This document shows positions 1 to 64,000 of a stretch of DNA of 64,000 bases, one piece after another. A program made the position numbers and the translations under genes. Under the pieces are notes generated by a model. It was not told where the DNA came from and searched no databases. It worked only from the letters and a program-made list of their open reading frames with translations. The stretch is from Thozetella sp. PMI_491 (taxonomy: Eukaryota > Ascomycota > Sordariomycetes > Chaetosphaeriales > Chaetosphaeriaceae): positions 1 to 64,000 of the forward strand of contig MU270098.1 in NCBI GenBank assembly GCA_021432635.1, in the 5' to 3' direction. The stretch's first letter is position 1. Each line of letters begins with the position of its first letter.

Positions 1-957
1 CCCCCCGGCGACAGCGCAGTATATTTCTGCTTAGCTATTCATCATGCCCACCTACTGAACATTGGAAGCGTCCCTGAATGCATGCATGTTCCTTAGTTAG
101 AGCCGCATCAATGTACAACAGAGGATAGAGTCCTCAGATAGATTTCGTGATATTTGTCTAGAATACATATATACGTTTACTCAGAGGACCCATAGATACG
201 GTGCTAGTCACTCATCTTACCGTTCAAGAGCATCCACTGTCCGTCTGCCCACCAGCATGGTGCCTTGCAGAATAATGAATCCTAGTCCTTGTGCTTTCAA
301 CGATTCAGCTACACGCGGCACCTGAGTTAGCTTGTCATTTGTAGCAGTCGTGAATTTCCCTGTGCTTACACTTCTTCTTAGCTGTCTTTACTGGCACTCT
401 TCAGCAGACTTGCTTTTGAGTTTCTGATATGGTGGCCTATGTGTGCCATAATGGAATGCAGCTCCTGATCTAGGTTGGTTATTACAACAAAGCTCACACC
501 CCGCCCTTGTCAATCTAAGGTAGGCAATGTTTCGTCCGGCGACCTATTGCTCGTCATAATCCATCTTGTGCGTCTTCTTATCTACCTGACAGCTTTATTT
601 CGTGGTATTGCAATCATTAGAGTATGCTGGATAACCTGAGGTCCGTCCATATACCAGTCATAGCCGAACCATTGAGTCAGTTCGCCGGGGGGGGGGGGGG
701 GACGCCGAGCAAGCTACCTTAACTTACCCCACTTTTTGCCCCGACTGCTGATTTCCGTTAGTTACAAGCCCTAGTAGACAAGTAAGGCGCAATTATGCGG
801 GATTGGGGGCCGTGCGTGACTCATGCGGTGTGAGGCGCCACGAACATATAAACCAAACCTTCTCCTAACATCAGCTTGCTAGATCTCTTTCTTCTTCAGA
901 TTCTTCAGGTTTTACGTTGGGTCGCGAAAATCGCGATCCTGCCTGATCGCCGTAACC
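1..957. other. Intergenic region with 5' flank of the first gene
   Basis: No open frame here looks coding. A run of 15 G lies at about 687-701. A TATA-like TATAAA at about 847-852 lies roughly 105 bp before the ATG of the next gene, and a pyrimidine-rich stretch follows it, as in many fungal core promoters. Nothing else is recognised. Confidence 0.5.
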
Positions 958-3900
958 ATGGAGCGCGTTAGGAAGACCTTCTTCGACCCTCTCGCAACGA
1001 CCAAGACTCAGATTCATGCGATCCTAAACAAGCTCCCAGCCGGCTCTGCTCACCCCTTCGGCCCTGAACGTCTTTTGCTCTGCCGGACCGAGAAAGGCAT
1101 CGAAGAGATTGATGTCTCTTCATACCCAGAGGACTACTTCTTTAATGCCGTGGACTTGGGCGAGATGGGCGAGATCCTTTTGAGGCGCATGGCCGGCTTC
1201 AAGTCCCATCTCAGTATGTCCTTGCTCATTCCACCTCTAAATCACTCAACCAAGCACCCCATACTTACAGCTAGCAGGTGTGTTTGACGACTTCCAAATT
1301 CTACAAGCACCAGCCTCGACGTTCAGGGTACCAATAGTCCGCAACCAGATTACCATCCTGGCGGTCTCGGAGAGGACACCGACCTACTACGACTTCTGCT
1401 TTGCAGATGCATCATGTAATGCCTGTTGCTGGATTTACGATGCAAGAACTACATTTTCTGGCATAACCCACAGCGGTGACATTCTCAACGGGAACGACCT
1501 ACTGGATTATGTTCGCATTGACAACAGCCTCACCAAGAAAGAAATCTGCGTGTTCATCTCCGGGTATCGAATAACCCAAATTTCGCGGTTTCTAGGAACT
1601 CACCCGGCCCTTATGGTGGCCGATCATGTGGAGAAGGTAATTACAAAGTTGGAGGTCCTTTGTGGCACAGATTTGCTCTAACATCGCTTCGGCAGATTCT
1701 ATATATTGTCCCAGTCCCGCTGGATGCCGCAACGATCGGAGACGCCACCATATGTTGTCCATTAGTGATCAAGCGCGATGGAGATTCGATCGTCTGCTCC
1801 ATACTACCAACGGCAACTACGGACCGCGGCATGATGTGCCACAGCAAAGAGTTGATAAGCCCAGCTTTCCCCGAAGCAATCAAGCGCGCCGATTTCACCA
1901 TCTCGACTCCTTCAACTGCAAAGGAAGGTAGGAATTGCTCATTTCAGCCCATGTAAGGCACAAACAAGCTTAAATTTATGCAGGATCGACCCCAAAGAAG
2001 AAGTCGGCAGGAGAAGTGGCATCTGTGAACCCAGAAAGCCTTCGCGCGGTCATGGCCAAAGGGAATGCCGTGTTCGCTACAAGTTCGGCTCTATTGCCCT
2101 CGTCCCTCGATCTAGAGAAGACCCAGGTCATAAAGTTCGGCACGGGGATTGATTTCCAGCTCCCGGGCCAAGAGCTGCCAGCCAAAGCCGAACCATCTGC
2201 TGTTGTCTTGCCTTGTATTTTCGGCTCCCAACTTCAAGGGCCACTCCTCTTGGCTACCGGTACGGCTCCTTCGAATGTTCCCTTTCTCGACGAAGGAGCT
2301 CTCCGGGACTACTATAAGCAGCTGAAGAGTGCGGTGGTGATTGTCGACGACCGAATGACCGACAACGCTCGCAATCTTGCCCCTTCCTACCGAATCAACG
2401 CGCTTTTCATCCTGCAACTCCGTCCGGAAGAGGAGCCTAAGAACAGCGACGATGTTCTTGAGCTGCTCAATTCAACAAACATTAACGCGGTGACGGCACT
2501 TGCTGGGCCGCAGTCCTTGGTCCTGGTCCAAATTGCCGAGAAATACTACTTCTACCGGGGCATTGCGAATCGAGCACATCTCAACACCTCCGGGCTAGCA
2601 TTTGGTTCGGACGTGACTGGCGTGATCGAGTCAGCGGGGATTGAATCCCTGGCAGAGCCGAGAGCAGAGCGAATAGTCGACCTCGGTGGCCCAAATGCTA
2701 TTCTACTTCCAACCTCTGGCCAGCTTGTCAAGCCCCAAGACCTGCTGGGGCTTTTCGAGAAGATGTCAGTTGATGAGGTCCATGATTTAGAAGCGGACAT
2801 ATCTGGAGCCGTTCCACAGCTACAGATGCTTCTAAATCAGAAAGACCTGACTGAGCTCTCGAAGGCTTTGGTATCAGCACTCTCCGCAAAGATCAGCAAC
2901 GGGACGGCCCAGCTAAGGAGTGCATACATCAGATTCGTGACAGAGTTAGCCAAAGAGAACAAGGCTGCAGACCCCGAGTTGGTCAAGAAGAAGAACAACA
3001 TGCTTGGGGAGCTGAGGAAGATCACAAAGGAGATGCAACATGCTCTAGAACCCGCGATTTCTAGCTTGGCGAACATGATGTCGTCCCAAACGACCTCGAA
3101 GCGAACGCACGATCTGAAGCGGCTCGCCCGCCAAGCCACCATCCAGGGCAATGTCGAGGCCGCTAAGGCCATGACATTCGAGACCCTAGCTGGATATCTC
3201 GAGACGTATGCTGGAGATATGGGTGTCATGGTAATGAATATCGAGACAACGCCCTATAGGCAGCTCTTGGGCAGCCTCAAGAGCGCAAGCGTCGCTATTG
3301 ATGCTAGGTATGTGCTCATACCTTCATGGCTTCTTTTCCCCCAAATTTCCTCTGTTCCCTGAGAATATCCAGAGATAATATCCTTTCAAGACGCTAACCA
3401 CCTCCTAGCCGATGTTGCGACCTTGATTCACGAGTTCTACATCTCGAAGGTTTCGATGCCGGGATCATCATCGAGCAGTCTCAGAACGAACACGATGGCC
3501 CGCTTCGAAGCCAGGCTGGACCTTCTCATCCAACTCTGGCGCTGCCTTATCTGAGCCAAGGACGAGGAACTGGCTCGATGCTGGCGTGGGTCTGCTGGGA
3601 CGAGTTTGTCAACCTCAAAAGTCCTTACACCGTGAGATGGATGGAGAAATGCAACGACCCCCACATTGCCGCGTTGCGAATCATAACACGGGACACCCTC
3701 AGTCGTGCCGTAGCGTCAAGAGAGTTCAATATCGAATCCGGTGGTCCGGAGGCCGGCCATCTTATGAGCGCACTGTTGATGGCAGCCATGGCGAAGCTGG
3801 CAGCGATGAGGACTACGGCGCCAGTTGTGGTGAACGAGGCCGAGGATACCGTCACAAAATTGATGCGAGGGCTCTTTGGCAATCTGCTGACCATAGCTGG

Positions 3901-5131
3901 ATCAGGGGTGCGTCCCCTCAGCATGGTATGGCAGCTTTTTGGGCTCAACCCACAGTACGACCTTCCGACGACCGACGCCGAGTGGATCTGGTACCAAACC
4001 GTCGTCTCCCTATACCCCTACACCGGTTGGCCTCTTGAGCAGTTCTACGAAAATTTAGAGAAGCTACTAGACAAAGCCATTGTCCGTGTGGTCACCAAGA
4101 ACGAAAGTACCGCCAAGATCAAGTCAAGTGCTGCGGAAGATATGGTCCGATACTGCAAGCTCCGAAATATCCAGCTCGACCATTCTCGTACAATTCTCAC
4201 CATATTCATGCGCATACTTACAGCAGAAGATGCTGACATTGCAGCCGTCTCAGGGCGCCTCCTTGACCGCCTCCCCAAGAAGTTGGAGAGGCAGACGCAG
4301 AGCTACACCAAAATGATCAAGTACCTCGAGCATCTCGCCAAGGGTGGGCAGCGGCGTATTAATGACGACATTATTGCTGCCAGTGTCTACGCTAAGCGCT
4401 CTGCTGCCTTTAGCGAAGTCAAGACCAAAGTGTTTGAAGCTTGCGTAGGCGATGACTGGCCAAAGATGAAAGAGGCCTGCCAGGAGCTAATGGACGAGCA
4501 CGCAAGGATCGCTGTTCTCTGGCATATCCCGCCCGAAAAGCTGAATGTTCAGAATATGCAGGCGTACAAGGATCTGCTGGCCGCAGACTTTGGAAAGAAA
4601 GACGACCAAGAGGTGAAGATCAAGAACCACGAGCTGACCCGACAAGTTCTCAGTGATGCAGAACGAAGCCGAGTTCCTTGGCAAGTAGGGAAGGAAGGCC
4701 AGTATGGCGACAACATTGAGCCTCTCAACGAAGTACTTCTCTACGAAATCATGACTGGGAAAGCTCCGGAGTCCATCGCAGCCATCGAGTCGAACGAGGA
4801 ACCGGTCGCGACAACAACGGTTGTGGTACAGCAGGAAACAGAGGTTGATTTTGAAGAGTTCAAGTCGCTGCTACAGGCGCACTTTATCGATACAATGCAG
4901 AAAACTCTGTCGGCCGAAGACGTCTGCGAAATTCTGAAAGTTCCGGTTGCCGCCATGCGGGTTTTCGTCCAAGCTCTCAACCCAGAATTCGCGTGGGAAG
5001 ACATGGGGGAGAGTTTCAAGCTGGTCATCCTGGGTCTGCTGAAATCACGTTCAAACCGGGCAGAGAGCCGTCCTGTTAAGAAGTTACTGGGTCTTAATAA
5101 GGAGCGCAAGCAACCGCAGATTGATGGTTGA
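958..5131 (+). CDS. Large unrecognised protein, 1,297 aa, five exons
   Basis: Predicted exons are 958-1213, 1278-1636, 1696-1927, 1984-3307 and 3409-5131. All joins keep frame and use GT-AG sites, and intron 2 has a CTAAC branch point just before its acceptor. I recognise no domain. The protein looks soluble: no signal peptide and no clear membrane span. Residues about 600-635 are Lys/Glu-rich and probably form a coiled coil. The C-terminal half (from about residue 725) is rich in amphipathic helices and ends in a basic tail. Single frames stay open for 1.3 and 1.7 kb with protein-like composition, so the gene is real. It converges with the rhamnosidase gene, 134 bp away. The function is unknown, and the exact acceptor of intron 2 is the least certain join. 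Confidence 0.8.
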
Positions 5132-5265
5132 GGCAAATAAGCTGCTCAAGCCTACTCCTTACTTGTTTTCAACGAATTACGGTGTCAGTGCAATATGGTG
5201 CGTTCTTTTATCGCAATATACTATTCATATCTAATTCAGTCTATGCTTAATGGCCTATACCCCTA

Positions 5266-8004
5266 TCATACCTCTAGCCGATACGTAGATCGAGCCAACT
5301 CTGCCTTGGGCGGCCATGCGGCCGGCCGGTAGGGGCACGAAAATTGATATTTGCCGGATCCGATCGCCGTGCCCTTCTCCATTCCATCTGTATCAGTCTC
5401 GTTCCAATCCGATGGCAGGATGACCACAGCCTCTACGTTAGGAGGGACGACGAGCACCATGTTAAATGTGCCATCCGCCTCGCCAGCTTCCCACGAGCAT
5501 TCGATTCGCCCGTAGGGGCTATCATATTCCACCTTCGCACTCGTAATAGTTCCACCTGGGACCGGTCGAACCTGTATCTTCCGCCATCCAGGTTCCAGGG
5601 GGCTGATTCCACCGACATTCTTGTGTAGCCAGTTAGCAACAGAGCCCAGGGCATAGTGATTAAAGCTGGTCATCTGTCCAGTGTTGATGGATCCATCTGG
5701 CAGCATGCTATCCCACCGCTCCCAGATGGTAGTTGCCCCCATGGTGATTGGATAGAGCCAAGATGGGCAGCTCTTCTCTAGAAGCATGCGATAGGCTAGT
5801 TGGTAGTTGCCCGTGTCCGACAGCGCGTGAGTGATCAGCGGCGTCCCAGCAAAGCCAGTCGCTATACGGTATTTGTCCGCATGTACTAAATGAGCGAGGC
5901 GGCTCGCTGATTTCGCCACTTGGTGTTTCCCGTCGTAAAGGCCGAAACAGATGGCAAGGGCATGTGCTGTTTGGGTGTCTCCGACAAGGAGGCCCGACGG
6001 CGTGATGTATTCCTGCCCAAAAGCTTTCCGGACGCTAGCGGCCTCTTTGCCATAACGCTCGGTATCTTCTGTTTCCCCAAGCAGCGAACTGACTTTAACA
6101 ATAGTCTCCAAAACTCGAACCAGATAAGCATCCGCGACTAGGATGCCATCGGTGCGGGCCATGGCAGGCTCTGCAGGGGGGGCAGCAGGATCTAGCCAAT
6201 CGCCGAACTGCCAGGCGTTCTGATCCCAGAGACCATTCGAGCCTCGCGGTATTCCTTGGTCCACCCAGGCTTTCATGCTCGCGTACTGTCTCCGAAGAAT
6301 CTCAACGTCCCCCGAGCTATTGTAGAGATCCCATGGCGTCAAGACGGTGACATCATGCCACACAGACTGTGGGTCTGGAGGAATAGGTGGTTTGCCAAAC
6401 ACATCGGGTACCACGAGCCCTGGCACTCCATTCTTCCCGTCTTCTAGCTGCTCAGCGGAGACGTCGTCGAGCCAGCTGCCGAGAAATCCTTGAGTGTTGA
6501 AAAGGAAGCTCGCTGAAGGACAGAATACTTGGATGTCTCCAGTCCAACCAAGGCGTTCGTCACGCTGAGGACAATCGGTGGGCACGGAGAGGAAATTGCC
6601 CTTCATGCTCCAGACAACATTCTCGTGAAGCTGGTTGACGAGCGAATCTGAGCATGAGAACCATCCAGTACGAGTCATGTCGCTATGCAGGACAAGAGCC
6701 TTGATGTCATCCTGGCCGGGCATGCCATCCTCAGTGGGCCAGCCATCAACTTGGACGTAGCGAAAGCCATGGAAAGTGAACTTCGGGGACCACTGGGACG
6801 GCTGGCCTTGAGACAAGATGACCCTGTCAATGGGCTTAGCTCCCCGGAGAGGACGAGTCCCAAGTTCGTCTCGCTCAAGTACTTCGGCATGGCTGAATGA
6901 CACTGTTTGCCCGTCGACACTTGTTGCCTTGGGTAGGTTTACCAGGAGTCGCCCGACCAAATTCTGACCAAAGTCGACAAGCGTCTTGCCTGACTTGGAC
7001 TTGAAGATCTTGATGGGAGATACCGTCTCCTTTGTTCGCACAGGCGGCGTGTCGGAAGCTAGGAGCTTTGCTGGTGGGAACTCGAGCTCCTCGGTTACTG
7101 TCCAGGAATTCTCATCGAAGCTGGGGTCACTGTTCCATCCCTGTTTACCCTCACGGGAGTCGTAGTCCTCCCCATCGTATATTTCGCTGCGAGTTGTTCC
7201 GCTCTGGTGGCATTTCCAGGTCCCATCGGACACTAGCGTATAAACGTGGCCGCTCGCGAAAGAGACTTCGAGTTGTGCGAGACATGCTAACCGAGACCCA
7301 TAGAAGCAGCGTCTCCCTTCCATCCCCAGGCGACCAGCGAACCAGCCCTCGCCGACCTCGACGCCGAATACATTCGGCTTTCCCGAAGCCAACGCCGCTT
7401 TCACATCGAAGCTCTGATAGAGTAGCCTGTGACCGTAGCTCGTCCACCCGGGCGCCATCTCTTCCGTGCCGATCCGTTGGCCATTGAGGAATGCTTCGTA
7501 GAGGCCATGGGCGGTGATGTAAAGGCGGGCTTTCGAGATTTCTCCCTCGTTCTCGGGCAAGGAAAAGGACTTTCGGAACAGTATGGGTCGAATCGTCTCG
7601 TTTTCGTTCGACGCAAGAGCCGAGGTTGTAAGTTTCGCAGTCCAGTCTCCCTTATCAAGCAACGCAACCTCCACAGTAGCAGGGCTAGACCACTCGGTAC
7701 TCATAGTTGTCACTTGGCCGGCTGCATCCGTGGTTTTCCCATGGGACCGGACCTTTACAGAAGCAATCTCGCGTGATTGGAGTGCATTGCCGGGCCAGGG
7801 CACTAAGACCGACTCCGAGCTCTCCACGCGGTAGGTCTCCGAGCTGTCAAGCCGAGCGATCTCGATCTCGTATGAATCTTGTATCCAGTTCTTTGTATTT
7901 TCATCAGCGGCAAGTCGCCATGAAATCCGAGGACTGGCATGGCCAATGCCAAACCCGGTGGGATGGTGCTCGAAAGTGACCGACTGCACGTAAACGGAAG
8001 CCAT
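5266..8004 (-). CDS. Alpha-L-rhamnosidase, glycoside hydrolase family 78
   Basis: This is a single-exon gene of 912 residues. GH78 enzymes remove terminal alpha-L-rhamnose from flavonoid glycosides, saponins and pectic side chains by inversion. An N-terminal beta-sandwich region includes the family motif VDFGQNLVG. The (alpha/alpha)6 catalytic barrel carries DERLGWTGD at about residues 477-485, the family's acidic active-site signature. A second conserved Glu lies in TIWERWDS near residue 763. A beta-sandwich C-terminal region follows. The length is typical for the family. The N-terminus (MASVYVQSV) is not a signal peptide, so the enzyme is probably cytosolic and acts on imported rhamnosides. 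It diverges from a sugar transporter across an 880 bp shared 5' region, which suggests co-regulation. Confidence 0.93.
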   Translation of the reverse strand: MASVYVQSVTFEHHPTGFGIGHASPRISWRLAADENTKNWIQDSYEIEIARLDSSETYRVESSESVLVPWPGNALQSREIASVKVRSHGKTTDAAGQVTTMSTEWSSPATVEVALLDKGDWTAKLTTSALASNENETIRPILFRKSFSLPENEGEISKARLYITAHGLYEAFLNGQRIGTEEMAPGWTSYGHRLLYQSFDVKAALASGKPNVFGVEVGEGWFAGRLGMEGRRCFYGSRLACLAQLEVSFASGHVYTLVSDGTWKCHQSGTTRSEIYDGEDYDSREGKQGWNSDPSFDENSWTVTEELEFPPAKLLASDTPPVRTKETVSPIKIFKSKSGKTLVDFGQNLVGRLLVNLPKATSVDGQTVSFSHAEVLERDELGTRPLRGAKPIDRVILSQGQPSQWSPKFTFHGFRYVQVDGWPTEDGMPGQDDIKALVLHSDMTRTGWFSCSDSLVNQLHENVVWSMKGNFLSVPTDCPQRDERLGWTGDIQVFCPSASFLFNTQGFLGSWLDDVSAEQLEDGKNGVPGLVVPDVFGKPPIPPDPQSVWHDVTVLTPWDLYNSSGDVEILRRQYASMKAWVDQGIPRGSNGLWDQNAWQFGDWLDPAAPPAEPAMARTDGILVADAYLVRVLETIVKVSSLLGETEDTERYGKEAASVRKAFGQEYITPSGLLVGDTQTAHALAICFGLYDGKHQVAKSASRLAHLVHADKYRIATGFAGTPLITHALSDTGNYQLAYRMLLEKSCPSWLYPITMGATTIWERWDSMLPDGSINTGQMTSFNHYALGSVANWLHKNVGGISPLEPGWRKIQVRPVPGGTITSAKVEYDSPYGRIECSWEAGEADGTFNMVLVVPPNVEAVVILPSDWNETDTDGMEKGTAIGSGKYQFSCPYRPAAWPPKAELARSTYRLEV

Positions 8005-8884
8005 GCTGAGGAACGCTGTTGCCAGCTAGTACCGCGTGGGGGGTTGCTCGTGGGGACCCAAGGCGATGCTTCGATGCTTAGAAGCGAGTGCTAATATTGC
8101 TGGCTATGGCTTTCGTTACTCAGAACCTGGCTCTAGTGTCCCGTTTTACGTCCAGCGGCCTTGGCGAAGGCCCGTTGTCGGTGGCGCGTTCTCGGGTAAG
8201 GGTGGGCGCTTAAAGTTGCTATTCCAGGCCGTCCGACGAAGTCTTCTGTATTGGCGAGGGGTCAACGCCACGTTCGCTCGATCTTAAACCGACAATGGGT
8301 GCGGGGGAGCCATGGCACGTCTATGTGAGCGAATGTGAGCGAACCAACCCGGACCGAATGCCCCACCCTACCCCGGATTCCCCGCGACCCCCGGATTTAC
8401 CTTGGTACTTGTTCACAGAATAGGACTAGTAGATGGCATGTTCCCAACCTGATTGTGATCCGAATTGTGATTAGACTCCACCTAGCGCTCCTCCCCCTCA
8501 TCCAGCTGCCAAGCGACTTACGCGAACTCGACTCCCGCCTTGTGACTGGGAGACTGCGAGACTAGTTTCAGCTGTTCCTGCGAGATCAGCAGTACCGAGA
8601 ACTCGTTACCGGACCCCCGCATCCATGCCCCGGGACATCTGTACCCGATCTCCAGTTTGCTGACTCGTAAATGCCCACGCTCACTGGTCTCCTGCGCAAA
8701 AGTCCCTCTACAAGGATATTGGCAAGTTGGGTAGTAGTTATGCAGGCAGCTGCATTTTCTACGTCTATATATGGCCCTTCCCCGACCCGTCGATCATCGT
8801 CGGCTGTTCCACAGCTACGTAATAAAACTATGGTACCGGTTCCTATGATACTATAACAAGTAGAAAGCAGCGCGTAACAACATC
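8005..8884. promoter_or_regulatory. Shared divergent promoter region, rhamnosidase / sugar porter
   Basis: This 880 bp region separates the two start codons and has no credible coding frame. A TATATA motif at about 8766-8771 lies about 115 bp before the transporter ATG. Both genes are expected to draw regulatory input from here. I could not assign specific regulator sites. Confidence 0.5.
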
Positions 8885-11445
8885 ATGGCTGAACCCACAG
8901 TGAGTCCATCTGAGAAGCCCGGGACGGCCCACCTCGAAGGCACCGGAGCAGACATCGACGACACCGCAAAGTTCGATGGATACAACAGCTACGGTCTCGT
9001 CAAGTCGAGATTCGATGAGCTGTCCATTCTCCAGACTCTGTGGGTTTTCAAGCGCGTCATTCTCGTCTCACTCGCCGTTTATACCGGCTACGTATGCGAG
9101 GGCTTCGAGGTGAGTGAAGGCTCCCATCCTGCCGGCAGAGCACTTAGCGGGGCTGCGGTGGTGATTTTGGGCTCATATGATGCAGCTGGGTGCTGGAGGC
9201 AGTGTCGTTGCAAATGCCGGGTTTATCAAGCAATTCGGCACAACCGGCGGCGAGGGTGTGAGGGCGCTTGACCCTACCTGGCGTAAGCGATGTGTCCAAC
9301 TAGTGACCTAGCAAAGCTGACGATGATTAGTATCTACTTGGAGTGCTCTTCTCGTACGTGAAGCATCAGTTGAAGACTCATCTGCTAAGGCTATGAAATA
9401 CTGACCGAGTTAGAATGTCGGTCAAATCGTCACGTTTACTCATATCTCGTGGTAAATGACATTCAGCACCCCCCAACCGCTTTTGTCGGCTATGAAGCAG
9501 TGCAACGGTGTCTGATCCGCTTAGGTTCGCCGACAAATTCGGGCGCAAGACGTCATTCTACCTTGCATGGATCTGGCTTGTTGTGGTAAGTGTTGGTCCA
9601 TGTGGGGAGTGGCTTCGTCCCGAATCACGAAACGCTGATTTGTCTAGGGTTGCGTTTTCCTGAACACGGCTAAGAGCCCCTCCGTTTGGGTAAGTTGAAT
9701 GTCTCACGACCAATAGCATTTACATCCTGCTAAGCTTGCCAAAGGCCCTCGCGAAGCTATGCAATGGAGCGGGCATCGGTGTCCTTCAGTAAGCATCTCG
9801 CACACCCCAAAGTCTTCTTAGCATCATCACTAACCTCTCAGGGTAACATGCCAAGTGTATATCATGGAGATTTGCCCCAACAGAATCCGAGGTGGAATGG
9901 TCACCTTTCAGTCCGTCTGGTACGTTCCTCGCAGCATTCCTTCGCACTGGCGTCACGCCTTTTGCCTCTGCTGACGCCACCAATAGGAGTAACATTGGCG
10001 GTATCATCTGCTCGGTTATGATGCAGCAGCTCAACCAGAACTACCCCGATAACTACTTGCTAGCTATGCGAATCCTCTGGGCCCCAATCGGATTGATGAT
10101 CGTCTGCTGGGTCTTTGTTCCCGAGTCGCCATGGTTCCACGCCCGCCAAGGAAACAAGGATAAAGCGATGAAAGCCATGAGGCAGCTTTATGGCGGCATC
10201 GAGGGCTATGACTTTGAAGAGGAGTATGGGATTATCGCCAGAACGATCGAGCATGAGAGGGAAGTGCTGGTGGAACAGCCGGGATACATCCACGTCTTCA
10301 AGGGCCTCAACCTGGTGAGTACTCTCTCTCTCTCCGTCCAAATTCGTGGGCATGAGCTGATCCGGCATTAGCGACGCACCCTCACCGTTATGATTCTTGC
10401 CGTCTCCCAGCAGCTCGCCGGCCTTGCCATCATCAGCACCTACTCAACTTGTAAGTTGTATCCTCTTAATTCTGCTAAAAAGAACGACTTCGCTGACGTT
10501 GCAGACTTCTTCTCTCTCGCTGGGTTGGCCGACCCTTTCCTCGGCAGCGTCATTCTCTCGTGAGTTGGGTAGGAGAATCTGATATTGAATATGCACCACT
10601 AATGCCCTTTTCAGTTGCTGCAATCTCCTCGCTGTTATACTATGGTCCTTCTCCACGGACTATTTTGGTCGACGCACTATTGTCAACGGGTGTCAGACCT
10701 TCGTTTGCGGTATCCTGTTTCTTGTCGGCGGCCTGCACTGGGCAGGAGCAACAACCGGCAACGCTGCTGCTGGCACAGCCCTCGTGCGTCCCCTTATCCC
10801 TCTCTAATTCTAATGCTGTAAATCCGACAGTTATTTTGCTAACGTCCTTTTCTCTAGTTGGTGATCTGCTGCTTCTGGACCTTCTCGTTCCAGGTCATCG
10901 CCATGTCATATTACCTCTACTCGGCTGAGCTCCCGTCTGCACTTCTCCGAAGCAAGTCCCCACACCCTGTGAATCCATCTCAGCTCTTTCCTGTTAACAC
11001 CCTGTAGTTAAAACCGGCCCTATTACCTTCTTCACCAACTCGATCATGGGAATCGCCACCTGGTACGCCCGCTTCAACTGCACCCCTTAACCGGAAGGCC
11101 CCAGCTAATATCAGCAGCTACGCGACACCCCCTATGCTCCTCGCACTCGACCTCAAGACCGGTTTCGTGTATGGCGCATTCTCCATCCCCATTTGCATCC
11201 TCATGTGGCTCTACCTCCCTGAGACCAAGAGGTAAGTCCCCTCTTCTTGCTTTGCATTGCATTCCCTTTTAGCATCAAAAACAATAAGAGATAAGGAGTC
11301 TGACCTGCCTAGCCGTTCCGCCGCTGAGATTGACGAGCTGTACGAGCGTAAGATTCCGTCGTGGAGGTGGTCTAAGACAGTCACCACGGCCGAGGAGCAG
11401 ATGCATGTCCTTATTCAGGCCAAAGGAGGGGTTCAGCGGGTGTAG
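8885..11445 (+). CDS. MFS sugar porter (SP family), 16 exons
   Basis: Predicted exons: 8885-9109, 9186-9282, 9331-9353, 9414-9451, 9525-9585, 9648-9689, 9745-9788, 9842-9919, 9987-10314, 10372-10450, 10505-10559, 10615-10783, 10858-10951, 11008-11062, 11118-11231 and 11313-11445, giving 544 aa. Sugar-porter motifs are plain: FADKFGRK in loop 2-3, PESPWFHARQG in the central loop, DYFGRRT in loop 8-9 and YLPETKSRS after helix 12. It is a 12-helix plasma-membrane proton symporter. The intron at 10952-11007 needs a GC donor (GCAAGT), since GT choices break the frame. Exon 15 has tandem acceptors at 11114 and 11117, so isoforms may differ by one residue. Divergent placement beside the rhamnosidase suggests rhamnose or rhamnosides as substrate; this is inference. 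Confidence 0.88.
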
Positions 11446-12396
11446 GGACGTTGTCGTTCTTTCGGGCAAACGAAAGGCTAAAGGAGCAAGTGCCTTGTCA
11501 CGGTGATGGGCTCCCTAACTGAAGCGGTCGTCGCAACTAGGGGAATCAGAGTAGAAGGGATGAATCGGCCACTATATACCATATACCAGGCCCACCTGGA
11601 TACGGTCACCAATGCCTCTCATCTTGATCACACGTCCGCCCCGCCATTGCTCAGTAGAGGAAAGGGCATTTATTGCCCGCCTCTTCTAACCAGCTACAAC
11701 TGAGCCGGCTCAGGTTAGCAACCTCTTCCAGAGTAAATTAATGCCTCTATGGAGAAGTAAGTATGTGTGTGGAGCTGGTATAGCCACATTTGGGGGTTGG
11801 TGGGGTGTTTGTCCGCGCCCATGCGATGCTCGGTTTGAGATTATACCCGAATGAGACGGTAGCTTCAACAAAAATTCTATCAGGAAGGGCGCTGGACAGC
11901 TTACAAATGAGTAAATGGGCCAATAGGCGTAAAATAAAGTCATTCGTCTTTGTTGGCGCCCTTCCTCTTCCTCAATCTCTGCAAGATGTCAAAGTGGAGC
12001 TGTTGCTCCAAGATCCATCGAATGATTAGCTGATTCCGAGGACCACTTTTTTGGATTGTTTAGAAATTCGTAGAGATTTATCCCAAATAGGAAACCCAGT
12101 GCTTCCACATTAGGAGTTCGCAAACCAAATGTTGATGACATATAACTAGCATCAGATGAGACTTACAGCGCCAAGAAAGCAAATCTTGAGCACAAAACGC
12201 CTAGAAGCTACTACTACCAAACGCAGCTCTATAAATCGGAATGATGGTGCCGCTACTCACTACTTGTCGCCTTCGCAACGAAGCATCGCAACATCTCTTC
12301 CCTTGTTATTCACTGTCCGAGAGTTCAACTTGGCAGACATCCCACGCGCTGTGACACGTCCAGAATCGTCATTTGGCGGTAACTTAGCTTGTCGCC
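11446..12396. other. Intergenic region; 5' flank of DHA2 transporter
   Basis: Short frames here have no protein-like features. A TATA-like TCTATAAATC lies at about 12228-12237, roughly 160 bp before the next ATG. Nothing else is recognised. Confidence 0.45.
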
Positions 12397-14178
12397 ATGC
12401 AGTCTGAGCATCTGAGACCCCAGGGATCCGACCAAAGGTCTCCTGCCTCGTCTAGCACTATTGAGAAGCCCATCGTCTCACCGCGAGCTCTCGAAAACGC
12501 CTACGAGAATCAGATTTCCAGACGCTTGACCGAAGTCCAGGTCGAACAGGCCCTGCGTACCCATAATTCCCTGGCCGAGTTTGACGAGTCCCAGTTGCCC
12601 CGCCTCGGCGCCGTGGACCATGACATCAAAGGGTCTCCCTTGAACGAGCATACGAAGGGCTGGCGGTGGTGGTTGATATGTTTCGCCGTCTATATGTCAT
12701 GCCTAATTTATGGGCTTGATACCACCATCGCTGCAGATGTGCAGGGCGCCGTCACCGACACGTTCAACCAAGTCACGCAGGTCGCCTGGCTCGGCGCCGG
12801 GTTCCTTCTCGGGTCGACTGCCTCCATTCTTCCGTACGGCGCGCTGTACAACCACTTCAACATGAAGTGGCTTTACATCTGGGGCATCATCCTCTTTGAG
12901 GCCGGCTCGGCGCTTTGCGGAGCCGCGCCAACCATGGACTCGCTCATCGTAGGCCGAGTCATTGCCGGCGTCGGTGGCACCGGAATCTTTTTGGGAGGCC
13001 TGAATTACATGACAGCTCTGACGTCGGAGAAAGAGCGAGGCATCTACATTACCGCGATTGGGTTCTCTTGGGGAGTCGGATGTATCCTCGGACCCATCGT
13101 GGGTGGTTCCTTTTCGGACAGCTCTGCCACGTGGAGGTGGGCATTCTACATCAACCTCGTCATCGCTGCCCTCACCGCTCCCATCTACCTCTTCATGCTC
13201 CCGCCGATTCAGCCGTCCCAGGGGGTCTCGACCCGTGATCGACTAGCGCGTTTCGACTATCTCGGGTTTATCCTTAGCATTGCCTTTTGGGTTGCATTTT
13301 CGCTTGGGCTTCTGTCGGCCGGTGGAATTTGGCCCTGGAATGACGGACGTACGATTGCCACCATAACAGTCGCCGGCGTTCTCCTGGTTGCATATGCACT
13401 TCAGCAGTCCTTCTCGCTATTTACGACACCTGAGACGAGGTCTTTCCCCGTTCATCTCCTCAAATCTCGCACTCAGGTCCTGCTCTACATCACCTCCTCA
13501 GCGGCAATGGTGGGGCAGTATGTTCCCATCTTCTATATCCCGATCTATTTCCAGTTCGTGCGCAATGACACGGCTCTCGAGGCCGCAGTTCGTCTACTCT
13601 CTTTCATCGTTCTAGTCATTTTCTCGAATCTTGCGAGCGGTTATCTGCTTCCCAAGGTCAACTACTACATCATGATCTACCTAGTAGCGGGTGTATTGCT
13701 CACGCTTGCTGGAGCGCTGTACTACGTCTATTTGACACCAGAAACGCCGGCTTCTACCATCTACGGTCTGAACATCATCGGAGGCATCGGAGCCGGGCTT
13801 GGCCTTCAGGTCGGATTTTCCATTGCAACGCTGAAAGCCCATCCCAAGGACGCCGTGCACGCCATCACAATGCAAAATTTTGGCCAGCTTGGCGCTGGTG
13901 TCTTTGGGCTTGTCATTGCAGGCCAGGTCTTCCAAAACGCCGCCATCCGGAACCTTTCCGCGGTGCTTAGCCCGGCTGGCTACACTGATGCGCAAATCCA
14001 GGAGGCAGCAGCTGGCGCCCAGAGTCCCGTGTTGCAGGGGCTCCCCGGTGACCTGAAGAGCCAGGCGATATCCGCTATTACAGAGGCTATCCGACAAGAC
14101 TTTATCCTGGTTATCGTCGCTGGTGCCGTCCTCCTTGTTGCGGGCGGTGCTATGCGAAGGGAAAAATTGTTCAAATAG
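12397..14178 (+). CDS. MFS drug/H+ antiporter, DHA2 (14-helix) family
   Basis: This is an intronless gene of 593 residues. The first ~85 residues are a hydrophilic cytosolic tail, and hydrophobic segments fitting a 14-helix DHA2 protein follow. Helix 1 has YGLDTTIAAD, the family's LD-T-I-ADxQ-type motif. Antiporter motif C is visible in GFSWGVGCILGPIVGG (about residues 226-241). DHA2 proteins export toxins and drugs, and some are siderophore exporters. The acidic motif D-like residues in helix 1 support proton-coupled export. No biosynthetic genes flank it directly, although an FAD oxidoreductase of a type common in metabolite pathways lies 1.2 kb downstream on the same strand. The substrate is unknown. 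Confidence 0.92.
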   Translation: MQSEHLRPQGSDQRSPASSSTIEKPIVSPRALENAYENQISRRLTEVQVEQALRTHNSLAEFDESQLPRLGAVDHDIKGSPLNEHTKGWRWWLICFAVYMSCLIYGLDTTIAADVQGAVTDTFNQVTQVAWLGAGFLLGSTASILPYGALYNHFNMKWLYIWGIILFEAGSALCGAAPTMDSLIVGRVIAGVGGTGIFLGGLNYMTALTSEKERGIYITAIGFSWGVGCILGPIVGGSFSDSSATWRWAFYINLVIAALTAPIYLFMLPPIQPSQGVSTRDRLARFDYLGFILSIAFWVAFSLGLLSAGGIWPWNDGRTIATITVAGVLLVAYALQQSFSLFTTPETRSFPVHLLKSRTQVLLYITSSAAMVGQYVPIFYIPIYFQFVRNDTALEAAVRLLSFIVLVIFSNLASGYLLPKVNYYIMIYLVAGVLLTLAGALYYVYLTPETPASTIYGLNIIGGIGAGLGLQVGFSIATLKAHPKDAVHAITMQNFGQLGAGVFGLVIAGQVFQNAAIRNLSAVLSPAGYTDAQIQEAAAGAQSPVLQGLPGDLKSQAISAITEAIRQDFILVIVAGAVLLVAGGAMRREKLFK

Positions 14179-15412
14179 TCGGTTGTGATATTGGACAAAC
14201 TAGAGTGGAAGGACAAAATAGTAAGACACCGCTATGGTAAAACTCAATCACAGAACGCTGACATCTTTAGGATATTAGATTGTTTGTATAAATGAGAGTA
14301 GATCGGTATGAGAATTAGACGCAATGGAAGGTCTTAAACTATAATTGGTGTTTAGGCTGGCTCTATCATTATCCGAACAAATGGCTTAGGCAATGGATTC
14401 GTTTAATACCTCGTGAAGTGGACTTGAGTTACGAACATAGTATTGGTGCATTGGAATGATGCGGATTTTCTGGCGTGTACATTAGGTATCTAACCAACCA
14501 TGACAGTTCTCAGTAGATTAAAGCATCTTTAACCCACCGCGGGCCAAGGTCTAGAAGACAAGTCGTATGCGACAGAATCTCTATACCAGCCCCCCAGCAC
14601 CCACAACAAGCGCATGAGAACTTTACTTGAGCGGTACCACCGAATAGTAAATCTATATATCGAAGTTAGATTTGTGGAGTCATAGAAGTTTGCTCCCGTG
14701 TAAGAAAGTGTGGTTAGTGGAAAGATAGAGCATAGTTCCTGTGAGACACGTCGAATACTGATATCAAGATCTCTTTAACTGATTACCGGTGACCATCTAG
14801 CTCTCCCCGATTGAGGCGAGATTTCTTTCGGTGTCGTATTAAACCTGGTGAAGCTTGAATAAGTCAATCACCGTCGTCGATGTTGGCAGGCCCCTGTCCC
14901 CGCAAATACCGCTCCAACTCCGTGGAATTCCGGGCACAGCTTGGTCCGAGCTGTGCCGTAGGATTCCCACTACGATGCAAGGCAGGCAAGTGACTTTGCC
15001 GTATGCAGAATTTTTGCAACAGACTAAGACGGATTTATCGTTGATATGGCTAGCTCCAGAGTCTTGGAACGTGTGCTGACCATATTCTAAGCACTGCTAA
15101 CTCCACCGCGCCATCCAACCGCTGATGCTCAAGCATCACTGGTTCTCCTTCTTTCTAGGTTATGGCATGTCTAACTACGGAGTTAAGCAAGTGGAAATTT
15201 ACCGAAGGCCTCAAGAATAGAGACCCCGCTGTTTGTGAGTTATGCGGCCAGGGGGAGGCAAACTAGCACAGCCGCAAACCATAAGCAGGCAGCATCACTG
15301 GGAACAGTGAGCTGGCTCGTCGCGCACATTTATAATTCGGCCAGCCTTTCCTGCAATTCCATTTACCGGCGCAGTCTCTCCAGAATCCCACACCACACAC
15401 GCCGCGGCATAC
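14179..15412. other. Intergenic region; 3' flank of DHA2 and 5' flank of FAD oxidase
   Basis: No coding frame is convincing in this 1.2 kb. A TATA-like TTTATAATTC at about 15329-15338 lies some 80 bp before the next ATG. Nothing else is seen. Confidence 0.45.
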
Positions 15413-17197
15413 ATGGAGCAACAGCAGTTTGATACGTTCCTAACCGGCATTGGGCTGTTCGGGTCGGCAGCTGACGCATTACGGGTCAGCTATACCCAGG
15501 ACGCATCCGCCAAGCTCGACCTCGCCTGCCAGGCTGCTCAGCTCAGTCTTGGAGTAAACAGCGTGAATACCGCTCCGCTGGACCAGACTGTGGTAGAACG
15601 AAATTGGTAATACCTTTTGCTGGAGGCGGGTCGGATGAACAAATCTAACGTGATGCCAAGGTCCCGAGCTAACACAGCCGAGCCTTACTGCATCGTGCAA
15701 CCGGCCAGTGCCGATGACGTATCCAAGTTGCTTAAGATCCTTAGTTATTTCCAGATTAAGTTTGCCGTGCGGAGTGGCGGCCACTCGCCAAACCCGGGCT
15801 TCTCCAGCATTGGGAAGGCGGGCGTTCTGCTAGATCTGCAAAAGTTGAACCAAGTTACAGTAAGCGCCGACGAGACTATCGCGAGTCTTGGACCCGGAGC
15901 TCGGTGGGGCGATGTTATCAACGTCCTAGATACACATGGAAAGACGGTCGTAGGAGGCCGCGTCCCGGACGTGGGCGTGGGCGGCCTTATGCTTGCAGGT
16001 GAGCGGTCTTTTCCTATACACACACGCTTGCGCCATAGCTGAACATATAGGGGGTGTGTCTCACTTTTCTGGCGAATACGGCTTAGCGGTCGACAATGTC
16101 AAGAACTTTGAGGTACAACACACCTGCGCCAGAGTGCAACCGTGCTTGGTCCGCCGCTCACTAATCTTCTCGTAGGTTGTTCTATCGGACGGCACCGTTA
16201 CCAACGCCAATTCCGAACAGAATGCAGATCTATTCTGGGCCCTGAAGGGTGGAGGACCCAATTTTGGCATCGTAACACGCTTTGACCTCCGGACCATCCC
16301 GGTCCGCGAGATCTGGCTTCAGGTCACTGTGCACTCAGTGGATCAAGCCGACGAGATCTTGGACGCCTTTGTGAAGTGGCAGACGAACGGCGCATTGGAT
16401 TCCAGGTCTACAGTCCTCATGGGGTTTGGCCTGGACGCCGTTTCACTGGGACTCCTCTACGCATCACCAGCAGACCAGCAGCCAGACGCCTTTTCTCCAT
16501 TCAACCACATCGTGCCGATAGCAGTACTTGCACCGGGAATGAACAGCACCGTTGCTGCTGTGACGGCCATCATGGGCACAGCGACAGCGGGCGCAGGCAC
16601 ACGGTAGGTCGCCCCGAAGTCCTATCAGGTACCAGAGAATTCTAATTCTAAAACGTTCGTAGCCACGACTATCGAGCGGCCAGCTCCCGTATAGACGCGC
16701 AATTGTTCAAGGAAATGTACACCTTCTGGCGCGAGAAAGGCCTGGCGGTGCGAGAGGCCACTGGAGCCAACCAGACGTTTGTGCTACAGCCAATCCCGAA
16801 GCGGCTCGTCGAGCAAGGAATGGCGAACGGGGGGAACCCTATGGGGCTTGCCGTGGAAGACCAGCAATGTAAGTCCGGCGAATGCGATGTCGCAGTGCTG
16901 CAGCTGACACATAGGACTGCAGGGTGGACCAGCTTGATCGATTGGACAGAGGAAGCCGATGATGACGCCGTGCGAGCCGTATCCATCGCCACGACAGAGC
17001 AATGGAAGAATCTCGGGGAGGAGCGTGGCCTGTACCTACCCTACCTCTACCAGGGAGATGCTTCGAGGGACCAGAACCCACTAGCGAGCTACGGCGCCGA
17101 GAACGTCGCTAAGCTGAAGGAGATCGCGCTCAAGTACGACCCGGCCCAGGTGTTCCAGAAGCTGCAGAACGATGGATTTTTATTGTCAAAAGTCTGA
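15413..17197 (+). CDS. FAD-linked oxidoreductase, PCMH/VAO superfamily
   Basis: Predicted exons are 15413-15606, 15661-15998, 16051-16112, 16176-16603, 16663-16868 and 16923-17197, giving 500 aa with every join in frame. The FAD-binding PCMH domain spans roughly residues 65-240. It contains RSGGHSPN at about 100, where the His is the usual site of covalent FAD attachment, and GLMLAGGVSHFSGEYGL, the second flavin-binding segment. The usual Cys that gives bicovalent FAD (GxCxxV type) is replaced: the loop reads GGVSHFSG, so FAD is probably held by the His only. A substrate-binding region and a C-terminal BBE-like end (KYDPAQVFQKLQ) follow. Family members oxidise alcohols, sugars or alkaloid-type intermediates. 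I see no clear signal peptide. The substrate is unknown. Confidence 0.9.
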
Positions 17198-18048
17198 TAT
17201 TGAATTGCTGTTAGGACAGTGTCCTAAGGTACCATGAGTTGCCATTGCCTGTGATTCTCTTAGCATGTTTGCAGACAGTCACGATTCCTCTTAGGTCGCC
17301 CCCTCGGCTTAGAATCGAGTCGTATTACGAGTCGTTGCGCCGAGTAACCGTCACCTCTGCATCTGCCCTATACCACACCGTGATAACATGCAAGCGGCTC
17401 TTTTCAGTTCTCACTCCTGCATTTGGTCCGCCTTCGCGGTAGACCACCAGCGCCTTAGCTGTTGACTTACAGCTAATGGTGACGGTTGGTGGCGCAGGAA
17501 ACCGGAAACATTATCGGCACAGCGCTGCTGGTGGCTTGTATCAAGGCCTTTGTGTCGCATTTGAGATGATGGCAAATGCGGACTGGACCGCACACACCAC
17601 CTACTCCTTCGACGCCACCGGTATCAAAGAGCGATCTAGAATGTGCTCAATCCCTGGCTTCTTGGCAGTAAGGCAGATCCAAGCAAATGTACGTGGCAGA
17701 TCTTGCATGTATGGATAGCTTGTGCAAGTCCACTTCGTTGGCTCTTCCTTACAAGATCTGCCGGACAAGGACCTAAGGTAACCGTAACTGCCATTGCCTC
17801 CTCCCTGTCAGCCACACTCGCAGTAGGTTCCAATGGTGATGTAATCTTTGGCTTTACTAGAGTAGAGTGAATACAAGAACTAGCTGCTGGGAGCGCGATT
17901 ACAGGTCCACAGGAAGCTGCCATTAGACTGCGGTGGCCTATGGCCTGTGCTATTGGATGTTCGGGTTCGGGCATGGCTATTACGAGATAGCACCAAACTT
18001 GTCCCACGCATATCTAGAACTAGCCATGCCAGGAAGTGCTCTAATATC
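17198..18048. other. Intergenic region with possible relic coding sequence
   Basis: This lies between the converging ends of the FAD oxidase and the ACS transporter. The stretch 17476-17870 has short frames of protein-like composition (for example a hydrophobic segment near 17500 and a Val/Thr-rich end at 17770-17870). None starts or splices convincingly. It may be the remains of a small gene. Confidence 0.3.
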
Positions 18049-20038
18049 TCAAAGGTGCCACCGATAGCCGGGATTAGCCGGTCCTTCAGCAAGCATTTCG
18101 GTGGGAATGTCCTTCGCTTTCGCCTTCTTCCCTTCCCTCATATCCCTACGCTTATTGTCGATGATCATCCAGGCACCAAGACCCAAAGTCAGCACACAAC
18201 CGACTGCGCCAAAGCATGCGGTTGTGATCAGGGCTGGGAGGTATTTCGGGGCGTCTTTGTTCACAAAGATGTTTGAGCTTCTGAGGTTAGCATGGTCCTC
18301 CCAAGAATACAAGCCCGACCACTTACGAAACCAAGCCCATCACGTTGGCGGTAGGGACGCCGATGGTAGTGAGCAGCACTCGCCGGTTCTCGTTGGCGAT
18401 GTTGTTGTTGTACCAAACGTCGAGAAGCACCGACGGCGCCGATGTTCCCCAGGTCATCATAAAGCAGGCGAAGTATGCAACTTGGAGCTGGCTTGACAGG
18501 TCGACGCAAGCGTAGATGACGAACCCCGTCAATGTCATAGCGAATCCAAGCGCCACAAAGGGAAATCTTAGGCGCGTAAAGTCGGAGGAGAAAGACAGCA
18601 CGACTATATATAATGTTAGCACTGCAAATCAACCACATGACTCTCGGCAGAGCGATGTCAGGTGCATCTCTCAAATGCCTCGCTTCGACAGCAGCGCTGG
18701 TCTTCTATGGGAAGAAAAATACGTACGAAGCATGGCGGCTCCTGTCACATTTGGTGCCACCGTGTAGAGGTTGGTGAGGATGGTACCGTAGTTCAGGCGC
18801 TGGATAATGACTGGGAGATACAGGTTGACGGACTGGAGGGGTACGCCAAGGCACATCTCGATTGCAAGAATAACCCAGGAACTTGGTTCCTTGAGAATGG
18901 CCAGTGCGTCTCGCAAGTCGAATGGCTGATTGACAACGGAGGAAGAATCGATTTGTAGCCGGTGATGGGCAAGCTCCTTTTCCTCTGCAGTTAAGAACCA
19001 GGCTGTTGCACCATTCATTGGCAGGTAGAACCAGGAAATGATAGCCATCAGGATTGTTCCCGCTCCTTCCGAAAGTTAGTTTAGGTCATAGGCAGGGTGG
19101 GAAGGGCATGGCGGGAGAACATGAGGGATATCAAAAACGCACCTTCTACCACAAACAAGTACCGCCACGGGTCGATCCGTCCGTCGTGGATCTGAAAGGT
19201 GCCGAAGGCAAGCAGTCCAGAAAATGCATTCGCAATATTCGAGGCAGCGTAGAACAAGGCAAGACGTCTCGCAAGCTCTCCACGTCTATAGAAAGTGGTC
19301 TGTCCATCGTGTCAGCCTCTATCTCAGCTTCCAATACTTTTTTTGGGTCATGTTCCTCTTACCTGGTAGTAGATGACGAGGGGAAAGAAGGCGCTCTCGC
19401 CCATCCCAACAAACCATCGAAGAGCAAACAGACCTCCGAAGTTGGTGGCCGTGATGGTCAACAATGTCATAGAGCCTGCGAACAAGCATTTTTAGCACGA
19501 TTAATCCTCATAGCTATAGGGTTCCAAGAACTCGGGCGGTGCACATACCATAGACCAACATCATCAACGGCAAGACACGAGACGGTCCATACTTCTTCCC
19601 GGCAATCCCGAGGAAGGGCGCGGTCAAAACGTACGGGATGAAGAAGACCTTCCCTACGGTTTAGCAACTGGGTTGAGCAGAGAATAGGAGAGAGTACCCT
19701 CTTGTGTAACGCACCGAAAGCAGAATGTTGTATTGGTTTCCAAATAAGCCCAGACTATCGGTGAGACCGGCGGTTTTGGCGTTACCCATGTTGCCCTTGT
19801 CGAGGCCGTTGAACAAATACATGACGGCCAGGATGGGCAGGATTCGGAGATCGAACTTCCAGAGAAGCTTCCGCTCGGCGACTGGGTCGATCCTGAGAGC
19901 GACGGGGATATCGACCACGTCCGCCTTTTCGGCCATCCCACCATCGCTCGGGGCGCGCTGTTCGCTGGACACGCTGACCCTCTTATCCGACATGTCGGCG
20001 TCGGGAGCATTCATTTCGACTTTTGCTTCTTGCGCCAT
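18049..20038 (-). CDS. MFS transporter, anion:cation symporter (Dal5-like) family
   Basis: Predicted exons on the minus strand are 20038-19715, 19648-19549, 19475-19363, 19299-19143, 19065-18727, 18603-18327 and 18280-18049, giving 513 aa. ACS signatures include LFNGLDKGNMGNAKTAG in helix 1 (the family's D-x-x-N-x-x-N-A), the AGKKYGPSR loop, and RWFVGMGESAFFPLVIYY in helix 4. About 65 hydrophilic residues precede helix 1, and a basic cytosolic tail ends the protein. ACS members import allantoate, dipeptides, nicotinate, biotin, pantothenate and similar organic anions. I chose the start MAQEAK; a further in-frame ATG 12 codons upstream (20074) is possible. It diverges from a membrane dipeptidase gene, which makes dipeptides or N-containing acids attractive substrates. 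That link is inference. Confidence 0.9.
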
Positions 20039-20736
20039 AGCCAGACCTAGATTCTTTACGCACCAGATGCCCAAATTCCGGCTTCAGCAAGAGTTATCAA
20101 GAGGAAAATAACAACAGAGTACGAATCACGCGTCGTCATCCTGGGGAAGGTCGACTTAAGGACCATCTCGCTGAGTCGGAACCTCTTATCGGTCGGAGGG
20201 GGCCGAGTGGAGAGTAGGGAGCTATACCTTGTAGCGCTAACTCTACTAATAGACTCTCCATTCTCCATACAGGCCTATACAATACCTAGGGCAGTAATGA
20301 AGAAACACGCTTGATTGGCTTGACTCCTGTCCGGCTCCGCTGGTTGGCGATAACCCTTTCTTGGCCGTCCAACGGCCCAACCAGCCGACAAGATTACGGC
20401 CCTCGGACTGGGGCCGATAGCGAAACCGACCCCACACTTCAGGTTGGGTCTTGATAACAGACTACAGGGACAGGAAGCAGACACCCGGCCCGGTGGTCAG
20501 GCGAATTCGCCTTTGTAACAACTTCAACGTACGAGCAATTCTCCTGGAGCAGGATCCTGAATCGGGGATAACACCAAGTTACCAACTGACGGCCACCACG
20601 TGACCAGAGCCCACTTTGGTCTCTATCTGCAGGGTGCGAATCGAGCCCCTCCCCATCTGCTAATAAGCATTGTCAACGACGAAATAACTTCACCTTAAAT
20701 TTAGTCGCTCGACTCTGACCTGGGCGCAATCTCGCC
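20039..20736. promoter_or_regulatory. Shared divergent promoter region, ACS transporter / dipeptidase
   Basis: This 698 bp region lies between two divergent start codons and has no coding frame of its own. A joint regulatory region for the transporter and the dipeptidase is likely. No specific site was assigned. Confidence 0.45.
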
Positions 20737-22293
20737 ATGTCTAGAATCCAAGCTGGAGCGCAACAAGCGCGACAGGCCGAAAGGTCGGGGAACGGTGCTC
20801 AGCAACCCACAAGTGCCTCCGCAACCCAAAGTCAAAGGGGTGCCGGTGCCGGCGTCCTGTCAACGGCAGCCATTGGCGTAGTGATCAGCCTTCTCATTGC
20901 TCTGGCAGTTTCGGGTGATCAGTTCATTCTCAACAAGGAACCTGAATTTGATCCTACAGACTATACTGCGAGGGTCGACCACATTCTCAGCACGACCCCG
21001 TTGATTGATGGGCACAATGATCTGCCATACTTGATCCGGCTGGAGGTGCAGAACAAGATCTATGACAATTCGACGTTCAACTTCCGCGAAGGTGAGTGAT
21101 GTCTCCGGCACTGCAGACTCTTATATGGGTTTCCTGCCTGCACAAAGCCCGAAATTTAACATTTTTATGATAGGCCTCGCCAGCCACACGGACCTTGAAA
21201 GGATGAAGCAAGGCCGAGTAGGCGGGCAGTTCTGGTCGGTGTTTGTGGAATGCCCAGAGCAAGGGGCACTGGATGATCCAACACATAGCGTGCGGGATAC
21301 ACTAGAGCAGATCGATGTGACAAGGCGACTCGTCTCAGACGTAGATGAACTTCATTACTGCGAGACCGCATCATGCGTCAAGAAGGCCTTCAAAGCCGGC
21401 AAGATCGCCTCCATGCTGGGGGCGGAAGGGCTGCATCAGACCGGATCTTCCATCGCGGTGATCCGCCAGTTGTTCGACCTCGGAGTGCGGTACATCACCA
21501 TCACGCACAACTGCGACAACCCCTACGCCACGGCCGCATCTACGGTGACCGAGACGGGCAAGGATGCCGGCCTGACGGAGTTCGGCGCTGCAGGAATCCT
21601 AGAGATGAACCGGCTCGGCATGATGGTCGACCTAGCACACACATCGCACCGATCGATGCGCCAGATCCTCGACATCACGAAGGCACCCGTCATCTTCAGC
21701 CACAGCGCCTGCTACGAGCTGGCAAAGACTTACCGCAACGCGCCCGATGATGTCATCGCGCGACTCAAGGACAATGGCGGGGTGCTCATGATCATGTTCG
21801 TCAGGCGGTTCCTCAACCACGAGAACCCAGATGCGGCCGACATCGAGACGATCGTGGACCACATCATGCACATCGTCGAGGTCGCGGGCTGGGACCACGT
21901 TGGCATCGGCGGCGATTTTGACGGGACTACGACGCTCGCGAATGGTATTTCCTCTGTCGCGGATTACCCCAAGCTCCTCGAGGCTGTCATGAAACGGGGT
22001 GCGACGGACAGTCAGATCCGCAAGCTAGTGGGAGAGAATATTCTTAGGTTCGTTAGCCCCCTATGCTCCCCCTTCTTCAGGCGATCATACACGATCTAGT
22101 CTTTCGTGCGTGGGCTGATAGTGCTGTCAACAGAGCGATGGAGCAGAATGAAAAGGTTGCTGCAGCACTATCGGCGGAAATCCAGCCTGTTGAGGAGTTC
22201 TGGGAAGGGCGGAAGTGGACCCGTTGGAACAATCCGTTGCCCAGAATGATTCCTGGAAACCCAAACAGAATACCTGCAGTCGACTATCCCTGA
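20737..22293 (+). CDS. Membrane dipeptidase, peptidase family M19
   Basis: Predicted exons are 20737-21091, 21174-22047 and 22134-22293, giving 462 aa. The family is the zinc-dependent renal dipeptidases, which cleave dipeptides and related amides. The zinc ligands are all visible: His and Asp in LIDGHNDLP (about residue 90), Glu in GAEGLHQ (about 201), His in DLAHTSHR (about 273) and His in FSHSACYEL (about 293). VGIGGDFDG near the C-terminal part of the barrel is also typical. A hydrophobic span at about residues 38-60 after a polar N-terminal tail makes this a type II membrane protein with the catalytic domain outside the cytosol. The last intron is inferred from the frame and from ILR followed by a helix seen in homologues. 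The neighbouring ACS transporter could import its products. Confidence 0.93.
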
Positions 22294-23391
22294 GGCGGGT
22301 GAGCAAGTGCACAGCAGCAAAAGGGAGATGCCTATTGGGCCAGCTGGTTGGACTAGGCAGAAAAGCACCTGAGGACTGATTGCCAACAGTCTTCTCCTCA
22401 CGAGCTTGCGACCTGCACAATTCGTGCCTTAGGGGGGGGGAAGGGGGTTGTCTATTATTTGGCCCTTCAACGCAGGCCACCACTTGTCAAAAGACATTTG
22501 TTCCAGAGGAGCCTCGGTTTGATGGTTAAGTAGAGCAGGTGGAGCTCAACTTTCGGCTGAGCGACATAAGTAATGCACGGTAATTACAATGGAGGCCAGT
22601 ATAGCTTCGCTGCGACATACCAGGGTGCGAAAGATGTGCGGTAAGTCAGTGCGATGGGACGTTCCGGCGCTCCCCAAGGCGTCTTTAAGGTTGACCGACG
22701 CAGAAACCACCTCCTAGCCGCCAGGCAAGCAAGTCCCCCGAGGATGGGACAATCCTCCACGCCTGGGTCCGGTCAAGCAAAAGCGTAATCGTGCGATAAC
22801 TACTGGAACCTCCAGGGCGTCCGGTGTTTCCCCCGCTCCCCGCACCCGCGCTCCGTCCGCACCCTCATTCCCCCACATGCTGGGTGGAGTTTTTGGAGAA
22901 TGCTGGCTCGTGAGGAGGACGCGCATCACACTCATGACCGTCAACCGGGTAATAGTTGACCGGGCATGGCGCCCAAAACACGCCGCCAGTGCGTCCTCCC
23001 CACTCTCGCACTCGACTTTGTTGGTGCGGTTACTCCGTAGTGATTACTGGGACCTTTAGCGCCAAGTCACATCGGCCCGTTTTTGCAGGGTAGAAGGATA
23101 AGGCCAGGGTTCGGCTGTGGTGTTGCATCAGCCAAGAAATCTCCCTCCCTCGAATGGCTTAGTCGAACCCGCCCCTGGACCCCAACACGCAAAACCCCAC
23201 AGTACATTCAAGCCCGCGCGACTTTGCTTGGCCATCTGAAGTATCTCGGCAGCTTGGGCTCCTGGCTATCCGATTGGCCAAATTCTCAGCTTGTGGCTCC
23301 AGCTGTGGCACCAACTGTGGCGCGTGCATCTCGTACTCGGCAATAGAGATGGGAGGGAGCTTGCTTAGGGGGCCGTGGAAGGAGGGAGCCA
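22294..23391. other. Intergenic region
   Basis: No supported gene lies in this 1.1 kb. It holds a short G tract at about 22433-22441 and GC-rich unique sequence. It includes the 5' flank of the HET gene. Confidence 0.4.
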
Positions 23392-25743
23392 GTGAAGGAG
23401 ACAACAAAAGCAGCTTTGTATGGGCCCGCTAGTCTCCTCATCCGCTTGCTCGCCGCAACATGCCTCGCAATCATGCTTTGCGGTGACTGCCGCAAGCACT
23501 TTGGGTGTGATTTGCAATCCGTCCGCGCAGGGTATTTGGCTCTCCAGGCGGATGCACTGGGCGATCTCCGGAAGGTCTTCGGACCGAGACCTGAGGTGGA
23601 CGCCTTCGAGCTCCACCATCAAACCTTCGCTCGCGAACTCGAAAGGACTGACACGGCCCCCTGTCCCTGGTACCCTGGCGACCTCTCATGGCTCGATCCC
23701 GAGTTCAAAGAAGGTGAAGTGGATTTAGAGATCTGGGATGATCCTCGGTCTGGCACGTCGGTTGCACAGACCGCATCCGAGGGATGTGAGCTCTGCAGGA
23801 GACTCTCTCTCATGATCTCCCAGATGCCAGACATTGGAGACAGCTCAAGTATTGAAGTCGAGAGCTGGGTCGATCTATACTCTGTTAGCCTGCGGCCGAT
23901 AAGGATCCGATTTCTGGTTAAAAACGCAGGGGAGGCGAGCCTGGAGCGAGAATGGCTCGACTTCAACTTTTTATGGCCAAGAGGTGGGCTTTCCCTCCAC
24001 AAAAGTAGAAAGAAAAAGCCGGCAGCATCTAACTCCAGATAGAGGGCCGGATTCCGATGGAAACACCTCACGGCAACGTGTCTAGTGATGACTCTTGCCT
24101 TGACTTCCTACAGCGGTCATTGAATCACTGTCTCGCCAGCCATTCCCGCTGTAATCGAGACAGCTTATCGGATTGGATTCCGTCCAGGCTCCTCGACGTC
24201 GGCTCCCTTGACCACACCGGTCTTGTCTACATGCGCGAGAGACACGAGGTGCACGGAGCACCAACCCCCAGTCAAAAATATATTACCTTGAGCCACGTCT
24301 GGGGCAGCGAACAAGTCCTTACGCTAACGCGCGAGACGTTTGCCACGCTAAAGCAGGGCGTCAGCCTCGACGACTTACCACGAGTCTTTAGGGAAGCTGT
24401 GGGTCTGACGCGACGGCTTGGGGTTAGATATTTATGGGTCGACTCCTTATGGTAACTTCTACAAAGCCCAATCCTCTGGTACTGGAGCTGATTTAGATGC
24501 AGCATCCTTCAAGACTGCGTGGATGATTGGCAGACCGAATCCAGTTCCATGGATAAGATATACCGGCATGGTATTTGCAACATTGCGGCTAGTTCCGCCG
24601 CTAATGCCCAGGAGGCGCTGTTTTGGGAAAGAGATCCCGGCTTGGGGGGACCATTCCCTGCAACCTGGTCGTGGTCAGGTCGCCAAGAGGACTGCCAGCT
24701 GTTCTTTGACTGGTTTCACCTGATAAATAACCATTGCGTCTTGAATAAACGAGGCTGGGTTCTCCAGGAGAGACTTCTGAGCCCGCGAACGATGCATTTT
24801 TCCGGATACCCCTTTTGGGAATGCAGGGAGCTCGTCAGCTGCGAAGCGTCGCCCTCTCCGCTTCACCCCGCGTCCCATCAGTGGCTGGCGAGGACGCACA
24901 AGCTTGACCCTCAGGACGCGCCGAGGACGGAAAAGGCACTGGTAGCCATCTGGAATAGCGTTGTATGCGAATATAGCCGAGCTAGGCTGACCAGAGAGAC
25001 GGATAAGCTAGTCGCGTTGTCCGGCATCTCCAGGATCGTGTCTGGTGCAATTCAGAGCGAATTTCTCGCCGGCATTTGGAAAAAGGATCTTTTGCGGTCA
25101 TTGCTGTGGCAGGTGAGGAAAGCGATCAGTGGGGATGACTTGGAGACTTTTCGCACGTATGACGACTATGTTGGTATGTTTCCATCAGACACCCCAAACA
25201 TGTACTTGAAGCCAGCTGACAGCAGTAGCACCCTCGTGGACATGGGCCTCGATCGAAGGGGAGGTGGATCCATTTTGGCCGTCGAAGAAGATATCTCAGC
25301 CCCTCGTCGAGATATTACTGGCCAGTGTCCAGGCCGCTGGAGATGATCCCTTTGGCCAGGTGACTGGCGGTGAATTGCATCTGAAAGGCATTCTCTTCAA
25401 GATACCCCCAATTGCTCTTATCAAAGAGAGCGACCAGTTGCAAAACGAAGAGTTTGACGCTTGGGCGTTTGGCCTCGATCACTGTGGCATTGCTTACTGG
25501 GAGGACCAGAGCTTCTTTTTGCCTCTGGCGATATCCCCAGACGCGTCAGAGTGGGACAACCTTGTCGTGTGTGGGCTCATTGTGCAGCAGGCGGCGAATT
25601 TCGAGGATACGGGTGCCTACACCCGAGTGGGGTTCGCTATTGTGTCGGAAGACGGCCACATAGCAAATTCAGGATGGTATTGTGAGAACTGGGTTCCACC
25701 GCCATGGCATCATAGTCAGCAGCAATTAATTGTTATTGTATGA
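23392..25743 (+). CDS. HET (heterokaryon incompatibility) domain protein
   Basis: Predicted exons are 23392-23983, 24043-24451, 24503-25173 and 25229-25743, giving 728 aa. HET-domain proteins mediate non-self recognition and induced cell death in filamentous fungi. Before the domain lie SEGCELC and a SHSRC segment typical of the family lead-in. The HET block runs from YITLSHVWG (about residue 277) through LDDLPRVFREAV and RRLGVRYLWVDSLC (about 320-334). It continues across intron 2 into ILQDCVDDWQTESSSM and CNIAASSAA. RGWVLQERLLSPRTMHF and the PSWTWASIEG segment after intron 3 complete the usual plan. The start is uncertain: ATG 23473 (MLCGDC) is an alternative and would remove a hydrophobic leader. 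No partner gene is adjacent. Confidence 0.9.
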
Positions 25744-27245
25744 TACTGTACATAAATCATAAATAGACTTCCTGATAGACAGATAGACAGATATTCAGAC
25801 CTTCTAGAATTCGCTTTTCGCTCTTGTGGCGTCCCTTTCTAGACTAGCGCGATCCTCGAACGCTATCTTCAGGCAAGAGCTGCGAAAGGAGCAATTGGCA
25901 GGCAGGAGAAATCACTCCCAGCTCGTATGAGTAGGCGGATTAAGTGTATACGCGGAACCTTGTCGGAGGATTGTAGGCGAGTGAGTTTGGAAAGGCCATC
26001 AAATTGCTCCCAATGCTGAGACTAAATATAGGCCATGGGGCGCAAACTCTCCCTTCCTAAACTAAGCCCGCGCTTTTCGTTCCTTCATAGCAGGCTCTTC
26101 CTTAGGCGAGAGCCTAGTTTATTCGCCATATTTTTATCGCTTATGATATTGAAGGTTCTGTCATGCGTCTTGCAGGCAGCCTCGAGGATCTCACCAAACT
26201 TGCTAACCATTCAAGGATGGACACGAGTCCCTGCAGCACTGCATAAGGGCTATGAGAGTCATATGAAAGCTTGCTAGCGACCTGGATCTAAGGAGTCGCA
26301 AGATATTACATGACACACTTTTATTTGAGACAGCAGCCGAAAATCGCAGCTGAATACAATGTCGGTCCCACTCCAACGGCTGCACCGAGCCTCTTTCGCA
26401 GAACATTGGCGGCATGTAACGCTCTGAATTAACCTTAACCACTAGTACAGAACCCAACTGTTGTAGCGCCAAATCTGACTGTTTTCGGAACTCGGAGTGG
26501 CAGTGCCAAGGCGCCAGGGCAGCTCGTGGAGTCGTTAAGTAGCCCCAAGAGGAAGGCCTGTGCCGCCACAACTTTCGCTTGGCCGCTGGGATTGCAATCC
26601 AACTAACAAAAGTCTGGCCGACCGACACTCTAATGTCGTCGGGCGTGGCAGGTCGACTCGAGGTCCGCTTAGGTACCGGATCCGCTCTAGCCTGGCAGCA
26701 GGAACCCGACATCTGAGCGGATTGGCTCACCCGCGGCAATAAATGCACTTGGCGAGAAGGACGGGGCCAATAGCGACCCGGGCAGTGGCCGTGCTCTACG
26801 GCGAAGTGTTGCAACCTGCAATCGCTCTTGCGACAATAACGCTCCTATTATCTTGGCTGGCAGAAAATTGGACGCCATTACTGAACTTGTCAGCCACTAG
26901 TTAAGAGTCCAGACTGACTACCGAGCCAATGTAGGTACCGACCTAGGTGAGTAGGTTAATTAACTCCTGCTGCCACGTCGCAGCTACCAGGCTGCCGCTT
27001 TGATAGGATCCTTCGCCTAGAACGGCTATGAGGATGCAATGATTTCCATTTTCGATTCTTCACGATAGTTCATCATACCATAAGGGCTAGCATATATATA
27101 TAGGATGGAGTGCTCTTGGAACAGCCGTCGCTATTCTCTCCAACTGCACCGCCGAACCAGGTTTGTCTGTCCTTAACTTTCCATCACTTCCGGTTCTTGT
27201 TTATATTCACCACTCTCCTTTTTGTGTTGCGAGACGTAAAAAAAA
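25744..27245. other. Intergenic region; 5' flank of GH128 gene
   Basis: A long minus-strand frame (26203-26814) has no recognisable features. A short plus-strand stretch at about 26820-26899 encodes a segment like a dehydrogenase strand (ILAGRKLDAI) but stands alone. A TATA repeat (CATATATATATA) at about 27091-27102 lies about 145 bp before the GH128 ATG and is a good core-promoter candidate. Confidence 0.4.
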
Positions 27246-28130
27246 ATGAAGGCCGTTCTCGTCGCTGCCCTTGCTGCCGTCGCAGCTGCTGCGCCTACGG
27301 AGCCCAGCACGTCGTCGGCCGGAAACGAGACTCTGCAGGCCCGCACGGATGCTCCGTTCGGCATCAAGAAGGGCCTCGCCTACAACAACGGCGGCATCAC
27401 CGGCGTCCTATCGCGCCCGAACTCGGCCACTTGGGCCTACAACTGGGGCACCGCTCTGAACGCCCCCAAGTTCCAGCAGATCCCCATGTACCACTGCCCC
27501 GGCTCGGGAGGCGATGCCGCCGGTGTGATGCGCAAGATCGACCAGGGCGATACGCCCTGGGTCCTGGGCTACAACGAGCCCGACGAGACGGTCGGCAACG
27601 GCGGGTGCAACGCCTCGCCGGAGGCAGCTTACGATGCCTGGGGCAATGACATGTTCAAGTTCCAGCAGCGGGGCGTCAAGCTGGTCTGCCCGGCCGTCAG
27701 CTCCTGGGAGACCAACGTGGGTCACACCGGCGGCCCCGCCGGCCTGGTCTGGCTCCGCCAATTTGCCCGCAACTTCAACAAGAACCCCTCCGCCTCTGGC
27801 CCGGGTCAGTTCCGTTGCTCGGCCCAGGCCCTCCACTGGTTCGGCGACTCGAGCAAGAACGCCGCCCAGCAGGCCCAGCTCTTCAAAGACTACATTGTCC
27901 ATGCGCATTCCGTCGTGAACGACATCTTCCAGACCAACATGGAACTCTGGATCACCGAGTTTGCGCCTCTGCCGTTCGGCAACACGCAGCTCCTCAGCGA
28001 CTTCTTGGCAATTGTCATCCCCTGGCTCAACGCCCAGGACTACGTCGGCCGCTACTCTCCCTTTATGGCCGAGGATCTCGTCACCAATGGCAACCTCAAC
28101 CAGGCCGGCGTGACCTTTGTGAACAGCTAA
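27246..28130 (+). CDS. Secreted glycoside hydrolase family 128 (Asl1-like), beta-1,3-glucanase type
   Basis: This is an intronless gene of 294 residues. An Ala-rich signal peptide (MKAVLVAALAAVAAAAP) heads the protein. The (beta/alpha)8 domain carries the two GH128 catalytic signatures: GYNEPD at about residues 108-113 (acid/base Glu) and WITEFAPL at about 235-242 (nucleophile Glu). PMYHC and VCPAVSSW strand motifs also fit. GH128 enzymes cleave beta-1,3-glucans and take part in fungal wall remodelling or lysis of other fungi. The length is right for a single-domain secreted member, with no added binding module or GPI signal. The ATG has an A-rich context (nine A before TG). GC content is higher than in the flanks, as expected of a well-expressed gene. 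Confidence 0.93.
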   Translation: MKAVLVAALAAVAAAAPTEPSTSSAGNETLQARTDAPFGIKKGLAYNNGGITGVLSRPNSATWAYNWGTALNAPKFQQIPMYHCPGSGGDAAGVMRKIDQGDTPWVLGYNEPDETVGNGGCNASPEAAYDAWGNDMFKFQQRGVKLVCPAVSSWETNVGHTGGPAGLVWLRQFARNFNKNPSASGPGQFRCSAQALHWFGDSSKNAAQQAQLFKDYIVHAHSVVNDIFQTNMELWITEFAPLPFGNTQLLSDFLAIVIPWLNAQDYVGRYSPFMAEDLVTNGNLNQAGVTFVNS

Positions 28131-29206
28131 GTGCGTTAAATCCTCTCCGACTGCTTATGCCGTGGTAGGCGGGGCATCAGCAGTAGACACTGCGGGAAAA
28201 GTCTTCTTGTATCTATTGCCTTGGGAAAATGTATATTGCATGATCGGTCCTTTTGCGTGAATATTTCTCTACGTGCACCGTAACGATGATTGTGCGCAGC
28301 GCTTTAGACTGTGAGGTGCGTTAGATGTCGCCACGTGATTTTATTTATTTTGCGTGCGGGTTGCATCTTTTTACTCGGTGTCGTATGTATACCTTGCTTA
28401 TTCCGTACTTCGTCCAGAATTGTTTGTACCTATTGAAAGTCGTCGGCTTTAGCATCAAAGCGGCCAAAATTCGCAGCAAACCGGCCTTTCGATGCGGACG
28501 AGTTTCACAGACAGCTGACCTATCAAGCCAATGATAAGATTGTCACGAACAACACTGACGAAATAAGCCGAAGCAAAGAATACTATCAATTGTTATGGCG
28601 GGATTAGCTCTATTCCTTGTATATGCGAAGCTGCTGTGCAACGGCTGTCGTGGTGGTGATGTTATAGTTTGTCGTTGTCCTTGTGGGAGCTTGTGCAACT
28701 GTGGTGGAAGGCGTAATGTTGGCTGGCTGGGGAAAATGTTGACAAAATGTGTCCACATGGAACGGGCCGTTGCTCCTGTGTGGATTTGGCCGACCTTTTG
28801 ATGCTAAAGCCGTGCTCTGTTATCTAGTGCGTTTTAGACCTGAGGCAATTGTGGAGTAGGGAGAAAGCACCGAGTAAAACAAGTGTCCGGCCCTGCTCTT
28901 CCTACTTACTTGCTTCTTTGTCCTACATACCCAAGCTGGGCGGCGACATGGAACCTAGCCAATGGTCGAGAAGCCTGTCCTGCACGTGTGGGTGCAACTG
29001 AGGGATATTGGCAATTACCAAGGTATGTATGTCGGCGACTCTGCCCGATGAGGGAACGAGTCCCACGAGCCGCTATAGGGCTAATTAGTGCGGCGCGATC
29101 CACAACCAGCTGCCGCACCCCCCCGCTCCGGAAAGTCCTCTGCCGCTCCAGCTTTAGCAGTCTCCCAGTTACCGGAATCGACAGATAGCCCGCGCGCAGA
29201 GCGAGC
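28131..29206. other. Intergenic region
   Basis: This 1.1 kb stretch between the GH128 3' end and the P450 start has no coding frame of interest. Nothing else is recognised. Confidence 0.4.
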
Positions 29207-30975
29207 ATGGGGTTTCCAGGAGCAGTCGACGCTCTCGGCGTTTCGCTGGGAACGTTGGCCTCCACCGTTGCCATTCTGGTGAGTCGCCCGAACTGAATCG
29301 CCCTAGTGCAGCCGTCGCACCCCGGCCGAGACGATAGTTTAATCGCGTGAAGGTCATTGCCGGGGTTCTCTGGATTCCGATCTACAACGTCTTCTTCCAT
29401 CCGCTTCGTGCCTATCCGGGCCCTTGGTGGCTAGGGGCCACGCGCATTCCCTGGTTCCTCATAGTCTACGGCGCCGAGGCGCCACAGCAGATTCTTGAGC
29501 TCCACAGGGAGTACGGCGAGGTGGTCCGGATCGCCCCGGATGAACTCTCCTATGTCGACCCGCAGGCCTGGAAGGACGTTGCCGGCCACCGGAAGACGGC
29601 CCAAGGGGAGAACCCCAAAGACCCTGCATTCTTCCGAGGCGCCGTCAAGAGCCTCGTCGGCGCGCCGAAGGACAGACATACCCTAATGCGCAAGGCCCTA
29701 GCGAGTGGCTTCTCGACCCAGGCAGTGGCGCAGCAGCAGCCCTACCTCATGAAGTACATCGACCTCTTGATCCAGCAACTTCGCGCGCAGTGCGACGGCG
29801 GACGCGGGCGGGTCGACATGGTCGCGTGGCTCAACTGGACGACCTTTGACATCATTGGCGATCTGACGTTTGGCGAGCCCTTTCAATGCCTCGAGACGGC
29901 CTCGTATCACCCCTGGGTTGCTTTTGTGTTCGAGCGGATTCGCATGTATATCGTGCATTCTATCATCTGCAGGCTTCCCATCCCGGCTAACATGATGGAG
30001 TCCATACTGCCCCAGAGTGTCAAGGAGAAGGGGGCCCGCCACGTAAAATTTGCCACCGAGAGAGTGCGCCAGCGTCTTGCCGTGAAGGATCCACGACCTG
30101 ACTTTCTAGAGTCCTTGAAAAATCAGGATGAGGTGGGCTCTATGCCTGTTCTGTCGAGATGGACGCCACTAACATTAGGATAGATCACATTTCAGGAGAC
30201 GTGCGTCATAGCCGCCTCCCTCATCGGTGCTGGTTCCGAGACCACGGCGGCTATCCTCGCCGGTGCGCTCTACTTTATCGCCAAGCATCAAGAGGTCGAG
30301 GCGAAGGTGGTCGAAGAAGTCCGAGCGGCCTTCAAGAACGAAGACGAGATCGACATCTACAGCGTCCAGAAACTGCCGTACATGTTGGCAGTGATTGACG
30401 AGACTCTCCGCATGTACCCGGCCGTGCCTTGGGGAATGCCTCGGGTGGCTCAACAGGGCGGCGACACGATCTGTGGTCGTTATGTTCCAGAAGGGGTAAG
30501 TGAAATTTGCGTCTAAGCGCCTCGCTGTAAGGGGAAAGCCTCAGCGATAGCTGACTCGTCGCGTGCAGACAATCCTGGGGGTATGGCACTACGCCATCAA
30601 CCGATACCCTGGCAATTTTACGCAACCTGACTTTTTCATTCCCGAACGATGGTTAGGCGACGCGCGCTTCGCCAAAGACCGCAAAGATGCTTGCCAGCCA
30701 TTCTCTTACGGCCCAAGAAATTGCATTGGGATAAAGTACGTACGCTTCTTGAGACATAGTGTCGTAGCCTATGAACCTTGATAACTGATACGAATGCGAC
30801 CAGCCTTGCACACGCCGAAATGCGTTTGATGCTGGCTAGATTCATCTGGAATTTCGACATTGAACTCGCCGATGACAGCAAGCATTGGTACCCAAGAAAA
30901 GACCACGCGGCCTATGTCTCTTGGAAGAAACCGCCTCTTAATATGTTTATAACTCCCAGAAATAATAGCATATAA
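29207..30975 (+). CDS. Cytochrome P450 monooxygenase
   Basis: Predicted exons are 29207-29278, 29353-30132, 30184-30495, 30569-30735 and 30804-30975, giving 500 aa. An N-terminal hydrophobic anchor (first ~40 residues) is followed by HPLRAYPGPWW. The I-helix oxygen-binding motif reads AGSETTA at about residue 300, the K-helix ExxR is ETLRMYP at about 357, and the heme loop is FSYGPRNCIG with the thiolate Cys near 440. It resembles the large fungal CYP65/isotrichodermin C-15 hydroxylase-like group in the N-terminal GEVVRIAPDELSYVD segment. That grouping is from memory. The enzyme is expected on the ER. The nearest downstream gene is a small secreted protein on the other strand, so the P450 is not in an evident cluster. 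Confidence 0.92.
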
Positions 30976-31326
30976 ATCGGAGAAGAATACGGGTGTGGAT
31001 TTCTGCTAGCGTACCCATGACGGGATCTGCACCCCTACCAAGCTTTGGTAGGTAATTGGGAAGTTGCGTGTCTCATGTCATGTTATTTCTATAATCATAC
31101 CTCGGTCTTTAAATATTGATCGCCCTATCGCGCGGCATCACGTTTATCCTGAAACTGTCATCTTCTGGCCTTAAAACTGCAATATATTGAAAGGTCTAAT
31201 CTTGAGAACAGAGTAAGAGCGAAGAACTGTGCTGGGTTATCCTCCCCACACTCCTCACCGCGGAGACCAAAATTAGCCGAGCTAGTTGCACAAATGTCCC
31301 GACCACCGCTCTATCGCTTGTAGGAC
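30976..31326. other. Short convergent intergenic region
   Basis: This is a 350 bp spacer between the 3' ends of the P450 and a minus-strand secreted-protein gene. No feature is seen. Confidence 0.4.
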
Positions 31327-31883
31327 TTACTCCCAAGGGCAAGGGATATACGCGTTCGAGGTCGACGGTGATTGGCTGTCGCAAGGAAGTTGCAGACCAC
31401 CAGTCGCGGCATCATAAGCGGCGCCGACGTCATCGGCCCCGAAGGTGGTGGCAATCATGTGGACACATGCGCTGTTGTCAGGCCCGTAGCTGCACTTGTA
31501 CTCTGTAATGATCGCGGCGTGGCCGTTGAGGTTATCTAAAGTAGAGTATTCGTTAGCGCGCTGGCCAAGCATCTGGGGTGACGCCGCGCTTCTTCAACCC
31601 CGCCGGCCAAGAAGCCATGACGTCGGGCGACAGACAAGGGCGGGCGCTGTTCGTGGGGCAAGCTGAGCTAACCGTGGAAACCACCACCACAGTTGCCAGC
31701 CGCGTCGTAGCCGGATACGGTATCCGATCCGTCGTTAGGAATCACGACGCTGTACATGAGCTGGCTGGACTGTTTCCCGCCGTTACCGCTAACACTGCTG
31801 AAGACCTGGCACCAAGGAGCATCCTGCGCGACTGCGAGCGTGGCGAAAGTAGCCAACAGAGAAAGGAGACCGGTGGGCTGCAT
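31327..31883 (-). CDS. Small secreted six-cysteine protein, paralogue A (139 aa)
   Basis: Predicted exons are 31883-31673 and 31535-31327. A signal peptide ending near AVAQ (residue 20) precedes a mature protein starting DAPWC. Six cysteines lie at residues 25, 65, 85, 94, 122 and 136, which would suit three disulfides. The chain is acidic and ends IPCPWE. A paralogue (33045-33513) shares DAPWC, VIPNDGS, SGYDAAGNCGGGF, DNLNG, GAAYDA, TGGLQ and YIPCPWE, and its intron splits the same codon. I recognise no family. Size, secretion, cysteines and local duplication fit an effector-like or antimicrobial-type secreted protein. That role is inference. A TATA-like TATAAATAA lies about 130 bp upstream (plus-strand 32012-32022). 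Confidence 0.82.
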
Positions 31884-33044
31884 TTTGGACAGAGGCTAGG
31901 TGGAGATTGGGAGACGGAGATATTGGTCAAGGTTGGAAGTCTCGGGCGAGGTCGTGTGTTGAGAGAAAGCTTGAATCTGATTTCGAGAAGTGATTTGAGC
32001 ATCAATGAGGCCGTTATTTATACCAATCTACCTCCCTCCGGTTCCTCTTTCCAATATAATAAGTCCGATCGAGTTTGTTACTGCAATAACGTCGGCGTTG
32101 AACCGAACTCCTCTGGGATGCGAAAGTCCGCGAATTTGCTTCTGACTCGAGCAATGCCCCAGTGTGATAATTTGGATCTTCCATTGCCGCTTCCTTCTTG
32201 TGATCAAAACCGGGTTAAAGTAGCTGTCTGCCTACTATCTCCAATCTTTTTCCTGCCAAAGTAGCAAAGAGCGTTACCGATGCGCTGGAGACGGTCGAGC
32301 TGAGGCTCAGGGGCTACGTCGGATACGGAGTAGATGTCGTTGATCGAAAGTATAGTCCTAAAACGGCTCCAATGATGCATTATAATATTTTGCGGAATTA
32401 GACGAGGATGGGAAAGAGCTGGCGATGATCTCTATAGAGTCTTCAGTCGGGTCCACCCGCCGCTGTGGAACCGGGTAAGGCTGAGGGGGGGTGGGAATCT
32501 CTTGGCATGGATATCTCAATTTGCCATTCGATCTGCATTTGGAGAAGACTGAATTTGGAGAAGAGCCAAGCAAGCCAAGATAGCACTGCCGGCAGCAAAT
32601 CCTGCCCAGTGTGGACCTATTGCTGGCTCGAAAATCATTCTTGGTTAGGGACGTAGAGTACAGGGCAAGCATTGGTAACTGAAGTCGGTGTTTCCACTGC
32701 GTAGGAAACTCGTGCAAGGGTAGGCCTTGCGTCAGGTCTATCACAACCTAAGGCAGTTCCACTGATTTCTAGTCTGCGTAAACACTGCCTATTGCCATTC
32801 TCAATGTTCTTTCGCGTCGATCCATTGATCGGCCAGATTCTGTATTACCTGTCTCCATATTCTAATTATTTCAATAGACAACGATTCTGGGTAAACACTG
32901 TTGAGCACGGCGTTGGCGGAATCTTCTCCTGCATAAAACCGCCACTTCTCCAATTCCGGGACTCTTTAGCACTAACCGCGACTCTCATCCTCATCTGATA
33001 CCCAAAATCAACTTCTCCTTCGTCTTTGAACAACTCCCTCCAAA
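31884..33044. promoter_or_regulatory. Shared divergent promoter region of the secreted paralogue pair
   Basis: This 1.16 kb lies between the two start codons and has no credible gene. A TATA-like site serves the left gene near 32012-32022. GCATAAAACC near 32931-32940 lies about 110 bp before the right gene's ATG. Shared control of the pair is plausible. Confidence 0.45.
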
Positions 33045-33513
33045 ATGCAAATTTCGGCCCTTCTCTCTGCCCTCGCCGTCCTGAGCGTAGCCAGGGCCCA
33101 AGATGCGCCTTGGTGCCGGAAGTACAGCGCCGACACTTCGACCGAGATGTCGACTATCGTTATCCCCAATGATGGTTCTGCGGACGTGTCAGGGTACGAT
33201 GCCGCTGGTAACTGCGGCGGTGGCTTCCGCGGTAAGTCCTCTTGACCTGTCCTGCCTCAGTCCTGGTGGTCTTTAAATGATGATGGCTAACGGAACTCTG
33301 AAAGACAACCTCAACGGTCGCGGTGCAACCCTCCTTCATTATGAGTGCAACTACGGTCCGGATGATAGCGCTTGCGTCAAGATGCATACTATCACTTGGG
33401 GAAATGATGATATTGGAGCCGCATATGACGCTTCTACTGGCGGCCTACAGATTGGCTGTGAGAACATCGGCAACCCCGGGGCAGACGGATATATCCCGTG
33501 CCCTTGGGAGTAA
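33045..33513 (+). CDS. Small secreted six-cysteine protein, paralogue B (131 aa)
   Basis: Predicted exons are 33045-33231 and 33305-33513, with a 73 bp GT-AG intron. A signal peptide (cleavage near RAQ, residue 19) precedes DAPWC. Cysteines at residues 24, 57, 77, 86, 114 and 128 match those of paralogue A one for one. The main differences are an eight-residue deletion in the first loop and substitutions in the variable loop after TGGLQ. The intron phase and position are identical to paralogue A, so the two arose by inverted duplication of an intron-bearing gene. Function is unknown. No homologous domain is recognised. Confidence 0.84.
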
Positions 33514-35156
33514 ATCACCAAAAAAGGACGATGATGTAGCGGTTGGATGATCGAGAATTAATTTACTGCTTTCTTCGCTTCATTATTCCTTAACTAGATG
33601 GATGCCCCTCATGTCAGGACGGATCCTCTTGGTGATTGGTTTGGTACCACCAACAACGACGGCGTAAGCGAAAGGAGCAAAGCAAACGTTGTGTAGCCGT
33701 TAAGTTGTAATCATATGCGCCTTTGTTCGAACCTTTGATTAGGGTGAGCCAATCATGGGCAGAGTAAGACGGCACAAGACCTGCGAGGCAGAGGCTAGTA
33801 TCCACGGTTGGCCGTATATTTTGCCCCCTTTCCGAGAACAGCTCCGACGATCAGCAGAGAGCCCGCGGCATAGTCACACAGCTGGTGTGGGCATACGGGC
33901 GGCTCCAGCCATCCCGAGCTGTAGTTGGATCGCTGGCGGTTAGGTTCGCTGAGCTCCACCATATCATCGCTGCAGGGTCTCCGATCGTCCGAACGAAAAG
34001 AGCGCGAGCTTGGCGAGACATCTACCTTGCGGTTTGGGATCCGCTGTCCCTTGAGGTGGCAGCGAACATCACACTGCTGCAGCAAACAGCGATCCGGACG
34101 GGACAGACCCGCATCCACGTGCTATTCCATTCTCCTAGCCTCACAAGCTTTCCAATGCGAGACCAGGGCTCTCAAATGACTCAATACAACCGAGTTCCCG
34201 GGACGGGCAGATATCTGTGCGAGCGGGACCTCGGTTAAGCGTGAAGGCAGCTGGTCCAAGCACCGGCCGCGGTACTGTCAGCGAGCAGGTAATTAGGCCT
34301 TAGGCCCAGGCTCTCGGGGGGAAAGGGGACGAAGGGGCGCTTGAAGCAAAGGGAAAACTGGATCTTGAAGATTTCTGATTGATTAGGCCACACAGGGGGG
34401 GGGAGGCAAATTTTCTTACAGACGCGCCAATGGTGGGTTCATCCCCGTTGTTGACAGACGGATTTGGCTTTTTCCTTGCCCACTTTCCCTGGCTGGCCGG
34501 GCTTTTCATGGCTGGGGGGATCCTGGGGATTCCGGGGACTTTCGACGACCAGGGATGCCAATACCAACGTGCTACGGTACCGCTCGTGAGCCCCATCATT
34601 CGTCAGGAAATTGAATCGCGCTCGGGCAAACAAGGTGCATGCGATCTAGGACGGTCCGATGGCGGCTGCACCGGATGGCGACGCGGGCTGAGACTGCCGC
34701 TCAGTGGCTTGGCTGGCACTGGCCCGAAACGCATGGTTAGCAGCCGGGGGGGGAGGAGGAGGAGGCAAGTGTGGGTGGGCCCTACAGGCGGCTACGGGAG
34801 CATCCAGGAGTAGGAATGGCCTGAATGGTGCCTGTAAATGGTGCCAAACCCGAACGTTGCACACAGTGGGGCCGACCTAGCGGTGTTACGCTCGGCCAAA
34901 TCTACCCCGAGCTTTCTTCCCCCACACCCCGCATGACCGACCCCAACACGCCTCCAGCGCACCCGCTCGATCTCCACCTGCTCAAGGTTCTAAGGGGGCG
35001 GACTCGGCGGGTCTCGCCCAGAAGTGGAAGGTGTGAGACAGCGCGGAAAGCATAGAAAGTACAAGTTTTCCCCAACGGCCGCTTCCTCCCTTCCCTTCTC
35101 TTCGTTTTCTTCCTTGTGCTCTTTCTCCCCCTACAACGTGCTCCTTGATAGCCAAC
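33514..35156. other. Intergenic region with homopurine tracts
   Basis: No credible gene lies in these 1.6 kb. G-rich tracts occur at about 34394-34404 and 34747-34765. The last ~150 bp before the next ATG are C/T-rich, a common fungal promoter feature. Confidence 0.4.
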
Positions 35157-37044
35157 ATGAGCCAATCTGCCGACGAGAAGTCCCCTGGCGCGGCTGGGGT
35201 CGCCCCTGAGCTCGAGGCCGACGGCGGTCTCACTGCCCAGGCGGTGGAACATGTCTACAACATGGACGAGAACCAAAAGCTGTCCGACATGAAGGCCGAC
35301 GCCATCGAGGCCGAGAATGCCGAGCACAACATGACCGTGTTGGAGGCCGTGAGGGCGTACCCCATGGCTTCCTTCTGGGCCTTCGTCATGTCCTGCACCA
35401 TTGTAAGCCCTCCCTTGGCCCCCTTTTCTGCGTTGCGTTCCCTTGGTCGGGCGAGCAGTCGCAAAGACCCACAACTGACTCCGTTCTGTAGATCATGGAA
35501 TCCTATGATGTGTTCCTCATCGGCAATTTCGTCGCCTTGGGGGCGTTCAAGAAGCAGTACGGCATCTGGGATGACGCCACCCAAGGCTATGTCATCGAGA
35601 CCAAGTGGCAGTCGGCGCTCCAAGTGTCCGGTCAGCTCGGTGCGCTCATCGGTGTCTTCCTCGCTGGTCCCCTTACCAGCCGTATCGGATACCGATGGGC
35701 TACCTTGGCGGCCCTCATGCTCCTGAACGTCTTCATCTTCTCCTTCTACTTCGCCCAGTCGCTTCCCGTCATCTTCGTGGCTCAGCTCCTCGAGGGTTTG
35801 CCGTGGGGTATCTTCATTGCCAACGCGCCTGCGTACTGCAGTGAGATCGTGCCAATTCAGCTGCGTGCTCCGGCCACCCAGATGCTCCAGATGTTCTGGG
35901 CCATTGGCAGTATCATCGTTGGTGGCGTCACCTACCACTATAACCCCAACCTTGACGAGACCGCCTACAGGTACGTGCTCTTGCTCATTGCAACCAAGTC
36001 ACCCTCGCTAACCAAAGGACACCAGGATTCCCATTGCCCTTCAGTGGATGTTCCCTACCCCGCTCGCCGTCCTTGTCTGGTTTGCGCCCGAGTCGCCTTG
36101 GTGGTTGGTTCGCAAGGGACGGTTTGAGGAAGCTGCCAAATCAGTTGGTCGCCTTGGACGCAAGACGCAGCTGCACGTCACTGAGACGGTTGCCATGATG
36201 CGCCGTGTCGTCGAGCTTGAGAAGAGCGAGAAGGAGCCGAGCCACTTGGAGCTGTTCAAGGGCGTCGACCTCTACCGTACCCTCATCGTGTGCGGTGTGT
36301 ACGCGGCCCAAAACCTTACTGGCAACCTTATTGCCAACCAGGCCGTCTACTTCTTCCAGCGTGAGTTTATTCCTTGTTTAGGTGAATTGCATGTACTAAT
36401 CCAATCGCAGAGGCCGGTGTCGACGATAACCTTGCTTTTGCCCTCGGTCTCATCACCTCGGCTCTGCAGATGATCTTCGTCATGCTTTCTTGGATCCTCA
36501 CCACGTACCTTGGTCGCCGCACCATCTACGTGTGGGGCTCATTCATCAACGTCGCTTTCCTGATCGCTCTAGGTATCGCGGGATCGGTTGGCAAGTCGAA
36601 CGCATCCTCTTTGGCGCAGGCCTCCTTGGGCCTCATCGTCTCGGTCCTGTTCACCCTAGGACCCGCGCCCGCCTCGTGGGTCATCATTGGAGAGACCTCG
36701 GCTATCCGCCTCCGGCCTCTGACCACCGGAATGGGCCGTGCTACATACTACATCGTTGAGATTCCTTGCATCTTCCTCGCCAGTTACATGCTCAACCCTA
36801 CGGTAAGCTTCTTCTCTGCCCGTGTCTCGCGATCACAGTTACTAACATGGTATAGGGTGGAAACCTTGGCGGCAAGTGCGGCTACGTCTGGGGCGCCACC
36901 GGTCTGGTTTGCGCTGTCACGGCGTACTTCTTCCTGCCCGAGATGAAGGGTCGCTCCTACCGTGAGATTGACATCTTGTTCAAGCGCAAGGTGCCGGCTC
37001 GCCAGTGGAAGGACACCGAGATCGATGTTAATGACGACGAGTAG
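35157..37044 (+). CDS. MFS sugar porter, alpha-glucoside permease type
   Basis: Predicted exons are 35157-35402, 35492-35970, 36026-36360, 36411-36802 and 36856-37044, giving 546 aa. An ATG four codons upstream (35145) is also in frame; I prefer MSQSADEK. A long acidic N-terminal tail (about 60 residues) is typical of fungal maltose/alpha-glucoside permeases. Motifs include SRIGYRW in loop 2-3, PESPWWLVRKGR in the central loop, LGRRTIYVWG in loop 8-9, and FFLPEMKGRSYREID after helix 12. Twelve membrane helices are expected at the plasma membrane. No hydrolase of matching type is adjacent, so the substrate is open: maltose, other alpha-glucosides or a related disaccharide. Confidence 0.92.
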
Positions 37045-37519
37045 ATGCAGTTGAGGTTAGACAGTGGTAGGATATTACCTAAGGACCGACGCGTCAATTG
37101 GCAAGGAAATAGGCAAAGCATACCTACCACGTGGCTGCGATTCGGGGAGGTTATAAGTGGATCTGGGGGATTTGTGGATCGCCACCCAACACTACCATTC
37201 TCTGTGCGATAGACTTTTAGACCTATACTCCTCTGGTAAAGTCTAGACGGTTAACGGGTACACATGTATAACCGTTGTAATCACTCGCATCCCGTCTCAC
37301 TGCGGGAACCCTAGACTTGGTGAAGAAGTTACGATAAAAATGTTGATGGTGGTGTCCCTGGCCGTTGGCAACTAGCGACACGTGGGCTACACATTCATTA
37401 CAGGGCCCTCAGCGTAGTAGATATGGTAACTACTACGAGGCACAACCTACGAGCCCGTCTATTGTATAGCTCGAAAGACATGGTGATGCCAACGATTGGC
37501 GTACCTTACTAATTAATTA
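37045..37519. other. Convergent intergenic region
   Basis: This 475 bp lies between the converging sugar porter and WxxCxxC-repeat gene. It has no coding potential. It presumably holds both 3' untranslated regions. Confidence 0.4.
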
Positions 37520-38746
37520 CTATTCCATCTCTGCCGCTACTGGGGCTGTATCTGCTTCCGCCGCTACCATTCGCCCGTCTATTTCTGACCTCTCAATTAT
37601 CGTCGGCCAGGCTTTAGGGCTTTGAACGTCTGTCCCTACCTGGCTATCCACCATCACGCCGTCTTGGTTGTCTTGATTGTCTTGATTTCTTTTTCTCCAG
37701 TAAAAGTACGCCAACGCGCCTCCCAGAACTAGACATCCGGCCACAGCGCCAACCGCAATGCCGGCAATGGCGCCTGACGATAACGAACTGCTGGTCTCAA
37801 TACTAGGCGGCCTAGATGATGCAGGAGGACTGCTTGATGTAGGAGTACCGCTTGATGCGGCCGCGTTTGTTGTCGTGCTTTCGAGATCGAGGACATAGTT
37901 TAGCGAGCCACTGGAGATGTGAGAAGCGTTGGTCTGCGGACATATGCTCGACGTATCTCCCGTCTGCCACAGCATCTGACATTGACTGCACCAGGCCCAT
38001 TTGCCCTGCTGCCCAGTCTGTATCGTTTCATCGTGCTTGAGAGTATAGTCTAGGCCGTGCAGTCTAGCATGCCCAGAATGCCCGGAGCAAGCACCTGAAG
38101 AATCACCGGTACCAGCACAGAAGAGGCTATAGCACTGGCTGCAGATGCCCCAGCCAGTCTGACCAGTGGATGAGGTGCTCGTGGTGTTAATTGCGTAGGC
38201 GTCGCTACCAGTGTTGATATGAGAGCCACCTCCGGCGCAGGACGCATATCCGTCGTATGCCAGCATCATGCATTTGCTACACCATTTCCATTTGTTCTGG
38301 CCGCCGTCCACTGGTGGATTTCCGTTCATCGAGAGGACGTAGTTGCCGCTTCCGGTACCATCGTGACTGCCCCCAGCCTGGTAGCTCCCCAGATTGTCGC
38401 CTTCAGCCCAGAATAGGCCCTGGTACTTTCGGCACCAGCGCCAGTTTCCCTGACCCGCATCGGGATTGTCGGAAATGTTGAGACCGTAGTTGTTGGTCAC
38501 TGAATGGTCATGGACGCCGCCAGCAGGACAAGGTCCCGACACTTTGCCGTCCGTTCCGGTGAAGCCGAGAGTCTGGCATTTCAAACACCAGTTCCAGCCC
38601 CCTTGACGCTGGCCTCCAGCTGAGTCCAATATGTTGTCTGCGCTGTTTGCGTGATCGTGGACGCCACCCGACGGGCAAGCAGCTACGCCGAGCCATATCA
38701 GACCGCCGCATTTGCTACACAGGTGCCAGCCGTCTTGTGTCGACAT
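37520..38746 (-). CDS. Single-pass membrane protein with six WxxCxxC repeats
   Basis: The open frame encodes 408 residues from MSTQDGW. Six repeats of about 40-48 residues fill residues 5-290. Each has the plan W-x-x-C-x-x-C-x(2)-L, a short loop, C, often AGG-x-H, then NY-x-L. The three Cys and one His per unit look like a metal-binding or disulfide knob. Repeat 3 has Tyr in place of two of its cysteines. A Ser/Pro/Thr-rich stalk follows, then one membrane helix (AIAGIAVGAVAGCLVLGGALAYF), a basic stop (WRKR) and a ~60-residue tail. That layout matches fungal wall-sensor-like proteins. No signal peptide is present from this ATG. The in-frame upstream sequence continues to a CTTGCAG acceptor-like site near 38774, so a leader exon may be missing. 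Function is unknown. Confidence 0.75.
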   Translation of the reverse strand: MSTQDGWHLCSKCGGLIWLGVAACPSGGVHDHANSADNILDSAGGQRQGGWNWCLKCQTLGFTGTDGKVSGPCPAGGVHDHSVTNNYGLNISDNPDAGQGNWRWCRKYQGLFWAEGDNLGSYQAGGSHDGTGSGNYVLSMNGNPPVDGGQNKWKWCSKCMMLAYDGYASCAGGGSHINTGSDAYAINTTSTSSTGQTGWGICSQCYSLFCAGTGDSSGACSGHSGHARLHGLDYTLKHDETIQTGQQGKWAWCSQCQMLWQTGDTSSICPQTNASHISSGSLNYVLDLESTTTNAAASSGTPTSSSPPASSRPPSIETSSSLSSGAIAGIAVGAVAGCLVLGGALAYFYWRKRNQDNQDNQDGVMVDSQVGTDVQSPKAWPTIIERSEIDGRMVAAEADTAPVAAEME

Positions 38747-39909
38747 CGATGCTTCAACGCGACCGCTGGCTACTGCAAGGAGATCAGTGTATATGCAGAT
38801 GTTTGTATTGAGGTGTAATATCCGTGTCGATGTTCGGGATTCCGATTTCTGATTCCTCCCTTTGGTAGGGAGTGCCCCAAGGTATAGACTGTTAATCTTG
38901 CCTTTAACTCTTCATAGTATATACTTATGCCCTGTTTGCTCAACGACCTCTTCCAGATTCTTTCGATTGCCTTCATGTTTAATCGTACGTATCCCATCCA
39001 ATAGAAAAATACCGCAACTTGGTTAATACAGCGCCACAAATCTATCCCACATGTTATACACACCTAGTCTAGTGGTGAACAAGCCTCCTCAGGATCCAAG
39101 CTGCCGAGTCCAAGCAACAAACCGCACATCCAATTTCACATGATAAGCGACTATCACAACAAAAAAGTATCCTCCCTATCCACGCCTGGTCGGAAGGCCT
39201 CAATATTCGCTGCCTGGGCTGCTAGGAGACTGGAGTTTATCAAACGGTAAGTGAGACCTCGAGTGGTGAGATGGCTGCCAGGAAATAAGGGTGGCGGGTA
39301 AGATCGCAAGTGAAGAGAGATTACTAGGGGGTTGGTGGTGGGAGGTCTTAAGATAAGGGTAGAGAGACGACCAGTGGCCGAGATGGAGGTGAGGTTAAGA
39401 GATAGGAAGAAGTGGGGGGAGGAGAGGGCTTTACATTTTTTTGCCATACGGAAATGAGAAGTTATCAGCGTGAAAAGATAGGACAGTTCTATAGCCCTGC
39501 CGACAGCGAGGCAGAGTACCTCCCCTAGGTCTATCCTAGTTGATATAATAGGAAATACTAGAGATATAGTCCCAGGTATAATAAGTATCACCACTCAGCG
39601 AAACTTAGGCAGCAAGCTAATTAAGCCAAGTCTGGTTCCACTATATATTTCCTTGTAAAATGCAGTTAATTGGTTAGAAATAGGCGCAACATCGGCACGT
39701 GATTTCTCATAGCCTCAGAGCTTGCTGACAGGCGTCACCGCCAGCCACAGTCCAGAGAACCAGACAGTTAACGATGATTGACATTACTCTAAGCAGCTTT
39801 TAAGGAGATTTCTCGCGATAGAGCGTGCTAGTATCTATTATTAAAGATATCGCCGGCGATCTTCTGGCTCTAGCTCTGTGTGCTTGGGGTGGACCTCTAT
39901 ATAGTAGAG
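38747..39909. other. Intergenic region; 5' flanks of two divergent genes
   Basis: No supported gene lies here. It may hold a leader exon of the WxxCxxC-repeat gene. The minus-strand frame at 39154-39594 is low-complexity (purine/pyrimidine biased) and unlikely to be coding. Confidence 0.4.
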
Positions 39910-41105
39910 ATGCCACGACGATTCCATCGAAAGTCGCGTTTTGGGTGTGCCGAATGCAGGAAGCGGAGAGTAAAGGTACGTTTACACCGTAAGTGCTCGT
40001 TTCAGTGGTGCAAATTAACTCGCTCGGAAAGTGCGACGAAGACGAACCGGAGTGTGGAAGATGTGTGAGAACTCGCTCCAAGTGTGATTATCCACACGTG
40101 GAATCGAATCAGGAATCGCCGCCCTCACTCTCAAGTGCGTCCGGAATACCTTCATCGCGGGTGAATCATAATTCTTCGGCACCTGGGTCGTCTTTTGATC
40201 TGCTCGACATGACCTTGATGCATCACTACGTTACCAGCACCTGCAAGCATCTCTTTGTGGGAGTGCAGCAAACCCAGGTTTGGCAACATGACATGCCCGC
40301 CCTCGCCGCCTCCAACATCATCCTAGTACATGGCTTCCTCGCGGTGACCGCCATCCACTGTGCCTGGAAAGAACCGCTCCGACGCGACCTTTACCGGAGT
40401 CGAGCTCTTCATCATCACGGCCTGGGCTTCCCAATGTTCCAGGAAATGGTCGCCTCAGCCTCATCTGAGAAAGCAGAGGTTATTGTTGCGTATTCCATCC
40501 TTCTCGGCATATGGGTTTATGCCTTTCCGGAAATAGCGGCTGAGACACCGTCTCTTGATGACATTCTCAGCATGGTTGAGGTGATTCGTGGCTCCCGAGC
40601 GGTTTTCCGCCTCTATAGGGAAGTCATCTTGGAAAGTCCGATGCATGCCTTTCTGAACCCGCCTCTACTAGCAACCATCACGAAAGGCCAAGATTCTTCT
40701 GTATTCGAGACATTACAGTTGCTGCAGGATCAAGTAGACCATGAAGCCGACAAGAATTCAGTGCGGCAGCTACGGATCTTCCTGCACCGATACATGGCGG
40801 GATCTGACCATAATCGATTGGCCGCTAACTGGATGGCCTCAGTCGAGGACGGTTACTGGGTCCGTCTCCGTGAACACCACCCTAACGCGATCCTAGTCTT
40901 TTCCTACAGCACTCTCCTCGTCCGCGCTTCGGAGCATGAATGCTGGTGGATGTCGGGATGGTCTGGACGGATCTTACAGGCTTGCAGTGATCTTATGACC
41001 CCGGATGCAAAGGCGGCGATTAACTGGACTCATCACGAACAGCGCATACGAGCAGGGGGCGATGAACTAGCAGGTATCGTGAAATCGAGCCGGGGATGGG
41101 CATAA
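39910..41105 (+). CDS. Zn2Cys6 fungal transcription factor
   Basis: Predicted exons are 39910-39975 and 40032-41105, giving 379 aa. The binuclear zinc cluster is split by the intron: FGCAECRKRRVK in exon 1, then CDEDEPECGRCVRTRSKCDYP in exon 2. This gives the full C-x2-C-x6-C-x6-C-x2-C-x6-C set. A Ser/Pro-rich linker follows, then an alpha-helical region with DLLDMTLMHHYVTSTC and AVTAIHCAW. These match the fungal-specific middle homology domain of the sterol-regulator-like (Upc2/C6) group. It acts in the nucleus as a DNA-binding regulator. The RTA1 gene 0.9 kb downstream on the same strand could be a target, since RTA1-type genes respond to sterol and lipid stress. That is inference. Confidence 0.92.
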
Positions 41106-41980
41106 AAAGATATGAGCACCGAATCATATCTGGGCTGCTCAGCAGCACAGGCTGACTGTAAAGCCAATGTCTTTTCGCTACCTTGAGCTCTTAGGGCTCA
41201 TCACTGCCTCGTGTAAAGTCTCCACTTTAGACTTCGTTCAGATCGTTTAGCTCGTTTACTTCGTTTAACTCGTTTACGCCGTTTATGCCGTTTAGGCCGT
41301 TCACGTCGTTTATGTACCCTATTTATTAGGTGGGCCACAGCAAGGGCCACCGGTGTGGGTCCTTGGATAAGACTGCGTCTGTGGTCACGCAGCACGCTAG
41401 ACCTACTAGGTGTTCTGGACATGACGCTGTCAACTCTGCCTGTGCTGATAACAGGAGCTTTTTTTTTTTAAAAAAAAATAAAAAAATCAATTCTACGTTT
41501 TATAGAGCTACAAAGCTGTGAGCCTTCTATTCAGCAATCAAGTCTTTCTGGCTTCTTATTAGGCAAGAACATTCTGATGCGGCCTTTTCAACCAGTGAAA
41601 ATATCAATATAAACTCACCCGGACCGGACGATTTTGACGTTGAGCACTCGTTTAAAATCGCACTAGCCTAGCATTGTTGGGTTTTCCTGTGCCATCGATC
41701 AGGAGTCCATTACGGGTTGATCTGAATCTCACCGTTCCTACACTTACGTATTCGATCTTCTAAGCCACCCTACGGTCCCTACCAAGGCTTCTGCTTGGCA
41801 GTGCACATTCCTATAAGTAGACAATGAATTTCTCAGTGACAATTGCCTACTACACTCGTAAATCATACAGTTATTCCCCTTGTCTATAACCGTTGATTCA
41901 ACACGATCGCTATTCCTATCTTTGAACCTCGAATCGCTCACCGAAACCGAGAATTTACACCATCTATCTCTTCTCCGGAG
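41106..41980. other. Intergenic region between regulator and RTA1 gene
   Basis: Apart from the 9-bp minisatellite and a T/A homopolymer pair at 41459-41486, no feature is recognised. The last 250 bp form the 5' flank of the RTA1 gene. Confidence 0.45.
41235..41315. repeat. Nine-copy 9-bp minisatellite
   Basis: Nine tandem units of the form CGTTYANNY run without interruption in phase. The first six bases are nearly constant and the last three vary. Either strand reads as a three-codon repeat, giving a Lys/Arg-rich string on the minus strand, but no credible gene covers it. It lies 130 bp beyond the stop of the transcription-factor gene. An 11-T/9-A inverted tract lies nearby at 41459-41478. 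Confidence 0.85.
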
Positions 41981-43041
41981 ATGCCTGACTCTACTGATCA
42001 TTGCAAGGAAGTCTCCCCCGACTGTCCTGTCGAGGCGACCGTGTATGGTTATGTTCCCAATCTTGGCGGCAATGCTTTCTACGCCGTTGTTTTTGCCATT
42101 TGCGCCCTGATACAATGCTATTACATCTTTCGGTTTTGGCGGCTCTGGAAAGGCTTTTCCGTTCTGACTTGCGTCGGTTGCGTCGGTGAATGCTGTGGCT
42201 ACATCGGTCGCTTGTTCCTCCACAAGAACCCGTGGAATGGCGCGGCTCTACCGATCCAGCTGGTGTTGCTTATGGTTTCGCCCTCCTTTTTGGCCGCAGC
42301 GCTGTACACAACACTGAGGAAGCTTGTACAACACTTTGGCCCGGAGCACACGAGGCTACCCGCGCGGTTTTGGACTTGGCCCTTCGTCACGGCCGATCTA
42401 TTGGGCTTCTTCTTGCAATGCGGCGGTGGCATCCTTGCGGCTATGGGCGACGCAAATCACACCCTTGCCTCCGTTGGCAACACTCTTATGGTCTTCGGCG
42501 TCTCGTTTCAGGCCGCCATAATGGTAATTGCGGCTACCCTCACGGCTGACTTTGCCTTGCGGATTAGTAGACGGCACGGTGCTTATGTGTTTACGGATCT
42601 ACCGACACATCTCAGGGTTTTCCTACTGGCTATGACGGCAGCATTCATTCTGATTCTGACACGATGCATTTATCGGCAAGTGAGACGTTTAAGATGGCCA
42701 TAATGGGCAATAGACGTAATGCTGACAAACTGATAGTATCCCTGAGATGGCTGGCGGTGTCGGCGGGACCCTGATGCGACAGGAAGCCGACTTTATGATC
42801 TTTGATGGCTTGTGAGTCTTTTCATGAAATGCCAGCTCTGCTTATAGCTGTTACTCTACTCACTCTTAACCACGTTAGGATGATTTTACTCGCCGTCGTC
42901 CTCCAATCCGCCGTACATCCAGGCATCTTCGCCTACGCTATGCAAAACTCGACGGTCCACCTCTACGAATTAAAAGCCCCGCTAGTTCTTAGCGACAGAC
43001 CTGAGACACATAACCTCCAATATAGTCATGAACAACCTTAG
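41981..43041 (+). CDS. RTA1-like seven-helix membrane protein
   Basis: Predicted exons are 41981-42675, 42737-42811 and 42879-43041, giving 310 aa. The RTA1 family has seven membrane helices, is unique to fungi, and is linked to lipid translocation and resistance to toxic lipids or azole-like stress. Visible family marks are YGYVPNLGGNAFYAVVF at the start, CVGECCGYIGR, QLVLLMVSPSFLAAALY, TADLLGFFLQCGGGIL and RCIYRIPEMAGG. HPGIFAYAM sits in the last helix. Intron 1 (42676-42736) requires a GC donor (GCAAGT): GT alternatives give an immediate stop, while GC restores RIPEMAGG exactly. The C-terminal tail is polar and variable. Confidence 0.9.
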
Positions 43042-43971
43042 CATGGCCGTTGGAAATCCTGTGACCCGTTGTGCTGGCCAGCGCTGGCCCTGTTATACTT
43101 TGGGGAGGTTAGGTTACAAACTTACGATCCCCCTCTGTAATGGGGACTTGAACGCCAGCGCTGTCGCCGCACTTTGTGGTTCTCTTATTGTATATCGCCC
43201 TCGGAAAATCTACTTAGCATGGTCAGTAGTCTCTCGATTTATGTTTAAGGAACGCTAAATAGTAGACAGGAGGGTTTGGTAGAACGGGATAGGTCATGCG
43301 CTACTATAGTTAGATATCTCTCTATATATAGTTATTACTAGCTGTTAAGATTTATTATAAATACATAGCTATATTTGGCTCTGCGAGCCCTGAGTGGTTG
43401 GATCTGTCAACGACTTATTGTGATCATTACTAGAATTTCACTGTGCTTAGAGACACTGGGTATCGTATCTACTGCTCGAGGAGGAGTGTCTAGGCGGCAT
43501 CCTCGAATAGGCGACACCAGCCCAGTGCCCGAATCGAGGAGTACATTTCTAGGCTTCCCTACCGTGATTCAAACGCGAACCTCGCTTGTGACCTATACTC
43601 CTACCTTGGGGACTTCCATCAGCGGGTGGGGAGATGAAGTTCGTTGCGCCTGCCCGTGTGGGTCTATGCGCTTCCCTATATGTAATACCCCAACCTCCCC
43701 GCGCTTGACGCATGCCAGCTGTCGCATTCTCCAACTCTCATCACAACAGTCTGTCATGTCGATGCCTACAGACTATCACCGCCTCCTGGCGGAGCCTCTC
43801 CTTTGTTTGTTTGTTTGTTTTAGTCAGGAGTCGGGGTTAGGGTTAACCCCTTTTCTCGTTCTGGTGCGTTCCCGGTTTGCGTTCCCGTTCTGCTTCGCAT
43901 TTGCGTTCGGGTTCGCATTGCTTTCTCGTTTTAGAGCTCCCAAAACTTGAGAAAAGTGATAAGAGTATAGG
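43042..43971. other. Gene-poor region with simple repeats
   Basis: The left part (43250-43380) is AT-rich. A (TTTG)n tract lies at 43802-43821. A 7-bp inverted repeat, GGGGTTA/TAACCCC, lies at 43833-43850 and includes one TTAGGG. A degenerate GCGTTC-rich stretch follows at about 43862-43930. I see no gene. Confidence 0.5.
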
Positions 43972-44633
43972 TTATGACCCAAACAAAATCTTGTGCAGAC
44001 CTACCGGGCCCTCGCGGTCATTGAGAAATAGACTTATCGTACCAAGTTCCTCAAATTGGGGACCAAGAAGCATGCCGCAATTTGCGTCGTTTGCTACAAA
44101 GTAGGTTGATGTGAGCGTGAGGGAGTCCTGGTACCCAGCATGTTGTAGCGTAAAGTAAGCTGTGGACATAATTTCAGTGTCTTCCTCGCGCGGCGCCCCC
44201 CCGGCCCTCGGCCGTTTGATCACAGTGTTTGAGATGTATGTCTTGTTGCGCCCAAGCACACGGGTAATATGCTTGTGAATATTGAGCTCGTTGATAACCT
44301 GTTCAAAAGCCCCTTGAGCAAACGGTATTGTAGAGAGCGGTTGTGGCAAGCCAGCCGCCCCGAGGTTTGGCTGCGGAACAATCAACATCCGGATACCTTG
44401 GTTTGTGGGGCATTCTGAAAGCCGCCGTTCGCAAACCACTGGGTCAACTGGCCAACTAAAGCCAACGGTATTACAATAGCCTCGACAATGGGGTCGTTCT
44501 TTTGTATCGCATAGCATGTGCGGTGTCTCGGTGGAGGCGGTACTTCGTGCGGTAGCGGGAATCGAAACTGGGCGATTCTATCCGGATCATCATGTAGATA
44601 GCAAAAGTTTGCATCTTCTGAAATCCACTGCAT
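43972..44633 (-). CDS. Possible fragment of a fungal CorA-like/hypothetical membrane protein gene
   Basis: Two overlapping minus-strand frames look protein-like: 44633-44382 and, better, 44517-43972. The second includes RMLIVPQPNLG, a PFAQGAFEQVINELNIHKHI segment, and SLTLTSTYFVANDANCGMLLG. These resemble the region before the membrane helices in a family of fungal CorA-like proteins, in which a helix ending in 'LH..I.R' is followed by an Ala/Leu-Ser-Thr-Tyr strand. No Mg-transporter GMN motif or membrane helices follow, and the frame ends soon after. I could not find a clean splice joining the two frames. It may be a truncated gene or a mispredicted multi-exon gene. The family call is tentative. 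Confidence 0.35.
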
Positions 44634-47389
44634 CGCGCGTAGACAGGCAGGCAGGTCTTGCCGCCTTCGGGAGAGTCGCCTTCAGCGGTAGACGCCCACC
44701 CGCCCGCCGATGGTCGCTATATAACTATTCATGGATCGGATTCCATGAGGCTGGAGACCCTGACCACTCCACTCCGGAATCCGTACCGGCCACGTCAAGT
44801 GCCGATACGAGAGGGGAGGGGAGGGGAGGCAGCGGCGGAGATGCAGGAAAATACCGCACTGCATGGCCAGTCCACGACGAGTATTACGAAGGGTTATCCT
44901 ACTTCAGAGGGTGCTATGTCCTGGTCCACAGTATGTCTCCATGTTCTATGATGAGTCGGATATCGCCCGCTAATTCAGGTAAAAGAATAACCATGTGGTG
45001 GCCAGAAACCTAGCTAGAACACGGACCCAGAGTCTCCGGAGCGGCCAAGGCCAGGCAGCAGCCCTCCGGTCTTCGGGGGTCCCGTTCGCCGCATTGCCAT
45101 AAACATCTGCCCCCAAGACTATGAGAGGATCATGATACCACGTTTGCCGTCCTTGTTGTCGGTTTCCTCGGGGCCATTCCACGCTCCCACCAATCGGAGT
45201 GATGGCGGTAGGCACAAAAACGTCCCAAGGTTCAACAGTAGCTGTACAAACCACCCACCCGATCTCATCGGTATTGGGAGACAGGCAGATCGATCCAACC
45301 TCCACACGCGATACGAAGCGTCCTTAACCTTGGAAAATGGACGAAGAAAAAAGCACAAAAACTGAAGCGGTGCGTCCTAGCATTATCTGGGCCCCAGTGC
45401 TTAGCAGGGCGCCGAGAAGGAACGAACCATAATGGTGGTTTAGGCGCCACTCCATGCTCGACCTTCACACTTTAGTTTATGACGACTGGGCTGAGATGCG
45501 AGCATCGCCGAGGAATACGATGCCTCACGATCAAGTACAAGGGATATTGGGCATTCTGCCACTCTACTTCTAGTTATATTATTTTGCATCTTACAGAGTA
45601 CCGTAACCGAGAATGAGACGCGCAAAAGTCCCTAAAAGTTCTTAATTACCCTCAAGTTGTTGCGGGGGTTGGTAAACGATAAGGAGAAAAGGTGCCGCGT
45701 TTCATTGCTAGGCATGCATAATGCAAGACTAAGGATGGCCTAAGCCTGAGCAACGACTTTTGTCATGAAAAAAACGGGGCTCGAGGAAGGCACTGTACTT
45801 TTGGAAGGATCAAGGCTGTCAGAACTGGATGGAAATCGAGGGCGACTCTGAGCGAAGCTGCTAACTTATGAGAAGTAGGGGCGTTGCGTTGGACATGAGT
45901 TACATTCCACGAGAGCGCTTCACTTTTCCTTGGGCTTAAGATGTTGTCCGATTTGGGAATATATATTTATATCTGTAACTGGTAAATTCTTAGCGATATA
46001 CTTTGGCTTGTTTAGCCTGTATTGGAACAAGTTTTAGTGATATAGAAATTGTTGAGATGCGAGAGATTTTCAAAGGAAATTGGTCAAATATGCCGCGAGG
46101 GCAAACGCCGGGAACACCTATCAAGATGTCTTACACGTCAACGCTACAGGAGAGATGCCAATGGCGCCGTTGTTTGCCTTCTTTTTATAGTGGCCGCCGC
46201 GTGGGAAATCGACCATGTCGATATTACTTACTTTCTAAGGGCAAACACTATGTGCCCGTGCATGATCGAAAACGTGTACCCATACAACCCTGTCACAGGC
46301 ATAAGAGCTTCGTGGAAATGGGTTTCTGGCTGGTGACTAGCCGAGGAAATGGTTCGCTTTCTAGTACTTAAGCTTTATCTTAGGGCTATGTAAAACTTTT
46401 GCAGCAGGGTCTTCAATTAAAATATTATGTGAGTGCTGACAAAAACCCACCATAGGTGCTGGCCCTACAAGGCTAGCTAAAGGATCGCGGCTGTCGGGAG
46501 TCCCAGTCTCCGGTTGAGTATTCAAGTCCTTTGGTAGCTTCAGCCAATCACGCATGGGTCTAAGGAGGGATCACGAGGCATGTTATTGTGTATTGTGTAC
46601 GGAGTAGGGCGGTAAAATCGATGATGAAATTGGTGGTCTGATCGTCAATACGAACTTCTCCCAAGCTCTTTACATTCGAAACTAGGAAAGAAGGTGGCTT
46701 AGCAACTCGGCCGCTGGAGCTATCCCCACAAATGCTGCAGCTTTATTGTTGTTCCTAGCCTTGTCTGCAAAAGCAGATCTTCTCCTGCCAAGTTTCTGAT
46801 CAACAGCTAACTAGGCCTTCGAGCATAGCTTTCCACTGGCTGATGTGCAAACACAGTGGGCCATGCTGAACGATATATGCTACCGTGCAGATGGGGGAGG
46901 CGGCTGCTGTCGGAGATATTGTTGGATCCTTGGTCGTCCGCACGTAGGATTCCCTTGGGCTCAAGTCGGAGAATGTACTCTTATCAGGTCAAGACGCGAG
47001 GCCCGACCTATCAAAGCTCTAGCTACTCTAGGACCAACCCCTCTTTATTTGCCAATTGCCCTCACACTCATTTTAGGCAATTCTGTCCCTGACGAGTTCT
47101 GCACTGCTCATCTACTGCAGAGCCAGTTACCTACCCTCGAGCAGTGCCGATAATTACGCACGGATGGCAGTAATAATCGGGCTGGACTAATTGATGGGGA
47201 ACACCTACGGCAATATTAATACTCTCCACCCACTTTTGCGGCTAGTAGGTATATAGACGACCTCGCAACATGCCTTACACGCACCGAGAAAGGATTCTAG
47301 ATAAGGCATCACTTCGCCTTCGCTTATCACCCACAATACAGAGCAGCTACAATCTCCTGACCGGCGTGGAAATTTTGTAACTAGCAATT
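44634..47389. other. Gene-poor region of 2.8 kb
   Basis: Several plus- and minus-strand frames of 60-165 codons exist, but none has recognisable motifs, splice structure or sustained protein-like composition. A purine-rich GAGGGGAGGGGAGGC tract lies near 44812-44830. The final ~130 bp are the 5' flank of the next gene. Nothing else is supported. Confidence 0.4.
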
Positions 47390-48002
47390 ATGACAAGCAC
47401 AACGAACCTGTGGCTGAGCCTCCTATTAGTGGGACTGCCCAGAACTTGGGGCCAAGACGATTATCCAGGTGTCAAAGGCGGGAAGCTTCCTCAATGGGTT
47501 GACCCCAAGCACCCTCCCTGGGGACTTCCTAATTTTCGCCCCTGTAAGTTAAACAGAGCCGGTTCCCTAGTATTTATCAAAGTGACACTGACATCTCAGG
47601 TCGTGGACCAATATGGGATGGGACACCATGTCCCTCGGACACATATTGTTGGACAGTCGGCGGGTAAGTTTTTCCTCAACTACAATCAGGCAGCAGTGAT
47701 AGAGAACGAAGAGATAGTAAAATTAGGAAAGCTCGAGTTAATTGAGAGCACACTGTCTAAATGCTGATGAATGCACTGATGGTAGCGGGCTTCCTCAAGA
47801 CTGGGCTTTATGCCGGCCATATTCCATGGCAATTGGAAACCCGCCAGGCACAACACAGGCTCCAGCACCGTCAGGGGCCGGAGGCACCGGGGGCAAGTCC
47901 TCATTTATCCCAGATCAACCAATCAAGACAACTCAGTCACCTACCAGCGCTCCCGCTCCAACGCCTAGCTTCGTGCCTGATCAGCCTTATCAGCATGTCT
48001 GA
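47390..48002 (+). CDS. Secreted six-cysteine protein with Pro/Thr-rich tail (157 aa)
   Basis: Predicted exons are 47390-47543, 47600-47663 and 47747-48002; all joins keep frame. A signal peptide ends near TWG (residue 21), so the mature chain starts QDDYPG. A compact core has cysteines at 52, 62, 68, 76, 82 and 95, with GTPCPSDTYCWTVGG in the middle and HCLNADEC after intron 2. A Pro/Ser/Thr-rich tail holds two copies of S-F-(I/V)-PDQP. The middle exon is only 64 bp, and without it the cysteine core is lost, which supports the model. No family is recognised. A secreted or wall-associated effector-like protein is likely. It is not related in sequence to the 31.3-33.5 kb pair. Confidence 0.65.
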
Positions 48003-48259
48003 AGTGGATCAATTCAATCATGCTCACCTACACTTTGTACAAGATATATCAACTGTGGCTAAGGTTCCAGGTATGGCATTCGGTGTACAAGCTAAACGTG
48101 TCGGTTTGCTTGTGCTAGCTTAGTTGCGAGCCCTGGTCCATGTGAATATTGTCAAAAATAGGAAGTATTTATAGCGATTTTATCTTGATATAGCTAGTTA
48201 GGGAGGAAGTATAGATTCTACCTCTTCTCGCACTATATAATAATTCACGGAAAGTTCTA

Positions 48260-51200
48260 TCAATCCTGATTTGGTTCAATAATCATTCTCTGATGAAGAG
48301 CATAGCAAACAGCACCCCTCGCCGCGGCGAGGTTCATATCCGACTCGGGCCTCAGCAGCGTGATCCCCGTTCCTAGATCTGCCATGGCCCGCTTCAATTC
48401 CAGGTAAAGCAAGCGGCAGGATGCGTACGAGCCCGCCATCAATACACACTAATTAAATGTCAATAACTTTGTGTGTGATATAATGTGCCGAGTTTGCATC
48501 TAGGAGGAGTGGCTTACTGTCACGCGACGTCGAGGCTCGTGAAGCTCTAGAATTGTGGCAAGCAACATTTCCCGTATCCTTTTTACAGAGGGATTGAAGC
48601 ATTCTCGAATCTCTGCTTCTGTGAACTGGACGCAGCCATTCTCGATGACAGTAAGTCCTGGGGGAAGATCAAATGGGATATCCCAAGGCCCTCCGGAAGC
48701 TATTGCACAATCGTCGTCGATAAATAAACCTCTGAACTTTGCTCTTGCAGACATGTAGAGGGAGTCGGTGGATGAATCCTCTGGCTCGACCTTGGAGGAA
48801 CTTCGGGCAAGTTTGAGCTTTTCGTAAAGAAGCTTCATGCAAAATGCAGTTTCAGCATGGAAGGATCTAGAAAGCCAAGGGTCAGGATCAGGAAACTGCT
48901 AATTGACCACGTCACTCACCCCCATAACCTAGCTTTTGAAAGCCCCAGTTGAGACATGGTTGCTGATTGACTGTCACCACCCTTGTCTTGGACTATCTCA
49001 TAGGAAGTGCACTCAACGAGTACCTCCTCGCAGTTTAGTACAATAACCACTTGGGGATTTGAGGGCTCGGGGGAGAGGAGCTTCCAATATGGCAGCTCGC
49101 CACGGAAGAGAAATCCAGCTGCAATAGCTAAGGATGAGCAGATGAGGTGCGAGCTAGAGCAAATATTGGACCTGATCATCTCCAAAACTTCCACTCCAGT
49201 CGACTGCACCAGGATATCCGGTACGGCGACAATGAGAGCATCTAGAGTCATCCCCGTATCCATCAAGCGGTTTCGATTGTCTTCGAGCCATTTTGCTGTC
49301 TTGCTGCTAACGTCTTGCAGATATTTCGAAATCGCCTGTCCAACAGGGATGCCTCGCTGTTGGTCTGGGGAGTAGCTTCGTATAAGCGGGTCCGGTAATG
49401 CGTTGCTCTCGCTCTCACTGCTCTGGTTCAGACGTAGGCGGATAAGTCTCAGAAAATTCTGCGGGTGATCACAAAATGCATCTTGCTCCGGTCGGAAAGG
49501 GGTGTCAAGATGCGGCGGTTGGCCGGTGGTTGACTGGGGCTGGGAGGAGTATTAGCAAAAGGAACGTAAATGCCTAAAACATTGACCTTGAGCATATGAC
49601 CGAGAAATACGACCTACCTCGAAGGGGCATGTATGAAGCCCGTCAAATCCGCCCAAGGATGCAACTACGCTAGTAGAGTTTATGCCAAGGTGTATCGCCA
49701 TGGCAGTCTCGCCACCGAGAGACACCTCTTCCCATGTTGATGAAATGATAATACTAGGACTTGCAATGCTTGGGTGGGACGAGAGGGAGGTTATGGGAGA
49801 TTTTGCATCTGGTGCCTTAGATGGTGTGGAAAAGTCTTCGTAGACGAATGATTCTAAAACGGGCCCCAAACTTCGTCGTCTATGCGGCATTGCCTTCGGA
49901 ATCCCTATGGTTATTCGACCTGGAGGAGGAATCTGTATCTCAAGGGGGGTTTGTAGGGGTTCCGTTTGGTTAGTAGGCGTCCTCGGTCGCGATTTGAAGG
50001 TCCATGAAACAGGGGACACCCGTCCAGAATCCTCTTCATCATACGGAGGGTGTGTGCCATCATCCGTGTAGGTCAGGGATAGCCCTTCAGGGCCTAGAGA
50101 TTGTTGCGGAGACGCTAGTTCGAGGTCGGAAAAATCGTTACTGTCTAACCTGGCTCGAACCTGTTGGTCTCGATTAGCCGTGAGATTCAGGGCATCTGCC
50201 GTGCATGCTAAACTCAATGGCCAATAGGGGATAAATCGACTATCTTGGTCCATCTCATCCAGGCTGCCAATATGAAGTGATAATATTTCTGTGTCATTCG
50301 TTAGCTATTCGGCACTGAGTGCGCAATCCCGGACCACGCTTACGCTTGGTTAATGCCTCTTCGACGGTGTCCACTTTGCGGACTTGTCTGCCCGAGATAT
50401 CCTCCTTGACATCATGGGACATTCTAAATATTTCACCTTGACCAAGGGCCTGGTTCGTCGAGTCAATACTCAATGCAATGAACTCTTTTCCAGTGTCCAT
50501 TGCAGCAACATCTGCCTCTAAATGGTCGTCCTCTTCCGCACGGTCAAGCCCAGTCCTCGTTGTCTCGAGGATGGGTATTTTCGTCTCTTGTTGAGAAATT
50601 TCAGTAGCGCCTGATAGATTTCTGGATGTCATATCTAATTCGTCTGTCGCATTTGCCGGGTCACTGGCCTGAGGGAGCTCTGGAACCGGCCCGAACGCAG
50701 TGGATATCAGAGTGCTGTGGCCCTCAATATATGCTTTCGCGTTTATGGGAGAATCATGAGACTGGAGTTGTACAAGCTTGTGGAGATCCAGTTTTGAGGA
50801 TTTGATGAGCGAGTGTCGAACAGCCTCGGCCTCAATGGAGTCTCCTCTCTTCTGGCAAATCTGCGCCAGGAGGATCAGGCTTTCGTCATAGTCCGTACTC
50901 GACTTTCCAAGAATCTTCCTTGTTCCCTGAAGGGCCAATTTACAGGCCTCATATGCCTCCGGGATCCTATCGCATTCAAGATGGGCGAGCGCAATGGCGT
51001 GCAACAAGCGGAAGACAGAAAGATTACCGCTGGCCTTGGACTTTGTTAAGGACGCCATAACGCTGGAAGCCGCCTCCCATTTTTCCTGTAAGCAGCAGCA
51101 AAGAGCTAGCCTGAATTTTAATAGCCCGAAATGCTCGGCACGGGAATTTTCTCCCGTCGACTCCTCGATTGCTTTACGCAGGAACTGTTCTGCCATATAA

Positions 51201-52524
51201 TAGTCCTTCTCGTTGAACTTCTCTAAGGCAATCTCTTCGCAATTGCTAAGCAAATCAGCCATGATGTCTGTTTCAATATCTGATTCTGTCTCTTCTTTTC
51301 CAGATTCCCATGAATCATCTCGTCTGCCGGTGGTCTGAATTTGCCGACTATGGGCAAGATCCCAAGAGTCAGGGGCCGCGATATTCGTCATCGGTTCAGT
51401 TTGGCTTGTCCCCTCGCTAAGGAGAGTGCTAGATTCGGTAGTCTCGTCCCAGGAATGTAATGGGGGATGGGAATCACGCCTTTGAACCGAACTCCACCGC
51501 TCGATGCGTTGGCGTGTTTCTTCGGCAAGTCCGCCATATTCACTTCCAAACATGTAGGTACGCTCGCTGAGGGCCGAACGATCAAACATGTCGTTCTGGT
51601 TGATACTTAGTCCCCGAGAAGCCCCTGATCGATGAATTACGCTTGATCCTAATGCATGCGAGAGAGTATTGGAGGGTGGTAGGCGCAAAGAGGGGATTGA
51701 GGGAGCCCGATCGCGCCTTGTGCTTGCTGTCGAGCTTGCGCTTGAATGGAAGCGTTGCGCCACTTTGCCGAGCGCCTCGAGATTCTGTGATATTCGGTAG
51801 TCAAATGCCCCCATCTGAGTCTTGGTCGGCTGGGAAGCGTCCAAGACATTATGTACAAGGACTCTCAATAGCCTTAGCTCCTCCAGAATGGAGTCCGATG
51901 ATGCGTTGGAGCGCAGTGACAAAGCTCTGAGAAAGAAGTCAGCATGTAAATTGGCGCGCGACCTCCCGGGTCGACGAACATATTCACAACTGAAATTGAT
52001 GTTTGCATGGCGCAATTGGACTTATATATATTGTCCCGATAGTGGTCAATTTCCTCTGCACGCTTCGTTGCCGCCAGGTACAGCTTCGGTCGCCGGAATA
52101 GGGTTTTAGATGCCTCGGCAGAGCTCTTGATCTCGCGAAGGATCTGGTCGAGCTTCTCCACCGAAATGATGCAATCCATGGTGGCATTGTGTATTGTTGT
52201 CCACATCTCAGCATCTACGTGCGCTAATGTGAGCTGCTGATTGGTACACCGACGCATTGTGGTCTCGACCGACGCCAGGATCTTCGCAAGGAGGGTAGTC
52301 TCCTTGGAAAGACCAGATATCCGCCGGTCGACACTCCGAACCCCATCGACGACTTCATTGATACACTGGCTGATCTATGATTTCATGTTAGGTTGGTATG
52401 CCCTCTCGAAATTGACCCTAAGAGCATGTGCATCGGCTCGATCATGTCCTCCGGGGTGGAATAGTACCTTTCCTACTGTTATCAGTAATGAACCGGCGCA
52501 TGTTGCGATCGATATCGGGTCCAT
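48260..52524 (-). CDS. Fusion protein: Fungal_N-like head, TPR-like middle, Hsp70-like C-terminal domain (1,273 aa)
   Basis: Predicted exons on the minus strand are 52524-52468, 52374-52022, 51926-50344, 50288-49618, 49539-48920, 48866-48518 and 48448-48260. The start MDPISIATCAGSLL and the helical EIDHYRDNIYKALSLR region resemble the Fungal_N head of many fungal STAND and ankyrin proteins (residues 1-165). Residues about 360-515 are TPR-like helices (EKDYYMAEQFLRKAI, DRIPEAYEACKLAL). Residues about 855-1273 follow the Hsp70/actin fold: IHLGINSTSVVASLGGF (phosphate 1), NPSVKRIREML, VLMAGSYASCRLLY (adenosine-type segment) and ARGAVCYAL. Phosphate loops are degenerate, so ATP use is doubtful. 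The 43 bp between the two long open frames is part of a clean intron (GTAAGC, CTAAC, CAG), so this is one gene. The exon 2 donor (GTCCAA) is the weakest join. Confidence 0.78.
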
Positions 52525-53879
52525 TCTCGCGTCGACCGCTAGCTACCTGTTCAGGTTGGGAGGTGTCAGGTTTAACCGCATGAATCCGTGTTGTATTGCT
52601 CTGCTTCTTCGTTGTTCCTGTCAGCTCTCCCTTCCACTGGGTAGCACCAGCAGATATTTTACATGGGTGTCCTCACGTGCTTTCCAGTGACCCACACCTG
52701 CGTATCTGCAGTGACAGGAGGAATGATTCTGGGAAGCGACAAAAAAGCGTCGGGGAAGGCTCTGATTAAGGCAGCAAGGCTTTGTGCCATAAGCAAGCTG
52801 TTGAGGAGAAGTTGCGCCTGCAGATGATCCCGGTCTAGACATCTCAGCCGAAGCGCCACTTGCCCTGGGCCTTAGCATTGCAATCATCACGTAAGTTGCC
52901 AATGCTGACACTAAAGTATAACTAAAACGAATGATGCACCGAGGATCTTCCCTGCTTAACGCCGATTCAACATCATTTCTCTCGAGAAGAAGCTATGCGA
53001 ATAACTCTGGGCGGCGGGGCTGCGCAACAACCCCGTACACAGCGTACTCTTACCCCCCACCTTGGCTACGGCTTCACTCAATAAGCCAGCGCCACGCGAC
53101 GCCTCCATCACGAAGAACAGAGCTAAAATGTGCCCTGCCAAGCCTCGTTTTGGGTACTAGAGCTCATAGCGCAAATTCCATGCCTGCCAAAGACTATCAC
53201 GAGCGTGGGTAACAACTTGATATCTGAAGGCGCGCAGCCTTGCATCCCCCGATGCATTTGTGCTGGCTGTGGCAATCACGCCCATCAGATCAGTAACCAC
53301 GCGTTCTCAAGGTTGCAGTCCTTATCAAGTCTGCATGAACATCTGGAGCCAAGTACATTTTTGGAGAACTGCGTCCCATGCACATAGCCTATCGCCTAGC
53401 ACTTCGCTCCGCGTTTGGCATGGTTACAGCTCGGGGGGTCCTCCTGCAACTCCGCGATCAAGTATAAATATCTAGGCACATTGCACTCCATTCAATAATA
53501 TACTAGATTGGTATAGTATATAAATTTAGACCTTTCCACCTAGAACCACTGTTTATAGAAAGTGCGACATGCTGAGGTTGATGCGGCAGCTAAGGCAAGA
53601 TCAACCGCGGGCTGGCCATTTTAATTCTGCCTTACGAAGGCTACGGTTTACTTCGGGATCGTCTTTTGTGGGAGAGGGGGGGAGGGTGGGGGGCTGGATC
53701 CTTTGTACAGTACATGCGAATACCCTGTGATACCCTAGCGGCATTTGCGCTCTTCTCATACGCCTCTCTATATCGAAGGGAGTATAGATTATATACTATA
53801 AGCGTTTATCTCTATTAATAGACGGAACTTTTTATCGCGGCTGAGAAATACACAGCTCGTCAGGCTACTCTACTTTATC
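52525..53879. other. Gene-poor region
   Basis: No coding frame is supported in the 5' flank of the fusion gene and beyond. AT-rich stretches occur near 53490-53530 and 53760-53830, and a G-rich tract lies near 53672-53692. Confidence 0.4.
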
Positions 53880-54850
53880 TATTTCTTTACCTTCAACATA
53901 ACTACATACTTACCTAAAGAGATATATAGAAAAAGTATCAACGAGTTCCAGCTAGAGCAGTCCTTTAAGTACAAGGATGCTAGGGTTAAGACAAAGCGAA
54001 CGAGAGATCTAGTATTTAGAACCAAGCGTTTTATACACGTCGGTGAACGATCTCTGCTCGGTATTACGGTACAAGCAGCTGGTGAAGGGGGAATTTCTCC
54101 ATTCCCTAATTCCCGTAGCATAGAGTCAATAGATGCCTCCGTCACATAGATCAACTATGACGAGCGTGTAGAGCCTCAATACGGCTATAACCGCCCACAA
54201 GATATCAAGGTGCAAGCTCCCAACGCACCAGTAAATGTAATTGATCGCCTGTTAGCTATTTGGCCTGTTTTATAGGAAGAACTAATCCGTCCTTCGACTT
54301 CAGTTCTCTATACCATCCGCGACTCCCTTCCGCTCTGTTACCCACCCCCTTTATCACACATTTCTACACAGTTGTCACACTGGTGGCCGCTGGTCGCGTT
54401 ACTAGAGCCTCTCAAGATCGTCTATACACATACAAATGTTACAAAAGACCGGCAAGAGCGATATAACTTAGGAGCCTATCGTTAGCTTCGGCAATCCTTT
54501 ATCCAAGATCATATCGACGACGTCGATCATCTATCTAGGAGCGATGCCGCAACCATAGAACGGTTATTTATTCTCGTAGATCGGCGTCAGTGTCAACGGT
54601 GAACAGGTACGATCTAATTTAGGGCATCATAGGCTCCTACCCTGCGGGGCAGAGCGAATGTTCGGGTTCTAGTGCCGATACTGCGTGGTGCATCTCGAAC
54701 GAGGTGTATGGGCTTGACTCAAGCAGTGTACCTAACTCACAGTTTATAAATGATAATCGAACGGCCAATGTAAACTACTTGAACAGTATCGTATTTGGCT
54801 ACAAACTCGACACGTCAAATTACACGTGGACGCAGAAGATTCAGGCCTAA
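53880..54850 (+). pseudogene. Decayed coding sequence, family unknown
   Basis: Plus-strand reading shows two stretches of clear protein-like composition. One covers about 53890-54470 and the other about 54620-54850; the latter encodes a Cys/Asn/Ser-rich segment including WCISNEVYGLD. Neither is intact and no start, splice sites or family could be assigned. AT content is raised compared with nearby genes, which would fit repeat-induced or neutral decay. It could be a former host gene or part of a mobile element. Confidence 0.4.
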
Positions 54851-55620
54851 GATCAAGAAATTTCTATCACGAGGACGTATGCCAGGCTCGCGGACAAGCA
54901 ATGCTCCAGCTTGAGGTAGTGCCGACAAAAGCCTGGGGAAGCTAGAAGCAGGATGGCGTGTTTTGTATAGCGTGTTTTGCGCGCTATGCTCCACACTCCA
55001 CACTTGAGCTTGATATAGTACGGAGTTATCCGCGCCTGTGCATGGTTCGTTTCCTGGCAAGTGACGAAATATGCTAGGTTCGATGAGTTTCCCCTGCTAG
55101 TGTCGTGGCCTCTGTGCCTATGCCTTGGAACAGTCGGCAAGCCTGGCTTAATCCCGTTCGTGTACGTATCCCCGACCGGCAGCGATGTGGGACAGGAAGC
55201 TGTTGGAGCTCGCTGCTTGGCTACGGAGTCGCTGCAAAGTCGATGCAAGGGGTAGCTCCGTCTCGGCATTACGAAAACAGTGGCAACAGATGTGCACTGT
55301 CGCTCGTATTCAAGGGGGCTGGGCCGCTTTGATCAGGTTACGACGGACTTGATTGGATGGAACAAATTAGGCTAATGCACTGTGCCTTGGCACAAATAGA
55401 CGGCTCCACCCTATGGCACCTTGGGCAGTTACAAATAAAATTGGGCAAGCGCCCTGGACGGGCAACCAAGACATCCATCTAGGTCCTCTTGCTTCAAGGT
55501 CTCCCAGTGCTCCAGTCATTCGTTCTAGTTAACTTGCAAATTCCAAACTGCAAACAAAAAAGTCATTCGTTTTCACTTGCAATCTCCAACCAAGAAAGAA
55601 TCCCTAATCAATAATCCACG
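54851..55620. other. Intergenic region; 5' flank of GPI-type protein gene
   Basis: No supported gene lies here. The ~100 bp before the next ATG contain two similar copies of a CATTCGTT...CTTGCAA.TC.CCAA block (about 55516-55545 and 55564-55590). This small direct duplication sits in the presumed 5' untranslated region. Confidence 0.4.
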
Positions 55621-56306
55621 ATGCGTTACTCTGGCCTCGTTCTTGCTGCTGTCGGCGCTGCTCTAGCCGAGGAGCACACCACTGTGGGTTCCCCCAAAAC
55701 CGCGCCGCTTCTTCCCCGCGATCTATGGGGCTGCATAAAGTCGCGATCAAAACAATGAAACTAATGCAAACACCCCCGCCATAGGTCCTCACGATCGGCT
55801 ACACAAACAGTGCCGGCTCGGCCGTCACCGCCGTCACCACCTACACCTACGAATACGAGAACCCTCTCACTTCGCTCCTGACCCAGACCAACTCGGATGG
55901 CGTCATCACGGGCGGCGCCGCGACCATTCTCATCACCAGCCAGCCCCCGGTCGTGACCAGCCAGCCTGGCGTCGAGACCTCGCAGCCCCCCGTGGCCACC
56001 ATTCCCGCCGGTCTGCCTGACGGCGAACACACCATCGTCCTGCCGGTGGGCAATGGCACCGGCGTCACCAGCTTCACCGTCAGTGTCGGACCTTCTACTA
56101 CCGTAGTCCTCACTCCCGAGGCCAGCACCACTGCCGGCAAGCCCACCGGCTCTGGCTCTGGCTCTGGATCGTCCAGTGGGTCGCCCACTGGCTCCTCCAC
56201 TTCCTCCAGCGCCTCTTCGAGCTCAACTGGCAACGCTGCCTCCGGCTTTGCGCCCGCTTCCGCTGGCCTGCTCTCGCTGGGTGCTCTGTTGGCTGCTCTG
56301 TTCTAA
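55621..56306 (+). CDS. Secreted Ser/Thr-rich protein with GPI-anchor signal (194 aa)
   Basis: Predicted exons are 55621-55683 and 55785-56306. A signal peptide (MRYSGLVLAAVGAALAEE) heads the chain. The middle is Val/Thr/Pro-rich with the near-repeats SQPPVVT and SQPGVET. A Ser/Gly stretch at about residues 145-170 serves as a stalk. The end (ASGFAPASAGLLSLGALLAALF) is a hydrophobic tail after a small-residue omega-site region, as in GPI-anchored fungal cell-wall proteins. No enzymatic domain is seen. A structural or adhesive wall role is likely by composition only. The donor GTGGGT is acceptable. Homologues with similar layout are common in filamentous ascomycetes. Confidence 0.82.
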
Positions 56307-56820
56307 GGGGACTCTAAGTCTCCTCAGCACGTCGATGCTGCTGAGCAAAAATAATATGGTGACGATGTAGGAATAATACTCGAGGCTGCCGGATGGGCCG
56401 AGGGCGCCATGTTGGTGACCCATTGTCGGACCTATGAATTGTCTGAATAATGAGATGGCATCCGCTTGGCGGTATATCCACGGCTGGGTCGGGGCAGTGA
56501 AGGGGGCGAAGCTGGATGGAAGCATCAGGGTTGGAAGCCCATATCCATAGCACCTAATTAGTTTGCATCGGTTGGCAGGTAAAATATACGCATAACCATA
56601 GCTTCCAGAACAAGGTTTTCGGCTCACACGGATCCGCCGCGTCTGAATGTTTTCTGTTGTTCAAGTAGCTCAGATCCGTCGACGTAACACGGGAACATCC
56701 TAGACCAAGCACGGATACGTTTACAAGTGCTCCGTGTCTCTAACTTTCCATCTTACATTCTATATATCCATATACGCCTTGCCATTTTCACCACTGCGGC
56801 CACCATTCCACGGGACCTCC
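56307..56820. other. Convergent intergenic region
   Basis: This 514 bp lies between the 3' ends of the GPI-type gene and the DUF6594 gene. No coding feature is seen. Just after the GPI-type stop, CAGCACGTCGATGCTG can fold into a short hairpin (about 56327-56342). Confidence 0.4.
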
Positions 56821-57810
56821 CTATGCTCCTTGAGTACCGTTATTCTGCTGGAGGAAGACCATAAGAACTGCAGCATATCTAATGTCTTAGTTAGTATCGC
56901 ATCCCGAGACTAGAATGTCCATTTCGAAGAACTCACGCGGCGGTTGCAGCAAGAACTTCAAATGGCCTCGCTATAGTAGCACTTGTTACGAGGATGGTGA
57001 AGAGTAGCACCGCTCCGGTGATGAGTCCGAGCCGCCTGATGTCGTCTTGAATGAATTGCAGTGCCCACATTGGCCCTAAAAGTAACCCCAAGCCGGTAGC
57101 AACTATGATGAATGTGGCAAATGCTTTAAGTCCTTGTTTGCTGTGATATGTGGTAGTTTCTGACACAACATGGCCACCTCGGGGCTTAACTCGGAACATC
57201 CGACTCATCACCAAAGGTTGGCACTTCTCGATCCACAGCTGCAGCGGCGATTTCGGTTTGCATACTAATGTGATGACGTCGGCACCCTTGGTTACGAAGT
57301 CCTGCTCCTCAGTGGCTATCGCTAGGGGGTGGTTATGAAACCACGCAAGCACGTTTTCAACCTGATGTGGTTGCGCCGACGTCCGGCTTTTTATGTCAGA
57401 GTAGACAGAGATGTATTCATCTAGGGAATGTTCAGAAACATTGAAGCGAGCAGAAAGAAGAAACTCTCTTGAGAGGACTGACTGTATTCTTTGAGCAAAC
57501 CTTTTAAGTCCTGCAGAATTTGTCGTCGGCCAGGCTGAGGGTCGAAGCGGATTGAGCTGCAATCTCCAAACTCATCTGGCCCTGCCTGGCAATGCAAATC
57601 AAGTGCATCTAGTTCTGCCTCCTTTGTGACTATCTCATCTTGCATCATCAACAGCACCCTCGCATTCAGTCGACCGAATCTCCGGAGCAGAAAGAAGTCG
57701 TTGGATGAAGCCATCCATGCAGCAAATGATGGGTATCCTTCATATTTCCACGGTTTGCGTTCCTTTTCTGCTTGTGTCGGAAGGCACGCATGGGCCCTCC
57801 CATCCTCCAT
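56821..57810 (-). CDS. DUF6594-family membrane protein (289 aa)
   Basis: Predicted exons on the minus strand are 57810-57483, 57420-56937 and 56878-56821. The N-terminal half has the family start YEGYPSFAAWMAS, then FLLRRFGRLNARVLLMMQDEI and an acidic 'AELDALD' helix. The linker includes NVLAWFHNHPLAI. The C-terminal part has two to three membrane helices, the last of which is completed only by the short third exon (AATAAYAAVLMVFL). Using that exon replaces a premature end with the family's usual terminal helix, supporting the join. DUF6594 proteins are abundant in filamentous fungi, sit in membranes and have no established function. The start could be slightly upstream. Confidence 0.82.
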
Positions 57811-58248
57811 ACTGGTGCCTTCGATCCACGGACTGGGAATGTTATCTTAAAATTCATGTGTTAGGCTCGTGGCCTTTGCCTTCTGGCAAAGCTTCTTTAG
57901 AGGACCGCGGACTTTCTGGGAAGACTGCGCATATTATAACACGGAATGAGGGCTCAGGCAGCTGAATGATGAAATGAGGCGGTTGCGCAGCATCTGCCAC
58001 CAATCAAGGCGAGCATAGTGGTGGCTGTGGCTCTGGGCGCTTTGTGAGGCATCCAACTGCGCCGGGCGGCACACCTTCACCTTTTTAATAGACGTGCGGG
58101 ACGAAACTGCCAAATGTAAAAAAAGTACTTTGCCTTTCCTCCCACTCATTTTGATTACCTTGATCCTCGTTGTGGTTAGATTCCACGTTGTCGCAAGAGG
58201 GTCAAGTGCTTGTGAGCGCAGTCATTGCCTTCCAGGACCAACGGTACC
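57811..58248. promoter_or_regulatory. Divergent intergenic region, DUF6594 gene / acidic Cys-rich gene
   Basis: This 438 bp separates two divergent start codons. No coding frame or specific site is recognised. Confidence 0.35.
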
Positions 58249-59344
58249 ATGAATTTCGATTCATTTGAACGTAAAGAACCGATCCAATTTTCCAGCCACG
58301 GACATGGAGCCCGTGATAAACTCCCGGGGCGGGTTGGCGACCCGTCCTATAAGCCAAATGGGCCATTCGGACTCCCGGGAGGCCTCGAAATCAGACTGGA
58401 CAAACTGGTAGAACCAGACCTCCCACCCCGACTCAAATCGATGCAAACAATTCCACATGCCGCGAAGGTAAACCCATGTGTATTGATTGCTAAGCAAATC
58501 CAGCTCCCGGTGGGCCAAGTAAATTGCCTGGGGACAACAACTTATACTCCAGGGCTCCCTATATCCGACTTCACTTGCCCGCTATGCACCCACACTCACT
58601 ATTTTGTGGAACCTCCTGCGGAGCCGGAACCAACCCTAGAGAAGATTGTGGAAGATTCGGGTATATCGCTCGAGTCAGAGGGAATAGAGTCTGAGGAGGA
58701 AGACGAGGAGGATGATAACGTCGAAGACGATGACGAAGAGGACGAAGAAGACGACGAATACGCTGATGACGAAGAAGAAGACGATGAAGAAGATGACGAT
58801 GAGGAGGAAGAGTCGGCTGATTCGATGGGCGAGAGTGAGGAGATATCCATGCCGGCCGAGACCTGTGCTTCCTGCAACTCGGTGACTATGAAGTTTGTGT
58901 CTTCTTCATCGATGCCTTTGATCATCAACTGCTAATGCAATGTGACAGATTGGTCTTTTGCTATTCCGGATGCGCTATACCTATTCCAAAGGGAAAGGTA
59001 TCGCAAGAGCGTGAGCGTTGTAATCGGTGCATGCTATCATTAGATTCGTGGGTTGATGCCTTTCTCCTATCTCCCGGTCGCTGTATCAGACTATCCTGAC
59101 CATTCTCAGTATCAACACCTGCCCACGAGGCTGTAACTTTCAGGCGACGGATCCAGTTAAGGTGCAGCAGGAGGTTTCTCCTCCTCCTGCCAAGAAGAAG
59201 TTGGTGCCGGGGATTCTCAGGCGAGTACCTGGAGCTGCCTCGTGTAGAAGTGAGGCAGTCCCTCTTGATTGGCAGAGGATATGTGGTCTGGCTGAGCTAT
59301 TGAGAGTAAAACCACCGAGGCTCCCGAAAGTTGGCGACGAGTGA
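58249..59344 (+). CDS. Acidic, cysteine-rich protein of unknown function (318 aa)
   Basis: Predicted exons are 58249-58892, 58949-59026 and 59110-59344. The start MNFDSFERKE is the first ATG in frame. After a Gly/Pro-rich head, a CPLC knuckle lies at about residue 110. A strongly acidic Glu/Asp tract of about 60 residues (coded by a GAN-rich stretch at 58690-58815) follows, then CASC at about 205. Exons 2 and 3 add CYSGCAIP, ERCNR and TCPRGCNF. The paired cysteines suggest a zinc-binding fold interrupted by the acidic linker. The tail is basic and ends KVGDE. The downstream exons were joined because they continue the cysteine pattern, but splice sites are only moderately strong. Function is unknown. 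Confidence 0.6.
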
Positions 59345-59756
59345 GGTTAGCCAGCCAATAGTAACGATACGAGCGCGACAGCGAGTAGTTCAGCAAGTAT
59401 TGCTTCTTCACCTCTTAGTTTTAGATATGCTACTTTGATGAATATCACCCAATCCAGCTGTGAATATGGCTTTACTAGGACGTAAAATGTGTCTTAGCTA
59501 TACTGTCTTAGGTCGCATAATGCCCTAAACGTGTTGTCAACCTAGCTAATGCCCATGTCGGGGTATCCCCCGATACTAATCCGAGATAGCCGAAAACAAT
59601 CTAGAATAGAGCGAGAAAGGCTAGACGGCGTTCCCCGATCGGACCCCACCCCGAACTCGGTACCTTGATAGCTTGATAGCTCAAAATCCCCAACAACAAC
59701 GCCTACCCACTCTTATCGACCCCTCAATCTAGCACGATCACACCATCCCAAGCACC
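59345..59756. other. Intergenic region; 5' flank of FAD oxidase
   Basis: No gene is visible in this 412 bp. It should carry the promoter of the downstream FAD-dependent oxidoreductase. Confidence 0.4.
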
Positions 59757-61407
59757 ATGAGGCAAGTCGAAGCTGGTTCATCGGGGGGCACAGCCTCGCT
59801 CCAGGGGCCTGTGATCCTCAGCGTGGATGACCAGGCGACCGTTGACGCCAAGGGCCACTGGACCGGCTATCCGAAGCGCTCAGGTCAATGCCTCTCCTAC
59901 TGGCTGCAAGGAGTGCGATGCAACCCCTTGCTAGATCATCGGACAACCCCCGAGCTCCCGCGCTACGCTGACACTGTTATTATCGGCTCAGGTGTGAGTA
60001 AACTATCCAACTCCGTCATCTGCTAAGATGAAGCTCACTAGCTAATGTGGTCGACTAGATTACCGGAACCTTGGTCACGAAACATCATTTGGAGACTTGG
60101 CCGGAGAAAAGCGTGTTGGTGCTCGAGGCACGAGAGTTCTGCAGCGGTGCCACCGGCAGAAATGCAGGCCATTGTAAACCGGATCAGTGTATGTGTTCTT
60201 TCCGTATGTGTGTGGTTGCCTGCCGTCTGATTAACTGAGCAGGGAGAGGCTTCAGTGGCTACGAGAAGGCTTTCGGAACCGAGCGAGCACTTCAGGTAGG
60301 GGCCTCAGATGTGGTAACACAGACTATGAAGCACTCACGGCTAATACACATAAGATCCTGGAGAACGAGCAAAAAACATGGGAAGCCCTTGTCAGTTATG
60401 TCCGGGAAGAAAAGGTGGACTGCGATCTCTGGGTAGGGGACACACTGGACGTGCCTATGACTCAAGAAGTCGCAGCCGCAGCGAAGGACAACTTCGATCG
60501 GTTCAAAGCCGCAGGAGGCAAAACCGACCATATCAAAGTTACTCTTGACCCAACAGAGGCCAGCAAAATTTCACGACTCAAGGGAGCCCAGGCATGCTAC
60601 GCGTGGCCGGCGTCGACCTTGCAGCCCTGGAAACTCACCGCGCACATCATGGGACGAAATCTCGAGAAAGGTCCTAACCTCAACCTCCAGACGCGCACCT
60701 TGGTCAAAAAGGTAGTGCCGAGTAAGGAGCCAGGGAAGTGGGTGGTGCAGTCTGACAGAGGCGACGTTGAGTGCTCCCGCGTTGTCCACGCGACCAACGC
60801 TTATAGCGCAGCTGTTGAGCCTTCCCTGCGCGGGCTGATCACCCCGACACCGCACATGTGCAACAAGGTGGTCCCTCCCGCTGGCTTTGCAGGATCCAAG
60901 GCCCTAAAGAACTCCTACGGGGTGGTGCTGCCCGACGGAGCCCTATTCAGCATCAACCCGCGCTGCACGGCGGATGGAATCGTCATGTTTGGCGGCTCCA
61001 ACCCTGGGCAGAAGGAGTTCGACAAGTGGCTTCGAGACCACCCGGAGAGATGCACCGACGATGGCCTGTCGGGAATTCAAGCCGTCACCAAAGCTGTGAA
61101 GGCGTTTGTAGAGGAACAGTTTCAGGGATGGACCGACGCTCCCTCTGGTCCTGGTGAGCTGTACGACTACAGCTGGAGCGGCATCATTGGACGAAGCGCC
61201 GACGGTGTGCCCTTCATCGGTGAAATTCCGGGTCTGCCGGAACAGTGGATTTGTGCAGGCCATACCGGCCATGGGATGGCTCGAACCTTCACGGCCGGCC
61301 CGGGCCTCGTCCGACTGATGAATGGGGAGTCGTGGGACCACGTCGGACTGCCCGACGCCTACCAGATCACGACGGAAAGAATGCAAAGGCTTGCACAGCA
61401 TATTTAG
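59757..61407 (+). CDS. FAD-dependent amino-acid oxidase-type oxidoreductase (DAO family)
   Basis: Predicted exons are 59757-59993, 60059-60188, 60243-60295 and 60355-61407, giving 490 aa. The Rossmann FAD site reads VIIGSGITGTLV at about residues 74-85, formed across intron 1. The acidic residue that binds the ribose is in VLVLEAREFCSGATGRNAGHC, a hallmark of the glycine/sarcosine/D-amino-acid oxidase fold. The C-terminal FAD-binding part shows YDYSWSGIIGRSADGVPFIG and CAGHTGHGMARTF. The length and plan match fungal DAO proteins that oxidise secondary amines or amino acids; the substrate is not predictable. It converges with the BcABA3-like gene, 169 bp apart. It may or may not belong to that cluster. 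Confidence 0.9.
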
Positions 61408-61576
61408 ACACGGCATAGCATGAAGGACTTGTATATATCTCGCCATATTGCAGTTTACGCTTGCCAGATGATCGATGACTTGATCCGTGCTTCCTGCCCA
61501 GGGAGTGATCCTGCTGTAACTGAGTTGATCCGCCCCGGTAAGATAAGCACAACTCCGACTCACTGTGTGAACAACT

Positions 61577-62830
61577 CTATGATGAAAGCAGTGAGATATT
61601 AGCTGAAGATGGATCGATTTGGGCCAGAATAGGGAAGCCTTTGGTAGTGCGAACGACGACATCCTCCATGTATTCACGCCACTTGTTTTGGCAGCTGTCA
61701 CACAACTGAACCCCGCCGAACTGATGGGATGAGTAGGCGCCGTAAGATGTTCGATACTGGCAGTAATTACATTCCCCTTCTTCGTCCGCCCATAGGAGAT
61801 TGACGAGGCCGGGGTACAACAACTTGGCCTCCCGGTTAACGACATCGACGAAACGGTCGGCTTCAATGGCCTCTCTGCCGGTTGCGTCCATCCGGTTCCA
61901 CAGCTTGAAGTTCTTCCGCGCCTGTTCCACGACATGGTCGGTCTCCGGCCTCCCGATCGTCAAGTTTTCTTCAACGAAGCGGTATCGCCGCATCATCATG
62001 TGGATGGGCCCGCCGAAGAAGCGTATAAAGTTCACGACGTACAGGTGCGCTGGACTCTTCGCCCACGCAGCATCTAAGGCCCAGAGAAGCTCGCGGCATC
62101 TGCGGTAGTATTCGCCGCGGACCTCATGCGGAAAATAGGCAAAGGTGCTGTTGGTCTCGCCCTCCGTGCGGTGCTTGTAAAAAGCGACCGAGTCGTAGAG
62201 CACAGCCGAGAGCTCGGCGAGAGCTTCCCACTCGGTTTCGCTGAACCAGGTATCGCAAAAGTCGTTGGCAGATAAGGCAGCAGCGGCGGTGAAACGAATA
62301 AGAGCGTCACAGTCGCGTAATCGGAACCAATCGCGTGGCGAACGAGCTAGGGCATTAACGTAACGGCGGAAGAGCTCCGAATCCCGGCGATGGCACGCCT
62401 TCTCGGCGGTGAAGAGAAGGTAGGCACGATACTCCCGGCCCATAAGCTCATGACCTGGAGTGTCGCCATAGCAGCCGTCGATCAGATCCTGTATATTGTA
62501 GCCCAGGATGTCGTCGGTAACCACAATATCGACCAAGTCGCCGCGGAACTCGGCTACGATGCCAACGGCGACAATGCGTACGAAGGAGATGTAGCGGCCC
62601 CAGTTGGTGTACTGCGGGATGACACACCTTGTGTATTCCCATGCACAAGCCAGTGTCTCGGCGATGACTTCCGGAGACAGACCTACTCCCTCTAGGTCCT
62701 GATCGAAGTCTGTCGGAAAATGCCAGACATCACGGGTTGTAGGCTGCACGCCGGACTTATCAGCCAGTCTGCGGTCGGTATCAGCGACATACTCGGCACG
62801 GGCGGGGATTTCGTGATTTTGTAGCGTCAT
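61577..62830 (-). CDS. aba3-like: BcABA3-like sesquiterpene synthase (alpha-ionylideneethane synthase type)
   Basis: This single-exon gene encodes 417 residues from MTLQNHE; an in-frame ATG ten codons earlier is less likely. From memory it matches the Botrytis BcABA3 family in TWYYP-like VWHFPTDF, ACAWEYTRCVIPQYTNW (about residue 57), VGIVAEFRGDLVD, TPGHELMGREY and AVAFYKHR-type SVAFYKHRTEGETNSTFAY. It also matches in FGGPIHMMMRRYRFVEENLTIG (about 270) and a C-terminal double CxxC (about 355 and 377). BcABA3 turns farnesyl diphosphate into alpha-ionylideneethane, the first step of fungal abscisic acid synthesis, and lacks the DDxxD and NSE motifs of ordinary terpene synthases; neither is seen here. 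Divergence from a P450 supports a biosynthetic role. The product is unproven. Confidence 0.8.
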   Translation of the reverse strand: MTLQNHEIPARAEYVADTDRRLADKSGVQPTTRDVWHFPTDFDQDLEGVGLSPEVIAETLACAWEYTRCVIPQYTNWGRYISFVRIVAVGIVAEFRGDLVDIVVTDDILGYNIQDLIDGCYGDTPGHELMGREYRAYLLFTAEKACHRRDSELFRRYVNALARSPRDWFRLRDCDALIRFTAAAALSANDFCDTWFSETEWEALAELSAVLYDSVAFYKHRTEGETNSTFAYFPHEVRGEYYRRCRELLWALDAAWAKSPAHLYVVNFIRFFGGPIHMMMRRYRFVEENLTIGRPETDHVVEQARKNFKLWNRMDATGREAIEADRFVDVVNREAKLLYPGLVNLLWADEEGECNYCQYRTSYGAYSSHQFGGVQLCDSCQNKWREYMEDVVVRTTKGFPILAQIDPSSANISLLSS

Positions 62831-63562
62831 GATTGCGCAATATACCAGAATAGCCCACACTCAACGCTGTGGCGCTCTTACCTCCTGCTTGGTGGGTCTT
62901 AGGGCCTGCGAAGGCATTTATACTCGATCCGAGCATTCCATTTCCGAATCAAGACCTGGTCTGTCGAGCTAGCGGAACAGGCATGCAAGCCACCGGGGGC
63001 GAAGGATGGCTACTGAACAGGAATAGCCGATAAAGTCGCCCATGTACGCACGTCCATCCCATACCGTGGATATATGCTAGACCTACTGATACTGGCATAG
63101 AACAGTCCGATAAAGGAGCTTTTCTGCGAAGCTCGACCCGATACGAGTCGAAGCTGCGGTAAAGGATAGCCTTGGCGGCAAGGTTCCTCTGGACTGAGAA
63201 AACTTCGACAGTTCCGACGATGTATCGCTTGTGTCTGCCTAGTTAGCCACGTCTAGACTACAGAGGTGGCGTCTGGGGTCGCCGACCGAGTTTCTTGCGA
63301 CCCCGAGGTCTGAGTGGGCGTGTCTGTATCAGAATTGAGAGGTCCCCGCAAGCAAAGCTTCCGAGGTGCTCGACCACAGATGGAGTTACGGATGGGGCAG
63401 TTCTTCGCAAATAGGAAAAAACGTGCGCGATCTGACACTGCGGCATGTAAATAGGCGGTCGGAGAGACAGGCATATATCCTCCTAGGAAACTAGCTCCCT
63501 CGAACTAGGGGTGTAGCATTTACTCTTGCCCGACTAAGTTTGGAGTAAACCACTGAATATCA
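62831..63562. promoter_or_regulatory. Shared divergent promoter region, terpene synthase-like gene / P450
   Basis: This 732 bp separates the two start codons and has no supported gene; minus-strand frames at 63253-63474 lack features. Bidirectional control of the synthase and the P450 is likely, as is common in fungal clusters. I assigned no specific regulator site. Confidence 0.5.
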
Positions 63563-64000
63563 ATGGATTCTACGACCACTGCTGTTACAATTTGGTCGCT
63601 GTGCGCGACAACCGTTTTATGCCTATGGCTGGGCTACCTGGTCGCAAGTCGTCGCTACTTCCACCCTCTTTCCCATGTGCCCGGTCCGTTCTTGTGGGCA
63701 GTGTCCGGGCTACCCATCTTCTACCACCAGCACTTCAGAGAGGGCAATCTCATTCATGCCCTCATGCATCTCCATGCAACTTATGGTAAGCCTCACACCT
63801 TTCGCTATCGTGGGAAGACTGGCTCACGCACCGCTGCTGTTTGTAGGGCCGGTGGTTCGAATCTCACCGACCGAAGTTCACTTGAGCGATCCGGAGAATT
63901 ATGACAAGATCTACAATATTGGTTCCAAGTTTCTCAAAGACCCCGGCTACTACAGCCCTATCGTCACTGCGCTCACATCGCCGATTCTCTTGACCGTCAT
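63563..64000 (+). CDS. Cytochrome P450, 5' part (cut by the window end)
   Basis: Exon 1 is 63563-63785 and exon 2 starts at 63847 and runs off the window. The 125 visible residues show a membrane anchor (LCATTVLCLWLGYLV), then FHPLSHVPGPFLW, the proline-rich hinge of microsomal P450s. GPVVRISPTEVHLSDPENYDKIY after the intron is the typical fungal helix A/strand 1 region of CYP58- and CYP65-like enzymes. The heme-binding part lies outside the window. The gene diverges from the BcABA3-like synthase, so it is a candidate for oxidising that enzyme's product, as P450s do in abscisic acid synthesis. Family assignment beyond P450 is inference. Confidence 0.85.

Follow-up and report, generated by a model that had tools for sequence, protein, structure and literature searches.

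The window, a stretch of 64,000 nucleotides, covers bases 1-64000 of contig C84 (253,375 bp) in a genome of 72.3 Mb and 157 contigs. Its right-hand end holds three adjacent genes, encoding a FAD-dependent oxidase, a homologue of the Botrytis cinerea sesquiterpene synthase BcABA3, and a cytochrome P450 (herein P450-X) that runs past the window edge (Table 1). Gene models were predicted from the DNA sequence, either by hand splicing or as database models. Splicing and family matches placed all three genes where the initial annotation had put them, and the distance it gave between synthase and P450 was exact to the base. The last exon frame of the oxidase scored 62.6 bits against Pfam DAO, and the P450 scored 203.4 bits against Pfam p450. 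The hand-spliced P450 model uses one GC-AG intron, at which spot the database model P0121 (516 aa) is spliced otherwise and a few residues are absent. The oxidase and synthase genes are arranged tail-to-tail with their ends 169 bp apart, while synthase and P450 diverge from a common intergenic region.

Table 1 Coordinates of the features on contigs C84 and C37 and at one bacterial locus.
Feature	Position	Strand	Details
FAD-dependent (DAO-fold) oxidase	C84:59757-61407	+	4 exons, 490 aa, hand splicing
ABA3-type sesquiterpene synthase (BcABA3 homologue)	C84:61577-62830	-	single uninterrupted frame, 417 aa, intronless
Divergent intergenic region, synthase/P450	C84:62831-63562	.	732 bp
P450-X gene, 5' part inside window	C84:63563-64000	+	continues to C84:65361
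P450-X exons	C84:63563-63785, 63847-64400, 64458-64810, 64877-64990, 65058-65361	+	5 exons, 515 aa
P450-like stretch	C84:29344-30748		~31 kb left of synthase
NB-ARC and TPR frames	C84:77605-81742 (L002:4605-8742)		
C37 ABA3/P450-X/ABA1-like P450 locus	C37:266374-274160 (loci L016, L017)		proteins P0035, P0124, P0241
C37 ABA3 homologue	C37:266374-267570	-	
C37 P450-X	C37, from about 269.2 kb	+	
C37 ABA1-like P450	C37, from 272284	+	
C37 short-chain dehydrogenase (SDR)	about C37:280159-281186		
L007 region with the second ABA3 homologue of Umezawaea endophytica	L007:8821-14585		homologue immediately follows a class I terpene synthase gene

An ABA3-family synthase outside the BcABA3 clade

The alignment to BcABA3 that the initial annotation had proposed is a good one: over residues 33-402 the window synthase shares 58% identity with BcABA3, and its E-value against the BcABA3 crystal sequence (PDB 8zac) is 1.7e-157, so the match is not due to chance. 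It agrees with the solved ABA3 enzymes in both sequence and fold, including SkABA3 of Shimazuella kribbensis (PDB 8zaf, 8zag). A pattern scan found no match to DDxxxD, NSE, DxDD or strict DDxxD, in line with the earlier description of a homologue devoid of DDxxD and NSE motifs; the looser patterns D[DE]xx[DE] and [ND]xxx[ST]xxxE each matched once, at residue 349 (DEEGE) and residue 190, respectively. The protein keeps 80 of the 83 highly conserved family columns, departing at three (family median 1, highest 8), and has all four C-terminal family cysteines (C354, C357, C377 and C380). Judged from its sequence, it is a true ABA3-family synthase, and its divergence from a P450 gene makes a terpenoid locus likely.

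Within the family, the window synthase lies outside the clade in which a Botrytis-type synthase would be expected. In a 124-row tree it was excluded, with a support of 99, from a 64-row clade holding BcABA3, its Plenodomus counterpart, Mycena, Colletotrichum and others, and the same split was recovered with a support of 100/99 in a 63-row tree built with a more careful search. Both trees were midpoint-rooted, and we used only the split.

P450-X and its recurrence with ABA3 homologues

With three ABA1-like proteins, of which two bear the ABA1 name from a source, the window P450 shares no more than 24-25% identity and hence is not the ABA1-like P450 of a Botrytis-type cluster. In a 54-row tree it fell into a separate clade of 24 proteins, P450-X, with a support of 100/100; some of its relatives outside this clade are annotated as trichodiene oxygenase or benzoate 4-monooxygenase. 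No Botrytis protein was found among the best 120 of its 251 relatives. In Colletotrichum, the ABA1 and ABA2 P450s form one large monophyletic group with the BOT P450s, as stated in the cited part of PMC10482981, which hints that the window P450 may likewise not be of the ABA2 type. Its N-terminus is hydrophobic, as is typical of a membrane anchor.

We defined a pair type as an ABA3 homologue outside the BcABA3 clade adjoining a P450 of the 24-protein clade, which is what the window holds, and tallied by hand the joint listing of the two families in the best 120 of 348 synthases, the best 120 of 251 P450s and both trees. Among the matches listed, P450-X was present in 8 of the 11 named fungal species with a synthase outside the BcABA3 clade and in none of the 39 named species or strains with a BcABA3-clade synthase (Fisher p 3.1e-7, a value that makes the link look too strong, given the non-independence of species and the use of best-120 lists). 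The three species without a listed P450-X were Lasiosphaeria hispida and two Coniochaeta species. For five of the eight carriers, again among the matches listed, both proteins came from equally long contigs: Thozetella (where the DNA itself shows the two genes to be adjacent), Apodospora peruviana, Mollisia scopiformis, Trichoderma arundinaceum (78,601 bp, with a P450 fragment of 398 aa) and Aphanocladium album (6,541 bp, where the locus tags PWT90_10764 and PWT90_10765 follow each other). The contigs differed in Cercophora scortea, Podospora appendiculata and Naviculisporaceae sp. PSN 640, and in P. appendiculata the synthase (P0064) and an ABA1-named P450 (P0244) were instead on equally long contigs. 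The family pairing thus recurs across species, and the tally is a strong hint, though not proof, that P450-X is tied to synthases outside the BcABA3 clade; in some genomes the P450 could be a chance neighbor of the synthase.

The window locus and its sister locus on C37

A search of the genome recovered two ABA3 homologues, the second of which lies on contig C37 (664,661 bp), is 57% identical to the window synthase and 62% to BcABA3, and likewise falls outside the BcABA3 clade. As in the window, it stands head-to-head with a P450-X gene (57% identical to the window P450); unlike the window, the next gene is a P450 whose relatives are named ABA1 in UniRef, and an SDR gene follows ~6 kb beyond it with other genes between, while a counterpart of the FAD oxidase was not found in a 40-kb stretch surrounding the C37 pair. 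Three proteins recorded for Thozetella sp. PMI_491 (Chaetosphaeriales, Sordariomycetes) map to C37, and we accordingly assign the genome to this strain: P0035 matches C37 at 100% over 399 residues, P0241 is 100% identical to the hand splicing, and P0124 has exon matches of 95-100%, save for one 75% alignment stretch that reads across an intron. By gene content, C37 is the more ABA-like of the two loci. The two divergent regions had no motif in common beyond chance (one shared 10-mer versus 2.0 expected).

According to the cited parts of PMC6876084 and PMC4227169, the Botrytis genes bcaba1-4 suffice for abscisic acid (ABA) production in yeast, with BcABA1 leading to alpha-ionylideneacetic acid, BcABA2 to the 1',4'-trans-dihydroxy acid, and the SDR gene bcaba4 being involved, albeit not essential. 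The initial annotation had taken the right-hand end of the window for the edge of a possible ABA-like cluster and pointed to the sequence right of 64000 for a second P450 and an SDR. We queried C84:1-93000 by tblastn (E up to 0.01) with 11 SDR and 6 P450 sequences, a set made up of proteins other than BcABA1, BcABA2 and BcABA4 themselves, using the C37 region as a control. Neither an SDR nor an ABA1-like P450 was detected in C84:1-93000, while the same queries recovered all three genes sought in the control region, one SDR and two P450s. The only other P450-like stretch in C84:1-93000 is 25% identical to the window P450 (Table 1). Features to the right of the window P450 comprise an alpha/beta hydrolase, an MmgE/PrpD gene, and NB-ARC and TPR frames that perhaps form one fungal NOD-like receptor gene; no further pathway genes were recognised up to C84:93000.

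The cluster-edge reading was therefore not borne out, given the P450 group and the place of the synthase. The window shares with B. cinerea the synthase family and fold, a P450 adjoining the synthase and, as far as the cited part of PMC4227169 describes it, an intronless synthase gene; it differs in that B. cinerea has two P450s and an SDR, whereas the window has a P450 of another group, no SDR within C84:1-93000 and a synthase outside the BcABA3 clade. The ABA-BOT cluster of Colletotrichum tofieldiae, in the portion of PMC10482981 cited, likewise joins an ABA3-type synthase to P450s in a plant-associated fungus, although its ABA1 and ABA2 P450s group with BOT P450s, while for the window P450 the comparison extended to ABA1-like proteins. 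AncA of Antrodia and Sanghuangporus has also been proposed as a start of ABA-related sesquiterpenoids in fungi, but is described in the cited part of PMC12001456 as a HAD-like two-domain enzyme.

We consider it fairly probable that the window locus is not a Botrytis-type ABA cluster and is instead a two-gene unit for a sesquiterpenoid of the ABA3 kind. For the pair's substrate, product and regulation we infer that the synthase would use an ABA3-type reaction to convert farnesyl diphosphate to a C15 hydrocarbon, that the head-to-head P450-X, putatively membrane-anchored, would oxidise this hydrocarbon, and that the 732-bp region may regulate both genes jointly. Since C84:1-93000 lacks both an ABA1-like P450 and an SDR, and P450-X belongs to another P450 group, the pair probably makes a sesquiterpenoid other than ABA. 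The earlier suggestion that the product could differ from ABA hence probably stands, owing to the P450 and the synthase lineage, whereas the route it had offered, through the oxidase, is weak.

That route would make the oxidase, synthase and P450 a three-gene cluster, with the terpenoid, or an amine attached to it, as the substrate of the oxidase. The adjacency of the genes and the 169 bp between the ends of oxidase and synthase speak for this, but the tail-to-tail order gives these two no shared promoter, the family matches of the oxidase are to amine-type oxidases and far below curated cut-offs, and no counterpart lies in the 40 kb surrounding the C37 pair; we regard such a cluster as very unlikely. 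Because of these weak amine-type matches and the missing C37 counterpart, we treated the oxidase as a neighbor, and it is probably a bystander that is not part of the unit.

A division of labor between the two Thozetella loci, with the window pair and C37 together making ABA or a close relative, is unlikely. In its favor, the two synthases are 62% (C37) and 58% (window) identical to BcABA3, and the C37 neighborhood includes both a P450 with ABA1-named relatives and an SDR. Weighing against it, both synthases lie outside the BcABA3 clade, P450-X differs as a group from the ABA1-like P450s, other genes separate the C37 ABA1-like P450 from the SDR, and that P450 is itself only a putative BcABA1 counterpart. 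The scarcity of recognisable pathway genes around the window pair would also fit a non-functional leftover of an ABA cluster, which we nevertheless hold to be highly improbable, as both frames are intact, the synthase departs at just 3 of 83 conserved columns, the P450 is not ABA1-like and the pairing recurs in other species.

ABA3 homologues in bacteria and the breadth of the family

ABA3 enzymes are already known from bacteria (SkABA3). One scan of a genome collection for ABA3 homologues gave seven loci, and of the genomes searched family-wide (E 1e-30), 4 of 390 and 2 of 354 carried it, so the gene is rare. We counted nine actinobacterial loci in eight genomes, leaving out L008, a locus from a metagenome-assembled genome labelled Deltaproteobacteria whose ABA3 homologue has low third-position GC and groups with fungal-side proteins; it is probably eukaryotic contamination. 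As in the window, the ABA3 gene is paired with a P450 gene, directly upstream on the same strand, in five of the nine loci (L004, L005, L006, L032 and L033, from five genomes, Actinoplanes and Umezawaea among them). Unlike the divergent promoter of the window, the ABA3 start codon overlaps the P450 stop by 4 bp in all five. Such an overlap usually indicates translational coupling, and we found no description of P450-ABA3 coupling in bacteria among the open-licence ABA3 papers listed. The five P450s are 68-79% identical to one another and not close to P450-X, to which they are unrelated beyond the superfamily. That of L005, the only one scanned against NCBIfam, most resembles pentalenene oxygenase (352 bits, short of the model cut-off of 800). 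No P450 heme motif was found at L009, L010 and L034, where some of the frames were scanned further. At L007, two class I terpene synthase genes and a squalene-hopene-cyclase-like gene lie beside the ABA3 homologue, which is the second of the Umezawaea endophytica genome (Table 1).

Similarity to BcABA3 is easily taken as a sign of ABA production, and alone it is poor ground for predicting ABA. The window, the C37 locus and the bacterial operons point to a synthase family that is wider than ABA and was paired with different oxidases more than once. We give an even chance to the broader view that ABA3-type synthases found a whole class of small sesquiterpenoid pathways, each coupled to a P450 and with ABA as just one outcome, in which a dedicated P450-X serves as partner in one fungal lineage and actinobacteria independently joined another, translationally coupled P450; Thozetella, with two diverged copies, may then make two signal molecules, ABA-related or unrelated. 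The two-gene systems, one fungal and one bacterial, offer simple routes to new sesquiterpenoids.
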